From Cylindrotheca closterium (taxonomy: Eukaryota > Bacillariophyta > Bacillariophyceae > Bacillariales > Bacillariaceae): a stretch of 64,000 nucleotides of DNA. The notes under the pieces are model-generated. The model had not been told where the DNA came from, did not search any database, and saw nothing but the letters and a program-made list of their open reading frames with translations. The translations under genes were made by a program, and so were the position numbers. Shown here one piece after another: positions 1 to 64,000 of the stretch. Every line of letters begins with the position of its first letter. The stretch's first letter is position 1. The DNA is taken from the NCBI GenBank assembly GCA_933822405.4, contig CAKOGP040002313.1:710916-774915 (forward strand), written 5' to 3'.

Positions 1-2015
1 TGTGGTTGCCTCCGTGGTGGGGGCGGGGGTGGCCGGGGCTCATGACTACCAATGTGGGGAGGAGTTGGTCCAGGCTGATCACTACCAGGGTGGGGCATGT
101 TCTGTTGCTCAATCCTTCGATTGGCAGCAAATTCCATGGCCTCTTGTTCTGCTGCCAATAGAGCATCAGTATCGGGAATGAATCGTTTCACGATAGTCAG
201 CTTCTGTTTGAAATTGAGGACCGACTCCATTTCTCGGAGTGCCGATTTCATGCCCATGGTCGACTGGGCAAGTAGCTTTTGTGAATTCTCCATGAATGCA
301 TCACGGTACACGTCAGCAGGTGTAGCGTGAGATCCATCAAGGTCAAAAGCATCCATTTGGCATTCCATCAAGAAATCAACCGAACTTGAAAGCACTTTGT
401 CAAAATCATGCTCTGGCAGCAAAACGTCAATAGCATTCACTCGAAAGTGAACCATTGGCTGCTGGGGGATGAACGCGATCGTGGCGAATATGTTGGCAAT
501 GTTTGCTCGCTGACCATCGGCCTGAGGAAGAGCAATGTGCAGCTGAGCTGCAGCTTCCACGGTCTCATCCCGGCTGTGAATTGTAAATTTACAATCATGC
601 GCGATGCATATAGCCATGAACTGAGGCCTAACGAGCAAGTCTTTGTCAGTAATGACCTGAAGTAGGTCAGCCAAGAGCGACTGGTTAGCACATCGTGCTG
701 CAAGACTCTGATCAGGCATAAAATTTGCTGCAATCTCTTGCTTGTCAAGAACGACATCGCCGTTAGGAAGTACGACTCGATAATCCATTCGACTGAGCTC
801 TTTTGTGCGTGTGTATTCAGCTAGGTTTGCACGTGTCTGATAGTACTCCGTCAATTCCATAGCTTTCTGAGGGGTATTGTACTCGTATTCGAGAACAGCG
901 TTGACGGAAGAAAGCATGCGGTTCAAAGAGCCCACGTAGCCCTTGAGATCGCGTAGCAACTCCTCTCTCCTTGGATTTGCCACTGGTCTCTGGGGAGGAA
1001 AATTTGGCATTTCGGAAGTTTCGTCCAAAAATAAATCATCGTCATCACCCCAGCCAGATTCAAATGATTTGTTAGGTCCTTTTGAGTCTGCTACAACGTC
1101 AGCATCGTCTTCCCAGCCATCCTGCTCGGAAGGCGATGGGACCTGCTTGTTTCCTGCGGCGACGTTTGCTGTCGGAACTGGAACGTTCCCAAAACCATCA
1201 TCAAATTCAAGTAGGTCACTTTCACTATTATTTGATTCACTCCAGCCATCTTCCTGTGCATTCGATGAAATCGGCGCAATAATAGTCTGTTTAGGCGGTG
1301 GTAGAATGGCTGGCCTCTTTGGCGGGGGTGGAATGGCTGCCTTCTTTTTAATAGGCGGAGGTGGAATAGAATTCTGTCGAGGCTGAGTCGGTAGATTGAA
1401 CGACGAAGAAGCAACTTTTTCGTTTTCTACTTTGTCCTCGAAGTCATCATCAAAATCCAGCTCGTCCCCCCACCCATCTTCATCACCTTCTATTCCCGCG
1501 TTTCCACCTGCTTCAATCTGTCCCTGTGCGGGTTTTCCAGCCAGTTCAGAAGTTGAAGGTGTTTCCTCATCGAAGCCAAAATCATCGTCTCCCCATCCAT
1601 CACCAGTTTGTCCATTGTTGTCGATGTGATTGCTTGGTATTGCTGCATCCACTGGTGTCGAATCGTCATCGAAATTCAAATCGTCATCTCCCCAGCCGTT
1701 GTCATCAGCTCCAGGGTCCAATGCCTCATTGGAGCGATACGCAGCAACAGCTGGTTGACCCAAACTTGCAGCTGCTGGATCATCGTTTCCAAACCGCGAA
1801 GGAACAGTGGCACGATCATTGTTTGCTGCAGAGAATTGCCCCATAATTGGAGGTACTTGCTGGACCGGAGCTGTGATGGGTGGCACTTCATCGTCATCAC
1901 CCAAATCAATATCGTCGTCATCGCCCCATCCATCTCCGTCGAAATTGAAAGTATCGTCTTGGGAGATGTTATTGAGATCACTCTCGTCGTCCCAGCCGTC
2001 ATTCAGACCTGGCAT
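1..2015 (-). CDS. Acidic GW-motif protein, C-terminus beyond window
   Basis: An open frame starts at ATG 2013-2015 and runs off the left edge (at least 671 codons). The first ~350 residues are disordered and carry eight copies of a motif in which a Trp, usually preceded by Gly, is followed by acidic residues (for example DGWGDDD, NGWGDDD, DGWEDDA, SGWGDDD). Proline runs (IPPPP, ILPPP) separate some of them. A more ordered, helical, hydrophobic part follows (from about position 1000 downwards), and then a proline-rich end (PRPPPPPPRRQP). Isolated Trp in an acidic context is known to bind the mu-homology domain of delta-COP or AP ears (Dsl1, ArfGAP1, Scyl1), so a vesicle-coat partner is a reasonable inference. 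I do not recognise the folded part. No intron is needed inside the window. Confidence 0.7.
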   Translation of the reverse strand, partial: MPGLNDGWDDESDLNNISQDDTFNFDGDGWGDDDDIDLGDDDEVPPITAPVQQVPPIMGQFSAANNDRATVPSRFGNDDPAAASLGQPAVAAYRSNEALDPGADDNGWGDDDLNFDDDSTPVDAAIPSNHIDNNGQTGDGWGDDDFGFDEETPSTSELAGKPAQGQIEAGGNAGIEGDEDGWGDELDFDDDFEDKVENEKVASSSFNLPTQPRQNSIPPPPIKKKAAIPPPPKRPAILPPPKQTIIAPISSNAQEDGWSESNNSESDLLEFDDGFGNVPVPTANVAAGNKQVPSPSEQDGWEDDADVVADSKGPNKSFESGWGDDDDLFLDETSEMPNFPPQRPVANPRREELLRDLKGYVGSLNRMLSSVNAVLEYEYNTPQKAMELTEYYQTRANLAEYTRTKELSRMDYRVVLPNGDVVLDKQEIAANFMPDQSLAARCANQSLLADLLQVITDKDLLVRPQFMAICIAHDCKFTIHSRDETVEAAAQLHIALPQADGQRANIANIFATIAFIPQQPMVHFRVNAIDVLLPEHDFDKVLSSSVDFLMECQMDAFDLDGSHATPADVYRDAFMENSQKLLAQSTMGMKSALREMESVLNFKQKLTIVKRFIPDTDALLAAEQEAMEFAANRRIEQQNMPHPGSDQPGPTPPHIGSHEPRPPPPPPRRQP

Positions 2016-2610
2016 TTTATCTGTTATTCTCGTGTCCACAATGATTTTGGTGCTCTCTCTTTTCATTTTGCAGGTGCTTTTTCGATTTCGAACTGTGGTC
2101 ATACGGGACTGCAATTTGATTCACGCTACATGCAATACAACCACCGGCGGTACTGTACCCTGGGGTAAACCCCCCCCCCCCCCTCCAGCTCAGAATACAG
2201 ATGGCTGCTATTGACCTGTTCACTCATGCAGTTGCAAGTCAGAAGTCTCCTTTTTTTCTCGAAGAACAATAGAGTAAAATTTGGACCGCACTCTTTCCAG
2301 CTTGTGGTGTCTCATTCATCTGCAGTTAGAAGGCTCTTTTTAAAAAATATCTTCAATGTGTATCTAAGACTTGAAATTTCACTGCACATCTAGTTGCCGT
2401 ACCGGTACATACTGGTAACAGTCCAGGATGCGTGCAGAGAGGAGAACCTCTACGTGTACCAGTAGTGGTACTCGTACCATGAACTTGCCAGCTTGCCATT
2501 TTTTTCGGCGAGAAAATGTCCGATGCGACTTCCGATCAACTCCACTCGACAAAAACGACGAAAACTTTGGAACATGATGCCACCTCTCGCAACAAGCATA
2601 CTGCTACAAA
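2016..2610. other. Divergent intergenic region with 14-nt C tract
   Basis: This is the promoter region shared by the minus-strand GW protein and the plus-strand hypothetical gene. It holds a run of 14 C at 2170-2183 and a GGTAC-rich palindromic patch around 2399-2425. No coding signal was seen. Confidence 0.5.
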
Positions 2611-3756
2611 ATGACCTATGCAGTGAACCAGACTTCAGTAAAAGTGATTGCATCGTCTACATTAGAGAACCAAGAATGTATCGAGGTAGAGTTTTTGGCT
2701 CCCTTGCATCATCTTCATCCGGAAGAAAGGAAGAATGAGAAAGAAGAAGACTTCTTGGTTTGTTTGAAGAACGAGGTGAACTTCTTTGAGCAGGCAGAAA
2801 ATGGAACTTCGAGCTGTGAGAATGTCTTAGGAGTTTCTTTCGTAGAAAAGGATGACTCGGTTCTGACAACAAGCCCAGGGAGTTGTTCGACCTTCGAAAG
2901 TGAAGACCGTGTTACCGATCATGACAAGATCGTAGAAGCTCGTGACAAAGCTTCTTCTTCGTTGCCCCCTTCCACTGATTCCTCTATTGTGGCAGAAGTA
3001 GAGGCTGTTGAGACAATTAATAAATCAACGACACTGAGTCTCCGAGAAGATATTGCGAGTGCCAACGTCCGCGAACATTTGACTTGCGATTTGAATGAAA
3101 CGTCATCAGCCGGCGAGACCGAGAACTCTGTGGAAGTGGAAGACGGGACAACTTTGACAATCGACAAAACCATCGATGCACCACCAGTACCTACTTCAAA
3201 GGTTAAAATGATTGGTCCCTTCTTGAGCGACCAAATGACATCACCAATAGCATGTGCTGAACTATTAAATGAGAAAGAAGCAGAACTGACACAAAATGAG
3301 CACATGGACAGTGAAGCAGAAGGAAGGCCGAAAACCAAGGCAGTGAACGAAAGAGCATCCCGAGAGATAGCAATACCACGCTCCTTGCATATCGACTTCC
3401 CAAAGCAGGTAGGAATGCAAAGTCACAACGATACCAGTTTTGTCAACGCAATGTTTGACTATGTGAACATTGCAAGCTCGCCCTCTCAAGATGAGAGCAT
3501 AATTGGCGACCTTGATGATTCGTCCTCGGCAGGTGAAATTGCAGAGAAAGATGGCAGTCATATGTATCACTATTTCGATAAGAAAGATCCCAACCTGGAC
3601 GAACAGCAGCAACGAATTGACGAGACGAGGAACAAGCAAAAAATGACAAAAGATATGTTTAACTATATTCTTCACGCTGGAAGTGATGATGCCAGTCTTT
3701 TGGATCTCCATTCTTCGAGTAGTGACGAGATTGATACCATGTACTACGATTGCTAA
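2611..3756 (+). CDS. Hypothetical acidic, Ser-rich protein with a repeated C-terminal motif
   Basis: A single uninterrupted frame of 381 residues from ATG 2611 to TAA. It is hydrophilic, rich in Glu, Asp, Ser and Thr, with no membrane segment or known catalytic motif. The C-terminal 110 residues hold two related units: one begins AMFDYVNIASS and ends in an acidic/Ser stretch (SSSAGE), the other begins DMFNYILHAGS and ends SSSSDE. Between them lies a charged helix rich in Gln and Lys. Such a pattern suggests a short linear docking motif used twice in a disordered adaptor. I do not recognise the family. The frame is long for chance at this base composition, and it sits in a normal gene slot upstream of pyruvate kinase on the same strand. 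Confidence 0.6.
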   Translation: MTYAVNQTSVKVIASSTLENQECIEVEFLAPLHHLHPEERKNEKEEDFLVCLKNEVNFFEQAENGTSSCENVLGVSFVEKDDSVLTTSPGSCSTFESEDRVTDHDKIVEARDKASSSLPPSTDSSIVAEVEAVETINKSTTLSLREDIASANVREHLTCDLNETSSAGETENSVEVEDGTTLTIDKTIDAPPVPTSKVKMIGPFLSDQMTSPIACAELLNEKEAELTQNEHMDSEAEGRPKTKAVNERASREIAIPRSLHIDFPKQVGMQSHNDTSFVNAMFDYVNIASSPSQDESIIGDLDDSSSAGEIAEKDGSHMYHYFDKKDPNLDEQQQRIDETRNKQKMTKDMFNYILHAGSDDASLLDLHSSSSDEIDTMYYDC

Positions 3757-3861
3757 ACGCATAATTTGTAAGTTTGCTAGTCTTTGCTAGTCGTCTTTCT
3801 CCCTATTTTTTGTTCAAGCACAAAGGTGGAGATTGTTGATTGAGACTTCCTCAGTCTTTCG

Positions 3862-3869
3862 TGACGTCA
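3862..3869. promoter_or_regulatory. CRE palindrome upstream of pyruvate kinase
   Basis: A perfect TGACGTCA inside GTGACGTCAC, about 85 bp before the ATG of the kinase. This is the bZIP/CREB consensus; in Phaeodactylum, related TGACGT elements mediate CO2/cAMP control of carbonic anhydrase promoters. The function here is inferred from the match and its position. Confidence 0.5.
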
Positions 3870-3954
3870 CCACTGCAACCACAACCAAGAACTGTTTCCA
3901 AGAGTTGAAGATCTTCCCCCACAACAATACATCTCATACTTGACTGTAAGCACA

Positions 3955-5801
3955 ATGTTCGTCAGAGCTTCCAGAAACGCATCTCGGAGATTCCCCTCCA
4001 TATTGCAGAAACCCTTCACCACTCGTCAATTCTCTATCAAGGATTATAAGGAGGCGAGCACAGCTGCTCAACAATTGAAAACAAGTTTCGAGCTACCATG
4101 CCCAACGGAAGTTCAAGCCGATGGAACCAGGGCCTTCCAACTCACGAAAATTGTCGCCACTATTGGCCCTACCTCCGAACAGCTTGAACCTCTGAAGAAG
4201 GTTGTTGATGCTGGAATGAAGATCATGAGATTGAATTTCTCTCATGCCACAACTGAGGAAGTTGAATTGCGTCTTGCCAATCTCGCCAAAGCTCAGGTAA
4301 GCGGAAACCAGAAGATCCCTTTCATATTGGTACACTTGCTCTAAATAATTTGTAAAGGATACCGTGAGCCATGATGGCCATGTAGCACGTACTCAAGACG
4401 TTCGCGCAACACTGTTGGATACTCGAGGACCTGAAATAAGGTGCGGTAAATTGAAGGGTGATTTATCTGGCCATGAGACCATTTCGCTTGTAAAGGGAGA
4501 AACAATTACACTACAAACCGCTTCAAAATACGAAGACGAAGGGTCTACAGAGACAGATTTGTTTATTAACTACTCCAAGCTTAATGAGTGCATGTCACCC
4601 GGCATGAAGGTTTTGCTTGACGATGGCGCGGTGATCCTTACTGTCACAGAGGTTGCAACAGGAGAAAATGGTCCTGTCACTTGTTCGATCGACAACTCTG
4701 GAGAACTTCGTTCTCGAGCTGGGTGAGTGAGGTTCGTTGTTATGTACGATTTCTTTTTATCGTGTCTTCCAACTCATGCACCATTACAAAAACTTTGCAC
4801 TCTACAGAGTCAACCTCCCCATGGCAGAAACTGACCTACCTGCAATGAGTGAAAAGGACAAAAAGGACATCAAGTATGGACTTGAAATTGATGTTGACTA
4901 CCTCGCAGCTTCTTTCATTCAAAGCGCTGAGGGCGTTCGCGAAATTCGCACGTACATGGAGCAATGTGCGGCAGAGCTAGGATGGGAGAAGGACCGGCCA
5001 TTGCCTCTGATCATTTCCAAGATCGAGAGTGCTTCAGCTCTTATCCACTTTGATGAAATTTTGGAAGAGTCCGACGGTATCATGGTTGCACGAGGAGATC
5101 TTGGTGTTGAGATTCCAATTCAACAAGTAACCAACGCTCAAAAGGAGATGGTTGCTGCGTGCAATGCAGTCGGAAAACCCGTGATTGTTGCCACCCAAAT
5201 GCTTGAGTCGATGGCAAAGAATCCAAGACCAACTCGGGCTGAAGTTTCTGATGTGACTAACGCTGTTTATGATGGTGCTGACGCTGTAATGACAAGTGGA
5301 GAAACTGCTAAAGGAAAGTATCCTTCTGAAACCATCAAGATGATGAACGACATCATCCTAGCTGCCGAGTCCTACGTCAGTTCCGGATCGTTGGGTAGTC
5401 TATACGTCCAACATGGAGGAACAAGAAGCCTATACAGTGGCGAAAAGAAAATGACCACAGCTGTTGCCAAGGCTTCTGTAACCGCGAGTCTTGTACATGA
5501 TGCATCAGCCATCTTGATCCTCTCCGAAGACGGAGGGTTTGCACCAATTGTTTCTGCATTCCGCCCGAATTGCCCCATCGTTGCCTTCTGCTCGACTGGA
5601 AAGGCTGCCCGACAACTGAACTTGCGTCGCGGAATTTTCCCGGTCATTGGGCTGACTGATGTTTCTCCAGAAGAAAAGGGCACAGTTGCTATGGAAGAAG
5701 CCAAGGCGATGGGATTCGTCTCTACGGGTGACTCTATCATCATGCTTGACATCAGCGAAAAGTACGGTGGCGCCTCTTTCACTACTGCCACTGTGTCATA
5801 A
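3955..5801 (+). CDS. PK: Pyruvate kinase, probably mitochondrial
   Basis: Converts phosphoenolpyruvate and ADP to pyruvate and ATP. Three exons (3955-4296, 4358-4722, 4808-5801) with GT-AG introns of 61 and 85 bp give 566 residues. The frame opens upstream at a TTG, but ATG 3955 begins an Arg/Ser-rich presequence (FVRASRNASRRF...) typical of mitochondrial import. Family motifs follow in order: KIVATIGPTS and MRLNFSH with the substrate Arg and metal-binding Asn/Ser, LLDTRGPEIR, the catalytic Lys in SKIES, ARGDLGVEIP, and the loop ATQMLESMAKNP ending in SGETAKGKYP. The C-terminal allosteric domain is present. The gene converges on sufD with 98 bp between stop codons. A CRE palindrome lies just upstream. 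The family assignment is certain; the compartment is inferred from the presequence. Confidence 0.96.
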
Positions 5802-5899
5802 GCACTGGAATGTAAAATGAAACAACAGAACACGCACTACAACGTATTTGAAAGCTGAAAGAAACTGCCGGTCACAAAATATATGTCTATAATAACCTA

Positions 5900-8069
5900 T
5901 TAAACGCTTTGGAAATCTCCCTTGATTGCTCTTTCGCCCTGGGGTACGATGTTCTCTAGTTTCGCAATCACCCGCTGTTGAAGTCCCTTTTCGCTTCCGA
6001 CTGCTTCGAGCACAGAGGGATCTACTAATCCGCAAATCTCTCCAGCAAATCCGTACATTAGTAGGTTTCTGGCTAATGTTCGATCTAATCCACGCGCTCG
6101 GAGGTAGAATAATTCTTCCTCAGAAAGATCCGAGACGGTGCATCCATGAGTACATGAAACATCATCGGCAATAATTTCAAGCGAAGGTACCGCCCATGCT
6201 CTCGATCGATCACTCAGGAGAACAGTGCGTGCCAGCTGTTCGCTATTGGTTTGTTGGGCACTTTGTTCTACGCGGATACGTCCCTTGAATGACCCTGTAG
6301 ATCTTCCACCAATCATATTCTTTTGGAGCTGTTCACTTGTTGTTGCTTGTCCAATATGGTGGATGTTTGTTTTGATATCTGTTTGCTGAGCACCAGCAGA
6401 AAGAGAGAATCCCTTGACACCTGCGTGGCTACCAGGTCGGAGAAGGGTGACACTATGCGCAATTCTGATTCGCCCACTACCACCAACGCTGAGCAAAATT
6501 CCATCATAAGAAGCATCGTCACCCATCGCTTGAACATCTATCACCTCGAGATGCGTATCCTTTAGTTCCGGTCTTCGCGCTTCAATATCTCTTGGCTTCT
6601 CTTGACCTTCTTCCACGTCGTCATCGTTGATCTCAACTCCACCAACTGGGATACCTCCCGATTCTTCTAGAAAAGTATGGTTCATTTGAGCACCCTTCTT
6701 GAGAAAAACCTGCGTGAAACCGTTGTAAAGAGTCGAGACCTTTGCTTCATCGCTATCCAAATCGACACAAGATTGCACAAGTGAAGAAAAACTGTCCTCT
6801 CCAGCAACCACGAGACATCTTGGGTGAAATGACACCCCCCTTGAATCCGAAGAGGCACCTCCGTTGCTGGTGACTGCATTGACAATTAGAATTGGCTTCT
6901 TATTTTCCTCGTCTTTATCGTGTCCTTCTGGAATGTTCACGAATGCGACAGCACCAGTTCTTCGGGTGTTCAATGCAGCAAAGCATGCAGTTCCTTGTTG
7001 TGTGTTGACTGCAAATTGAGAAATTGCCTCTCCAACATTGTGGTTGGGTCCACTAAGTTTCTTGAAGGAAGTCCAGAAATCATCGTCGCCAACTGGCACA
7101 GGCGCAGCAAGCTCGTCAGTAAAACCATCAGTCAGTCGTCCTAACAGTGATTTCATGTCCTCTGGTACTTCATCTGCAGATCCAATATTACTGACAAAAT
7201 CATTTGTTTGAGAAAGCTGGGGTGCAAATCTGCCGTTGATGTAGACAAGGCGTGCTTGGCACTCATCATCTGGTAGCCAACCTCCTTTCACTTGAAGGTT
7301 CGCCCGAGTGGTTGCGACCTCTTCGTCTGTAAATTCCAATTCTAATCCTGAAAAGTTAAAATGGCGACGTTAGAGAAATTCATTCATCGTTGTCGCGCAA
7401 GCACGGCACTCTGTGAGAAAACACATACCATTGCCTTCTGGTGTGCCTGAATAGTCTTGTTCGACCATTCCAGCAACATCAAAGTGACGCCAGGTTTCAG
7501 CGTTTCTACGGGGAACAGGCAAACCAAATTCTTCAAGACCAAACGCTGGTGTAAGGGGTGTCCAAGGCAGTTTTGTGGCTACATATGGGGTCCACTCTGG
7601 GTCATCTTTTGGCAATTCGATCTGAAAGAAAATGAAAATTTAGGCATATCATGCGAACTTTTCGTTTCATATGCAAAAGATTCGCCCCCTTGAGTGTAAT
7701 CCCAACCAAATAACGTACCTCGTTGATGAGAGGAACAGGAGTGATCAAAACCTTCCGAGCATCATCCGCTAGGGATCCTAGAATCCCCTTGTCTTCTTCA
7801 CCGGCCAACAAAGCACCAAACCATTTATCACATTTTTCATCAAGCTTCGATCGTCGAGAAGTACGGTAGGCTTCGTGATCTGGGACTTCATAGTCTACTC
7901 CAGGGACCAGTTGCTTTTCCTCTTCTATTTCCTCAGGTCCAAGTCCAATGCTAACATGAAGACTTGATTTGTCCCTGTTGGAGGAAATTGGGTTTTGGGT
8001 GTTGAAGAATGCAGCCGAAGGTCCTAGAAGACTCAGCAAAAGAAGGGCGTTTGAAAGGATCAACCTCAT
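5900..8069 (-). CDS. sufD: Plastid Fe-S cluster assembly protein SufD
   Basis: A scaffold component of the SufBCD complex, which builds iron-sulfur clusters in the plastid. Three exons on the minus strand (8069-7719, 7621-7429, 7347-5900) joined by GT-AG introns of 97 and 81 bp give 663 residues. The N-terminus is a signal peptide ending LLGPSAAF-FN, the aromatic-at-+1 motif of diatom plastid preproteins, so import through four membranes is expected. The SufB/SufD beta-helix core fills exon 3, with the typical C-terminal segment VSCTHGCTVSDL followed by EELFYLRARGL and LLMYGFAGEIC. The start is ATG 8069; the longer frame begins at TTG. About 200-300 bp upstream lie three repeated CRE boxes. 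The exon 1/2 region before the core is diverged. Confidence 0.93.
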
Positions 8070-8716
8070 GGTAATGTGCAAGCTTTATTCAGTATCTATT
8101 TCTATATGGTAGGGATGGGCACGATCTTTTCTTTCGTGATGTGTGTTTCTTTCGTGATGTGTGCTCGTTTTTGATGGCTACTAGGAGACCCAGCTTGAAA
8201 TGAAGGATACGATATTTTTATCGTGAGAATGTACGGAATTGCTTGTGACGTCAGCTTCGTACAGTATGGCAGACTTTGGCATACGGAATTGTACGGCATT
8301 GCTCGTGACGTCAGCTTCGTGCAGTATGGCAGACTTGATCTCGTTGTCTTCGAAAGGCAACAAACTTTGTGTGACGTCATTATCGTACAGTATGAAAGAC
8401 GTTGACGTGGAACTCGATCGACAAGAAAGATCAAAGAGTTCAAACAGGTGGAATAGGGGGTAGTGAGACTATCGGTACCTGGTACGATATCTGCTGAACG
8501 AATAACTCACGGCAGACGGAACCTTTGCAACCCTTTTCACGCTTCTCACTGTCCTGAATCGGTTTTGCTGAAATCCCAGTGAAATGAACCAGGCAGGTGG
8601 GTACACCAGAAGAATAGTAAAAATCTGTATAGCTACTAGGTAGAACAGCAAATGAAAGATAGATAGTGTAACTCGCTGTCATACTGGGGTACAGTAGCAA
8701 TTTTAAAGCTGAGTTG
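8070..8716. other. Intergenic region upstream of sufD with tandem CRE repeats
   Basis: This holds the three CRE-containing repeats listed separately, a duplicated 'tttcgtgatgtgtg' (8132-8163), and a GGTACC-rich patch at about 8470-8490. No convincing coding sequence: the short frames here are compositionally random. Confidence 0.5.
8228..8402. promoter_or_regulatory. Three tandem CRE-containing promoter repeats (sufD)
   Basis: Three diverged copies of a ~45-bp unit whose core reads GTGACGTCA, then cttcg or tatcg, then TACAGTATG or a close variant, and AGAC. Perfect TGACGTCA palindromes sit at 8246-8253, 8306-8313 and 8372-8379, spaced 60 and 66 bp apart. The first two copies are nearly identical over the whole unit; the third is more diverged. 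They lie 180-310 bp upstream of the SufD ATG. TGACGTCA is the palindromic bZIP/CREB site, so control by a light-, CO2- or cAMP-responsive bZIP factor is a plausible inference. Confidence 0.65.
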
Positions 8717-9226
8717 TTATCCCCAAAAGACATCCTTGTTCAATTTGCCACCAGCAGCGTTGCTCTTGTACATGGCAATCAAATCGAGAGCCTTATTCTT
8801 GTTCTCTTCATACTTAGGAAACACCTTTTCTACAGCAGCCTTTCCTGCCAACTTTTCGGCAATTTTGATTGCATTTTCTCGCTTTGCAATACTGCATTCC
8901 ATGTGGTTCACTGCAAGATCGACACATGGCTCTGGGAAGTTGGTTGCTTCGCTAATTTTGGATCCCTTTAATGTAAATGAAGAAACAGACTGGTCAGTCA
9001 CATAAATCGTGGGTGCGGGGTATTCATTCTCTTAGAGGATTATCTTGAAAGATTATCTTGGAGGATACTAAACACTCACATTTGCCTTGAAGCATTCGTC
9101 AACGGCAGTTTGCGTGGCAGCGCACATTTCCAAATGAGTCTCCACTTGAGAACTCAGATTTCTAGATCCCATTTTCGACTTGTTGTACAGGTCTAGAGTT
9201 TCCTTTGGGATTTCTTGCAAACTCAT
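8717..9226 (-). CDS. Twin CX9C protein (CHCH-type, mitochondrial intermembrane space)
   Basis: Two exons (9226-9080 and 8965-8717) with a 114-bp GT-AG intron give 131 residues from ATG 9226. The protein shows two spaced CX9C motifs, CAATQTAVDEC and CVDLAVNHMEC, the signature of proteins oxidatively folded by Mia40/Erv1 in the intermembrane space. The C-terminal third is charged and helical (KVFPKYEENKNKALDLIAM). The inter-motif stretch is about 16 residues, compatible with a helical hairpin held by two disulfides. I cannot assign it to a specific member (COX assembly, TIM-like or MICOS subunit). The open frame extends further upstream in phase but without a better start. Confidence 0.7.
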
Positions 9227-9563
9227 TTTTCTTCGTGACTTGTAATCGAAGATTGATGGAAGTTGATGTGCATGGCCATGTAGACCAGCTTGGTTCTTTT
9301 CAAGGTTGCTGCAAACGTCCGTACGTTTACCTACAGTATGGTAAAATGATACCGAGAAATGACCGACTGCTTCGATCCCATCTACCGCAAGATTCTTTGA
9401 TGATTCGATGTCATTTTTATTAAAATCGTTCATTCCTGCCACCATCACTAAATTACTCATTAGCTACTCGTTAAGAAGATATCTACAATCCTCTCATACG
9501 CTGAAAGCCTGCGTATTCCTGTTGATTCAAGCGGCCCAGTGAAATTTCAGAAAGCATTCTCCG
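9227..9563. other. Divergent promoter region
   Basis: This lies between the divergently transcribed CX9C gene and SCOT. No repeats, RNA genes or conserved elements were seen. Confidence 0.4.
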
Positions 9564-11108
9564 ATGGCTCACACCCTCAGTCGTCGACAAGCGTTGCCCT
9601 TCATATCAACTTCTTGGCGCTACTCTTTTTCTACTTCAGCCAAACAATTACAAAGTAAAGTTGTGTCTTCTGCAGAGGAAGCACTAAGTGGTCTAGATTT
9701 GAAAGGTGCTGTCTGTCTCGTAGGCGGCTTTGGATTGGGAGGAAGCCCTGAGACTCTTCTTCGTGCACTGAGTCACCATCCTTCGGCCAGCAGCCTGACG
9801 GTTGCGGCGTTGACGGGAGGGACAGATGGCGCAGGCGTGGGTCTCTTACTGGAAGCTGGCATTGTCAAGAGATTGATAAGTAGCTATGTGGGAGAGAATA
9901 GCCACCTCGAAGATTCCTTCTTCGGCGGTCGCCTCGAAGTGGAGTTGACGCCACAGGGAACTCTAGCAGCTCGCATGAAAGCAGCCGGGTCTGGCTTCCC
10001 TGCATTTTATACTCCAACAGGGGCTGGAACAGTATATGCAACTGGTGGAATACCTATAAAATTTAAGGAGGATGGGTCGCACGAAGTCGAAATCGAATCT
10101 CAACCACGGCCGACGCAAGAGTTTGATGGACACGAATATGTTTTGGAATATGCACTCAAGGGGGAACTATCCTTGGTTAAAGCGGCGGTGGCAGATACAC
10201 GGGGAAACCTGATCTTTCGAGGCACGGCTCAAAATGCCAATCCAGATGCTGCCATAGCAGGGAAAATGACAATCGTCGAAGCTGAACAAATAGTTCCCGC
10301 CGGCGAACTCAACCCCAACGACATTCATCTTCCCGGAGTCTACGTAGACAAAGTTATCCAGGCTGGCTCTGAGGAAAAGCTCATTGAGCGGCTACGAATA
10401 CAGAGCAACGATACTTCTGTTGGTTTCGTCAAGGATTACCGAGCACGGATAATGCGTCGGGCTGCCAAGGAGTTCCGCAATGGCATGTACGTGAACCTAG
10501 GGATTGGCATGCCGACAATGTCGTCGAACTATATTCCAGAAGGTATCAATATTGAACTGCATGCTGAAAACGGACTACTGGGCGTTGGTCCATATCCGGA
10601 ATCAAAAGAAAATGCAGATGCTGACTACATTAATGCCGGTAAAGAAACAATCACTGCGCTGCCAGGGGCTAGTTGCTTTTCGTCATCTGAATCATTCAAC
10701 ATGATTCGAGGAGGCCATATCGATTTGACTATTTTGGGCGGTCTTCAGTGTAGTCAGGATGGAGATTTGGCCAGTTGGATTGTGCCTGGGAAACTGCTGA
10801 AGGGGATGGGCGGGGCAATGGATTTGGTTGGGGCGCCCGGTTCTCGTGTAGTTGTAACCATGGACCACACTGCGAAGGATGGCAGCCCGAAAATCTTAAC
10901 GGAATGTTCATTGCCACTCACGGGGCACAGAGTGGTAGATCGGATCATTACCGATTTAGGAGTCTTCGATGTTAACCTTGATGGTAAGGATGGACTAACG
11001 CTTGTAGAAATATCTCCTGGTGTCACAGTTGAACAAATACGGAATTCTACAGGGTGCGATTTTGCAGTTGTTCCAGACCCCATCCCGCTGATGGACAGCG
11101 AAGAATAG
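9564..11108 (+). CDS. SCOT: Succinyl-CoA:3-ketoacid CoA-transferase, mitochondrial
   Basis: Transfers CoA from succinyl-CoA to acetoacetate in ketone-body and acetoacetate use. An intronless 514-residue frame from ATG 9564, the usual length for the fused alpha-beta enzyme. Residues 1-30 form a mitochondrial presequence rich in Arg, Ser and aromatic residues (SRRQALPF...[10 protein letters not shown]). The A half carries the VGGFGLGG glycine loop and the [10 protein letters not shown] substrate segment. The B half carries NLGIGMPT and [11 protein letters not shown], where the Glu forms the covalent CoA thioester. The stop codon is 48 bp from the stop codon of the convergent ether-lipid megaenzyme. 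Confidence 0.96.
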
Positions 11109-11156
11109 AATGAACAGAGGAATCATATGAGTGTCTACAATCCCTTTATCACGGCG

Positions 11157-14100
11157 CTAAGCATATGCGAATGGTCCGTTCCTTGCGCCAAAAATGTTAT
11201 CACTGTCGATCGCTTTCTTTATCGCGCCGATTGTAGCTGATAGGGTTGGTGCAGTGACTTCCTTAAGATGTTCTGCCCGAAGCTTTCCGATACCATGGTG
11301 GTGACTCAGTGACCCGCCATGCTTGAGGATTTCGTCTCGTGCCGCCTTCTCCAACTCAGAAAACACCTCACTCGCATTGTTTACACCTTCAAAACTGAAA
11401 CAAAGGTAAAAGTACACACATACACCCTCGTGATACAGCTGCGTCACACGACTGCCAACAAATGGCAAGCCTGGTAAAAGACGTAATTGATGTTCTTGTA
11501 GAATCCGATTCTTTGTTTCACGAATTAATGTGCCAACCCTTGACCATGGAACGAAAGTTTCAAACGATTCAGCCAGCAAATGATAGGTCATCGCAAAGTC
11601 TCGTAAATATGCTATCATAAAAGTGAGATCGTAACCAGCCTTTCCAATCTCGGATCCCAACGTCATCCCATCGTGAGCTGCTGATACTTCTCGCATCATT
11701 TTCTTTTGAAGATTCACTTCGGAGGCAGTACCTTCATAGCTAATAGTTGCGCAGACAACCGAGGAAAAATCATATCCTTTGTGCATCGATGATGCAAGCT
11801 GGATAATCACTTTTTGCAGGCGGGCTTTTATCGATCCGTCAGCTGGTCGTAGTGCCTGTCCTAATCTGAAATGAGCGTTATCCAGGAGTCGGACACTTAC
11901 AGGCTTGTGAGCTCCGAGTCTTTCAACAGCACGCATGAAATGTAGACCTTCTTCAAAGTTTCTTAGGATGACACTGTCATGTTCGCGGACTTCTGGGAGC
12001 GGCCATATTCTGATCACTGCACTGACGATGATTCCCAGGCATCCTTCGGAGCCAATCATGAGCGAACAAAGGTCGAAGCCTTCGGCTACCCGGCCATGTG
12101 CAGTCTTACCAGATTCATCTCCATTCCACAGCTTACCGTTGATTCCAACGACGCGAACAGATTTGACGATATCCTCAATGTTGCCATAGCGATTCCTTTT
12201 CATTCCACTGGCCTTCGTCGCAATCCAACCGCCCAACGTACTGAACTCGAAGCTGTCTGGTTCGTGACCCATCGTCCATCCTCTGCGACTAAGTTCTTCT
12301 CCAAGCTCCCTCCCTGTGATTCCAGCCTCCACATTCGCAATACCATCCTCTTCGTTCACCCAAAGGATCTTCTGCATTTTCTTCATGTCCACTGAAATTA
12401 TTGGCCGTGACTCAACATCGGTTGTCGGGCACCTCGTAGCACTAGAAACGTTTGTTCCTCCACCAAACGGAATGAGGCAGTATCCCAGACGTCTTGAGAT
12501 TGCAACGAGCCTGTCAACATCGATTTCGCTTTGGGGCCAAATCACCGCATCAGGAATTCGAAACGACCCTCCCGTTCGGATCAAGTAGATATCTTCTTGT
12601 GAATGACCTGATCCATGTCGAACCCGTTCTATCGTCGCAAAAGAAATGTAGCTGAATTCCTCAGCAAGGTTCTGCTTTTGCGCCACGGTGAATTTGCTGT
12701 CATACGGCGTTTGCCAAACGATAGAATTTGAACTAAATTCGTTGAGAGTTGCCATCCGTATCCGCATTTCTGATTCCATAAAAGGCAATATATTTGGCAA
12801 TTGCTTTCCACAGAGACCATACCTCTTTCCTTTCATAGAAACGTAGCTTTGTCTATCCCCGTCACTTTTCAACACAAAGCCGCTGTCGTGGAAGCCCCAA
12901 AAGCCCAGATTTTCCATACTGTCACTCAAGCAGTAAGATTGCAATGACTCGGGGAGCGGGGAAGTCTTACGTTCGCCTCGGGTGAAAGCTATCTGCCTCA
13001 TGGATATCGACGCCCAAACAAACAGTAGAGGTAACTTTTCATCGTTCAATGATGTTGCGATCTGCAAGATGTAATTTTCGTTGGGGTGTTGATATCCACG
13101 CCGATCTATCTCTAGAATCGTTTTATCGACAAGTTTATCACTCGCAATAAAGTATTTCCGAAAGATGTCATAAACCGGTCGAACCTTTTGTGACATCTGG
13201 CTCGGTCTATCGTTTTCTGATACGATATAATTTAGCCACACAGCCCACATTTTGTGCTCATCAATGAAAAGAGGAGCCAAGAGGTGGCTGCATTGCAAAA
13301 CAACAGAACATAGAGTCGATTCGTCACTGGGTAGGTGTGGGGTGTTGCATTGGAAGCGTTCATCGTCTACTACGGGCCAGAAAGTGCAACCAAGTTGTTC
13401 CAACGCCTCGCGGGCTTTCGACTTGTCAACCATACAAATGCTTGCAGTTGCACTCACATGGTAGTCGGAAATATGAATTTGTGATTGCTGTGCGAGTTGT
13501 ACTTGCGTCACAAGTGTTCTATAGTCTGCTGGTTGTTGGCATTTCATAGGAATCGGGATTCCTGCAGCAATATGAACTTTTCCAACAGACACATTTCCCT
13601 TCAACACATCCTTGGAAGAGAGAAGTATATTGTGAGTACAGGGCAAACCACATATAGCAATGGATCTTTAGGAATCTTCCGTTTACCTGAAGCCAAAGAA
13701 ATAACCCAGAAAGACTCAACGGTTGGCGAGGAGAACCTACTGCCTCATCCGATAGCCGGTTTTGCTCAGGAATCGCCTCGTAGTTCACTGTGATCGGAAT
13801 GATAGTGTGGCTGTTGCCAGACTCGGCGAGACTCTTCAAAACACCTGTTTTCCCTTGGATGAAACGGCGATCTCGGCTTCGCTTGCCTTCAAGAAATATC
13901 TCAATGCAACTGCCTGGTACCGATGAGTTCTGCTTCTTCAGAGTAGCCAGTTTAGTCGAAAGACCATCTTCTGGGCTTCCGTTTCCGCGCTGAATAAAGA
14001 CAGCCCTCAAGTAGTAAGCAAGAATACCAATAAGGGGCAGCTGTTCAAACTCTGATGCAGCAATAATGAATGGAATATCCAGTCGCAGCTCTGGTATCGA

Positions 14101-17100
14101 AAAGAAAAGATAACTCAGCAGTAAGAAGTCAAAAAAGGAACGATGAGTTGGCGCCAAGATGATACAAGTGCCGTCTTCCTCAGCTGCACGAATGACTCCG
14201 CTGATTCGACGGAAGGACAACAAATCGACAGTTACCGCGTCAGAAACATGTCGAAGGATCTTTCTGAAGAGCATCCCTGTCAACCTCGTCAAATAGCTCC
14301 CTCGGGGTTGAGAGATAGCCCACAGAGAGTCCGAAAGCTTTGGCTGCAGTCGCCTTCCTCCGATAGGATAGCATTTGATGCTGCCAGTCGATAATCGCCT
14401 ATTCTGCGTTCTTTTCTTTTCAGATTTTTTTGTCCTTCTCGTCCGCAATGACAACAAGAAGCGATGTGCTGCAACACCACAACTGAACGCATACCGCTTC
14501 GCATCAAAATCATCTCCGGCAACAAGATCTGTCTGAAAGTGGAATGGTTCCTTCACGAACGGAAAGAAAAGCAACGGCAGCTCCAAGAACGGCGAGATCT
14601 TCCCTAGCCCTCCATCAGCGCAGTTCAACCAATTCAAAATAGAAACTAGTAATCGAATCGGTTGTTGGATGAAGCAGCCATGCAGTCGGTGATACAAGGA
14701 GGAGCTGGGTGGTTTAGATGGCATGACCTTCGCGGCAATGAACAAAGCAAACTGAGCGAGAGCTCGGCTGACCGAACCGGTGATAACCGCGAGATGACAC
14801 TGTGCGACGCCAAAATCAAGCCAAGTGAACATTGTATCTCCTCTTGCACCACCTTGCATTGTTGCTGTCTTTATTTGCTGCCATGTTGCACTTGCCGAAG
14901 GTATGGACGATGTAGCGTCCGAAAAATCCGAGCACACCTCATTGATGTTGTCCACTTCTTGGAAACTACCACCGGTGCTGCTAGACGGATTCGATGTCGT
15001 GGAATTTTCATCGCCAAGTAGTTGGGGCGTCAAATACGCCTGAGACAAGATGAAACGACAAAGCACGTCCACTGGAATGTAGGGGACGCTGTGATTTGGC
15101 AAATGCCAAATATTCCAAGGCACGCTTAGGTATAGCATACTAGCAGCAACAAGCGTTGATGGCTTCCCTCCTGCCCATCCCTCAAACGGTGAAGTGACTG
15201 CTGGTCCAACGATGCTTGGTCGAATGATGAGAGTATTCAAATTGTTTCTCTCTAGGAGCAGGTGTTCACAAACACATTTACTGAAAGCATAAGTATTTGG
15301 AAACCCGAGCTCTGTCATAGCCTTGGTGGCATAAAATTGAGACCCAAGCATAGATCTGTAGATCTCCCTTGCATCATACGGATCGAGTGGGAATAAATCC
15401 TCCTTCAGTGGAGAAGAAATCGAACCTTTTTTGTTGCCATGTATGAATGCTGTGCTGATGTGGACAAATTGAACGTCCCCTCGCTTGAGTTTGGAAGCCA
15501 TTGAGTGCATAGTCAGAGTAGAAGAGATAATGGACTTCGCTGCGTCCGGCAGTTCCTGTGTGAAGCTGACTGCCGCAGCAGCGTGGAAGACATGGGAGAT
15601 TGCATCATCTTGCACTATTCGAGAAAGATCAGTTTTCGAGAGTCCAATCGATGGCTGTGTTACATCTCCTTCGACGACTTCTACGAGCCGGTCTTTCTCG
15701 TCGTCGGATACGAAGTTGAACATGGGCTTGGCAAGTAAAGAAGCAATCCTTTCTTTTGCAGAGACGCTTCCTCTACTGCGGCAAACCAAGATGACACCAC
15801 CTGTCATTGACAACTGTTTTCGATGAAACAAGAGGTCTCGCAAAAGAAGCGACCCCACAAAGCCAGTGGCACCAGTGAGCAATGCTTTGCGTTCTTCGCC
15901 TCGGTTGTGAGAAACATTTGGCAGTCGCAGGACTTCGTTTTTCGCCAGCATGCCTTCACCCTGATGCTTTTCTGTCTCAGTTTGAAGTAACTCATCACAT
16001 GTTGCAGCCTCAATCATATCGAAATGCTGGAACCAGCTCTCGTGGTGAAGATACAGCTTTGCTATCCGACTCCTCAGCAAATGAAAGAACAACGTCATGA
16101 TGCCAAAGCAGCCAGATATGCATAAAAATACAAGTGTTCCAAATGATTGTAGGAAGTGAACTGTTTTCCATCCAAGATATTTCCAAGAGACAGACAAAAT
16201 TACTGCTAAGCATGTCATTGCCCAATTAATCGTCAACGTTGAAGACAACCTTGGGCTCGTCCGCTGAAGAGACGGATCTTTGGCTCCCGCCAAAAGACAT
16301 TGTAGCGAAGCCACAAGCCTTTTGGTACAATGGACCGGTATGAGCTGACTCGAAATTGGTAGATATAGCACCTGGTCCATCAATCGTGCTGCTCGAGGAC
16401 ACAAATGGTTGTCGCCGTGAAACTTTGAAACATGGCACAGTTGCGACGCCCAACTAACCACGTCGAAACCCCGACTTCGAAGCTCTGAACTGACATATTC
16501 TCGATTGTCATAGAATACAGGGAATGCCCAGTACGTATGTAGAAACGTGGGAGGATTGGGTAGCATGATTTGCTGGCAGTCTTTGCGCAGCTCGGTGTCA
16601 AGCATAGTGCACCTAGCCAATCTCTCGGCAACTAAGGGAGCTATCCCCGTCGATTGTTTGAAGCGTCTTAAGAGCAGTGCCAATAGCGCGGGTGAAGGTT
16701 GTTTCCGTATCTGCTGCCGCATGATTGCTTCTCGGACTCTGTCACCATTTAATGAAATTGATGTGTTGGAGACCGGGAATCCGCGAATCGCCCGTGTCAC
16801 GAAGTTGTTGTAGTCTATCCCGAAAAAGGAACAGCAGGAAACGAGAAACCCAAAGAGATGGGGTGATATTGCTACGGCATTTAGAGCAAGAGAAAGCACA
16901 ACTCGTTTGAAGTATTCAATCGTACTTTGCCGCCGGCAGAGCGAATGTTGGAGTCGCTGAATCTGTTGTGCAACACCTTTCTTGCGAATGATTGCAATGC
17001 CACCTCCCAGTGCAGTTGCCGTCTTGATCATCCCAAACGAAAAAAAGCGAACATCCGCGTCTTTACTTCCCAGGTAGCATCTTTCTCCGAATCCAGTGAA

Positions 17101-18102
17101 GCACTCTGCACAATCCTCCCAAAGTTCCACGTTGTGCTTGGCTGCAAGAATACGCAACTTCTCGATCTGATCGAGAGATGTCGAAATCATTCCAAAGGGA
17201 TGGACAATCATGATTGCCACAGTCTTCTCTGTTACTGCTTGTTCAATACCCTCGCCGTTCCACCAGGTGGATTCACCAATGTCCACTGGAACAAGCTTCA
17301 AATTATGCCATTTTGCAACATGTATCATTCCGGGAACAGTTATTGGGGGAAATACTACCACCTCGGCATTTGGTGGGTACTGCTTGGAACTTAAATATAA
17401 ATCAAACAGGGATCTGACCGAGAAACCAACTGCCACTTCGTATCCTGTTGAGTTTTTCCATATATCTTGAATCTCTTTGACCATTACACTACACCTTCCC
17501 TGAAGTCCTCTCCACCTCAAGCAGTGATAAAGTGCAAAGAAGAGATCCAAAAATGAAACATCCAACTTCCCCCGAGGTATCATCGCACGAATTCCGATCA
17601 GCCGTAGCGAAGAGGAAAATATTGAAACAAGGAGGTCGAGAGTAGTAGACAGAAGGTTCTTGGGTGTGTAGGATTGCGAGTCCATCTTAGTTCTGTCCAT
17701 GCCCGGTATCCGTGACGCATCTTCACTTTTCAGCGACGATGAATAATTATCCTCTGCAGTTTCCGACGAAGATCCAATTTCGGACATGTCCTGCTGTTTA
17801 CGGAAATCATCCAGTAGAGCTGTGCACCTAGCACCAAGATCGTCGTTCCGGGACGCCAGCAGTCGAACATACTTTTCCATCGCTTCCTTTTTTGTGTATG
17901 ACTGACAGGCTTCCCATGCTTGGTATTTTGTTCGAGCTTTTAGCTGGTAGACGGGAGGAAGTGCATCTCCTGGGCATGGACCCGTTGTGGCATGTTTATA
18001 GAGACCATATAAACTTAGTTTTTCGTCCGTAGACGTCGTTTCGCCATTGGATGGGTCACTATTACGAACCAATGCCGAAACAGTTAGGAAAATTTCTTCC
18101 AT
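11157..18102 (-). CDS. Ether-lipid megaenzyme: ACBP-PLP domain-FAR-GNPAT-AGPS fusion
   Basis: Two exons (18102-13687 and 13610-11157) joined in phase across a 76-bp GT-AG intron give about 2289 residues. Domains in order: an acyl-CoA-binding domain (~25-90, LYGLYKHAT...KYQAWE); a DegT/DnrJ-type PLP aminotransferase-like domain (~170-620, WEDCAECF, SFGMIKTATALGGG with a candidate Schiff-base Lys); two hydrophobic segments (~640-700); a fatty acyl-CoA reductase (~735-1200, TGATGFVG and YAFSK); a DHAP acyltransferase like GNPAT (~1240-1690, HRSFFD, EGKRSR, IIPITVNYE); and an alkyl-DHAP synthase like AGPS (~1695-2289, GKRYGLCG, FGGGTNVSSAT, GHEPDSFEFSTLGGW, HHHGIGK). FAR, GNPAT and AGPS together turn acyl-CoA and DHAP into alkyl-DHAP, the ether-lipid precursor. 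The C-terminus (GPFAYA) is not a PTS1 signal. The splice falls inside the GNPAT domain, so separate genes are unlikely. Confidence 0.9.
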
Positions 18103-18238
18103 TGAGATTGACTGATTTCCACTTTCTGACGAGATGCGAGTTGTTAGTGTCGTGATGTAGTGCTACGTTGGGAGTTGTTTTTATGCCGCATTCTGTTGCT
18201 CTCAGTTTCCAGTTTTTGGGTTTGTTTGATCAATCCGA

Positions 18239-19948
18239 ATGAATTTTTCAAAAGGAACACAACCTACCGCCAACCATCAACCATCACCCACCCATCAACG
18301 GCCAGCCATCAGCCTCATGAAGATGCTTAATCAGGCTACACCAGTAGGCAAGACTGCTTTCGATTCAGTACAAGCCAAACAATCAGCAATCTTAGCAGGC
18401 TACGATGTCACAGCAGGAGGAAAGTACAAAGAATTTCTTTCGAAAGTAACATTTGATTGGAAGATGAAGAGACAAACACCTTTGGTGAATGCTGGGTATG
18501 CAGCTCGCGTCCAAGCGATCTCCCAGTCAATCAGCTCTTATGTGGAGTTTCATAAATTCAGGCAGTCAGACTCTATTCAACTAGTGTTGCTCGGCTGTGG
18601 AGCAGATGTTGTCGGGTTGTGGTCTCATTCACTTGACCCACAAAGAGTAGTAGTGTTGGAAGTTGACACGCCTGAAATCTGCTTATCAAAGAGCGAAATC
18701 TTGACGCGACAAGAGCTAGTGACCGGAAAGCGAGAGGATTCTGGTAAATTAGTTGGTACCATCCAATCGAGTAGCGATCGCAACAATTATTTCCTCTGCC
18801 CGGTCGATCTTAGAGATATTGTCAGACTGGAAGCTGTTGTTGAAGAACACTTGGACGTGAAAGTTCCGACCTTTGTCATTACTGAGCTGGTTCTCTCTTA
18901 CCTCAGCCCTCGAGAAACGGATTCGTTGCTGCGCTGGTGTTCATCAAATTTGTGCTCAGCACCAAACAGTTGTTTTGTCGCACTCGAACCAATGGGATGT
19001 GCCCAAGGTTTGAATGTGTTGGGGCCAACGGAAGGGTACAGGAGGCAATATACCGATTTATTCGGGGGGAAGATGGAACGAGGGCTTTCGTCGAAAGAGG
19101 ACAAAATCGGAGGACCCTCCTATTTTCCGTTGGGGACTTCGTGCAGCGATATAAGAACAAGGTTCCAGACACTTGGCTACCAAGCCTTTGTTGCAGACTT
19201 GGGAACGATAGCCACATATGCCACACCACCAGGACAGTTCAATGCTCCTGAAATTTTTGACGAGCATGCCGCTCTGGCACTTTACCTCAAGTCCTATGTT
19301 GTTGCAATCGGATTCTCACCGCAATCAGAAGGATTTATGCAAAGGCTTGTTTGTCCCTGGCAATTTGAAACCGAGATTCCACCCCACATTTCTGATTCTG
19401 TTGGCATCGCTGTCATTGAACGTGGCCACGAAGAAAGCGTGAGAAATCTAGTGCTACAAGTCTACGAGGAAAATTTTGAAGAATATCCAGTAGTTAAGAA
19501 AATGGTCTCGCGCATGATGAACACGGATCTAGCTAAATCCGAAGGAGAAGAGGGTGAAGCAACCATTGCCTCTCGGTATGCCGATCGAGGTGGAATATTT
19601 CTAGTTGCAGTTCAGTATAATGGTGCCAATAGCGAGCGACACGTTGTCGGTTGTGTTGGAGTTCGCCGTTGGGGGCAAAACTCAAAGTCGGCAACATTGG
19701 AAGTAGTTAGACTGGCGGTGAAGGCGTCGTGTCGTGGAAAAGGGATCGGACGACGACTGCTCCAAATGGTGGAAAAATTCGCGATAGAGAACTATGAACC
19801 ACCGATAACGTTGATTGCACAAACAATTTCCATTCTGGACGAAGCAAAGCGCTTGTATGATGCAATGGGCTATGAATTGGAAAAGGAGTCGGAATTAGGA
19901 GGAAACTTGAGCATGTTGACGTACAATAAAATGCTACGGTCAACGTGA
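18239..19948 (+). CDS. Leucine carboxyl methyltransferase-like domain fused to GNAT acetyltransferase
   Basis: An intronless frame of 569 residues from ATG 18239. Residues ~45-370 match the PPM/LCMT methyltransferase family: KRQTPLVNAGYAAR, the SAM-binding LVLLGCGADVVGLW, the acidic VLEVDTPE, and ITELVLSYLSPRETD. Members methylate the C-terminal Leu of PP2A, or tRNA wybutosine in TYW4. Residues ~390-565 form a GNAT domain, with VVRLAVKASCRGKGIGRRLLQ as the acetyl-CoA-binding motif A and an acceptor end at YDAMGYELEKESE. The promoter region is shared with the megaenzyme (136 bp between start codons). LCMT-GNAT is not a combination I know, so the joint substrate is unknown. Confidence 0.85.
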   Translation: MNFSKGTQPTANHQPSPTHQRPAISLMKMLNQATPVGKTAFDSVQAKQSAILAGYDVTAGGKYKEFLSKVTFDWKMKRQTPLVNAGYAARVQAISQSISSYVEFHKFRQSDSIQLVLLGCGADVVGLWSHSLDPQRVVVLEVDTPEICLSKSEILTRQELVTGKREDSGKLVGTIQSSSDRNNYFLCPVDLRDIVRLEAVVEEHLDVKVPTFVITELVLSYLSPRETDSLLRWCSSNLCSAPNSCFVALEPMGCAQGLNVLGPTEGYRRQYTDLFGGKMERGLSSKEDKIGGPSYFPLGTSCSDIRTRFQTLGYQAFVADLGTIATYATPPGQFNAPEIFDEHAALALYLKSYVVAIGFSPQSEGFMQRLVCPWQFETEIPPHISDSVGIAVIERGHEESVRNLVLQVYEENFEEYPVVKKMVSRMMNTDLAKSEGEEGEATIASRYADRGGIFLVAVQYNGANSERHVVGCVGVRRWGQNSKSATLEVVRLAVKASCRGKGIGRRLLQMVEKFAIENYEPPITLIAQTISILDEAKRLYDAMGYELEKESELGGNLSMLTYNKMLRST

Positions 19949-20037
19949 TTGAGTGCCTAGTACCACTATTCCGAACACATTACAACAATAGAATGTACTT
20001 TATGCCAGGATACGATTTGCTTCACTTGTTTAACAAT

Positions 20038-21324
20038 TTAGGCAAGTGTCTCATCCATGAACTTCTTGAAAGCGTCAACAGTGCGGACTTCAGATTCGTA
20101 CTTGACAGCAGTTCCGTCAGGTTTGATGACGTTGACGGTGGGGAAGGACTTGGTGTTCAAGTTTTCTTGGACGAAATCTCTCTCTTCATCACCACGGAAG
20201 CTGTAGATATCAACGTCGCCACCGACTTCCTCGGCGAACTTTTCGAATTCTTCTTCCATCTTTTGGGAGAATTGGCACCAAGGAGCGTAGACAACCATGA
20301 CAGATGGCTTTCCAGAACTTTTCACTTCGATGGCAGCATCAGTGGTCTCAAGCTTCTTGACCTTTGAGCTATCGGTCTCCCACAAATCACGGTCCCAAGT
20401 CTTCTCAGCACCATCAACGTGGATACCGCATTCGGTCTTGGTGGAACCATCAGCGTTGGCCAAACCGACGAAACGTCCCTTACGCTCAGAGGCATAGTCG
20501 AGCCATGCGGTCTTGTCTCCCTCGAACTTGAGGTCAACGAACTTGGTGGATCCGTCTTCTGGGATTGGGATGGTGTCCTTGGCATCACCAATAGATGGGT
20601 ATCCCTTGGCGTGCAATGGGTGGTGGGGAACGTTGTACTTGGCGATGTAGTCGAAAGTATCTTCCAAAGTCCAGTAGGCGATTGGGTTGCACTTGGCAAG
20701 TCCTCCACCAATGGGGGCGTTTTCGAATTGATCGATCCAAGCACGTTCGAATCCTTGCCATCTGGTGCGTCCGTTGATCATGCAGTTGGTGTTGAGAGTC
20801 TTGAGTCCTCTTTGGAAGGGTTCGACCTTGCAAACACGGTCGTATTCTTCGATGTTCTCCTTCCAGAGATCGGCTCCGTAACGCTTGTCGTAAGCAGCCT
20901 TGTCTCCAACTGGGATTCCCTCAGCACAGAAAACTTCGGCTTTGAACTTGTAGAACTCTTCGATTTCCTTCAAGAATTCCATGGTTTCAGGGAAAAGGTG
21001 GAAGGTATCAACAACCATGACCTTGCACTTTCCGTCCTCGAGGTAACCAAGGCGGTGCAAAAGGTGGGTGATAACGACATCACCAGCAATCATAGCATTG
21101 GGAAAGACAGCTCCTTCGTAGTTCTCGCAAGCGATCTTAAGAGCAAACATGGCTTGTTCCTCCAAATGCTTCAATCGCATTTCCTTGGATTCAGCAATGA
21201 ATTGTTCTTGGTCGAATTGCTCTTCGGCCATGTTCAAGCCAGATGACTTGAAGGAGATGGGACTGGGCGCGAAGGCCGAGGCAGTAGCAGCCATGGCTGC
21301 GGCAAGAACGAAAGAAAGCTTCAT
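20038..21324 (-). CDS. APR: Plastid APS reductase, iron-sulfur-free type, with thioredoxin domain
   Basis: Reduces adenylyl sulfate to sulfite in plastid sulfate assimilation. An intronless frame of 428 residues from ATG 21324. The start is a signal peptide ending ATASAFAPS, the canonical diatom plastid motif. The reductase domain shows VVDTFHLFPET, CKVEPFQRGL, HPLHAKGYPSIG and the catalytic Cys in TECGIHVDG. The Cys pairs that bind the 4Fe-4S cluster in plant APR are absent: one Cys remains in DRVCKVEP, and the SIG motif is followed by DAKDT. This fits the APR-B type known from Physcomitrella and algae. The C-terminal thioredoxin domain (~320-428) has WCQFS instead of WCxxC, so it is monothiol. 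Strong codon bias suggests high expression. Confidence 0.94.
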   Translation of the reverse strand: MKLSFVLAAAMAATASAFAPSPISFKSSGLNMAEEQFDQEQFIAESKEMRLKHLEEQAMFALKIACENYEGAVFPNAMIAGDVVITHLLHRLGYLEDGKCKVMVVDTFHLFPETMEFLKEIEEFYKFKAEVFCAEGIPVGDKAAYDKRYGADLWKENIEEYDRVCKVEPFQRGLKTLNTNCMINGRTRWQGFERAWIDQFENAPIGGGLAKCNPIAYWTLEDTFDYIAKYNVPHHPLHAKGYPSIGDAKDTIPIPEDGSTKFVDLKFEGDKTAWLDYASERKGRFVGLANADGSTKTECGIHVDGAEKTWDRDLWETDSSKVKKLETTDAAIEVKSSGKPSVMVVYAPWCQFSQKMEEEFEKFAEEVGGDVDIYSFRGDEERDFVQENLNTKSFPTVNVIKPDGTAVKYESEVRTVDAFKKFMDETLA

Positions 21325-21672
21325 GTTGTCGTTTCACGAATTTGTGCGGCCTGTAAATGACGAAAGATATTTTATTGGCGTCGAATGAGGGAATGAATCT
21401 ACGTACGTCAAGTGGCGGAGAAAGAGGTCTTTTTTTGGAGTGTCATCTTTCTTTTTTGTAGTTTTATTCATTCTGATTTGATACCAAAACCTTGTAAAAA
21501 CAGAATTCTCGTTCGCGTGGTGAGGGAAGAGGTCTATTGATTGGACGAGAGGTCGTAATGTCTGCTTCCTTTTCGCGCCGCATGCTAAAAAGTCCAATAA
21601 AAACTTTTATTCATTACAGATTTAAAAAATGATGAAAATATCTTTTTTCCCAAATTCTTTTTCATAATTGTC

Positions 21673-22401
21673 TTACCCAAAACACTCACGCTTCCTCCCT
21701 CGTAGTCGTACCTGTTCCAATCTCTGAAGAGTGCTGTGGGAATGCTTTTTCGTCTGGACAGCAGCAACCTCCTCATATATTTTCAAAACGTTGTCAAAGA
21801 AATCTTCAGGCAATTCTGGATGAGTTGACTGTAGTGCTCGTTCTAGCACATATAGATCCACTGCTTGTTCCTCGACACTTGACGTAGACTTCGCCAAGCC
21901 AAAATCAATGAGAATTAACTCTTGACCTTCCATCAGCACATTGGATGTAGTGAGGTCGCCATGAATTACTCCTAGATTGTGTAAACGAGCAATCAACGTG
22001 CCGAGGTTCTGAAACAAATTTTTGTAGTCGACTTCAGTGCTGTCGGAAATTACAGCATCTCGAAGATACTGTTTGAGTGTGGGACCATCCAAGCATTCCA
22101 TGTATAATATATTTCGTTCCACTCGAATAACCTTTGGAACTCTTATTTCCGACTTCTTTGCGCATTTCTCAAGCACTCTAGCTTCCGATCGTGTCCGGCT
22201 TTTAATCAATCGTTCGTCTAGGTCAGGATGCCGATATGATTTTGGGAACCTTTCCTTGCATATTAAGGAATCGTTGTTGTCGAACGGAGGAACCTTCCAT
22301 ATCCTTGCTTCAGCTCCTTGTGTAATCAGAGTCCATTGATCCCTTGGCGGTGGAGCGAAACTTCGCTCCTTTGATTCCGTCTTTGCTTCTGTAGATTCCA
22401 T
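21673..22401 (-). CDS. BUD32: Bud32/PRPK-type kinase of the KEOPS complex
   Basis: An atypical small kinase/ATPase that supports threonylcarbamoyl-adenosine (t6A37) formation on tRNAs that read ANN codons. The frame opens at TTG 22506, but ATG 22401 gives 242 residues, near the family length. Motifs: QGAEARIWK in place of the glycine loop, ICKERFPKSYRHPDLD, the catalytic IHGDLTTSNVL, and IDFGLAK. The C-terminus RLRGRKRECFG is the conserved basic tail of the family. No intron. The gene is divergent from the uridine kinase gene. The family is clear; complex membership is by homology. Confidence 0.93.
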   Translation of the reverse strand: MESTEAKTESKERSFAPPPRDQWTLITQGAEARIWKVPPFDNNDSLICKERFPKSYRHPDLDERLIKSRTRSEARVLEKCAKKSEIRVPKVIRVERNILYMECLDGPTLKQYLRDAVISDSTEVDYKNLFQNLGTLIARLHNLGVIHGDLTTSNVLMEGQELILIDFGLAKSTSSVEEQAVDLYVLERALQSTHPELPEDFFDNVLKIYEEVAAVQTKKHSHSTLQRLEQVRLRGRKRECFG

Positions 22402-22630
22402 AGGAGTTCGACGCCTGTTACAATTCGGGTTGGTCAGCTGACAAATCGATTGTGCTTGATTGATAATTCTTGATTGATTGATTGATTGATTACTTGACGT
22501 AGTCAATCTGCTTTTACGAAATTATGTTTTCAGTTTGTTGAGTGTTGTTGTCCCCCTTTTTTGCATGAAATCCTACATTCTTTTGTCATCGCCTCCCCCC
22601 AATTGTATCTTTGCCTTCATTCACTGTTCA

Positions 22631-23658
22631 ATGACGGACGACATCCACATACCGGTATCTGTGAATTTGAAATTCGGGTTCAAAACCAAGGCAGAAAGCA
22701 TGTCACTCCATCAAGTCTCGAGAACCATGACGAAACCAATAATACTCGGAATTGCTGGAGGAACTGGAGCAGGGAAAACCACACTTGCAAAAGCAGGTAA
22801 AGATCACGATATCTTGCGAAGTAAAGCATTGCGATTCGATTGTTCTGACCTCTCTGGTTTCTCGTGACACATATAGTCTTTCGAGCTGTTGGAGGATCCA
22901 AAAATGCGGTCTATTTGACTCACGATCACTATTACCGAGACATTTCTCATAAGACGATGGAGGAGCGCTCGAAGACAAACTTTGATCATCCGGATAGCTT
23001 GGAGACTGACATGCTGGTAAAGCATGTGCAACAGTTGAAGAGGGGACACACTGCCGAATTGCCAAATTATGATTTTTCGACCCACTGTCGAACAGCTGTG
23101 AAGACTCTTGTTCATCCAAAAAGCGTCATCATTGTGGAAGGTATTCTTTTGTTCACAAGTTTAGAGCTGTGCAATGAAATGGACATGAAAATTTTTGTGG
23201 TACGACTTGTGTTGGATCATGTACAACAAACGATCGCTCACAAAACTCTCACAACTCGGTTTTCCCAATCAGGATGCTGACAATGATACCAGAGTGCTAA
23301 GACGGATAGGTCGTGATACTGTTGAACGGGGTAGAACACTGGAATCCATCATGACTCAATATACGCGGCATGTGAAACCGATGCATGGACAGTGGGTGGA
23401 ACCATCGAAAACAAGAGCGTAAGCAATGCACTTTACTTGTTTTTTCTTCACCTTGTGTCCTTGGCCGTGTACCTTACACATTCTTCTTGTGCGTTCTGCT
23501 TTAGTGATATCATTGTGAATTCGGAAACAGGACACAGCTTAGATATTGCCATAAAAATGATATCCGATCACCTTCTGGTGGCAAGTGGAATCTTGAGGAA
23601 TGATACTGCCAAGGGTGAAGATAATGAGCAAAATGAAGCAAAGGACGCCATCGAGTAA
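22631..23658 (+). CDS. Uridine kinase
   Basis: Phosphorylates uridine or cytidine in pyrimidine salvage. Four exons (22631-22796, 22877-23199, 23273-23418, 23505-23658) with introns of 80, 73 and 86 bp give 262 residues. The P-loop is [12 protein letters not shown]. It is followed by THDHYYRD and [13 protein letters not shown], the IIVEGILLF strand, and, across the third junction, [31 protein letters not shown]...[11 protein letters not shown] ends the kinase fold. No uracil phosphoribosyltransferase domain follows, unlike the bifunctional plant enzymes. The start is uncertain: in-frame ATGs at 22565 and 22700 are alternatives, and conserved sequence begins only about 37 residues in. Confidence 0.88.
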
Positions 23659-23697
23659 TGCTACTCTTTTTGAACGTTGAGACCAGTCGTTTTGATG

Positions 23698-24401
23698 TTA
23701 TGATACTTGATATCGTTCCATTAGTTGCTGTATCGAGTACACTGCACCAAAGTCGCTGCCTTCATTTTTGGCATTGGATTGCGACTCTTCTTCTGTCACT
23801 GTAAAGAATTTGGAAATATTGTTATTACTCGTCTCTGTTTGTATACATGGATAAGGAGGTGGTTGAGCGTTCCATTCCTTCGTTTCTGGATTAATCATAT
23901 GGGATCGGTCACTAGCGAAGGATTTCAGGAAGAAGGACGCTTCTATAACTCTGCAAACGAGCAGGGGAAGTGTTGGGGATTAGAAGATATGACGCTCCCT
24001 CGAGAGTCTGAGCACAGCACTTACCGAAAGTATGGAAGATAAGTTTGTGTCCATTCGTTCCAATTTGGAAAGACAGCTTTCAGGTAGTCTTTGAGGGAGA
24101 GTTTGTACTGCAAATGACTATCTATATCGAGTACTTTTGTTCCATCTTTCAATGTCTCAAGTAAAATGACATGGTAATCCCAAAATACCGGCTCTAATGG
24201 ACTGGAATTTGCGAGTTGTTGAAACATTGGGACGCATTTTGTTGGATTCGATACGAAAACAACATGATATTGGTGCTCTTCCTTGTTTCCCTCCTGGTGC
24301 GTCATGCGATGAGCCAATCTCCACACATTTTCCTCGCAATAGCAAGGTACTCTCAGATCATGATCACTGTCGGCTTCCACTGCTGTCCGAGCTGCTTCCA
24401 T
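23698..24401 (-). CDS. NTAQ1: Protein N-terminal glutamine amidohydrolase
   Basis: Deamidates N-terminal Gln to Glu in the Arg/N-degron pathway. Two exons (24401-24025 and 23950-23698) with a 74-bp intron give 209 residues. The catalytic Cys lies in CYCEENVW, the His in WDYHVILLE, and the Asp in VLDIDSHL. The C-terminal half carries the invariant NFASDRSHM-like segment (here SFASDRSHM), then PPPYPCIQT and GAVYSIQQL. ATG 24452 in the same frame would add 17 residues; 24401 fits the family's N-terminal length better. The gene is divergent from the ATG11-like gene with about 250 bp between start codons. Confidence 0.92.
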
Positions 24402-24655
24402 CTTCCCTATCGTCAACTTTGAAAATGTTAGACGAAATTCAAAGGGATTCATTCGACTATCGCGACTCAAGTTATTCGGGCAGGTCGATCAGAACAGTTT
24501 CTTCGAAACTTGCGCTTTTGCGAAGGAAGCCCGCAAGAAAATGCATTCACGCTATCAAGGACGAAAACAAGACCCACCTCATCAACATCCCAAATCCACG
24601 CTCTCCCTTTCCAAAACACCATCTAACGCTTCCAAACCATGCACATTTAAGCAAG

Positions 24656-27294
24656 ATGGCTTCTATACCGTCCAGTACTTTATCTCAGTCGATTACAATT
24701 CGAGTCCTTGCGGCAAGCACAGGTGTATGCTATAGAATCTCGCTGCACCCGTCACAGCTCGCGTAAGTATGCAGGTTTCAAGTTTTGCATTTTCCCCAAG
24801 TCTAGTACATCTCTGTGAGGTTCAGAAGAACTGGTTGGGCAGGGATTTTGCGAAGCGTCGGTATTATGGTTGACTTGCAGCAATCCAGCATTGCTAACTG
24901 ATTTTTGCATTTTTGTTCTTTTCTTCTTTGGATCATCACAGTGTTGCTACGATTCGGGGTCACCTAGCCGCAGCTGTCCCTACGTCAGACCAGATTCTAC
25001 TGCTTGGACCCCCTTACAAAGTCCCCAGAGACTCAACATTACAATCAGAAGAAGTGCTCAATTCGCTTCGGCTCGGAGATCAAGAAGATGAACAGCTTCC
25101 TCCTCCACCTACCAACGCAGAACAAGCAAAATCGCAATTTCGATCATTTTTATCGACAACAGAACGCACCGGAGCTCGTCGTCTATTCTTATTTTCGAAG
25201 CAGGCACTATCAGAAAATGCTCCGGATCCAATACCTTGCAATTTGGGTCCCGTAGATTTGATCCTTCCGGCGGAACCACCAGGATCTTCTCCCCTGGATA
25301 TGACGCAGTCGACGATTGCAGCACAACCAATGCACCAAGCACTTGCTGCGTACGAGCGACAATTCATGCTCTACTTGTGTCAGGGACGAGTTCTAGCAGA
25401 TGGTGCTGATATGAGATTGCAGTCGTGTCTTCAATGTGTGCAAGAACAAGCCGTCATTGCTAGAGCGCTTCGTGCTGCTGTTTCGAACCATTCGGATCAT
25501 TTCAATGGGGCGGCGAGAACACGCTCTGAGTTCATGTCTGTGTTTCAAGCGAAAACTTCAGGCCACGCGACCTTGCTACAAAATTTTGACTCAATCTTGA
25601 CGGAACTTGGTTCTGTTTCCTTGAATTCTGCACTGGTTGCTATCGCACGAGGATCTGGGCGAATAATGGAGACTTTGCTCGATACAGTTCCCGTCGAACG
25701 CGAGAAAGCATGGGCCCAGCAGTGCCAAACATCACATGATAGGCTGATTACTTTGTTCACAGAACTAGACACTGCCTTTTCCCAACTTGGATCCCCGTCC
25801 TCTCGTGAAGACGAGACACGTCAAGACCTAGAGGCAGAGCAAGCTGTCCAAACACTGGGAAATGAGATTCAAGAAGTCGCGAGAAAGATCCGTGATCGCC
25901 AAGCACAGCGAGTGGAAAGGTTGACTGGTGACCATGGAAAGGTTGTCAAAATCATCATGGATGCTATAAATGCAGAGGCCCAAGAAGGAAAAGAAGATGA
26001 GGTGCAGAAGGCATTTACTCCTTTGAGGCAACTCGCAAACGATTCAAAGGATATAATCCCAGAAATGATGGAAGATGACAAAGTGATGAAGGAATTGCTT
26101 CTAAAAGTGGCGGCCGCGAAAACTAATGCAATGAAGCGAATGAAAGTGAGACTACGAGAAGTCAGCGTTGCACAGTCGTCAATTCAGCGCGTACTTTCTA
26201 GCGTTGGAGTGCTTAAATCTGCGTTGTCGCAGCAATCTGACAACATGTTGCATCTTGAACATGTAGCGGAGCTATCTACTTCATACAGGGACTTTCTGGC
26301 CGAACTTCGACGGAGAAAAGCCTACTGCCAGGCTGTCTCGTCCAATTCCTCCGCAATGATGGAGCGGCTAGCAGTAATGAGGTCCGATGAAGTGAAAGCG
26401 CGCGAAAAGTTTCTAAGAGGGCCTGGACGGCACCTAATGCCACCGTTCTTTGAGATTTTTGTTCCAACACTGGCAACCCCGCCCCCCCTTTTCACTCCTC
26501 AAATGCCATCATTGGTTGAAATGGATACTTTGCCTGATGTTGGCCCGGCGGAGGTGACAAACACAATGATCCAGGGTGCGGCTGATACAGGTGTGAGTAG
26601 TGCATCCACGCTGACAACCGAGAGTCAGGCAGTACAGGCTACCAAGGTGTCTGTTGGGGAAGGAATCGACGAATCAATGGCATTGGCACAACGACAGGAT
26701 CAGGTGATAGTCAGTGCTGCCAACTCTGGCAACGGAGATGTAATCATGGATTCCGCGCTTCCAGACACGGAGACTGCCGACCTGAAGACGTTGGCATATG
26801 AAAACGCTGTGCTGCGCCAAGCTTTGGAAAGAATGGGCAGCAAAGCTCCCCAGTCATACATCGAAGAGGCAAAAGTAGAAAGTGCTGAGGCAGCAAAGAT
26901 AGCTGCTCTGGAACAAGAGCTTGAAAGGCTGAAAGTCGGAAAGAAAACAGTCGAAAGTGAGCTCGCTGCAACAAAAAGTGCTAAACCAGTCGGCGACAGC
27001 AGTGACAAGATTAGCCATTCGAGTTTTGATATTGGGGATGTCGGTCTCTTCATGCCAACTGGACGAGGATCAGGAAACAAACGAATCTACCTTGCATTCC
27101 ACACCAATTGCCCCCACCGATACCTCTCTACAGACAACATTAAGGGCAATCCCGATTTTGTTTTGGGTCGTATAGTGTACCAAGAGGAGCTTGTTGCTGG
27201 AGGTATGGGCACTGATGCTAACCCGTACGGTCTCCACGTGGGAACGCAGTTTTGGGTGCTGACTGTAGAAGTTCTGAAGTCGTCTCCAAAATAG
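24656..27294 (+). CDS. ATG11: ATG11/FIP200-like autophagy scaffold
   Basis: A scaffold linking the Atg1/ULK kinase complex to selective-autophagy receptors. Exon 1 (24656-24762) and exon 2 (24942-27294), joined over a 179-bp intron, give 819 residues. The N-terminus is a ubiquitin-like fold (ITIRVLAAS...TSDQILLLGPPYKV) as in plant ATG11 and FIP200. The middle is largely helical, with the ATG11-family segment EKFLRGPGRHLMPPFFEIFVP near residue ~510. A coiled coil (ENAVLRQALERMG, ALEQELERLKVGKKTVESEL) precedes the C-terminal claw domain (DVGLFMPTGRG, YLAFHTNCPHRYL, VLGRIVYQEEL). The protein is shorter than FIP200 or plant ATG11 (>1100 residues). The assignment rests on domain order and the claw. 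Confidence 0.85.
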
Positions 27295-27669
27295 AGAAAT
27301 TACTTTCATCTCTGAATATATAAACCAATAATAGATTTCCTGAACATCATGTTGCTTGTAATTTACAGCTGGCAATTGAACCGGGTTGTCGCGCGCCATT
27401 GCTCTAAAAACCGTTTTTAACACTCTAGCGAGAAGCAAAGCCAAGATTCGATGAAAATCATTGGTCCTTTGAGGCGACAACAAAATCCCTCCGCCACTTG
27501 AAACAGTCAATAGCAGTTTTGAATCAAACTCCATTCCAAGTACTGATTGGCCAGTAATTGCAGGTTTGACTTGGCTTTGCCGTAAGCCTCGTGCTGTTTC
27601 ACCGAATTTAGAATTCGCAACGGGACGAAAACAGTTCGTTTCTTGGCAGACCGTGAAACAAAATAGATT
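27295..27669. other. Intergenic, no features seen
   Basis: The 3' flank of the ATG11-like gene and the promoter of the membrane-protein gene. Nothing recognisable. Confidence 0.4.
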
Positions 27670-28801
27670 ATGTCACAGCAAAATGATGCTGCAACATCAC
27701 CATTTCGGCGATCATTGAACCGGATACGGAGAAGACGGCCGAGGTAAGTGTCGAATTGACGAGAAGCTAAAATGCTTTGCAGCCCAGCCTGTCTCTTTTA
27801 AAAGTCTGGTTGCATTTTACTCAAAACCTGCAGATCTGCGCCTCCAGGACCACGGGTACTACTACTTGAACATCACTATCAATTTGACAAAGAACGAAAA
27901 GAGATTTTGCCCGGTGTAAAGAAGCACGACGACGATTTTGCCAGAGATAGTCACGACTTTTTCAATCTCATCGTATTGATTCCCATAATTGGTCAGTACT
28001 ATTGACTGACTCTTGGTTCTGATTTTTGTTGCATTTCCTTCATTCTGACGATGTTCCTCCCTGAATCTTGATACTGAAGCCCTCAATTGCATGAACTGGA
28101 ACTGGGATAAGATTTTCAGACATGTTAGTGGTGCGGCAAAGAAGAAGGAAAAGCTTTTGGATTCTTGGACAGGAGAGTGGTTTGATGCCTTTCTCTTTGC
28201 AACTACGCTCTACTTCCTTATAGATCTGATATGGATCTTGATTGTTCCGAAATGCGTTAAGAGCCCTTCAACAATTGTGCAACATCACATTTTTACCATG
28301 ATGTATATCCTGATTCCATATTATCAGCTTGACAAACGATGGGCAATGGGTGCATGTATGAGTTCAGAGGTGAGTTTTGGAAGAGAATCTTCTACTGTAG
28401 TTCGGTTTTTGACTAGTTCCCACTGAATTCTTTCGTAGATCAACACATGGTTCTTGATAGCAAGAAGAGTCTTTAACAAAGAGGGGTTTCCACCGTGGAT
28501 AATTGATTTGAGCGTCGTTTCCATCAGGATCAAGCTAATATCGATCTTGTTCTATATAACATGGATTGGTATACGATGCGTCCTATTTCCGGCAATCCTT
28601 GTTTATTTATTCAAACTATGGATGACGGAATCCGAAAAGGTGGCTTCACTGTGGAACAAGGAAATGATACCTCCGTTGATGCAATCGATCTTCTGCATTT
28701 TCAATTTCAAGTGGACATTCGATCTAATTCGTTCCAAATTCCGGTACCATAGGAGAAAAGCGCGACATAGACGACAAGGCTCATCAACAAGAGCTTCATG
28801 A
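27670..28801 (+). CDS. TLC-domain-like polytopic membrane protein
   Basis: Four exons (27670-27743, 27834-27991, 28080-28369, 28439-28801) with introns of 90, 88 and 69 bp join in phase to 294 residues. The first exon encodes a basic N-terminus (RRSLNRIRRRRPR). About six hydrophobic segments follow (NLIVLIPIIALNC; AFLFATTLYFLIDLIWILIV; FTMMYILIPYY; LISILFYITWIGIRCVLFPAILVYLF; LMQSIFCIFNF). A paired His motif, VQHHIFTMMY, lies at the end of the second segment, as in TRAM/LAG1/CLN8 proteins. The C-terminus is strongly basic. The exon joins are supported by consensus sites and continuous hydrophobic segments. The lipid-related role is inferred only from fold-level similarity. Confidence 0.7.
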
Positions 28802-28842
28802 CGCATAATGTATAAAAAGTCAGGACTGGCTAATGCAAATAT

Positions 28843-30459
28843 TTAGCGTTTTGCTTTAAGTTTTTTCACAATCGTATTGTTGACTGTTTGCCACCTTTTG
28901 ACTTCATCGCCCTTCCGTCTCAATTCCTCCTGTAGCCTTGCTATTTGATCATTTGCTTTTTGGAGCCTGTCTGAGTTTTCATGCTCTTTGGACATCTCCA
29001 TCGGTATCGGTCTTCGCTTTCTACGTAGTGTTCTAGACTCGAGACGCTGTCGGCCAACATCACCCTTGCGTGGGCGGAGAAATGGTATTGCTGTTTGAGA
29101 CAAGTCATCGCCGTCTGTGGAAATATTTTCTGGGTACTTTTGCAATGGAGGGAATAAGTCACTAACTCCCGACCGGCCTTTTGTGCCACTGTATGCCAGG
29201 GTCGAAAACATACCGGATGCTTCCGATTCAGCAGGTTGTTGCATGACGAGGATCGACGTTATTGGATGGTGCTGAGACTCCGATGATAACTTTTCTTGCG
29301 TCGCACTTTTTGCAGCATTCATCGCTGAATTGGACCAGGGGCGAATGGTATGCAGACTGGTTCTAGACTCGATGTCCCAAATACGAACTTCTCCCAGACG
29401 GTCACCACTAATTAAAAATTGCTTTGCATCATCCACGAAAACTGCGAGTGACGATACTGCGTGTTCATGTCCAGTCCATTCTGTTTGATACGCATTTAGT
29501 GACTCGCTATCATCTTGCATTTTTTTGCCGAAGATAGCTTCTTCGTTTACAAGGAATGCCTCTCGTTCCCTCCGTACACGTTTCGACAACCTTGCTCCTT
29601 GAGCTTCCGTCAAATTCATAGCATATGCATTCAAATCAATGGAATATATCGTGCCACGATCCGAGCCAGCGTACAATCTGCTGTCGTGATGACATAAGCT
29701 CTCTACTGGATTTGGAAGTTTGATTTTCGCCAGTGTTGCATTGGAGAACAATTCAACAATGGCAACGTGTCCATCCTTTGCTGCTGAAGCCACTCTGTCG
29801 CCATCTAACACCGCCAGGCAAGTTACTGGAAAATGATGAGCCGACCATGTCTGTAGCGGTACACTTGCTCGTTTTGACTTGCGCGAGTACGTATCCACAA
29901 GATCGACGAACGGGAATAGATGCAACATGCCATCGGCACCCCCTGTAATTACATACTTCCCACACTGACTGAACGACAAGCAAGTACAAGCCCGATAGTG
30001 CGCTTTGAACGTCTTTAAAAGTGTGCCACCAACAGCACTCCAGACGAAACAGGATCCAGAAGCACCCCCACCAATAATGTAATGCCCACATGGCGAGACA
30101 ACCATACCACCTGTGAGTTCGGCCTCTGGCAACCGGCACTTCCAGTGCAGAATCGGAGACGAGGTTGACGATCGAATCGCTAGCATCATGGCATATGTAT
30201 CGCTTTTCCTCGTTGAATTTCCTCCAAACGACAGGACTAGCCTGGAACTGGATGGATTGAACGATTCTGGGAATGGCGATAGCGACGACATTCCAAGAGC
30301 TGATTTTCCCGAAAGATCTGCACTTGCCCTTAAGGATGATAAGATGGAACCAGTCTGGGGACACAATACAGTTAGTGATCCTCCGCCTCCACTTGGTGTT
30401 ACTGATGATGATGGCTTGGTTGTTGTGATACAAACTACTGATTTTGAAGATGACGACAT
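28843..30459 (-). CDS. IPI3: WD40-repeat protein, WDR18/IPI3-like
   Basis: A likely subunit of the Rix1 complex (PELP1-TEX10-WDR18 in animals), which acts in late 60S ribosome maturation. An intronless frame of 538 residues from ATG 30459. WD repeats are recognisable at ELTGGMVVSPCGHYIIGGGASGSCFVW, FKAHYRACTCLSFS...VITGGADGMLHLF, WSAHHFPVTCLAVLDGDRVASAAKDG, and WTGHEHAVSSLAVF...LISGDRLGEVRIWD. The C-terminus is basic and then coiled-coil (ANDQIARLQEELRRKGDEVKRW), as in WDR18. The 3' end is 41 bp from the convergent membrane-protein gene. Confidence 0.82.
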   Translation of the reverse strand: MSSSSKSVVCITTTKPSSSVTPSGGGGSLTVLCPQTGSILSSLRASADLSGKSALGMSSLSPFPESFNPSSSRLVLSFGGNSTRKSDTYAMMLAIRSSTSSPILHWKCRLPEAELTGGMVVSPCGHYIIGGGASGSCFVWSAVGGTLLKTFKAHYRACTCLSFSQCGKYVITGGADGMLHLFPFVDLVDTYSRKSKRASVPLQTWSAHHFPVTCLAVLDGDRVASAAKDGHVAIVELFSNATLAKIKLPNPVESLCHHDSRLYAGSDRGTIYSIDLNAYAMNLTEAQGARLSKRVRREREAFLVNEEAIFGKKMQDDSESLNAYQTEWTGHEHAVSSLAVFVDDAKQFLISGDRLGEVRIWDIESRTSLHTIRPWSNSAMNAAKSATQEKLSSESQHHPITSILVMQQPAESEASGMFSTLAYSGTKGRSGVSDLFPPLQKYPENISTDGDDLSQTAIPFLRPRKGDVGRQRLESRTLRRKRRPIPMEMSKEHENSDRLQKANDQIARLQEELRRKGDEVKRWQTVNNTIVKKLKAKR

Positions 30460-30700
30460 CTTGGTACAGGTACATAGAAACTGTGATGGACAGCATTTTC
30501 AATTTTGGTTCATTTTTTGCGTTCATTGGTTCTCGAAATCGCGAACAACGGACGAACGTTCAGTGTTCAAAAAGAGAACCCCAAACCTTCTTGGTAACTT
30601 TCCTCTGGGAGCACTTCCACGTCGATCGATTCAATCTTACAACAAACTTGTTACTGTGAATAAGCTATTCTATTCATTCGTCAAAGCTTCATCGTCTTGC

Positions 30701-32203
30701 TTATCTTTGAGGAGAGGCGAAGTTTGGTGTTCCTGGTATGCTGTCATTCATTCCAAAATTGACATAGTCGGGTCGTTCGCAAGCTCGATATTCCTCAATG
30801 AGGGATTGTACCACTTCTCGGGAGTCATCGAACTCATCCAGGGACTCTTCAAACATGGCTTCTCTTCGATAGTTTTCTAGAAAGGCATTCCGTGATTTGA
30901 TGCGATCGTATTGATTGAGCATCCGCTCAAACAGTTCGGCCATAGACGTATGGTTGGCGAGCATTAGTCCGCTGACCTTGTGCCTATGTGGCAAGTACGG
31001 TGATTTCCGTGCCAGAGCCACTTGAATACTGGCTGGTCCCCACGGAATGAACGGAATTTCGGCATGTCGTTTTTCTCGCATTCGTTGCAATGCTTTGTGG
31101 ATTTGTGTTGGATCAATGTCGTTCCCCTGAATAATGTTGAGAATGGAGATATAGCAACCCGATCTGGACCGTGTATTGGCGGAAACCATGATATTCTTTG
31201 GTTGAGTCAATCGTCGCATGACATCCAAGACCGTAGTCTTGCGAATCCCTTGTTCAGAATCCATAGCACGAGATTTAGTAGATTCACCAATTAGAGTAAG
31301 TGGCGTGTATCCTGTCATGAGAAAATGACATCGCGGAGTAGGAATCAAAGATGATAAAAGTCCAATCCAATCGTTGTTCATGTATCCCGGATATCTGAGC
31401 GTGGTCGTGGAAGCTGCCATGATCGTGGCCACGAGACTGTTGATGTGATCGACTGTGGGGTTCTCCAGACATAGACGCTCCGTTGCAATTCGGTTCAGTG
31501 CAGTATTATCCAACACGACGGTGGCATCCGCATTGAGAGTCAATCGTTTGGTGGTCAAAAGTGAGTTGTATGGTTGTACCACCACGTCCGATTGATCCGT
31601 CCAACTTGGAAAGACAGAGTATGTCTGAATAAGTTTCTTTGGAAAGTGATCATTCAGCCGCTCCAATAGATAGGATCCCATACCACTCCCTGTTCCACCA
31701 GCAATGGAATGGCATAGTTTAAAGCCTTCCAAGGAGTCACTATTGTCCGATTCCCGATCAATCATATCCATAACTTGTTCGTAATGCTCTTCCCCTTGTC
31801 GATACCCCGACGCCCAGTTGTTTCCGGCACCACCTCCCTCTTGCGCTATAAACAAGTTTTCTGGATTGAATAACTTTCGATAAGGTCCTACATGAGCCAA
31901 TTTGTTGACCACCCGAGGCTCCAAATCAATCAGCAATGCCCTTGGGATGTAATGATCATCATCACTCTGATAAAAGAAGACATCCTTACGATCATCTACG
32001 ATTGGGGGTTTGCTAGCATTGTTGGCATTCCATTGACCCTTTCCACCCGATGCTGCTGCTGCAGCAGTAGAAGTGTATTCCCAAGGGTCTCGTAAAGTTC
32101 CTTCTGGTGTAATGCCATGCTCCAAGCAAAGCTGCTTCCAAAATTCTCCCCCGATTTGGTTTCCGCATTGCCCTACTTGTAGTGTGATGATTTCCCGAGG
32201 CAT
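30701..32203 (-). CDS. TUBG1: Gamma-tubulin
   Basis: Nucleates microtubules in gamma-tubulin complexes at the microtubule centre or spindle pole. An intronless frame of 500 residues from ATG 32203, slightly longer than the usual ~455. The start [17 protein letters not shown], the nucleotide-binding glycine loop [23 protein letters not shown] and the gamma-specific [11 protein letters not shown] are intact. A ~20-residue low-complexity insert ([17 protein letters not shown]) interrupts the N-terminal domain near residue 55. It is encoded partly by a GCA/GCT repeat around 32050-32070. Confidence 0.98.
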
Positions 32204-32486
32204 CTTTGTGTGTTTTTTGCTCTAGCTGGAATCGATTTGGTTGTGTCTTGGAGTGTTACTGCTACTGCTACTGCTACTTCCACTATTCTTGTTGCTACAG
32301 TACAGTACTGTTTTGTTGGTTTGTCGTCGAAAAAAATGACAGCTTTGATTTTTTTGGAGGTCTGCACTCGTCGCCTCGCCTCATCTTAAAATCTAATCTA
32401 CACCGAAAAGGTCCTCCGATTAGTTCGATTACTAGAAATGCAAATGAAATTCATGACCAGATTATCGTCAAATTTTAAAAATATTC

Positions 32487-33596
32487 ATGTTATCACATCG
32501 ACGAAAAACACCTTTCCGTAAGCTAGAAGAGAGCAAAAATCATACGAAAACCGCCAGTGGTGGTTCTCACCGTAGTATATTCAGTCCAATGATGGAAACG
32601 ACGACGGCATTGCCCAATCGGAGTCATGTAGAAGATGTGCCGTTACAATCAGAATCATCGATATGCTATTTATCCAAAAGCCACAGAAAGAAGAAGATAC
32701 TGATACTAGTCTTGTTTGTGTCGTTGGGAATAGTGGGTATGATGGTATTGATAGTGAGTGAAAGCAAATCAGACGATTCGATGATAGAGGAACAAAGAGA
32801 AACCGGAACTGGAAAACAACTGACACAACAAGACGCTCCCAAAGATGCAACTGGCGACTCTATCCCCAAAGATGCAACCGACTCAATTCCAGGCAATTCA
32901 AATTTGACGAATCAGCAAGCTTACACCTATCGACCATTGGATCGCCCTATCCGCGTGGCTTGTGCGGGTGATAGCTTGACTCTGGGACGCATTGGGACGA
33001 ATCCTGGAGAAGACTACCCTTCCATACTTCAGAATATGCTGGGCGACGCCTTTGAAACACATAACTATGGTGTTAATTCCGTCACTGCCATTCGAGGTTT
33101 AAACGCATCCTACAACAAGACTCAAGCCTTTCAAAATTCCATTGGTTTGGATGCTGATATCTACTTGCTCATGCTGGGGACCAATGATGCCAAATATTGG
33201 TCGCAACACAGTCACAAATTTGCTACAGATATGAAATCAACGATACAAGAAGCGACAGCGACACGGACAATATCAGCCTCCCGAATGCTATTAGCGATAC
33301 CGCCATGGGTCAAGATGGACTACGGTGAAATCAAGAACGATATTTTACTCAATCATGTTCAACCAACGATACAAGAGGTTGCCTCAGCCCAACAGATACA
33401 ATTGGTGGACATGTACGCGGTGACTTTCAATCGATTTGATTTTTACACTGGCGACAACTTGCATCTCAATGCCAAAGGATACATAGAGCTTTCTCAAGCT
33501 TGGCAGAAGGCGATCTTGTGCAACTACAATGGTGTATGCGAGACTGGGGAGAGTTGTGAAACATGTCCTCGGGACTGCCGCTTGAATTGTATATGA
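32487..33596 (+). CDS. Membrane-anchored SGNH/GDSL hydrolase
   Basis: An intronless 369-residue frame from ATG 32487. A basic cytoplasmic N-terminus (~65 residues) is followed by one membrane segment (ILILVLFVSLGIVGMMVLIV), so a type II topology with an exposed catalytic domain is likely. SGNH blocks: ACAGDSLTLG (catalytic Ser), GVNSVTA, LMLGTNDAK (Asn), and DNLHLNAKGY (Asp and His). The last ~25 residues are Cys-rich (CNYNGVCETGE, CETCPRDC), resembling small disulfide modules on secreted proteins. It probably deacylates an extracellular glycan or lipid ester; the substrate is unknown. Divergent from gamma-tubulin, 283 bp apart. Confidence 0.85.
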   Translation: MLSHRRKTPFRKLEESKNHTKTASGGSHRSIFSPMMETTTALPNRSHVEDVPLQSESSICYLSKSHRKKKILILVLFVSLGIVGMMVLIVSESKSDDSMIEEQRETGTGKQLTQQDAPKDATGDSIPKDATDSIPGNSNLTNQQAYTYRPLDRPIRVACAGDSLTLGRIGTNPGEDYPSILQNMLGDAFETHNYGVNSVTAIRGLNASYNKTQAFQNSIGLDADIYLLMLGTNDAKYWSQHSHKFATDMKSTIQEATATRTISASRMLLAIPPWVKMDYGEIKNDILLNHVQPTIQEVASAQQIQLVDMYAVTFNRFDFYTGDNLHLNAKGYIELSQAWQKAILCNYNGVCETGESCETCPRDCRLNCI

Positions 33597-33767
33597 ACTG
33601 CTGTTGCTGTTGCCCCTTCCGTTGTGCTCTTATTGGCACAGGTAGTGCTTTAGGTCCTATTTCATAGGTTCTAACATATTTTAAGATTATTTTAACAAGC
33701 AACAAATATTATAATAATAAAAGGAACAATATATTCTATTTTTTAAGTCAGCACAATTAGGGCGAGG

Positions 33768-36052
33768 TTATATGTAGTCTGGAAAGCTCTTCAATAGATG
33801 ATCTGTCAATACCTCAGAACCCGCACCGGGGTGAAGCACCATCCATTTTTCTTGCTCCTCCATGACTTCGCGGAAAGTTGGACCATTTGGAAGACTTGGC
33901 AAGATCTTTTTGATTTCATTTCCACCTAGCAATGGTTTCTCTTCCCATATCCCAATCACACCTATTCGTTGCATAGCAGTAGCAAACGAGTCATATCGAT
34001 CAATTTCACCTTTTCGCAATTCCTCATGAGCTTCATCCACCTGTTGTTTTATTGCAGAGAAGGAGGAGGAAAGGATAGCGCAATGTGAGTGTCTAGATAT
34101 CTGTGGTCTCTAATCAGCACCGCGCCATCGGAACTTACAATATCGCCTTCTATAGCATATTCCATTTCACCTTCTAGTTGCTTGTTCATGTGTTCGGATA
34201 AAGACAGGAACAGAGCCGCTCGCCAAAGTGATCCGACCTTTTTGAGAATCTGGGTACATTGCAAACGAAACTCCATGGCGTGTTTCCATATGGGATCATC
34301 TTCTGTTGCGCTTTGCACTGGCTTTCCTTGCATCGAGCATTTAAATTTCGAATCACTGTTGTCGCTTGTTTCATCAGCATCTTCGATCCGAATATCGCAA
34401 AGCAACACCGAGACTGCAGAAAGGTCAACTCCAGCATTCATCAATTTGGTAAAGTCATTGGCCCCCTTCACAATTTTTTCAATCGCATCAGAATCCCGAG
34501 TGGGTCGTTTCAATTCGTCTACCAAAAGCCTGGAAATGGTGGATCGATTAGCTTTTCTGCCCTGTCGTTTGCTAACTTCAATCTCCTTAACTTTTCGCGC
34601 AGCGTCGTCAATAGGCTTCAAGAATGCAGCGTACCACAGCAACCTCCGTGCATAACCGTCCTCTCTCAGCGTCAACTCGGTGACGCCATGAGTGGTGTAG
34701 GATTTCTTGGATTGACACCAAATAGGTGGAGAATACTTGCAGTCGTCGAGGTGTTCGTGTGTGATAGTCAACAAGCTCAACCCCTCATCGAAAAGGTCAT
34801 TGTTGGTGATTTTGATTCCATCTGAGCAGTTCTCTACTGGGTATACCGTTCGGACCAAATTCAAGTTAATCAATAATCGCATCGCTCCCACTGGGTCAGG
34901 AGACCTGAACATGAGATCAACCTCGCATCCGATGCGTTCTCTTGATACCTTTTCTGCCAACGATTCCCTCACGCGACTGTCCCTTGCTGCTTCTACCAGT
35001 GATTCATCCATGGTAAATCGCAATCGTGCAGCAAATCGAACGGATCGTAGCACACGAAGGGGATCATCTAGTAGTGTCGTCAAGGGTGCCAAAGGAGTGC
35101 CCACTATACCTCGCCTCAGATCATCAAATCCGCGGCCCGTCCAGTCCTCCACTTGGGCATTGTTTACATTGTAAAACAGAGAATTAATTGTCAAGTCTCG
35201 TCGAAAAGCATCTTCCGCTGGCGTTCCTATTCTCATCAAGTCAGGAATTCGGCTGTCTTGGGTATATTCTTCGGCACGAAGGTTGACAAAATCGATCCAA
35301 AAGGTTCCAACCTTCATAGTGGCAGTTTCCAGGTGCTTCGACTTTTCAGGATTCTTCAAGACGACCCCAACGCTGTGGGTTTCTTCTCCCACTTTTGCCA
35401 AGTATTCATTGAGGCGATCCGCAAACTCTCGACCCAACATATCATCTAATGCGATATCAATGTCCACCGGTTTTTGCCCCTCGTCGCTCGCCAGTACCTT
35501 GGTACCTTGACGCCCCATACTGGTGGCAACATATTTCGAAGTTAACCGTCCCTCTCTTATTTGAGTTCTTGTGAATTCCGGAGTGGCCAGCAGTTTATCG
35601 CGAACCCATCCTCCCGCCACTCGCAATGTTGTGGAAAGGTCGGTTTCTTTTCGTGCTCGTCTTAGCAGTTGAAACAACTGCCGTTCTTCGTCAGTCAGCT
35701 CAATGTAAGGTCCGTAACCTCGCTTTGGTTCAAATTCAAAATCGGGTAGCGATGTAGAAATCGACGGATTCTGATTGTCCTTGCTTGGTATTTTTTTCTC
35801 GCTTGCAGAGGAATCTTTTGCCAATACAGGATCTGTTCGGCGCACAGCCACGGCCTCTAGCATATCATTATTATACCACTCACTTCCATAGAATCGTAAT
35901 TGCCGAGAATCCATCGCCTGTAATCGTACTCGTTGCTGATGTCCATGACGCCACAGCCGATTAGTGCCTCTGTGATGCAGCTGAAGTCCAGCGATGGTTC
36001 GCGCTGTAACCATCACAGTCATCGCTACTATGTGAATGGAACGGAAAATCAT
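33768..36052 (-). CDS. TRNT1: CCA-adding tRNA nucleotidyltransferase
   Basis: Adds and repairs the 3' CCA of tRNAs. Two exons (36052-34139 and 34040-33768) with a 98-bp intron join in phase (GTAAGT donor, ACAACAG acceptor) to give 728 residues from ATG 36052. The nucleotidyltransferase head shows RVAGGWVRDKLL, the metal-binding DIDIALDD, RRDLTINSLFYN, DWTGRGFDDLRRGIV, and DDPLRVLRSVRFAARL. The tail after LEPF-like motifs is long and acidic, with KPLLGGNEI and GPTFREVMEEQEKW near the end, as in eukaryotic enzymes. The N-terminal ~120 residues, with a hydrophobic start, could target it to organelles. A tRNA gene that lacks an encoded CCA lies 760 bp upstream. Confidence 0.94.
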
Positions 36053-36796
36053 TTGATTCTGGTATTCTATGTATTCGTTTCGTGTGTAATGCTGCTGTTT
36101 ACCGGTATGCTGGTGTTATTGCTGTTGTTGTTAATTCTAACTCTTCTTCTATCGATTGTCATTCAAAGATGATTTTGGAGTTGAGTTTGTTGGTGGTACC
36201 AGCACAGAATAAGAGAAGAATTGATCAATCAATCAGCATCCCCTCATTAATATTATTGAAGGGCGAGGATGCTTTCCAACGTTCGATCGATCCAAATCTA
36301 ACGTCGTAGGTTTCTACATACGAAATCTAAAACATCCGGGTCGCTTCAACCCGAACCTGAAAAAGAATCAGAATCTGCTGGAAAACCCAAATTGGCGAAC
36401 GCACTGACGTTCGAGAATTGACACATACAGTACAGCAGTACGGATTAGATTTTCATCTGCAATCCTCTCCTCAAAAGAAGACTGAGCCCATAGGTGCCAA
36501 AAGACCACCAATGATATAAAACTGAAGTTATAATATTGTTCGGTCTGCACTGTCGGTCTTGCCGTCGTTTTTTAAAATTGCGCACAAATATTGCTTTTGA
36601 CACTGTGGTATTTTGTACCCGCTACGGTACGAACCGGTACATGGTACCGGTACTGTAGTTGCGCGCAAATCATATTTTTCACACTGATCATAGGTAGACA
36701 AACAGTACAGTACTATAGGAAGGTACGTATCAATAGCCTGACAATGTGATAAAACAAGAGCATTCCACATGTCTCTAGAGGCAATAAAAATAAAAA
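36053..36796. other. Intergenic upstream of the CCA-adding enzyme
   Basis: Short T/G-rich simple sequence (36100-36150) and a GGTAC/ACCGGTA palindromic cluster (36618-36660). No coding sequence supported. Confidence 0.4.
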
Positions 36797-36797
36797 A
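36792..36797 (-). terminator. Pol III terminator after the permuted tRNA
   Basis: Six T in a row on the minus strand, 15 nt beyond the last 5'-half nucleotide, with a second T5 at 36786-36790. Its place after the 5' half, not after the T arm, is what a permuted gene requires. Confidence 0.7.
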
Positions 36798-36812
36798 GGG
36801 ACTCAAAGCGTC

Positions 36813-36921
36813 ATAAGACCACCACTCTAACCACTGAGTTACAGGAGCGTCTAGTCTGACATTGACTTGCAACGGGCAGACCTTTACTCCAGGTGGGGTT
36901 CGAACCCACGACCAGTGGCTT
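36813..36921 (-). tRNA. Permuted tRNA-Ile (anticodon UAU): 3' half precedes 5' half
   Basis: Read on the minus strand, the 3' half (36921-36885) comes first: AA of the anticodon loop, anticodon 3' stem GCCAC, variable loop TGGTC, T arm GTGGG-TTCGAAC-CCCAC, acceptor 3' strand CTGGAGT and discriminator A. After a 36-nt spacer comes the 5' half (36848-36813): acceptor GCTCCTG, TA, D arm ACTC-AGTGGTTA-GAGT, G, anticodon 5' stem GTGGT, and CTTAT ending at position 36. Joined, they give exactly 73 nt; all stems pair (one T-T mismatch and one G-T in the acceptor, one G-T in the anticodon stem), and the anticodon is UAU. The D arm resembles yeast tRNA-Ile(UAU). No CCA is encoded. A T6 terminator follows at 36792-36797. 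Permuted nuclear tRNAs are known in red algae and prasinophytes. Confidence 0.85.
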
Positions 36922-36940
36922 TCTCGTCGCTGGAGTCGCC

Positions 36941-38173
36941 ATTTGTTGCGAATTTTTGGCATATAAACAGAGAATAGGCCCGCTCTCTCTAGGCCGAAAG
37001 AACTCGGAGGCTATAAAAAAAGATCTCGGACAAGGATAGAGCAATGTCGCTGCATGTTAATGCTGTGACAGCAGCAGCGATCAAGATTGAAGGTGCCAAG
37101 AAGAAAGTCGTGGCAGAAGGAGGAGACCACGAGGAACATGAAACTCCATTGGAAAATAGAAACGACCAACTTCTTGGTTCCATTCACGCCAGTGGAAAAT
37201 GGAAGTAATAGTTGCAATAGTCATTCGAACATTATTGTCACTTACCATCATTGGAGGTGCCATTCACAATCGGTTAGTCTCCATGTGGTTTGGCATGTCC
37301 AGCAATGATAGCACCAACAGGCCTCAATTTCTGCTCTACTCCAACAGTCCAATACTTCCAGTAAACGGCTCAAACGCTCCCTTTTGACATTGCAGTGAAG
37401 TCAGTACCTTGACATATCTTCGCTATAGATGTCTTGGACTTGATTAGCAACAGTTAGCATCGAAACTGAATGTATTCATCAAACCGTGTGCAACTTACTT
37501 CTTTGGACATCATTTCTGTTCCACTACTCCAATACTTCTCGGAAATGATGCAACTAATCCCTTTATACCATGGGGCGATGGTGGTAGATTGTTGTTATCA
37601 GAGGTCAAACAATTCATGGGAAGTCAACCGTCAATTTCTTTGAGATGAAATGTCGACCATGACGTGATTGTGTCTACGCCAACGCGTCAATTATTCTTAT
37701 GGAATCACCTCCAATTGCTCGCTTAAGTAGAACAGAGAACTGTGGCTTGTAATAGTATTGCTGCTTTTGGACTTCCCGAGAGACAGCAACACTCGGAATG
37801 GTTCTGTTCGGGTTGAGACGATAAAATTCAAAACATCAGGTCAGTTCTCATTGAATATTATAGATTCAATACTTCACACGATACCGACTCAATCCGACTA
37901 CCAAAAATATTCTATCGCTAGGTACACGTATAAGTGTGATGATTGTTCACTTTATGGGTGTTGGGACATCGTAATTTGCAAGCCATCACCAAACTTCTCA
38001 TGATCTTCAACTTCAAATTTTTGTTGTGTCTCGCGACCGTCCATCTGTCGCTCCTTCACTGGCAAAATAATGCGGCTGTGATTTCAATTATTTTCAACAA
38101 TATTCAAGATAACCACCTTGTGATCTACCTACATTTGACCGGGTTCTTACAATTCAGAATTGTATTGTAACAC
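36941..38173. other. Long intergenic region
   Basis: It holds a 54-codon frame at 37044-37208 (start MSLHVNAVT, Lys/Glu-rich), without homology I recognise. Otherwise AT-rich sequence with no RNA gene or repeat seen. Confidence 0.3.
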
Positions 38174-38556
38174 ATGGTATGATGAGTATTAGTGATGCAC
38201 TGCTTCGCAATTTTGCTTCTCTCTGAGCTCACAGAATTCTTCCCTTCTCTCCCATTCAATACATCGACATGTAGATCTTCCTATCCTTCTTCAAAACCCT
38301 TGTTGGGAAGGAGATTGCGGTTGAACTCAAGAACGATGTTGTCATGACGGGGACATTGCACAGTGTCGATCAATATCTGAATATCAAACTATTGAATGTC
38401 AAGGTGGTCAATCCTGACAAATATCCTCAATTGGTTGCCTTGCAAAATTGTTTTGTTCGAGGAAGTGTGGTGCGATATATTCAAATCCCACCAGAGCATG
38501 TGGATACCGAATTGTTGCAGGATGCAGCCCGAAAGGAAAATGCACCGGCCAAATAG
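38174..38556 (+). CDS. LSM2: U6 snRNA-associated Sm-like protein LSM2
   Basis: A subunit of the LSM1-7 (mRNA decay) and LSM2-8 (U6 snRNP) rings. Exon 1 is only the start codon (38174-38176), directly followed by a GTATGA donor. A 98-bp intron ends in GTAG, and exon 2 (38275-38556) begins IFLSFFKTLVGK. The protein is 94 residues, the family length. Sm motif 1 is ELKNDVVMTGTLHSVDQYLNI and Sm motif 2 is CFVRGSVVRYIQIP; the tail DTELLQDAARKE is LSM2-specific. The retained frame in exon 2 has no Met before residue 25, so an upstream exon is required, and ATG at 38174 joins in phase 0. The protein identity is certain; the exact first exon is inferred. Confidence 0.9.
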
Positions 38557-38844
38557 GCGGCTTTGAAGGAAGAAATCCGAAATAGGTCGTTTTGCGGATG
38601 AAATGGTCAAGAGTTTTGAACGCAAGTGATTGACTGGTCTTGGTTGTGCACATGGGGAGGTTTCTCGTTTCTTCGTTTGAAGAGAAAGGTAGAGTGAATT
38701 GCTACTTTCGAGGAAATTGACAATGGGGATGTTTGAATATACACCTACAAAGCTCAGCAATAGAAGAATAATGCTATTTTGGCAATAAATCTGATTTCAA
38801 TGTTAGTCAATCACTCTGCTAGATAGAAGCATTGTTTAAAGGTG

Positions 38845-39231
38845 TCAGTCATCCCCATAGTACACTCCTAAATGCCAAACACCAGGGGTGGGAAAGGGTG
38901 GCGGCGGTGACCGTATTGGCCAATCCATTTGCAACTGCCAAGGGGATCCTCCAAAGGAGAGGTGAGCGCCTTGTTTCCCATTCAAGACTGCATTCGCAAG
39001 AGTCTTTTGAGCACTCTGCTGGACCAGTTCTCGAATATATGGATTGGCAGCGTTGGGAAGCAATTGGATCATAGCTCGTTGTAAGTGAAAGGCAACACAT
39101 TTATTTTGTGTGTGGCCAGTGGCACCACAGTGCCAACACACCATAACCGGGTCTGGTGTAATATTTGTCCCTTTTCGTTTGTGCCCATGGGTTGGAATGT
39201 GACAAATGGTGGTGGTGGTGGTGGCAGTCAT
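38845..39231 (-). CDS. Small zinc-knuckle protein
   Basis: A 128-residue frame from ATG 39231. A Thr-rich start is followed by one CCHC knuckle, CWHCGATGHTQNKC (C-X2-C-X4-H-X4-C), which usually binds RNA or single-stranded DNA. The rest is Gln/Ala-rich and then proline-rich (RSPPPPFPTPG). Single knuckles of this type occur both in retroelement-derived proteins and in small splicing-related proteins; nothing here decides between them. Confidence 0.5.
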   Translation of the reverse strand: MTATTTTTICHIPTHGHKRKGTNITPDPVMVCWHCGATGHTQNKCVAFHLQRAMIQLLPNAANPYIRELVQQSAQKTLANAVLNGKQGAHLSFGGSPWQLQMDWPIRSPPPPFPTPGVWHLGVYYGDD

Positions 39232-39519
39232 ACTATCCTAATTCTCTAGATTGCGGGTTGCTAGATTGCGACAATCGTAGACTGCAAAAAAAGTGGGACG
39301 AACAATGCACATAGCCAAGAAGATTGATACTATGTACTTTACAGTGTCGGTTCGCTTCAAAACCTGAAATTCTAACGATGTCGTTATTGCTGAATTGATT
39401 GATTCATTTCAAATCTATTCCGCAATTAACACTTTTCCACATTCACACATTTATTGCATTCTCGGCAGTGCGAATGAATCAATGAATCAATTAATCTTCC
39501 GATTGCAGACCGATTGATT

Positions 39520-39975
39520 CTACCATTCTTCTAATGCATGTCGAAGAAACCTTCCAGCGGTAACCGAAGGTGACAAACTTGGTGCTGGAGAAATCGATGG
39601 TGCAATTGTAGGAGGATCCGTTGGGACTTTGTTGGCATCTTCTTCCAAGTCTTTCATAAATTTTTGGACCACAAGTGAAATGACAATGGCCACAATCAAG
39701 CATAATATAATCATTGAGGCAATACAACACTTTTGGTTTCTAATGCAAGATGCATTTCGTAATTCAGCTGTAGAATATTTGAACCGAGGTTCTTCATAGT
39801 CTTCTTCATAGTCAGCATCACTGACAGCACTAACGTCATCTTGCTCTTGCCATTGAGGATTGGGACGACGAGGACCCCCAGCACGGCGTCGATTGTCAGG
39901 GCGGGGTCGACGGCCTTGGTTGGGGTTGTGAACGACCAATGCGTTGTTGCTTCTATTTGGTGGTTGCGAGGGCAT
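39520..39975 (-). CDS. Single-pass membrane protein with Pro/Ser/Thr ectodomain
   Basis: A 151-residue frame from ATG 39975. A basic, Arg/Pro-rich N-terminus and an acidic patch (DADYEEDYEEP) lead to one hydrophobic helix (CCIASMIILCLIVAIVISLVV). A short tail then carries PTDPPTIAPSISPAPSLSPS, the type of low-complexity spacer common in diatom wall and surface proteins. No signal peptide precedes the helix, so an N-in orientation is likely. Such proteins are often longer; the frame may continue in an unrecognised exon. No function is assigned. Confidence 0.5.
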   Translation of the reverse strand: MPSQPPNRSNNALVVHNPNQGRRPRPDNRRRAGGPRRPNPQWQEQDDVSAVSDADYEEDYEEPRFKYSTAELRNASCIRNQKCCIASMIILCLIVAIVISLVVQKFMKDLEEDANKVPTDPPTIAPSISPAPSLSPSVTAGRFLRHALEEW

Positions 39976-41259
39976 TGCGTCTGGAGGTGCTAACCTTAGT
40001 CAACCTCTGACGGCACTTTGGGTCAACAAGAAATATTACGATGCCAGGAACAAAGAACAAGATGAAAATAATGACCCAAAAAATCTCTTCATGTACCGTA
40101 GAAATGAGTACTGTACTTTGTTGGGACACGAGAGACACGACATTTTCGCCACCATCTTTTTCTGGATGGCAAATTCAACTCCAGTCAACATCACCAGTTT
40201 GGTTTGATTTCATTGCCCTGCAACACCTAGCAGACAATGCATATTGAAATGTAAAACGCGATGTAGCTCAGTATTGGTTTTTAAAAGGTACACGATAATT
40301 ACAAAATAGAAGCCTCACAGCACCACAAATGCTTTGCTGTACTTCAATTATTGTAAAATAGTATTCTCAATATGACTCTCAAGTCAAGACTGTAGCTGAT
40401 GATATGGTCACCAAGTTATATTTGAAAGGCAGGCCTAGGTCCAAACGGAACCGGTAGAGTGGATTCTATTGAGACATGATCGTTACTACTTGTTCCACAA
40501 GGAGTCATGAATCATGAATCATCATCATCATCATCATCATTATGATCATCGTGCTTGTTCTTGTTGTGCTCATCTTCTCTCTGAATGTTTAAAGCCCTTA
40601 GGTTTTTCATAGATACACTAACACAGTTTTCAGTCTCGAGGCTTGAAAATGAGCCTGTCCAAGCTTACATGTCATTCCTCGCTGCAACGAGCAATAGAGC
40701 ATACTGGTCTACGGTACCGTATGGTAGGTAGTACGATAGTTATTATAATCCCTAATGATTTAAAATATCACTACATATGTACGTAGTATTGTAAAATATG
40801 AGGGAGGGAAACAAGGGTAAGATTCGAATACTTCCAGATTTCCCCCTTCATTCAAATAGCAAGCCGGGCAGGTTTACTTAGGTGCGTGTGTACCACGACG
40901 AAGCATTTTTGATGTGCCAAGCTCGCTCCGATTGACGGCGGCCTATCCGACGAGTTGAAAAAGAGACGTTTGGAAAGTGTCCCTCGTCTCTCTTGTCGAC
41001 TTGCATTTCTGCAACAACCTAGAAGCACCCTCCAGCTTAGATACAAATCCAACAGGAATAACAAGCTTCCTTTTCTGGTGGAAGGGAAGTGCTGATTTCA
41101 TTCTAATTTAACTCAAAAATCGGAAACTCCACTGCAGATCGATTCGTCAACTTTGAAACGTGACCGAAATTCTAAGCTGGTGAAAACGGTACTCGTTATT
41201 TACATCGGCAGCAAGATCTTTTTGTGGCTCTAGGGTTTATTTTATTTGTAATCAGGGTA
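39976..41259. other. Long intergenic region with simple repeats
   Basis: An ATC microsatellite (seven units) at about 40516-40540, and a GGTAC-rich palindromic patch at 40709-40735. Short frames on both strands show no conserved motifs. The final 200 bp probably hold the kinase promoter. Confidence 0.4.
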
Positions 41260-44200
41260 ATGGCTTGGGAGTCCATGACCAATCTTGCAGACGACGAAAA
41301 GGCGGGGAGCGAATCTGGTGATTCTCAGAACCTGGGAAACTTGGAAAACAAGGAAAATTCGACAGCGGGCTCATCTGTATCAGATGCTATCAGCGCCGCG
41401 GCAGCCACTAGCAACTCTGCGCAGACAAGATTTAGCTTTTATGACGCTGCCGAAGTCCAACTTCAACTATCAGGATCTGGTTCCCCCAATCAACAGAAAA
41501 CGGAAGATCTCAAAAATTTGAACAGATTCAACTTTTATGACGCTGCAGAACTAGAAGAAAAACAGAGACAGCTCCAGTTGGAAGAGCATAAGAAGCGACA
41601 GAAAGAGCACGAGCGTCTTCGGGAATTGCAAAAGGAACGGGAAATTAGACAAATAAATGAGCGGCCAACCCCTATAATACCAGAAGCAGGTGATATGGAT
41701 GGAGCAGCAGAAGATATTTTGAGATCCTTGCAGGAGACTGAAGATCAACGAATGTCTATTTTACAGGTTGATAATCATGCTGATCAGACCCCGACAAACG
41801 AACAATCCAGTCGCAGCACTAGAAAGAACAATCGAAGAACACCGTCCAATAGTTTGCACGCGACTCACAGTGAACAAACCATGGAGACTGCACACAAAGG
41901 TAGCATTGATGGTGAGGATGCCAATCCTTATGAAGACGCCATCAAGGAAGCTTTGGATCTATTGCGTCGACATCGGTCACCTGCTACATCTCCTACAGTA
42001 GTCGTTACTGGGGGTCCTGGTGATACCGGAATGTCTTCTCCAACAAGCCATGTTCGCTTGCCAACGCCAAAAGAACACGATCGACTTTTGCACATGCGGG
42101 AGGATGACACTAGTGAATTCGAATCTAATCATGGTTATCTCCATGAACAGGATGATACACAACATGTTGTTCAGGAGGAGGATATTGCCGATATATTGGA
42201 GATCCAAAAATTAAAGGCCAAACAACGACAAGAACGAATGGCAGAATACGCATCGCGCCTACAAGAGTTTAAATCTACTCTGCCCAACAACTCGACCGAG
42301 AGCAATATAGAAAGCAGCAATTTTGAAGCCCTTGAAAGTAACAGAGCAGACACGGACTCCATGTCAATCATGTCACAATCGACCAAACAGCGTGATGAAG
42401 AGGTTCAAAGAGGAGTAGAAAAAGTATTGTTGGCCATCCTGGAGAGGGCTCATTCTAGAGGCCGAAGCGAACCTAAACAGGAGACTATGAATGATACATT
42501 GCTTCGGGCGATGGATGAGTTGTTGCAAGGCCAATCAAAGAGCGATTTGGATGATCTGGACGAAGCACAAGATCAAGAGAATCTTCCACAACTCAAAACT
42601 AAAAGCATGGATAGCAATCCATCCAAAGTGTCAGAAAAATCAGTTGTTGACGAACTTCTTGCCGAAGAGGAAGAACAACACGCAGCCAACAAGCGCGCAC
42701 CGAACAACAGTACCAAAAACAGTACTAGTGGCTCGGGTAGTCAAGGATGGTCATCCAAAATGGTTGATGAGGAGAAGAAACTACCTGATTCCATGGAACG
42801 AGTTTTAGAAGAGGGCAAACATAGCAATGGCGATGACGATATGGACAAATATGCTACTGAGCAATGCGATGAAGTTGGAGAGAGAGACATCAGGGCGGAA
42901 GAAGACGATGGTGGACACAAAGCTCAAAACGATGTTCAAAATAAGGATCGCGTTTTAGGTCCCCTCAGCAAACGAGCGGGGGGGACCACAGGGGTCGTTC
43001 TTGACATTGATCCGACTGATGAAGAAAACGCTTATCCTGATGATGATGATGACGCCGACGATGATGATGATGCAACGGATTTCCACTCCGCTATGAACAA
43101 TGTCAATGCGAACATGATTCAAAAGGACCAACCTCCGCCGTCACGGAAACATAGCACTGATGACGAAAAGGGCGTTGGTCAAGATACGGATTTGGATATT
43201 GATAAAGAAGCGATGGAACTGATGAAAACACTCTGTGCCCACTTGCTTCCATATTCAATCGACCCATCCAATCGTTTGCGACAAGCGATTCCAAGATGGG
43301 ACGAAGAAAACCCAAACGAAGCAGGGTATCGTATCATCCGATTGTCTCGGTCACAACTTCGTCGGGTTGAATTTTCCTTTGAATCTATGATTCAGGACTT
43401 CAAGAAGACCTCTTGCAACGGAGCGCTTGATAAAAATGCGAGCACGTATGATAGCAGCTTTTTCAGCGATCTGCAAGAAGCGGAACGACTACTAGACAAG
43501 GAAGAGAAAAAAAGGCAAATGTCCAATTTGCAGTCACAGGATGCAACAGATTTTGACAAGGCTTCCGCGGTGTCTGTGGACACAACCTACTCCCAAAACC
43601 ACCCCGACTTCCCCGGTATCAAGCCCACTGGGAAGGGGGAAATGGGAGATATGGAGTACTTTCACTTGCCCATCATTTTCAAGTCTCATGTCACTGGATT
43701 TGAGCCCACAAAAGACATGATATTAGAACCTGGAAACGTAGTCGCTGGACAATACCTTGTCGAAAACGAACTCGGTAGTGCAGCCTTCAGTACAGCGTAT
43801 CGGTGCATCGATCTGAGTTCTGAAAACTTGGGCGTAAGTTAAAGAATCAAAAAATCTTGCGTATTGCGCGTTGTCCTAAACCATTTTTTCATGATCTCGT
43901 TAACAGGGCCACGAAGAAGTGTGTTTGAAGGTTATCAAGAACACAAAAGACTTCTTTGACCAGTCACTGGATGAAATCAAAATCTTGGAACTGTTAAGAC
44001 AAACTGGACAAGTGGACGAGAACAACATTGTGAAGATGAAAACTTTTTTCTACTATCGCGAGCATCTTGTTATTGTCACAGAGCTGTTGCGGCAGAACTT
44101 GTTCGAATTTGGCAAGTTCATAATTGATAACGACGAGGAAGACTATTTTACTCTTCCCCGGTTGGCCTACGTCACCCGACAGGCCCTTGTTGCTCTAAGA

Positions 44201-44914
44201 TTTGTCCATGACCTTGGCCTGGTGCACTCCGATATCAAACCAGAGAACATCTTGCTTGCTAGCTACAGCAGAGCCAAGATAAAAGTGATTGACTTTGGGA
44301 GCAGTTGCTACTTGACTGATCGACAAAGCTCGTACATACAATCGAGATCCTACCGGGCGCCAGAGGTCGTCCTTGGGCTACCATATGACGGGAAAATCGA
44401 CGTATGGTCGCTTGGTTGTGTAATTGCCGAAATGTACACCGGCGAGGTAACTTTTCAAAACGATTCAATTGTTTCTATGCTGAGTCGAATTGATGCAATT
44501 TGTGGTCCGTTTCCGAGACACATGATTGCACAAGGACGCCAGAGTGGGCGTTTCTTTACAAAGAGTGGCCTTCTGTACGAAGCGGTGGATTCGTCCGACG
44601 GGCAAAGAGCACCAGGTCCCCATGACGATGATTCCGATGACAGGAACGGTCTCTTTGACATTTTCCAACCCAAACCAACAAAATTAGCTGCACGTTTAGG
44701 TTTCTCAGAACGACTGATGGATGGCTTTGATGGATCTAATCTCAACAGCTTTGATTCCAAACGGCAAAAGCGCATGATGATGACCGATTTTGTGAGCAAG
44801 TTGTTGACCATCGACCCCAATGCACGACCGACGGCCGAAGAAGCTTTGCAACACCCGTGGATGCAATACGCCACCACATTGACAGAAGAGCAGATCAAGT
44901 ACCCTTCATCATAG
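41260..44914 (+). CDS. DYRK-family protein kinase with long disordered N-terminus
   Basis: Exons 41260-43833 and 43907-44914 (73-bp intron) give about 1193 residues. Residues 1-820 are low-complexity and acidic, with coiled coil (EEKQRQLQLEEHKKRQKEHE), Asp runs (DDDDDADDDDD) and two copies of a short motif, RFSFYDAAE and RFNFYDAAE. The kinase domain is split by the intron between ELGSAAFSTAYRC and EEVCLKVIKN. Catalytic landmarks are LVHSDIKPENIL (HSD in place of HRD), VIDFGSSCY, and the DYRK activation loop YIQSRSYRAPEVVLG with the autophosphorylated YxQ-type Tyr. A CMGC insert follows. The HSD-DFG and SRFYR-like loop place it near the YAK1/DYRK groups. An in-frame ATG at 41275 is an alternative start. 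Confidence 0.88.
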
Positions 44915-45245
44915 CCAATGGAGACAAGCTTAGTAAAAATAGCTTGGATTTTGAACTCGAAATTGTAATTCGGTAGGCGATCAATTCCTGCGCCAAGATG
45001 TACTGCTGTCTCACCAGTACAGTGTAATATGTAGTCCTGTGGGTATTCAAAAAATACTTTCAAGCTATCCGGCTGCAAAACCTGTTGATTTGATGATAGC
45101 TCACCTTCATGTACCGGTAGTCTCTAAGGATGGGAACCGCGATCAAAAACAGCTGGACGGTTCGCATCAAAGTCATTTTTTTCGTTGAAAGGAGCCGGCT
45201 CAAGTGTCCATTTTGGTGCAAGTGCATCTCTGCAAAAAAAACACA
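44915..45245. other. Intergenic between tandem genes
   Basis: The 3' end of the kinase gene and the promoter of the next plus-strand gene, with one ACCGGTA patch near 45112. Nothing else seen. Confidence 0.35.
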
Positions 45246-46479
45246 ATGAAGTCAACAGCGCTACTCTGGCTTTATCTAGGTGCCAGCCAATACTTTTGTC
45301 AGGCCTATGTACCGCCGGAAATTCGACAGAAATGGAAGGAGACTTCGTACACGATGTCGGACGCTCTGAAGACAATCGAAACTCTTGCCCCGCAAAGAAA
45401 TGATGCAGATGTAGAGCTCTATTATGCAGCTAGATTCATCGACCGTAATAGCCACCTCTTCTATGCGAATCAAGAAGAGCGCGATTCCCTTTGGGAAATG
45501 GCAAATGGATCTTGGTAAGTGAAGGCCTTATTCCATTGCTTTGGATATTCGGGTAGTCCAGTATTTTCTAAAGGTATCGTTCTTCATCTTTGCATGTTGA
45601 ATACTCACAGGGAATTGTTGATGGTACGTTGACCAAGATAGTCTGCTTGCGATAACCGAAGAAAGGTCGCGAGCAACTGTGAATTTCTAGCCACAATTGA
45701 TTTATGTACCCTTGCTGCATTCAAATTCATGAACTCACGGACGAGATTTTACATCACCAATTTGATGGAATGCATTTTTCACTCTGTCTTTGCAACCCTT
45801 CGATCCATATCTACAGGGATACGAGCAGCCGAAGGTTGGTATTGTAGTCTTTTCCTACTCTGTTCGCTCTGCCATTTTTGAAACTCATGAATGAAAATCC
45901 AATGATGGATGAATCTGTCCACAGGTCGATGATTTCTTTCTACCCTACCCACCGTTTGCAGAGTACGTAAAGCTTGGCGCGAGCTTTTTTCTTTCTTTTA
46001 TTGTGAAAATGTCTGATACAATTTGATTCAAAAGTTACGCAATGGCATTTGTCATTGTCGACACCGACGACAACTACTTTGGAAAAGGCATTGCCAGTTC
46101 TCCAGAGTTTTCCTACGTCGCCTTGGGAGGGCCAAGTAAAGTAAACGAAAGGACCCGCCAGTTGTACATGGATTACAATGATTTCTACATCAATGGGCAG
46201 CAAGTATATGGTTGGGACTTGAGCTACTTTATGCGTGGATACGCTCGTAACTGGTATGCCATTGAACGAAATCGTCCACCATTGGCTTTTACCTTGATTG
46301 GAGTAACTGAGAAAATTATGATTGTTCGTGGAAGCAAGACAGGTGGAATGGCAATTTTCCGAAGGATAGATGGCGACATGAGAGAGGCGGCATATGGCAG
46401 CGCGCCATGGAAAGAACGTATTGCTGGATTTTGGACCAAGAAGCTTGACCGGAAAAAATCTAACAGCGACGAGGCTTGA
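45246..46479 (+). CDS. Plastid-targeted PAP/fibrillin-like protein with micro-exons
   Basis: Proposed exons 45246-45514, 45611-45623 (13 nt), 45817-45834 (18 nt), 45925-45962 and 46035-46479 join to 260 residues. All junctions are GT-AG and the phases match. The N-terminus is a signal peptide (STALLWLYLGASQYFCQAYVPPE), compatible with diatom plastid targeting. The joined text reads NGSWELLM at exons 1-2, and PPFADYAMAFVIVDTDDNYFGKG at exons 4-5. SWELL followed by a beta-rich domain recalls plastid-lipid-associated/fibrillin proteins, but the similarity is weak. The two micro-exons are needed to keep the frame; a further small exon between 45624 and 45816 cannot be excluded. Confidence 0.6.
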
Positions 46480-46629
46480 TCGCATTTACAAGTCATGATT
46501 CAGCAAATTCATGCTCACCCAACCAAAGATCCGAGTCTAGTTGTAGTTTCTAGTTCTAGTAACTGTGAATGCCTGAAAGCGAACTTATGACATCATTTCT
46601 TTAAATTTAAAATGTCGACTTCAAAAGAT

Positions 46630-48273
46630 TCATTCCTCGTCCTCGAATGTTTCTGGTGGCACTTTGTACATGGTGAGGACTGCCTTGTTAGGTTCTCGCA
46701 TCAAGACATACTTTCCTTCTTCTTGCTTATTGAACAATTGGAAAAAAAATCGAAGCATTGCCCACATTTGTCCTTCTTGGAGCGTAATTTGGGTAGCGAA
46801 ATCCTTGGGGCGGTAGAATTGAGTTGCCAAAATGACATGATCGTATGCATTCTTGGCTGTTGCTCTTGAACAGAAACCAATCTTCATCTGATCAGCACCG
46901 CTCAGAAGCGATTGTGCAGTCCATTTTGCGAGCTTGAAGGAGTTATTCTTCAACTCATTCGCAAGAACAGCACCACGCTGAGAGTCAATCTTTTCTCTCC
47001 AAACGTTGTTGTTTGTGTTTTGGTTGGCGTCTGTTGGTGTGTACTCGTTGAGGGCAAAGGCAGTCATATATTGACTCTTCTTCACCAAACCGTGAAGCTC
47101 CGTACGACAAACCAAAACAGTATCCTCGTCTAGAGCAAACTTTCGGTAACGGAAAGCGGTAGAAGCAGGCTCCATGCCATCTGCATCCTCTTCATCGAAA
47201 AAGGGGTTGGGCAAGGCCATTTCCTTTCGGCCAGTTTTCTTAAGAATTTGTTGCGAGAAGTTTTGATTGATCATGGTAGCTTCTAGACCAAGGCGCTCTG
47301 GGTTGTTGATTCCATCCTCAGTTGGGCTTGGAGGGTTGTAACTCGTTTCATGGATAGTGAGGTAGTCAAGTTGCGAGTTATCACGCTTGTCAATGAAAAG
47401 GGTGCCACCTGGAAGCTTTTGAATCACAAGATCCCAGGGATAAACGGATCTTGTACAAGTCATAAGGTGAGCCAAAATGGTATCAGTGACAAATACCTTT
47501 CCGACTCCATCAATAGCAAGTTTCTCCAAGACGGGATCATCAGTAGTGGTAACAGGGTAGAACTCCTTGTGTTCCATACGCTTGAGAGGCTGCGGCTGGC
47601 GAGCTGTAACCTTATCGTAAGAATCATTGTAAGGATCGAGGAATCCGCACCACAATACATCTTGTGCTGTGGGAACAGTTGTGGAAGTGCTCAAATGCTT
47701 GGTAAGCTTGGCCAAATCCAATTCCTCCACCTTGACCCAGTCTGGCTGAACTGCAACAGATGGGCTTCGATCAACGCGATTGTTGTTGTATCGGTGTCCT
47801 CGACCACCTCGGCCTCCGCGACCCCCACCACGGCCACCTCCACGACCTCCTGGTCCCTTGCGTGTCAAAGTCTCCTTAGAAACCGAAGATCCAACAGAAT
47901 TTTGCTGACGGCGAGCATTAACTTGACGGAGACGTGCAGTGTGTTGTCTACGACGGGCAGCGGGTGTGACAAAGCGCTTGGTAGTCGTAGTCTTTGATGT
48001 ATCGACCAACTGAAAACTTTCTTCTCCTTCTTCACCTTCTTCCTTGAATGGTCTGCCCTTGACATAGCGGCCATTGCGGCCGTATTGGCCTGGGCGGTTG
48101 CCAGAAATAAAATCAGCAGCTCTTCCAAGACGGTCTGATCGGCCAAATGGTGAGTATGGCAAGTCGGCGAACTTGGAAGTCGACGGAGCGTTAGGATTGG
48201 CTTCATCAGTGGTATCAGGAGGACCCCATGAATCCGCGTTGGGAGCAACGTAAGGAATAGAAAACGTCGCCAT
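46630..48273 (-). CDS. EIF3D: Translation initiation factor eIF3 subunit D
   Basis: The eIF3 subunit that contacts the mRNA cap and 40S head. An intronless frame; the conserved start [18 protein letters not shown] places the ATG at 48273, giving 547 residues. The extra 58 residues of the longer frame are probably 5' UTR. Family blocks: [15 protein letters not shown], the RG-rich stretch ([14 protein letters not shown], ~150), [13 protein letters not shown], the cap-binding core ([36 protein letters not shown]), and [20 protein letters not shown]. The C-terminus is acidic. Codon use suggests high expression. Confidence 0.96.
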
Positions 48274-48534
48274 TGGAGAGTTTCTTTCGGGGTTTGGGTT
48301 TGGTTGGAACATGGTTTGGCAAAGTTGAGCAACGGACGACGGGAGGGAGCATTTTTCAATTTTGTGGTCATCATCTGGTCTGCACTTCAACAGGAGGTAA
48401 AAAGGGCAAAGACGAACTGGAACGGCCGGGAAATAGAAATTTAGCATACAATTCTTGGGAGTAAATATTGATTTTCCCGGCCGTCCCTGAGATGAGATAT
48501 TGTTGTACTACTCAAAATGTACAATAAAGCGTTG

Positions 48535-49266
48535 CTATTTCTTCATATTTCCTTTCCGCCTCAAGTCCCGAAGCGCACTTTTGCTCCTGGCAATATCACA
48601 ATCTGTTATTCGTTTCGATATTGCGGAGAGCCAACGCTCGTTCTGTTGGGTAGTTCCGCCCCAAACAAACCACATGCTCACAAACGGAGAGGACTTTTTG
48701 TGAACATCACTCTTTTTGCTTTTGCGAAAGGAAGGGGGGGGAAGATAAATGTAGCGCTTGCGTGGTACCACAAAAAATGGGCGAATTCCTTTTGTCTTGG
48801 ATATGTAGTAATCCTTCTTGTGCACCCATTGAGGCATCAGCAAAAGAAAAGGGCGATTTCCAAACGACTTTGATGTAACGTGATCAATCAGTTTCTCAAT
48901 ATGGTCTCCACTGTAAGGCGGATTAGTCACCAGCAAGTCATGGGAGGGATAGGAAGATGTGCCCCAAACCTTGTAGCAATCTTCTTTTCGGTTGTATACC
49001 TTGCTAAAGCCTAATGAATTGAAGTTCTCTATGACTGCTCCATTGCAGAAATAGGGATCATAGATACACAATTCACCAGTCGAAGCTTTTCTCTCATTGA
49101 AATCTTTCAAAAATGGGACGATGTCTTTGTATGCCTGCAGTGGGCTTTCACAATGATCATCGGCGTCAGTTTCAAAAGGAAATTCCGGTTTTTCAATTTC
49201 AGCATTTTCTTCCGTATTTTTGACAGTCCCTGTTGATTTCATTGTGCAGAAGACTATTGAGAACAT
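48535..49266 (-). CDS. Class I methyltransferase with NPPY motif
   Basis: An intronless 243-residue frame from ATG 49266. A SAM-binding-like loop reads YDPYFCNGAVIENFNSLGF, an acidic second strand reads VYNRKEDCYKVW, and the catalytic TNPPYSGDHIEKLIDH carries NPPY, the mark of enzymes that methylate exocyclic or planar amino nitrogens (adenine, glutamine). LLLMPQWVHKKDYY and RYIYLPPPSFRKSKK follow. The first Gly-rich motif is degenerate (CNGA). The substrate could be DNA or RNA adenine or a protein side chain; the sequence does not decide. The basic C-terminal end could aid nucleic acid binding. Confidence 0.65.
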   Translation of the reverse strand: MFSIVFCTMKSTGTVKNTEENAEIEKPEFPFETDADDHCESPLQAYKDIVPFLKDFNERKASTGELCIYDPYFCNGAVIENFNSLGFSKVYNRKEDCYKVWGTSSYPSHDLLVTNPPYSGDHIEKLIDHVTSKSFGNRPFLLLMPQWVHKKDYYISKTKGIRPFFVVPRKRYIYLPPPSFRKSKKSDVHKKSSPFVSMWFVWGGTTQQNERWLSAISKRITDCDIARSKSALRDLRRKGNMKK

Positions 49267-49330
49267 TTCCGTAGTGTATAAAATTCAAATGTCACACCCG
49301 CCTTCCTTTTGGCAATGCACCGCGCCCATT

Positions 49331-49831
49331 TTAGGAACGGTAACAAGACTGACACTCTGGCATGATATTTGACCTAACAAGGACGACCGAAAACATCCAA
49401 GCCGGCTTCGATACATGCGGGTTAAAAATAGGGCTATGCTTCAGCTTCTTACCTTTTTCAGATTTGTACAAGTCAATAGATCCAGATTCTGATGCTTTGC
49501 CAATCTCCTTGCGTCCTCCATTTTCTCCTCGCTCAAGACCTGAGTAGACTTTGCCAGACTTTCGATCGATTAGTACAATTTCTCCATCAACCAACGAACC
49601 CTCCAGTGACTCTTCTACATTCGACTCCTGGTCTTTATCGGCGACATCTCTGCTCTTCTTTGCCTTTTTCTTCTTTCGCGGGCTTACATCCGTTTCACCA
49701 ACGACCAAATCCTCATTATTCGAAGGGCTGCTATGGCGCTTCCTTTTGGACTTTTTTTGTTTTCTTTTCTTTGCTCTCTCTTCCTCCCCAGCTGGTTCCT
49801 TCTCACCGTATTTCAGTTTTTCATCCTTCAT
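49331..49831 (-). CDS. Lys-rich nuclear protein, 3' exon uncertain
   Basis: ATG 49831 opens a highly charged protein with several bipartite nuclear localisation stretches (KKRKQKKSKRKRH, PRKKKKAKKS) followed by acidic SVEESLEGSLVDGEI-type sequence. If unspliced it ends at 49331 (167 codons). A consensus donor (AAAAGgtaaga) near 49455 with an acceptor (ttgttag) near 49375 offers a shorter, differently terminated product. I cannot choose between them. The gene has no recognisable domain; a ribosome-biogenesis or chromatin role is only suggested by composition. Confidence 0.5.
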   Translation of the reverse strand: MKDEKLKYGEKEPAGEEERAKKRKQKKSKRKRHSSPSNNEDLVVGETDVSPRKKKKAKKSRDVADKDQESNVEESLEGSLVDGEIVLIDRKSGKVYSGLERGENGGRKEIGKASESGSIDLYKSEKGKKLKHSPIFNPHVSKPAWMFSVVLVRSNIMPECQSCYRS

Positions 49832-50214
49832 GGTTCGATTAATCAATCATTTGGTCACAAGTGGGTTGAGTTTTGTAGAAGCATTGGATGTTTCAAGTTG
49901 TCCTGTCCATGATCGACTACCAGGTATTTTACTACCACACTTGATATTGTGCGGTATTTTCTTTGCGTGGTCCTCGAACTGGATCGACCAAAAGGGATTG
50001 ATAACGGAGGACGTCAGACGCCTCAGTACAAACCGCACGAACAGTACGACTAGTAGCGTCCTACTGCAGGAACTAAGTAAAATAGTTGAAGCGTTTTTCC
50101 TGAAAGATCGGCAATTCTCGTACGTAAGTGCCTACCTATCGATCAATCTCCAAATCGAAATTAAACTTGTTGTGGTCATCTTACCTGACTGAGTTTCCAA
50201 TCGAAATAGTAACA
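49832..50214. other. Intergenic, promoter of thylakoid protein
   Basis: No conserved motif identified apart from a stretch of CT-rich sequence close to the downstream start codon. Confidence 0.35.
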
Positions 50215-50701
50215 ATGATCCGCACTCTTCTTCTTGCCCTTCTCGTCGCCGCCGCTTCCGCCTTCGTTGCCCCTGCCAACCATGCCGCTGGTAAGATATT
50301 GGATTGAACAACAAGAGAATGGATTAACAGGGAATATAGTTGCCTACCCAACGAAATCAGTCGAAACAGTTCATGGGTTGTGTTTTTGTCGACCAAGTCT
50401 GTAATCGATCGAGGTTCCGCAGCGGGCTATAGTCTCTCTTGACGCTTTGATCAGTGCACTCAATCCACCGTTTCCCTTTTGTTTGTTTCTGTTATTTGCA
50501 GTCGGGCCTTCCTTCGTCACCCGGGAAGCACCAAAGGTCAACATGATCGAAAACATGGCCGACTTCTCCCAAGTTGCCTCTTCCACCAACATGGTTGCTT
50601 CCACTGTTGGCGATTTCGGCGGGTACTTCTTCCCTGTTGTCGGACTTGGAGCCCTTGCCGCCCTTATCCTTTTCCTTGCCCCTCCTCTTGTTGACGAGTA
50701 A
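50215..50701 (+). CDS. Small plastid thylakoid membrane protein
   Basis: Exons 50215-50290 and 50502-50701 (211-bp intron) give 91 residues. The presequence IRTLLLALLVAAASAFVAPA has the canonical ASAFVAP plastid motif. It is followed by a transit-like stretch and a mature part of about 45 residues with one hydrophobic helix (YFFPVVGLGALAALILFLAPPLVDE). Size, targeting and single helix are those of low-mass photosystem subunits, but I cannot name which. The intron splits targeting from mature sequence. Third positions are strongly C-biased, as in highly expressed photosynthesis genes. Confidence 0.75.
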
Positions 50702-51589
50702 ACTCTCAATTTTCTTGAAGAAATCAAACTTCAATTGGGACACCGTCTTATCGGGTTTGGTCACGAATTAGACTAGCAAAATAATTGAGCTATAGACAAC
50801 GACTAGGTCTCGTGACCTGGAATCTCAATAAGGAAAATTGGTTTATGTATTCTCTTCTTCCTCACATCTTAAGTTGAAACTACATTGTGATTAGTATGTT
50901 TCGTGCTTCAAGGTTGGCAGAAGTTATTATACTCAGACCTTGGCAATTCGTAAATCCACTGTTGCGATAGGAGCTCCTACAACGTCTTTCGAAGAATTAC
51001 AATTCAAGAGGTGAAAAATTGAAGTCAAAGCCACCAGTGCAGTGCCTTGTTGATTCTATGATCTATGAGCTACTGGTACCAGGTACCGTACATTATGGAT
51101 CTATCATCTATCATCCATTCTTGGTTGATTGTATCAGCCGTCTGTCAGTCATTCCAAAGTTTCGATCTGAGGAACGAAGAATGAACGAATGAATTATTCG
51201 ACTCGAAGTTTGATTTCCATCTGTCCAACGTCGGTGCTTGAGCCATTGACAACTTTTGAAACTGCCGCGCTTGCGTGAGAGCCAGCACCGCTCACCTTTC
51301 GTGTGGTTTCCGTCGATCTTCTTCCGAATTTGGCGGCTGCCAGTGGGTTCCTGCGCAAGCAAACCTTTTCCTCGTGCCAAGAAGGGCAAACGAGCCCAAT
51401 CGTATGATCAATCGGCACATACTACGAATGTCCATTACTCCATCTCTCATGCAACAACAAGAAGAAATATTTTTTGCATGTAACATTTTCTTCCATTTTC
51501 AGTAAAAGTCTTGATTGTACAGTACCACCACCGTATTGTTGATTGATTTGATTGTTGCTTGCTTGCTTTCTCCATTTTTTGCCAAAAAA
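50702..51589. other. Intergenic region with palindromic GGTACC patch
   Basis: A GGTACCAGGTACCGTAC patch lies at about 51076-51092. A minus-strand frame at 51194-51418 has a donor-like site, but its product is not recognisable. Confidence 0.35.
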
Positions 51590-53553
51590 ATGAGCGGAAC
51601 CACAGAGGAAAGTCATGTCAGAGTCCTACAAGCTCCTTTGAAAAGAGATGTTGCAAGACCTGTTGCAAACTTGGGTAATACCTGCTATATGAATGCTGTT
51701 CTTCAAGCGTTGGCACATGCTCCTGAGCTTTGTATGGCTTTAGATGTCGAGTCTCACCATGTCAACTGTCCAGTTTTTACGGAAAATGATCTGAAAAGAC
51801 GGCCATCTCCTTCGTCATCACCTGATGGAGAAGACACGGCTTTCAAACCTACCGGAACTCGCAAGTCGAGGCGTTCGGCTGGTAAGAAAAGTCCCTCCAG
51901 TCAAGGCGATGACAGCTCTGTGTTTTGTGCGCTCTGTGAAATGGAGCTCCACTTTGCTCGAGTTCACAATGCTGCAAAGGGCAGAGATAAACCAGTTGCA
52001 CCCACAAGGTTTGTTAATGGTTTTATCAACAAAATTGCCCCGCATTTTAAATTAGGTCAACAAGAAGACGCGCATGAGTTCTTGAGACTTTTGATTGATG
52101 CCATGCAACGGAGTTGCAAGAAAGCCAGCACGACTCCTTGTAATCCTCAAGACACACCGCCCCCGGAATCAAAGACGCCGGAATCTGAGTATCCTTTCCA
52201 GCTCTTTCGAGGGACTGTTGAATCGAACGTAACTTGTGCTGCGTGCAATGCAAAGAGTTCCAAGATTGACCCCATCGAAGACATTGGTCTGGATGTGTCG
52301 CAAGCCTCGTCGTCGTCTGGCGTTTTGAGTGATGTTGGATCGGCACTGAAGAGATTTGCTAGAGCCGAGCCTCTTGATACCGGCTACAAGTGCGAAAGTT
52401 GCGGAGCCGTTGGTCAAGCAACAAAACAGTCTCGACTGGCATCGATTCCTCCGATCCTTACCCTTCATTTGAAACGCTTCCGCTATGGTGCTGAAGCACA
52501 AAAGACTGTATTAACTGGAACTGGTCCAGGAGGCAGAAGAAGCAACCGATCTGAATTGAGTCAACTACTAGGTTCAGGCACTGCTGATTTCTATGGTGGA
52601 AAGTCAGGATCCGCGAAGATTGAAGGTCATTCAAAGTATGAACAAATTCTGGACCTCAAACCATACTTGACAGAAGAACTGCAATCCCAGCATTCAAAGA
52701 TGTTTTGTCGTTTGTTTGCTGTCATTGTGCATGCTGGAAAGAATTCCCACTCTGGTCACTACGTTGCTTATGTGAGAAATATTGTGAAGAATCAGTGGTG
52801 TAAAATGGACGACTCTAGAGTTGCTGCTGTTTCGGTTCAAGAAGTTATGAATGCAGAGGCATACATGCTGTTATATCGTGTTGTAGAGCATCCAGTTGCG
52901 ATTCGTCTTCGAAACGAGCAAATCAAGCTACACGAGGGTTACGAGAAGGACGCCAGAGAAATCGAAAGGGTTGACGTTAAACCTGATATGGAAATGGCTC
53001 CAATATCGACAGAGGCTCTGTCACCAATAAATCTCGAGACTGACGAAAAACAGTTCGGTTCTAGGGAATCAGACAAGAACAAGGCGGCGCCGGCAAGGAC
53101 CAATCGAAAGCGAAAAGCTCCTTCCTACTCATGTGGAAAGGACTGGGCCTTTAGAACAACAAGGTTACCACGAAGTGTTATTGATGTCTTCCGCGTAAGT
53201 TGAAGCTGGCTTTTGTGCCTTTGATTTATATGAAAGGTAGCAAGGGCTCAACGTTTGTTTCCTCTTGACTACAGGATATCGAGAACATGATTAGTGATTA
53301 TGTGCAGTTCAAGCCGGAATTCTTCAAGCTGCTCACTGAGCAGGCTTCAAAGACAAATGCCAAAGTGGGGCAACAGCTTGCCTATGGCGTCAGTGAAAAT
53401 GACGTTCAAGGCGGTACTGGTAAGGTCAAGGGCGCTCTTTTGAAGATGTTCTATGAACTTGAAAAGCATCACGGAGTGAAGTACTTTCAAGATAAGAAGG
53501 ACGACCAAGCTATCAACTTGATGGTTGATCAGAATCAAGACACTTTTCTTTAA
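51590..53553 (+). CDS. Ubiquitin-specific protease (USP family)
   Basis: Removes ubiquitin from proteins. Exons 51590-53194 and 53275-53553 (80-bp intron) give 627 residues; the longer frame starts at TTG, while ATG 51590 begins SGTTEES. The Cys box is LGNTCYMNAVLQAL, QEDAHEFLRLLIDAM follows, and the His box is NSHSGHYVAYVR with the third catalytic residue in WCKMDDSRV. A CX2C zinc pair (CAAC and CESC) sits in the fingers region, and PPILTLHLKRF is typical of USP36/42-like enzymes. A basic linker (RTNRKRKAPS) and a helical C-terminal domain of ~110 residues follow, which I do not recognise. Likely nuclear. Confidence 0.93.
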
Positions 53554-53644
53554 CAGAGATTCAACAAATTAGAATAGTTTCACAGCGAGGTAGACCTAGA
53601 GCTAGAATAAAGAAATACAGAGACATTTGATTGATCAGGAATTA

Positions 53645-54454
53645 CTAGTAGCCGCCTCCTGCGCCGTTGAAACCTCCCCCACCGTACATGGACGGGCTTC
53701 CGAATGAACTTTGCATATTGTAGCCCCCATACAGACCTGAGCCTCCATAGCTACTACCGTAATTCATTCCTGAACCGTAGCCTCCAAATGCAGTCGAATG
53801 ATTGCCCCTTTGATCTATTTGCTTTCGTTTTGAGGTAAGCCTTCGAATGATTTTGTACACAACATAACTTCCTCCAACCATTAGCGCCCATCTAATTGTT
53901 TTTAGCCGCTGTCGTCGCTTCTTTTGCTGCTCTGTTTCTGTTTCATTTTGCAGAGCTTCCAGCGCTCGTAACTCGTGGAAGGTTGCGACAGCATGTTCAA
54001 TCATGGATGTCAACGATTCGAAGGACTGTTGTAAAACTTGCTGGTTCGTCCCCATCAGTTGAACCGCTTGGCTTAAAGAAAAGACAACTGTCTGAATCCC
54101 ATAGAGAAACTGATTCAAATTTGAGAACGGTCCCATCATCGGTGACATGCCACCATAATACGGAGACATTCCATATGACATCATTCCAGCACCACCATAT
54201 AGGCCCATCATATTGTTCGGTGTTTGCAGGGACGAGGAAAGCGGTAGCGTTCCCTCATCTTCTTGCTGCTGCTGCTGCTGCTGTTGCTGTTGTTGTTTTT
54301 GCTTCTTTTTTGTTCCACTCTTGTTCCGTCCTGTCGTTTTGGTTGCCAGCGTGGTTTTCTTCCGGCTTGCAGGCCTACTACGATTGCTCTTGATGGGTGT
54401 TATTGATGATTCCAACTGATCGGAAGTCGGAGCGACAGGTACACTCGGGGGCAT
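53645..54454 (-). CDS. PEX13: PEX13-like peroxisomal membrane protein without SH3 domain
   Basis: A docking factor for peroxisomal matrix import. A 269-residue frame from ATG 54454. A basic disordered start with eleven consecutive Gln (54266-54298) leads to a Gly/Tyr/Met-rich repeat stretch (MMGLYGGAGMMSYGM; SPYYGGMSPMMGPF). The PEX13-family core follows (FLYGIQTVVFSLSQAVQLMGTNQQVLQQSFESL), then a helical region and one membrane segment (IRWALMVGGSYVVYKII), ending in Gly/Tyr repeats (YGGSGLYGGYN). No SH3 domain is present, unlike fungal and animal PEX13; the YG-rich tail may substitute by forming a condensate, as proposed for PEX13 YG domains. Confidence 0.78.
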   Translation of the reverse strand: MPPSVPVAPTSDQLESSITPIKSNRSRPASRKKTTLATKTTGRNKSGTKKKQKQQQQQQQQQQQEDEGTLPLSSSLQTPNNMMGLYGGAGMMSYGMSPYYGGMSPMMGPFSNLNQFLYGIQTVVFSLSQAVQLMGTNQQVLQQSFESLTSMIEHAVATFHELRALEALQNETETEQQKKRRQRLKTIRWALMVGGSYVVYKIIRRLTSKRKQIDQRGNHSTAFGGYGSGMNYGSSYGGSGLYGGYNMQSSFGSPSMYGGGGFNGAGGGY

Positions 54455-55491
54455 TGTTGACTGCTGCTTTTCTGTATGAAGCTTGCTGTTATTATTGTTC
54501 CAGCACACAATTTTGGGACTCACGCGCAATGCGCACAACTATTGACTCACGATTGCCATGACAGATTTCATCACATAAAAAACGCTTCGATTTTATCCGA
54601 TATGCTGCGGATTATATATACCGCAGCATTGAACACTAATATTGTACTCATCAAAACAGCTTGGATTCAGGCTTACTTTCTATATATTATATAGACCTGA
54701 ATAGTCACGTGCGGTATTTGATAAAGTTCAATTTAAAATTGTTCTCGTCATTTGGTCATTTGTTGTGATCCCTCATTGTTTTTCCGATCTGCCAATGAGC
54801 GTCATTATGGCATGATGCACACTATGAGAATGAATAGATGATGCGTTATTCTAATCCGATGGATGTAGTGGTGGTGATGATCTAGGAGTCTCCGGAGACT
54901 GCACTTTGCAAGACCACGGGAAATACCATGGATGGTGTCCCTTCCGATGAGATCCAATCATCCAGCCCACCGAAACGATGGATCGGGTCGCCCTCTGCGA
55001 ACACTTCTCGAAACAGAACCTTTGGATTCAACAAGGATAGCAGAGAACTCTCTTCCGCTTCATCCGTGTTATTGGGTTACGACGGTGACATCAAGACATT
55101 TAGTTACGACTGTGAATTCAAAACACAAATTTATCAAGTCAAATTTACTTGACGAATAGATGAAGGAAACTGAATAAGCTCTAGTCTAGACCATTGATTA
55201 TTATTATCTTTCCCCTCTCCTTTTTCTTACTGCTATCATTGAATTAGCGACTGCGAATATCCTCATGCATGTTTTTCATATACAGGGTAACTGCAGCACG
55301 TTTCCCTCTAAAAATCGCTGGACTTGCGTTTTCACGATGTTTGACTTGTCACAAGCTGGAGAAGACACGCCAAGCATTTTCTGATTGGCAGGCTTTCCGA
55401 TCTTGTTTGAAATAGGCAAGGCTGGCTCCATATTTGGTGAGATTTGGTGGGAACTTTATTAGTGTTCAATGCTGCGGTATGTAATATCCGG
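54455..55491. other. Gene-poor region
   Basis: One 74-codon frame from ATG 54928 (MDGVPSDEIQ...) has no recognisable motif and an ordinary chance length. AT-rich sequence with no RNA gene seen. Confidence 0.3.
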
Positions 55492-55969
55492 AGGGGTTGT
55501 CAATGAACCCAACCCAACTATTTTTGGTTTATTTTTATTGACCAATAGAAGGGCAGTATTTTTCCCGATATTTGACCACCCCCTTTGAAGCCACGAACCA
55601 ACTATTTTTGGGGAAAAGCCGGTAGTTTAGGGAGACGTACGATATCTCGTAGATATATTTGCCTACTTATTTTTCGTCGAAAAATAGCATGACCCAACTA
55701 TTCTTTGTTTAAGTTTGGGCTACGTTTACTCAAAATTGAACTGTTCCACACGATAAATCTAAAACATTGGACAAGAATTGTAAATCTTTTATCCCGCGAA
55801 TCAATTATCTCCGGGTCATTGAAGACCCAACTATAATATAGTTGGGTCTCTTTTCGGCACAACTATTTTTTTTTTTCTGACCCAAACCAACTATTTTTTT
55901 TTTGGCTCGACCAATCACAGCTGCCCAAAAAAAAGAAAAAGAGTTGGGTTGGGTTCATTGACAACCCCT
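55492..55969. mobile_element. MITE-like element with perfect 28-bp terminal inverted repeats
   Basis: Perfect inverted repeats lie at 55492-55519 and 55942-55969 (28/28; they read AGGGGTTGTCAATGAACC... inwards). The 478-bp interior has no coding capacity but repeats a GACCCAACTA/CCAACTATTTTT unit at least five times in both orientations. It also has a central hairpin, 55823-55849, with perfect 13-bp arms around one A. Flanks share a diverged ATATC.GG on both sides, possibly a decayed target-site duplication. A deletion derivative of a DNA transposon is the simplest reading. Confidence 0.75.
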
Positions 55970-56763
55970 ATTATATCGGATATAAAAAAATTACGCACTA
56001 CTATTTACACCATACTACTACAATAATAAGCATTAAAATGATCATTACAAAGGGACAAACCTAAATATGAATACTTCCTAGCAGGTACGGTAAGCTTAGT
56101 AGTCGCTGTGGCTCCATTTTGCTTCTCCAGAGCCTTCTGATGAGCGAAATCGACTACATGGAGTTGCTCATTTCCTTTTGTGATAACAACAATGTGCTTT
56201 TGCTGTTTTCTGCTGAATCTAGGCGCAGGAAGCCATGGCTTAGATGTGGCAATCATTCTAAACGTCTTCATTGGTGCTCCTCTTGGTATATTGTCACATA
56301 ATGCGTTGGCCATGTAACTCTGCCACGCCGCAATTGCCAGCAGCATGCTTTGCAGGATTGACAGCCATGGGTATGCAGTTACACATTGCAATCAGCCTAA
56401 GAATCACTTTCGAATGACTATCCTTCACCCTTGAAGGTGCTGGCCTTTGTCTTGTATGACTATTTATATGATTTTGGTCCATCAGACCACCAAATTGAGC
56501 CGTATGGTCCTCTCCCATGCCTATTGCATCTTCTGATAGGGCCGAGAAGTGCCATTGTGATAGTACATATCAATGGCAAATGGTAAGTTGGAAGAATATG
56601 CCGTCTTCATGACCTGACAAGACAGTTTTGTGTTGGTGTCAGTTTTGGGGCGAATTGAGAATGGGTCTGTCCGACTTCGGAGGTTCATCCGCTGAGATAT
56701 CATATCGTCTAAAGCGTTAAGGGATATAAAATAAACAAGAAGCACTTGAGACCCCCACTGACG
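55970..56763. pseudogene. Degenerate minus-strand frames, possibly transposon-derived
   Basis: Three broken minus-strand frames (56391-56005, 56518-56294, 56745-56521) are adjacent and in part successive, as in a decayed gene beside the MITE. I recognise no family. This is a low-confidence call. Confidence 0.2.
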
Positions 56764-57222
56764 ATGGCCGACTCCAGTTCTGATGATTCAGATGAATGGG
56801 GAACAGAAGAAATTGTGATTCCTTCGAAATCGGGTGCTGCTCAAAATCAAAGTGAAGAAGGTGAGAATGACGATGGGGATTGGGATTGGGATGTAGTAAT
56901 TGAAAAGAAAGGACCCAAGCTGTCCACCGTACAAACAGCACCGAAGAAGCCAGGGGAACCAATGATAATAGTAGATATTACACAACTGGATGAAAATGTT
57001 CACAGCAAATTTGATCGTAATTCTGTCAACAACACAGATGCCGCCTCAGCCTGGCGCAAGAAGATTGAGAATCAGTACCAGACGTACTCGAAGGATGCAA
57101 AACTCCTAGGGAATGGTACTGTAATTCCTTGTGGATCATCTGTGTGGAGAGATGCACTTGTTCGACTTCGTGATGAAAGAAAGGGTCATTACTTTTGTCC
57201 CGTATTTTCACCCAAAAAGTAG
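56764..57222 (+). CDS. Hypothetical acidic protein
   Basis: A 152-residue frame from ATG 56764. The first third is very acidic (SSSDDSDEWGTEEIVIP; GENDDGDWDWDVV), followed by a more regular charged part (SAWRKKIENQYQTYSKDAKLL) and a C-terminal VWRDALVRLRDERKGHYFCP. The acidic stretch with single Trp residues recalls adaptor-binding motifs. No domain recognised and no intron needed. Confidence 0.5.
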   Translation: MADSSSDDSDEWGTEEIVIPSKSGAAQNQSEEGENDDGDWDWDVVIEKKGPKLSTVQTAPKKPGEPMIIVDITQLDENVHSKFDRNSVNNTDAASAWRKKIENQYQTYSKDAKLLGNGTVIPCGSSVWRDALVRLRDERKGHYFCPVFSPKK

Positions 57223-58297
57223 AATATCTACTGTAGCTACTGTACCATGAAGGAGTTTCTAGGAATTGATCTGGGATGGCAACGTTGATTCGATGTATGT
57301 TTTTTGCGAAAGCTCTAGGTCAAATGTTATAATACAGTGTTCTGAAGCCGCATTCCTGACTCGCATGGACAGCTTTGAAGGCCCATACATCATGGTATTG
57401 GAGGCGGTTTGGAGGCGCCACGTCTCGATCAATGCTTGAGAAGAGGCGAAAGAGTGTTCAGTTCCACTATGGAGTCAGGCGGGTCCAGGCGAGACTTGTT
57501 TGACAGAGATGAGCAAGGTGGCTATCCAAGAGAAGAAACGACTGTTTGAGGCCACTGTTTGGCCGAAGTGTACCAGGTGGCGAAAGAGTTTTTTTGCTTC
57601 CTTGCCACACTCGGCATCGCGAAGTTCCAACCAATCCAGTTGCGTCATACTAGACCGGTGGTCACATTGGCGGCCCTTTGCATGATGCACCCGCCTATAC
57701 ACTTCGGTTGTCCGTGTCGTTGTTCTTTCAGTGGATAGGATATCGAAGTGTGTCTACTGAGGACGTAGGGTCCACGCATCGAACGCATTGGGAGAGTACA
57801 TCAATCCATCCTTACAAGCCACAATTGCAGTTGGGCAGAAGTTGGAGCAAAACCCCACATGCTGGAAGTTGTCCCGAAGCCAAGAAACCGCCATTGCATT
57901 ACCCCAGCGAGGATGCCGATTAGTTCACTTCTTTACGCACTCTGACCGTGAGGCTGCCATTGTGTTAGGCACCGAATTTGCACCATCAGCTATGGGGCCT
58001 GTGCTGCCGCCAAGCCCACTTCAATTTCGAAGGATCCATCGCTCGCACCGCGCAGGGTGCGTTCTCTAGAGGGCGTCGAGAGGAACATCGATGTGGGTCC
58101 GGGAGGAATAGAGACGGTCAAGTGGAACCCAGCCGTGGCCTTGGCATTGAATGAACTGGCCATTAGAGGAGGAGACGAGGCACCTTCCTCGTTTGCTCAG
58201 CTACAGGCGTCAGATTCATGAATTTGGTTGGGATTCTACAATACTTCTGGTTTACACTTTTATTTCATATTCCAGTTTTGGGCTTATTCCTGCCTGC
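57223..58297. other. Non-coding or heavily decayed stretch
   Basis: Short overlapping frames on both strands have compositions unlike the neighbouring genes, and stop codons every 60-90 codons. It may be a decayed retroelement body. No motif is clear enough to name. Confidence 0.3.
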
Positions 58298-59109
58298 TTA
58301 CAACAGAACTCGACCATTAATATTTTGGAATTCCCTTTTCATGCCGCGTTTTTTAACCTCCTCAAACTGTTTCCACTTGAGAAGTGGCATCAATTCTCTG
58401 TCGAGCTCCACTGCCTTTTGAGCTATTTCATATGCCTTCTTTTTATTCCCTTGCTTGAATTCAAATAGACTAAATGCACCAAGGACTGGGGTGGTAATAT
58501 GGTGTTGTCAATACAAAAGCAAAACTTCGAATTAGCGGCTGTTGGCAAAAAATTCTTTGTAAATAAATGATGCTTGCCCTACATACCTTTTGCTGAGCAA
58601 GCACACTCGTCAATGTGTCCTTCGTTTCCCACAATAGCCTCACGGAAAAAATTCAAAAAGACAGAACGAGCTTTTTTAATGTCTCCCATACGTTGGCAGT
58701 GCAGGGCAAGCAACAGTGTTGTCACAGCCAGTTTCGAATGGTCGCAGTGGCCATCTTCATCTTCATTCATGATTTCGCTGATTATTCGACGGTAGATCGC
58801 CTCCGCTTGATTGTGCTCACCGTCCCGAATCTTTGTCAGAGCGAAATAGTGCTTAATCGCGGTCGTTTTATCCAGACTGAACTCTTGGCCTGTAGACTGC
58901 CTTCTCCTTTCTCTACTTAAAATAGTATAGTACTGCATAGCACGAAATGCGTAGGTCCGCGCGATCATTGATCGGTCGATCAATTCTTGTCTCAGTTGGT
59001 TCACCTTCTCTGGTTTCGGTGGACCGGAAGATGTAAAAGCATTGGTTCCTAGGAGGGAAACAAGAAGAAGGAGCGCCATCATACGCACTCTTAGTTTCCA
59101 GCACTGCAT
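58298..59109 (-). CDS. Plastid-targeted TPR-like helical protein
   Basis: Exons 59109-58587 and 58485-58298 (101-bp intron) give 236 residues. The frame opens at GTG; ATG 59109 starts a signal peptide (LRVRMMALLLLVSLLGTNAF-TSS) with aromatic residue at the cleavage site, so plastid import is likely. The mature part is all-helical, with TPR-like pairs: KHYFALTKIRDGEHNQAEAIYRRII; LAVTTLLLALHCQRMGDIKKARSVFLNFF; and, in exon 2, GAFSLFEFKQGNKKKAYEIAQKAVELD. The exon 2 unit fits the TPR pattern, which supports the splice. Partners unknown. Confidence 0.68.
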
Positions 59110-59754
59110 TTTGATACGGGAACCGAGCACTCACTGTATGTTGTGGTTTTGTGAATTCATCGGCAGCATGATACTTCAATGAAGAAGAACTTAAGATTTG
59201 ATTCGCATGGCAAGCAGGTGTTCGATCTGTGCAAGACACGCTTGAGCGCGTGTCTCGCGACTCATAAACGTGTGCCAAAAGACAGAACCTGCGGTGATTG
59301 GGCGGAAACTGAATAGAAATAATAGTTTTAAAAGACATTTCCTTAAACACGGACCATCCGCGTCTGCCGATGAAGTTCAAAAATCATCAGAATTTCCGTT
59401 TCGAACCAGAATTTCTTTGATCTTTTCACCGGTCCCGAATTTCTCACCGTCCATAATTGCATTGCCCTTTCGCAAGCAGTTGGAATGGTGTATCTGAGTA
59501 GTTGAAAACGGACAGCACCGCACGGGCCATGCGTCGGCGTCCCGTCGAATGTCCCCAGTATGGTGAGCTTCATTTGCAGGAAAGTTCTCAATCGAATCAA
59601 TCATCTTCAAACAGTACATGGAATTCTGTCCGGTCGATGTGTATCAGGGTTCCATACCCAGTAACGGTGGCGGGATGCACAGGTTGATTTGCAATGTCCC
59701 TGATATGTGTCTGCATTTCCTTTTCAGGCACCACATGATTCAGTTTGCATTCTA
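59110..59754. other. Intergenic, no supported gene
   Basis: Small frames on both strands (for example 59343-59600 minus) show no conserved motif. Confidence 0.3.
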
Positions 59755-59864
59755 CAATAATAATAACTGAAACATTAATCGATTAAATGCTATCTAGCGC
59801 ATACAATTGCCGGTGGGATAATCGGCTGTAAAGGTCAAGTACCGTGAAGCAACAAGTCAACAAC
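59755..59864. repeat. Left copy of a ~110-bp direct repeat
   Basis: About 90% identical to 60155-60264, exactly 400 bp apart. Both copies run from an AAT microsatellite through CTGAAACATTAATCG and AAAGGTCAAGTACCGTGAAG to a CAACAA-type end. They bound the gag fragment. Confidence 0.8.
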
Positions 59865-60170
59865 GCCGATTTCACGACTACTCTTGAAGATCCAATCGAA
59901 CTCTTGAAACGTATTGAACGATTCATGAAGAAGAGTGCTGATGCTGAGTATGACTTCTTGGATTTCTGGGAAGCCAATCAAAAGTTCTTTGCTTTGAAGC
60001 AGGGAACAACCGACAATTTGATGCATTTCAAGGAACGATTCTTGAGACAGGCTGAAGTCCTGCAAGACCTATATGGCGTTGCCTGGTTCCAAAATTTTGC
60101 AGTCAAGACAAAAGCGTATGCTGCTATTGCTAGCACCAATACTGCTAAAGACAATAATAATAATAACTGA
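59844..60170 (+). pseudogene. Copia-type retrotransposon gag fragment
   Basis: A short frame (GTG start, TAA just upstream) reading ELLKRIERFMKKS, FLDFWEANQKFFALKQGTT and LMHFKERFLRQAEVLQDLYG, the pattern of UBN2-type gag domains in plant and diatom Copia elements. It lacks the rest of gag, the zinc knuckle and pol. It is flanked by 110-bp direct repeats, so it may be a non-autonomous or TRIM-like remnant, or one unit of a tandem duplication. Confidence 0.55.
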
Positions 60171-60264
60171 AACATTAATCGATTAAATGCTATCTAGCGC
60201 ATACGATTGCCAGTGGAATAAGCGGCTGTAAAGGTCAAGTACCGTGAAGCGACGAGTCAACAAC
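60155..60264. repeat. Right copy of a ~110-bp direct repeat
   Basis: Partner of 59755-59864. It diverges by scattered substitutions (for example caattgccggtgg to cgattgccagtgg), which indicates age. Confidence 0.8.
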
Positions 60265-60384
60265 TAGTTTGAATCATTGGAGACATCTAGTGGACAGAAG
60301 TTGCTCTAGTCAGGATTGAGGGGATCCCAACTCTACCCGCGACAAGGCGGGGTGATTTCGGGGCGTTGATTCCTCGAAACGGGA

Positions 60385-61464
60385 TTAGGGGGCCTGGGCC
60401 AGGTGGAAGAAGCGGTGAAGGATACGGCGTTGAGGCGCCAGAGCTCGGCGGTAGGCCGTGCGTTCCATTCTAACCAACTTCAGCCACTCTTCCCTATCGA
60501 CCAACGGCTTGTTCAACACCGTTCGGCGTTTCACGGCGAGCATGAGTTGAACTACCTTGGGGAGGTTGGTTGGGCCCATATCAAACTGAGAGTGTATACC
60601 ATCGTTCGCCAATCGGCTACGTTTGCGTAGCTGTACATTGTCCTCCGAATGTTGCACCAAGTTCCGGTGTTCCCACATATGAAATCCAAGCAAGATCAGC
60701 TGATGCAACAGGCGAGAGACCCACAGGGTCGGAGAGCGTTGGCTCCCTCGTGACTGAAGGTACTGTTCCTGCAGGGCCGCCCACTGAACAGACAGCCAGC
60801 CTTCCAATAAACCTTGGTAGCCGATGCAAAGACGAAGCGGAACCACCCGGCTGCAAGGTAGGGACGGGTCGCGAACCCCTTCAAGAAGATGAAGGATAGC
60901 GTGTTTGATGGCTGGGTCAGTGACTTGAGCGTCCAGCCATTGGTCCAAAATCGCCGTCCGGCGGTCCCATTCCGCACTCGCCGAGGGCGCCGTACATCGA
61001 GGAACATGAAGGTGGTCCTCGAACTCGCCGCAGCAGGGGCATGCAGCTGAGTCTGCGGAACCCCACCGGACTTTGAACTTCCCTACACCACACATCCCCA
61101 CGACATGCTTTGTGGTCCAACGTTGGACACCTGCCGGAAGGGAGCTCATGGCGCGGGCCAAACTGGTCCAATCGATCTCCAGCTCTGCCTCCGGTGTAAT
61201 TGTCTGCCGCTTGTGCCATCGCTTGCGTAGAGCAGGCAACGCGACCAGTTCCTGGATATGCTCTGGATTCAATCGCGACTGTTTGACGTCACCAATGTAG
61301 AGGGTAGCCAATTCGGTAAAGAAGCGAGCGTTGGGTGCAATCAGTTGGTGAGAAGCTTCAAGCTGGTGACAATAAGCAACTGCCCACGCGTCCACTTCCA
61401 CATTCCTTTTGGACCACCAAGAGAGGCACAAAAAGGATGTCGCCTTATCAAGGTGACCGTACAC
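60385..61464 (-). pseudogene. LINE-like element, C-terminal zinc-binding part
   Basis: A 359-codon frame that begins in the RNase H domain (HLDKATSFLC, the end of a HxHQDKA-type motif) and contains a zinc site, CPCCGEFEDHLHVPRC, typical after RNase H in some diatom non-LTR elements. It is offset by a frameshift from the upstream RNase H frame. It is GC-richer than the neighbouring genes. Confidence 0.7.
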
Positions 61465-62477
61465 GTGGCTTGGTTCCTGCTGGAGCGGGCAAGTGCCTCC
61501 CGGATAGAGGAGACCAGGTCAAACTGGGCTTGTTGCGGTGTGACTCGATTGTCACTAAAGGTGTTGAGCAACGCAGAAAATCCATCGCACGCAATCCTGA
61601 CGCGGGGTGGTGATCGAAGTCTTGGGGCCCACTGGTCCAGGAGCCAATCAACAACCATTGTACCGGCCAGTAGGCCAATCAATTCACTCCGGTACGCGCT
61701 CTGGTCGTCAGGTAGACCCAGAGTTTGACAGCAAACAATAATGCGTTCCTTGCCACCCTTACGTGGAAGCAGTTGAACCGCCGCTGTGCCCAGACCTAGC
61801 TTATAAGAACCGTCGCTGATCACACACAGCCGGTCTTCGAGTAGGGCTTCAGCAAGACGGCTTTTGTCGCCGTCAATCTCTATTTCTTCAGGGGTCCAAC
61901 CAACGTACTCGGTCACCTCGGCTGAGGCGGCCATCCAGGCGGCCAGTAATGACGGTTGGGAGTTGTGGTGCGGCAGCAGCGATTCTGTCCCAATGCCGGT
62001 GAGGGCTAGAGTACCGAGCGAAGGCGTGATATGGACGGTAGCCCGGCGCACGTCCTCTGGGAGTGGTTGGGTCCAAAAGGGGGCTGGCAAGGAGTAGGTG
62101 CCGTGGTCGGCGGACTCGTTATGTGGTCGTTTGCACCCAGACAATTGCGCAGAATGAGTAGCGTCCCATTGAAGGCTCCGTGTGGAGGAGCGATGGTGAC
62201 AGTAGTGTTGCCAACCGTGGCCCTGGCGGTGGAACAATCCTTGAGTAGAAGACCATAACCAGTTCCAGTTGTCAAGAGGATCAAACCATGGGCCCAGTGG
62301 ATGACACAGTAGGCGCTGTGGTCCATAAGAGACGAGGAGTGCTTGAGTAAGGTGCTCCTGCCACACCCTCCAATGATTCCGGTTGGGTCGGGCAGTTCGA
62401 GGCCATTGGCTGATATGAAGAACGATGAGTGTAGTCACGTTCCCCATGCCACATTGACTCCCGGATGCTGCGGCCAT
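61341..62477 (-). pseudogene. LINE-like element, RNase H part
   Basis: A frame carrying RNase H motifs: VISDGSYKLGLG (first Asp), AYRSELIGLLAG (Glu) and RIACDGFSALL (Asp). The frame breaks away near 61455, and its start overlaps the reverse transcriptase frame, with the true join near 62405. Two frameshifts show the polyprotein is interrupted. Confidence 0.7.
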
Positions 62478-63868
62478 CGGCGGTAACGATGTCGGAGACG
62501 GTGCAGACTTGGAGGAACATACGACACCAGTTGAGCCACTTCAGAGCGTCCTGGTCCACTTGCAACTCCATAAATACCTCAATAAGCAAGGCATCGCCGT
62601 CACACCGGAGAGAGAGGACCGGAGTATCGAGAGCTAGGTATATATCCAAGTCCTCCATCTCTTTCCAGACTCGTTTGAGCCATGTATCCGACGCCAAAAT
62701 TCCCGTGTTGCTATAGTCCTGCTGGAAGAGTCCGAAAGAGGTGCCGGTCTCAAGTTGGTGTTCTTGAACCACAGCCTCCATGTACGCCCCAGTTTTAGTT
62801 TGGTTGGACGAGTGGCGGAGCAGAACCTCGATATGTTTGGACACCTGAGTACCAAACGGATGAGGGATGCCCAGACCCTGGAATCTGAGAGGGGCAAACA
62901 CCATGTCACGAGGGAAGCTCCTGCAGATGCCGGCTTTCGGCAAGCAAACTTGGAGAACGGGACTCATAATCGACACCCATGTCGCAGCGTCCAGCGTAGT
63001 TAACACCATAGGATATTCCAAGGATTTCATCACCGTTGTCTTGATAAGAGGAATGACATCATATTTGTGTAGATGCCCCGATCGCACTTGCTCAGCCCAC
63101 TTTTTGGCGATACTCTTGAGGTGGGCGACGTGTGCCTGTTGATCTTCCAATGGGGCCAACATGACCCCCAAGGTTTTCTCTGCCTCATCCGGCTCCAGAC
63201 GGCGTAAGGCTTCCAATTCACCAGTCAGTCCAGATATTTGTAATTTATGATCCCGTAGGAGTTGGTGCTTCAGGCAGAACCGCCATTTGCCATTGCTTGA
63301 GTCCCAAACAAAGTCAATCAACCACCAGAAGGACTTTTCTGTTTTAATTGCACCTCCAGTAGCACTGATGCCTCCAGCCCACATGGAAGCCGCTTGTTGG
63401 ACGAAGTGGCATATATCCTTGCCGGATTGTTCTACGGACTTGCCTGCTTCAATCACGTCCGTATCACCAACGAAGCAAAAGCACTGAGCGGTGATCAGGT
63501 GAGAGTCAATTGCTGTGAGGCATTCAAAGCCAAAGCCCAGCGCGGTCATCACCTGGATGATGATGGAGCTCATTGACACCCATATAGGCGGGCCCGCTCC
63601 GTTGCCCTGGCCGCAACCCTGGAATGGTACTATGGAAGGGGGATGGAAGCTCTCTTCAGAGTCCCCAAAGCCCGTCCGCACTCGGTGCGTGGAGGTTGCA
63701 AGAGTGTCGAACATCATATGCAACGCATTCCAAGTAATCGCCAGACGCATCATAGCTATCACCGCAACCCAATGGACTACCCGATCAAAACAAGACTTTG
63801 CATCATTTGAAATCCATCCCGCTGAGCGTCGCTGGAGAATCAGCGGGTCCCATATATAACTGATGCAT
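62281..63868 (-). pseudogene. LINE-like reverse transcriptase, catalytic Asp lost
   Basis: An open frame with non-LTR reverse transcriptase motifs: NDAKSCFDRVVH (motif A, with its Asp), PFQGCGQGNGAGPPIW (motif B), then CFVGDTDV at the motif C position, where FxDD is expected. The first catalytic Asp is therefore Gly. Upstream, an in-frame TAA near 63868 ends the frame, so endonuclease and N-terminal parts are missing or lie outside the window. The copy is defective. Confidence 0.8.
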
Positions 63869-64000
63869 TAATTGTATTAAAACTATCTCAAGTTTCTAGA
63901 TTGCCGTTAACGGCTGTCATGGCCATTTACCATACGGAGGTGAGTCCAGTACTGTTGAACCAGTGTGAGGCATCCAATCCCAGGGAAGTTGCTCTCATCG

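Follow-up and report, generated by a model that had tools for sequence, protein, structure and literature searches.

Two 36-nt tRNA segments were found on the minus strand of the window, the whole stretch of 64,000 nucleotides from the marine pennate diatom Cylindrotheca closterium that was analysed. The segment forming the 3' half of a tRNA lies 5' of the segment forming the 5' half, and 37 nt stand between them. The initial annotation had described this permuted order on one strand, with a B box upstream of an A box, and both its arrangement and its coordinates proved exact (Table 1). Read along the minus strand, the locus consists of a TATA-like box, a leader, the 3' half, the intervening sequence, the 5' half, a trailer and a run of six T.

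Table 1. Position of the features of the permuted tRNA locus in the window.
Feature	Position	Strand	Content or basis
TATA-like box, TTTATATG	36960..36967	minus	about 40 nt upstream of the 3' half
Leader (extent inferred)	36922..36940	minus	constrained folding and duplex test
Leader GACTC	36937..36933	minus	pairs with trailer
Leader AGCG	36931..36928	minus	pairs with trailer
Leader GAG	36925..36923	minus	could pair with C32-U34
tRNA 3' half	36886..36921	minus	loop bases 37/38, anticodon 3' strand, variable loop, T arm, acceptor 3' strand
B box in 3' half	36906..36896	minus	sequence
Intervening sequence, 37 nt	36849..36885	minus	first base A, the would-be discriminator A73
tRNA 5' half	36813..36848	minus	acceptor 5' strand, D arm, anticodon 5' strand, C32, U33, anticodon
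A box in 5' half	36841..36831	minus	sequence
Anticodon UAU in 5' half	36815..36813	minus	sequence
Trailer	36798..36812	minus	CGCT (36810..36807) and GAGTC (36804..36800) pair with leader
T6 run, likely Pol III terminator	36792..36797	minus	starts 15 nt past the 5' half

When the 5' half was joined to the 3' half (tRNA positions 37-72), the resulting 72 nt were called tRNA-Ile(tat) by ARAGORN, whichever base, A or G, was placed at position 37, in agreement with the anticodon UAU proposed at first. In this join 20 of the 21 stem pairs are formed (acceptor 6/7, D 4/4, anticodon 5/5 and T 5/5), the acceptor stem containing one G-U pair and the U6-U67 mismatch, and the earlier description of stems paired except for one acceptor mismatch was thus borne out. 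The variable loop has 5 nt, and by inspection U8, G18G19, U33 and U54U55C56 are all present. The D stem contains an A10-U25 pair, G10 being the usual base at tRNA position 10. The U6-U67 mismatch is also found in a conventional tRNA-Arg(CCT) of the same genome (locus L056).

The gene is located on a contig of 774,915 bp together with genes for eIF3 zeta, tubulin and WD40 proteins, which agrees with the assignment to a heterokont nuclear genome made beforehand. An organellar origin was considered and rejected, based on these neighbouring genes and on contig C95, inferred to be mitochondrial, which has its own tRNA-Ile(GAU). In the viral contigs, a 28-nt part of each half had no exact match.

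Detection in the window and search for a conventional copy

In the unjoined window, neither ARAGORN nor Rfam at its gathering scores reported a tRNA at this place, and the gene was missed by both annotation runs. A covariance model (R1) was built from 19 conventional nuclear tRNAs of the same genome, excluding the target, with their halves swapped at 37/38 and natural upstream flanks of 8-39 nt placed between the swapped halves. At E<=10 this model gave a single match in the window, at 36920..36812 on the minus strand, over its full length and with 62.9 bits (E-value 5.4e-18, a rough value from a short calibration). Over 32 loci (97,928 bases, some of them overlapping and many with conventional tRNAs) the permuted gene was at the top (57 matches), and everything else had 31.2 bits or less. 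Since conventional tRNAs reached E-values down to 1.7e-7 with R1, the E-value alone cannot define a permuted gene, and the full-length score of 62.9 bits is decisive. The conventional model R2 gave two matches at the locus, each confined to one half; they scored 27 and 13 bits and spanned 51 and 48 nt, respectively. Independently of these models, the window was found to contain 33 T-arm-like sites, one of which yielded a tRNA by permuted joining to downstream segments, whereas none of the 1953 such sites in 60 dinucleotide-shuffled windows did.

The initial annotation had made its reading depend in part on whether an intact tRNA-Ile(UAU) gene occurs elsewhere. With BLAST and three sequence patterns, no uninterrupted tRNA-Ile(UAU) was found in the 47.6-Mb assembly, a result to be read as a lower bound in an assembly that may be incomplete. 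The lack of a colinear gene with the same anticodon is usual among permuted tRNA genes, although it does not strictly define them. In the BLAST search, the 72-nt join matched, apart from the two halves themselves, three tRNA-Ile(AAU) at 81-82% and a tRNA-Met of contig C7, while the 231-bp locus matched nothing in the assembly but itself. The D-arm/anticodon pattern (up to 3 mismatches) was found at 19 places, which are the permuted gene, nine conventional tRNAs with other anticodons and nine non-tRNA places, the latter judged by ARAGORN (introns up to 200 nt allowed) and R2. The loop-to-T-arm pattern (up to 2 mismatches) was found at 36 places, comprising 33 tRNAs, one tRNA-Thr fragment and two non-tRNA places (C552, C572), none of them with UAU. 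Among these 33 tRNAs, 28 overlap the RF00005 tRNA inventory and five more (Ile-GAU, Thr, Asn, Met and Val) lie outside it; the inventory is incomplete, with 63 of 1908 first-look candidates scored, and ARAGORN found a tRNA in all 60 loci taken from the 63. The third pattern matched one non-tRNA place in the assembly and recovered no known tRNA, and hence has no sensitivity of its own. Reversed-pattern controls gave 24 places against 19 for the D-arm/anticodon pattern, 26 against 36 for the loop-to-T-arm pattern and 16 against 1 for the third, and as the counts do not stand consistently above these controls, the identification rests on the inspection of each place.

Among the 376 Ile codons counted in 12 of the 25 long ORFs, 82 are AUA; this is a rough count, with Pfam families in 7 of the 8 scanned among the 12 ORFs. 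In principle, AUA might also be read through inosine-34 of tRNA-Ile(AAU), so that a single copy of tRNA-Ile(UAU) is no proof of need.

Leader, trailer and the predicted processing pathway

With the cloverleaf enforced, GACTC and AGCG of the leader pair with GAGTC and CGCT of the trailer below the anticodon stem. Leader and trailer contribute 14.8 kcal/mol, a value equalled by 21 of 3000 flank pairs drawn at random from the window; in a looser duplex test, the pairing was equalled at 338 of 21,225 positions (1.6%) and by 170 of 5000 mononucleotide shuffles. By inspection, the junction has the potential to form a bulge-helix-bulge of the relaxed form, with 3/4 pairs and one extra base in the central helix. 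Left unconstrained, the precursor folds with slipped arms and gains 3.8 kcal/mol over the enforced cloverleaf, and its advantage over its own shuffles is modest (z -2.41 and -1.93 for two lengths). The intervening sequence could form a hairpin prolonging the acceptor stem (-9.7 kcal/mol), and 90 of 2000 mononucleotide shuffles were as good.

No T4 run occurs anywhere from the leader through the trailer, and about 1% of window positions combine 129 nt free of T4 with T5 or more in the next 24. For context, 35 conventional nuclear tRNA genes were used, a set that leaves out 25 genes on contigs C7, C70 and C95, taken as organellar. T4 or more follows within 10 nt of the gene end in 32 of the 35, and TATA lies within 50 nt upstream in 16 of them, compared with 7.7% of the 50-nt stretches of the window. 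The TATAT of the permuted gene falls inside this 50-nt range.

From this layout, Pol III would transcribe the leader, the 3' half, the intervening sequence, the 5' half and the trailer and stop at T6. The tRNA-splicing endonuclease would then cut within the anticodon loop and a tRNA ligase would close the ends into a circle, from which RNase P and tRNase Z would excise the intervening hairpin; after addition of CCA, the tRNA would be charged and decode AUA. Two matches to tRNA_int_endo (PF01974) above the cut-off and one match to RNA_lig_T4_1 (PF09511), presumably a Trl1-type tRNA ligase, were found in the assembly, and there was no match to the RtcB ligase in the genome, which speaks neither way if the joining is done by the other ligase. 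Three nuclear tRNA-Tyr(GUA) loci (L109, L110, L111) contain by inspection 13-nt insertions at 37/38 whose sequences differ, and ARAGORN gave a 13-nt intron in two of the three, at slightly different positions. The endonuclease and ligase domains together with the intron-bearing tRNA-Tyr genes suggest that the cell uses the splicing pathway on which a permuted tRNA depends.

The next long ORF downstream (36052..34049, minus strand) encodes a CCA-adding tRNA nucleotidyltransferase (PF01743; several relatives are so named), which is 100% identical to a Cylindrotheca closterium protein over 89% of the query. The permuted tRNA would need such an enzyme, and its location next to the gene is probably a coincidence.

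Base 37 and the site of cleavage

The anticodon loop had been given at first as CTTATAA, as in many tRNA-Ile(UAU). This is correct if the junction lies at 36/37 (A37) and incorrect for the usual 37/38 junction, with which the loop is CTTATGA (G37); the sequence permits both. In the latter case, placed according to eukaryotic tRNA intron numbering, the 3' half starts at 36920 and the 5' half ends with G at 36812. The geometry of leader and trailer favours the 37/38 cut, i.e. G37. By inspection, this cut would involve a 3' bulge A-A^A38 and a 5' bulge U36-G37^A, with a short central helix of C32-G, U33-A and U34-G between the two bulges and the outer helix beyond. Such an arrangement appears close to the canonical relaxed motif, from which it deviates by the unpaired A35, which faces C, and by a single additional base. 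The minimum-energy folds pair the junction stretch somewhat differently from this inspection.

On the functional side, t6A37 is described for nearly all ANN-decoding tRNAs (PMC4717488), which argues for A37. According to the available text of PMC9976931, t6A37 is not a determinant for eukaryal-type IleRSs, except the human cytosolic enzyme and related mammalian ones, so that G37 is possible. Of the features expected in the loop of a tRNA-Ile(UAU), the anticodon UAU and C32 are present, and A37 is present only with the 36/37 junction. On these functional grounds we lean slightly towards A37.

In yeast, tRNA-Ile(UAU) is the classical example of pseudouridylation that depends on an intron: in vitro, its U34 and U36 were converted only as long as the precursor carried the intron (PMC4090602). 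By analogy, a permuted precursor could serve this purpose through its leader/trailer helix, and a permuted tRNA-Ile(UAU) is a test of whether such a helix can replace an intron. We propose, tentatively and with somewhat more doubt than belief, that the sole AUA-reading tRNA has been kept in permuted form with the leader/trailer helix replacing a lost intron, and that the precursor is cut at 36/37 so that the 3' half supplies A37, or else that AUA is read by a tRNA-Ile with G37. If true, a 36/37 cut would depart from the usual rules of eukaryotic tRNA splicing, and reading by G37 from those of ANN decoding. The conflict at position 37 provides a sharp prediction on the cut site of the splicing endonuclease.

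Alternative explanations and known permuted tRNA genes

We regard it as highly likely that the locus is a circularly permuted nuclear tRNA-Ile(UAU) gene with its junction in the anticodon loop, and probably the only source of this isoacceptor; judged from its sequence features, the gene is probably functional. The main alternative, which we consider unlikely, is a rearranged pseudogene unable to give a working tRNA, left when the outer halves of a tandem duplicate of an intron-containing tRNA-Ile(UAU) were lost, with AUA being read by the inosine-34 tRNA-Ile(AAU) or by a tRNA whose gene the assembly lacks. The U6-U67 mismatch and the G37 left by a canonical cut would fit this explanation, as would a partial tandem copy beside a tRNA-Thr gene of the same genome, indicating that such duplications do occur. 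However, the mismatch is shared with a conventional tRNA, and a decayed copy is at odds with the retention of 20/21 stem pairs and a perfect T arm, with the presence of leader/trailer pairing, terminator and TATA-like box, and with the assembly searches, in which a second tRNA-Ile(UAU) was not found.

An assembly artefact is very improbable; here the misjoining of a conventional or tandem tRNA-Ile(UAU) locus would have left just the inner halves visible. Tandem tRNA genes can collapse, but the 231-bp locus matches only itself and sits within a contig of 774,915 bp, and complementarity between leader and trailer is not expected from a misjoin. The least credible explanation, to which we give almost no weight, is chance similarity or a part of a coding exon. 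A 144-aa ORF (36962..36528, minus strand) does overlap the gene, but this ORF and a 77-aa ORF have no Pfam match at E<=1, and chance similarity was rejected on the R1 E-value of 5.4e-18 and the absence of tRNAs at the 1953 shuffled sites.

Six algae and one archaeon contribute to a compilation of 34 permuted tRNA genes, whose intervening sequences measure 1-74 nt, and the available part of that compilation includes no tRNA-Ile and no stramenopile (PMC3978253, Soma 2014). Later additions are two permuted tRNA-Ser in the Amorphochlora nucleomorph (PMC4494063) and permuted tRNA genes in the green alga Auxenochlorella (PMC12636532). The initial annotation had named no diatom example, and in line with this no permuted tRNA gene of a diatom or any other stramenopile was found in the literature searched, which covers few subscription journals, most of them lying outside it. 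As far as this literature goes, the gene belongs to a known kind, and what is new about it lies in the lineage, in the isoacceptor and in the problem of position 37.

The diatom gene resembles the Type II (37/38) genes of prasinophytes and of the Bigelowiella natans nucleomorph (PMC3978253) in the order of its halves, their location on a single strand, the junction in the anticodon loop, the length of its intervening sequence (37 nt, within 1-74 nt), the T run after the 5' half, the AT-rich upstream box and a possible relaxed bulge-helix-bulge of leader and trailer. It differs from them in its stramenopile host, in its isoacceptor, as Ile(UAU) is absent from the 34 in the available text, and in the G37 that a 37/38 junction would leave. 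Nuclear tRNA genes are also disrupted in Cyanidioschyzon merolae, and tRNA-Ile(UAU) is disrupted in both organisms; however, the C. merolae gene bears three introns (PMC9602550) and is not listed as permuted (PMC3978253, Table 1), and permuted junctions of C. merolae occur at several positions, unlike the anticodon-loop junction of the diatom gene. The Auxenochlorella genes likewise represent a recent extension to a further algal lineage, in that case a green alga (PMC12636532). The tRNA-iMet and tRNA-Tyr of Thermofilum pendens share the permuted order and a proposed single transcript with the diatom gene, but they are archaeal, with a junction at 59/60, an encoded CCA and additional introns (PMC3218864).

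The hosts described previously are a red alga, green algae, green-derived nucleomorphs and one archaeon (PMC3978253, PMC4494063, PMC12636532). A case in the host nucleus of a diatom would add the stramenopiles and would favour an independent late origin of permuted tRNA genes.

In the present genome, two tRNA-Thr(AGT) genes lie in opposite orientation about 200 bp apart (contig C392, 146712-146785, plus strand, and L115, c140-215). On contig C2, a full tRNA-Thr(TGT) gene is followed directly by a partial copy of itself (L119, 82-142, minus strand), which obtained 22.9 bits with R2; permuted genes have been proposed to start from tandem duplications of this type.
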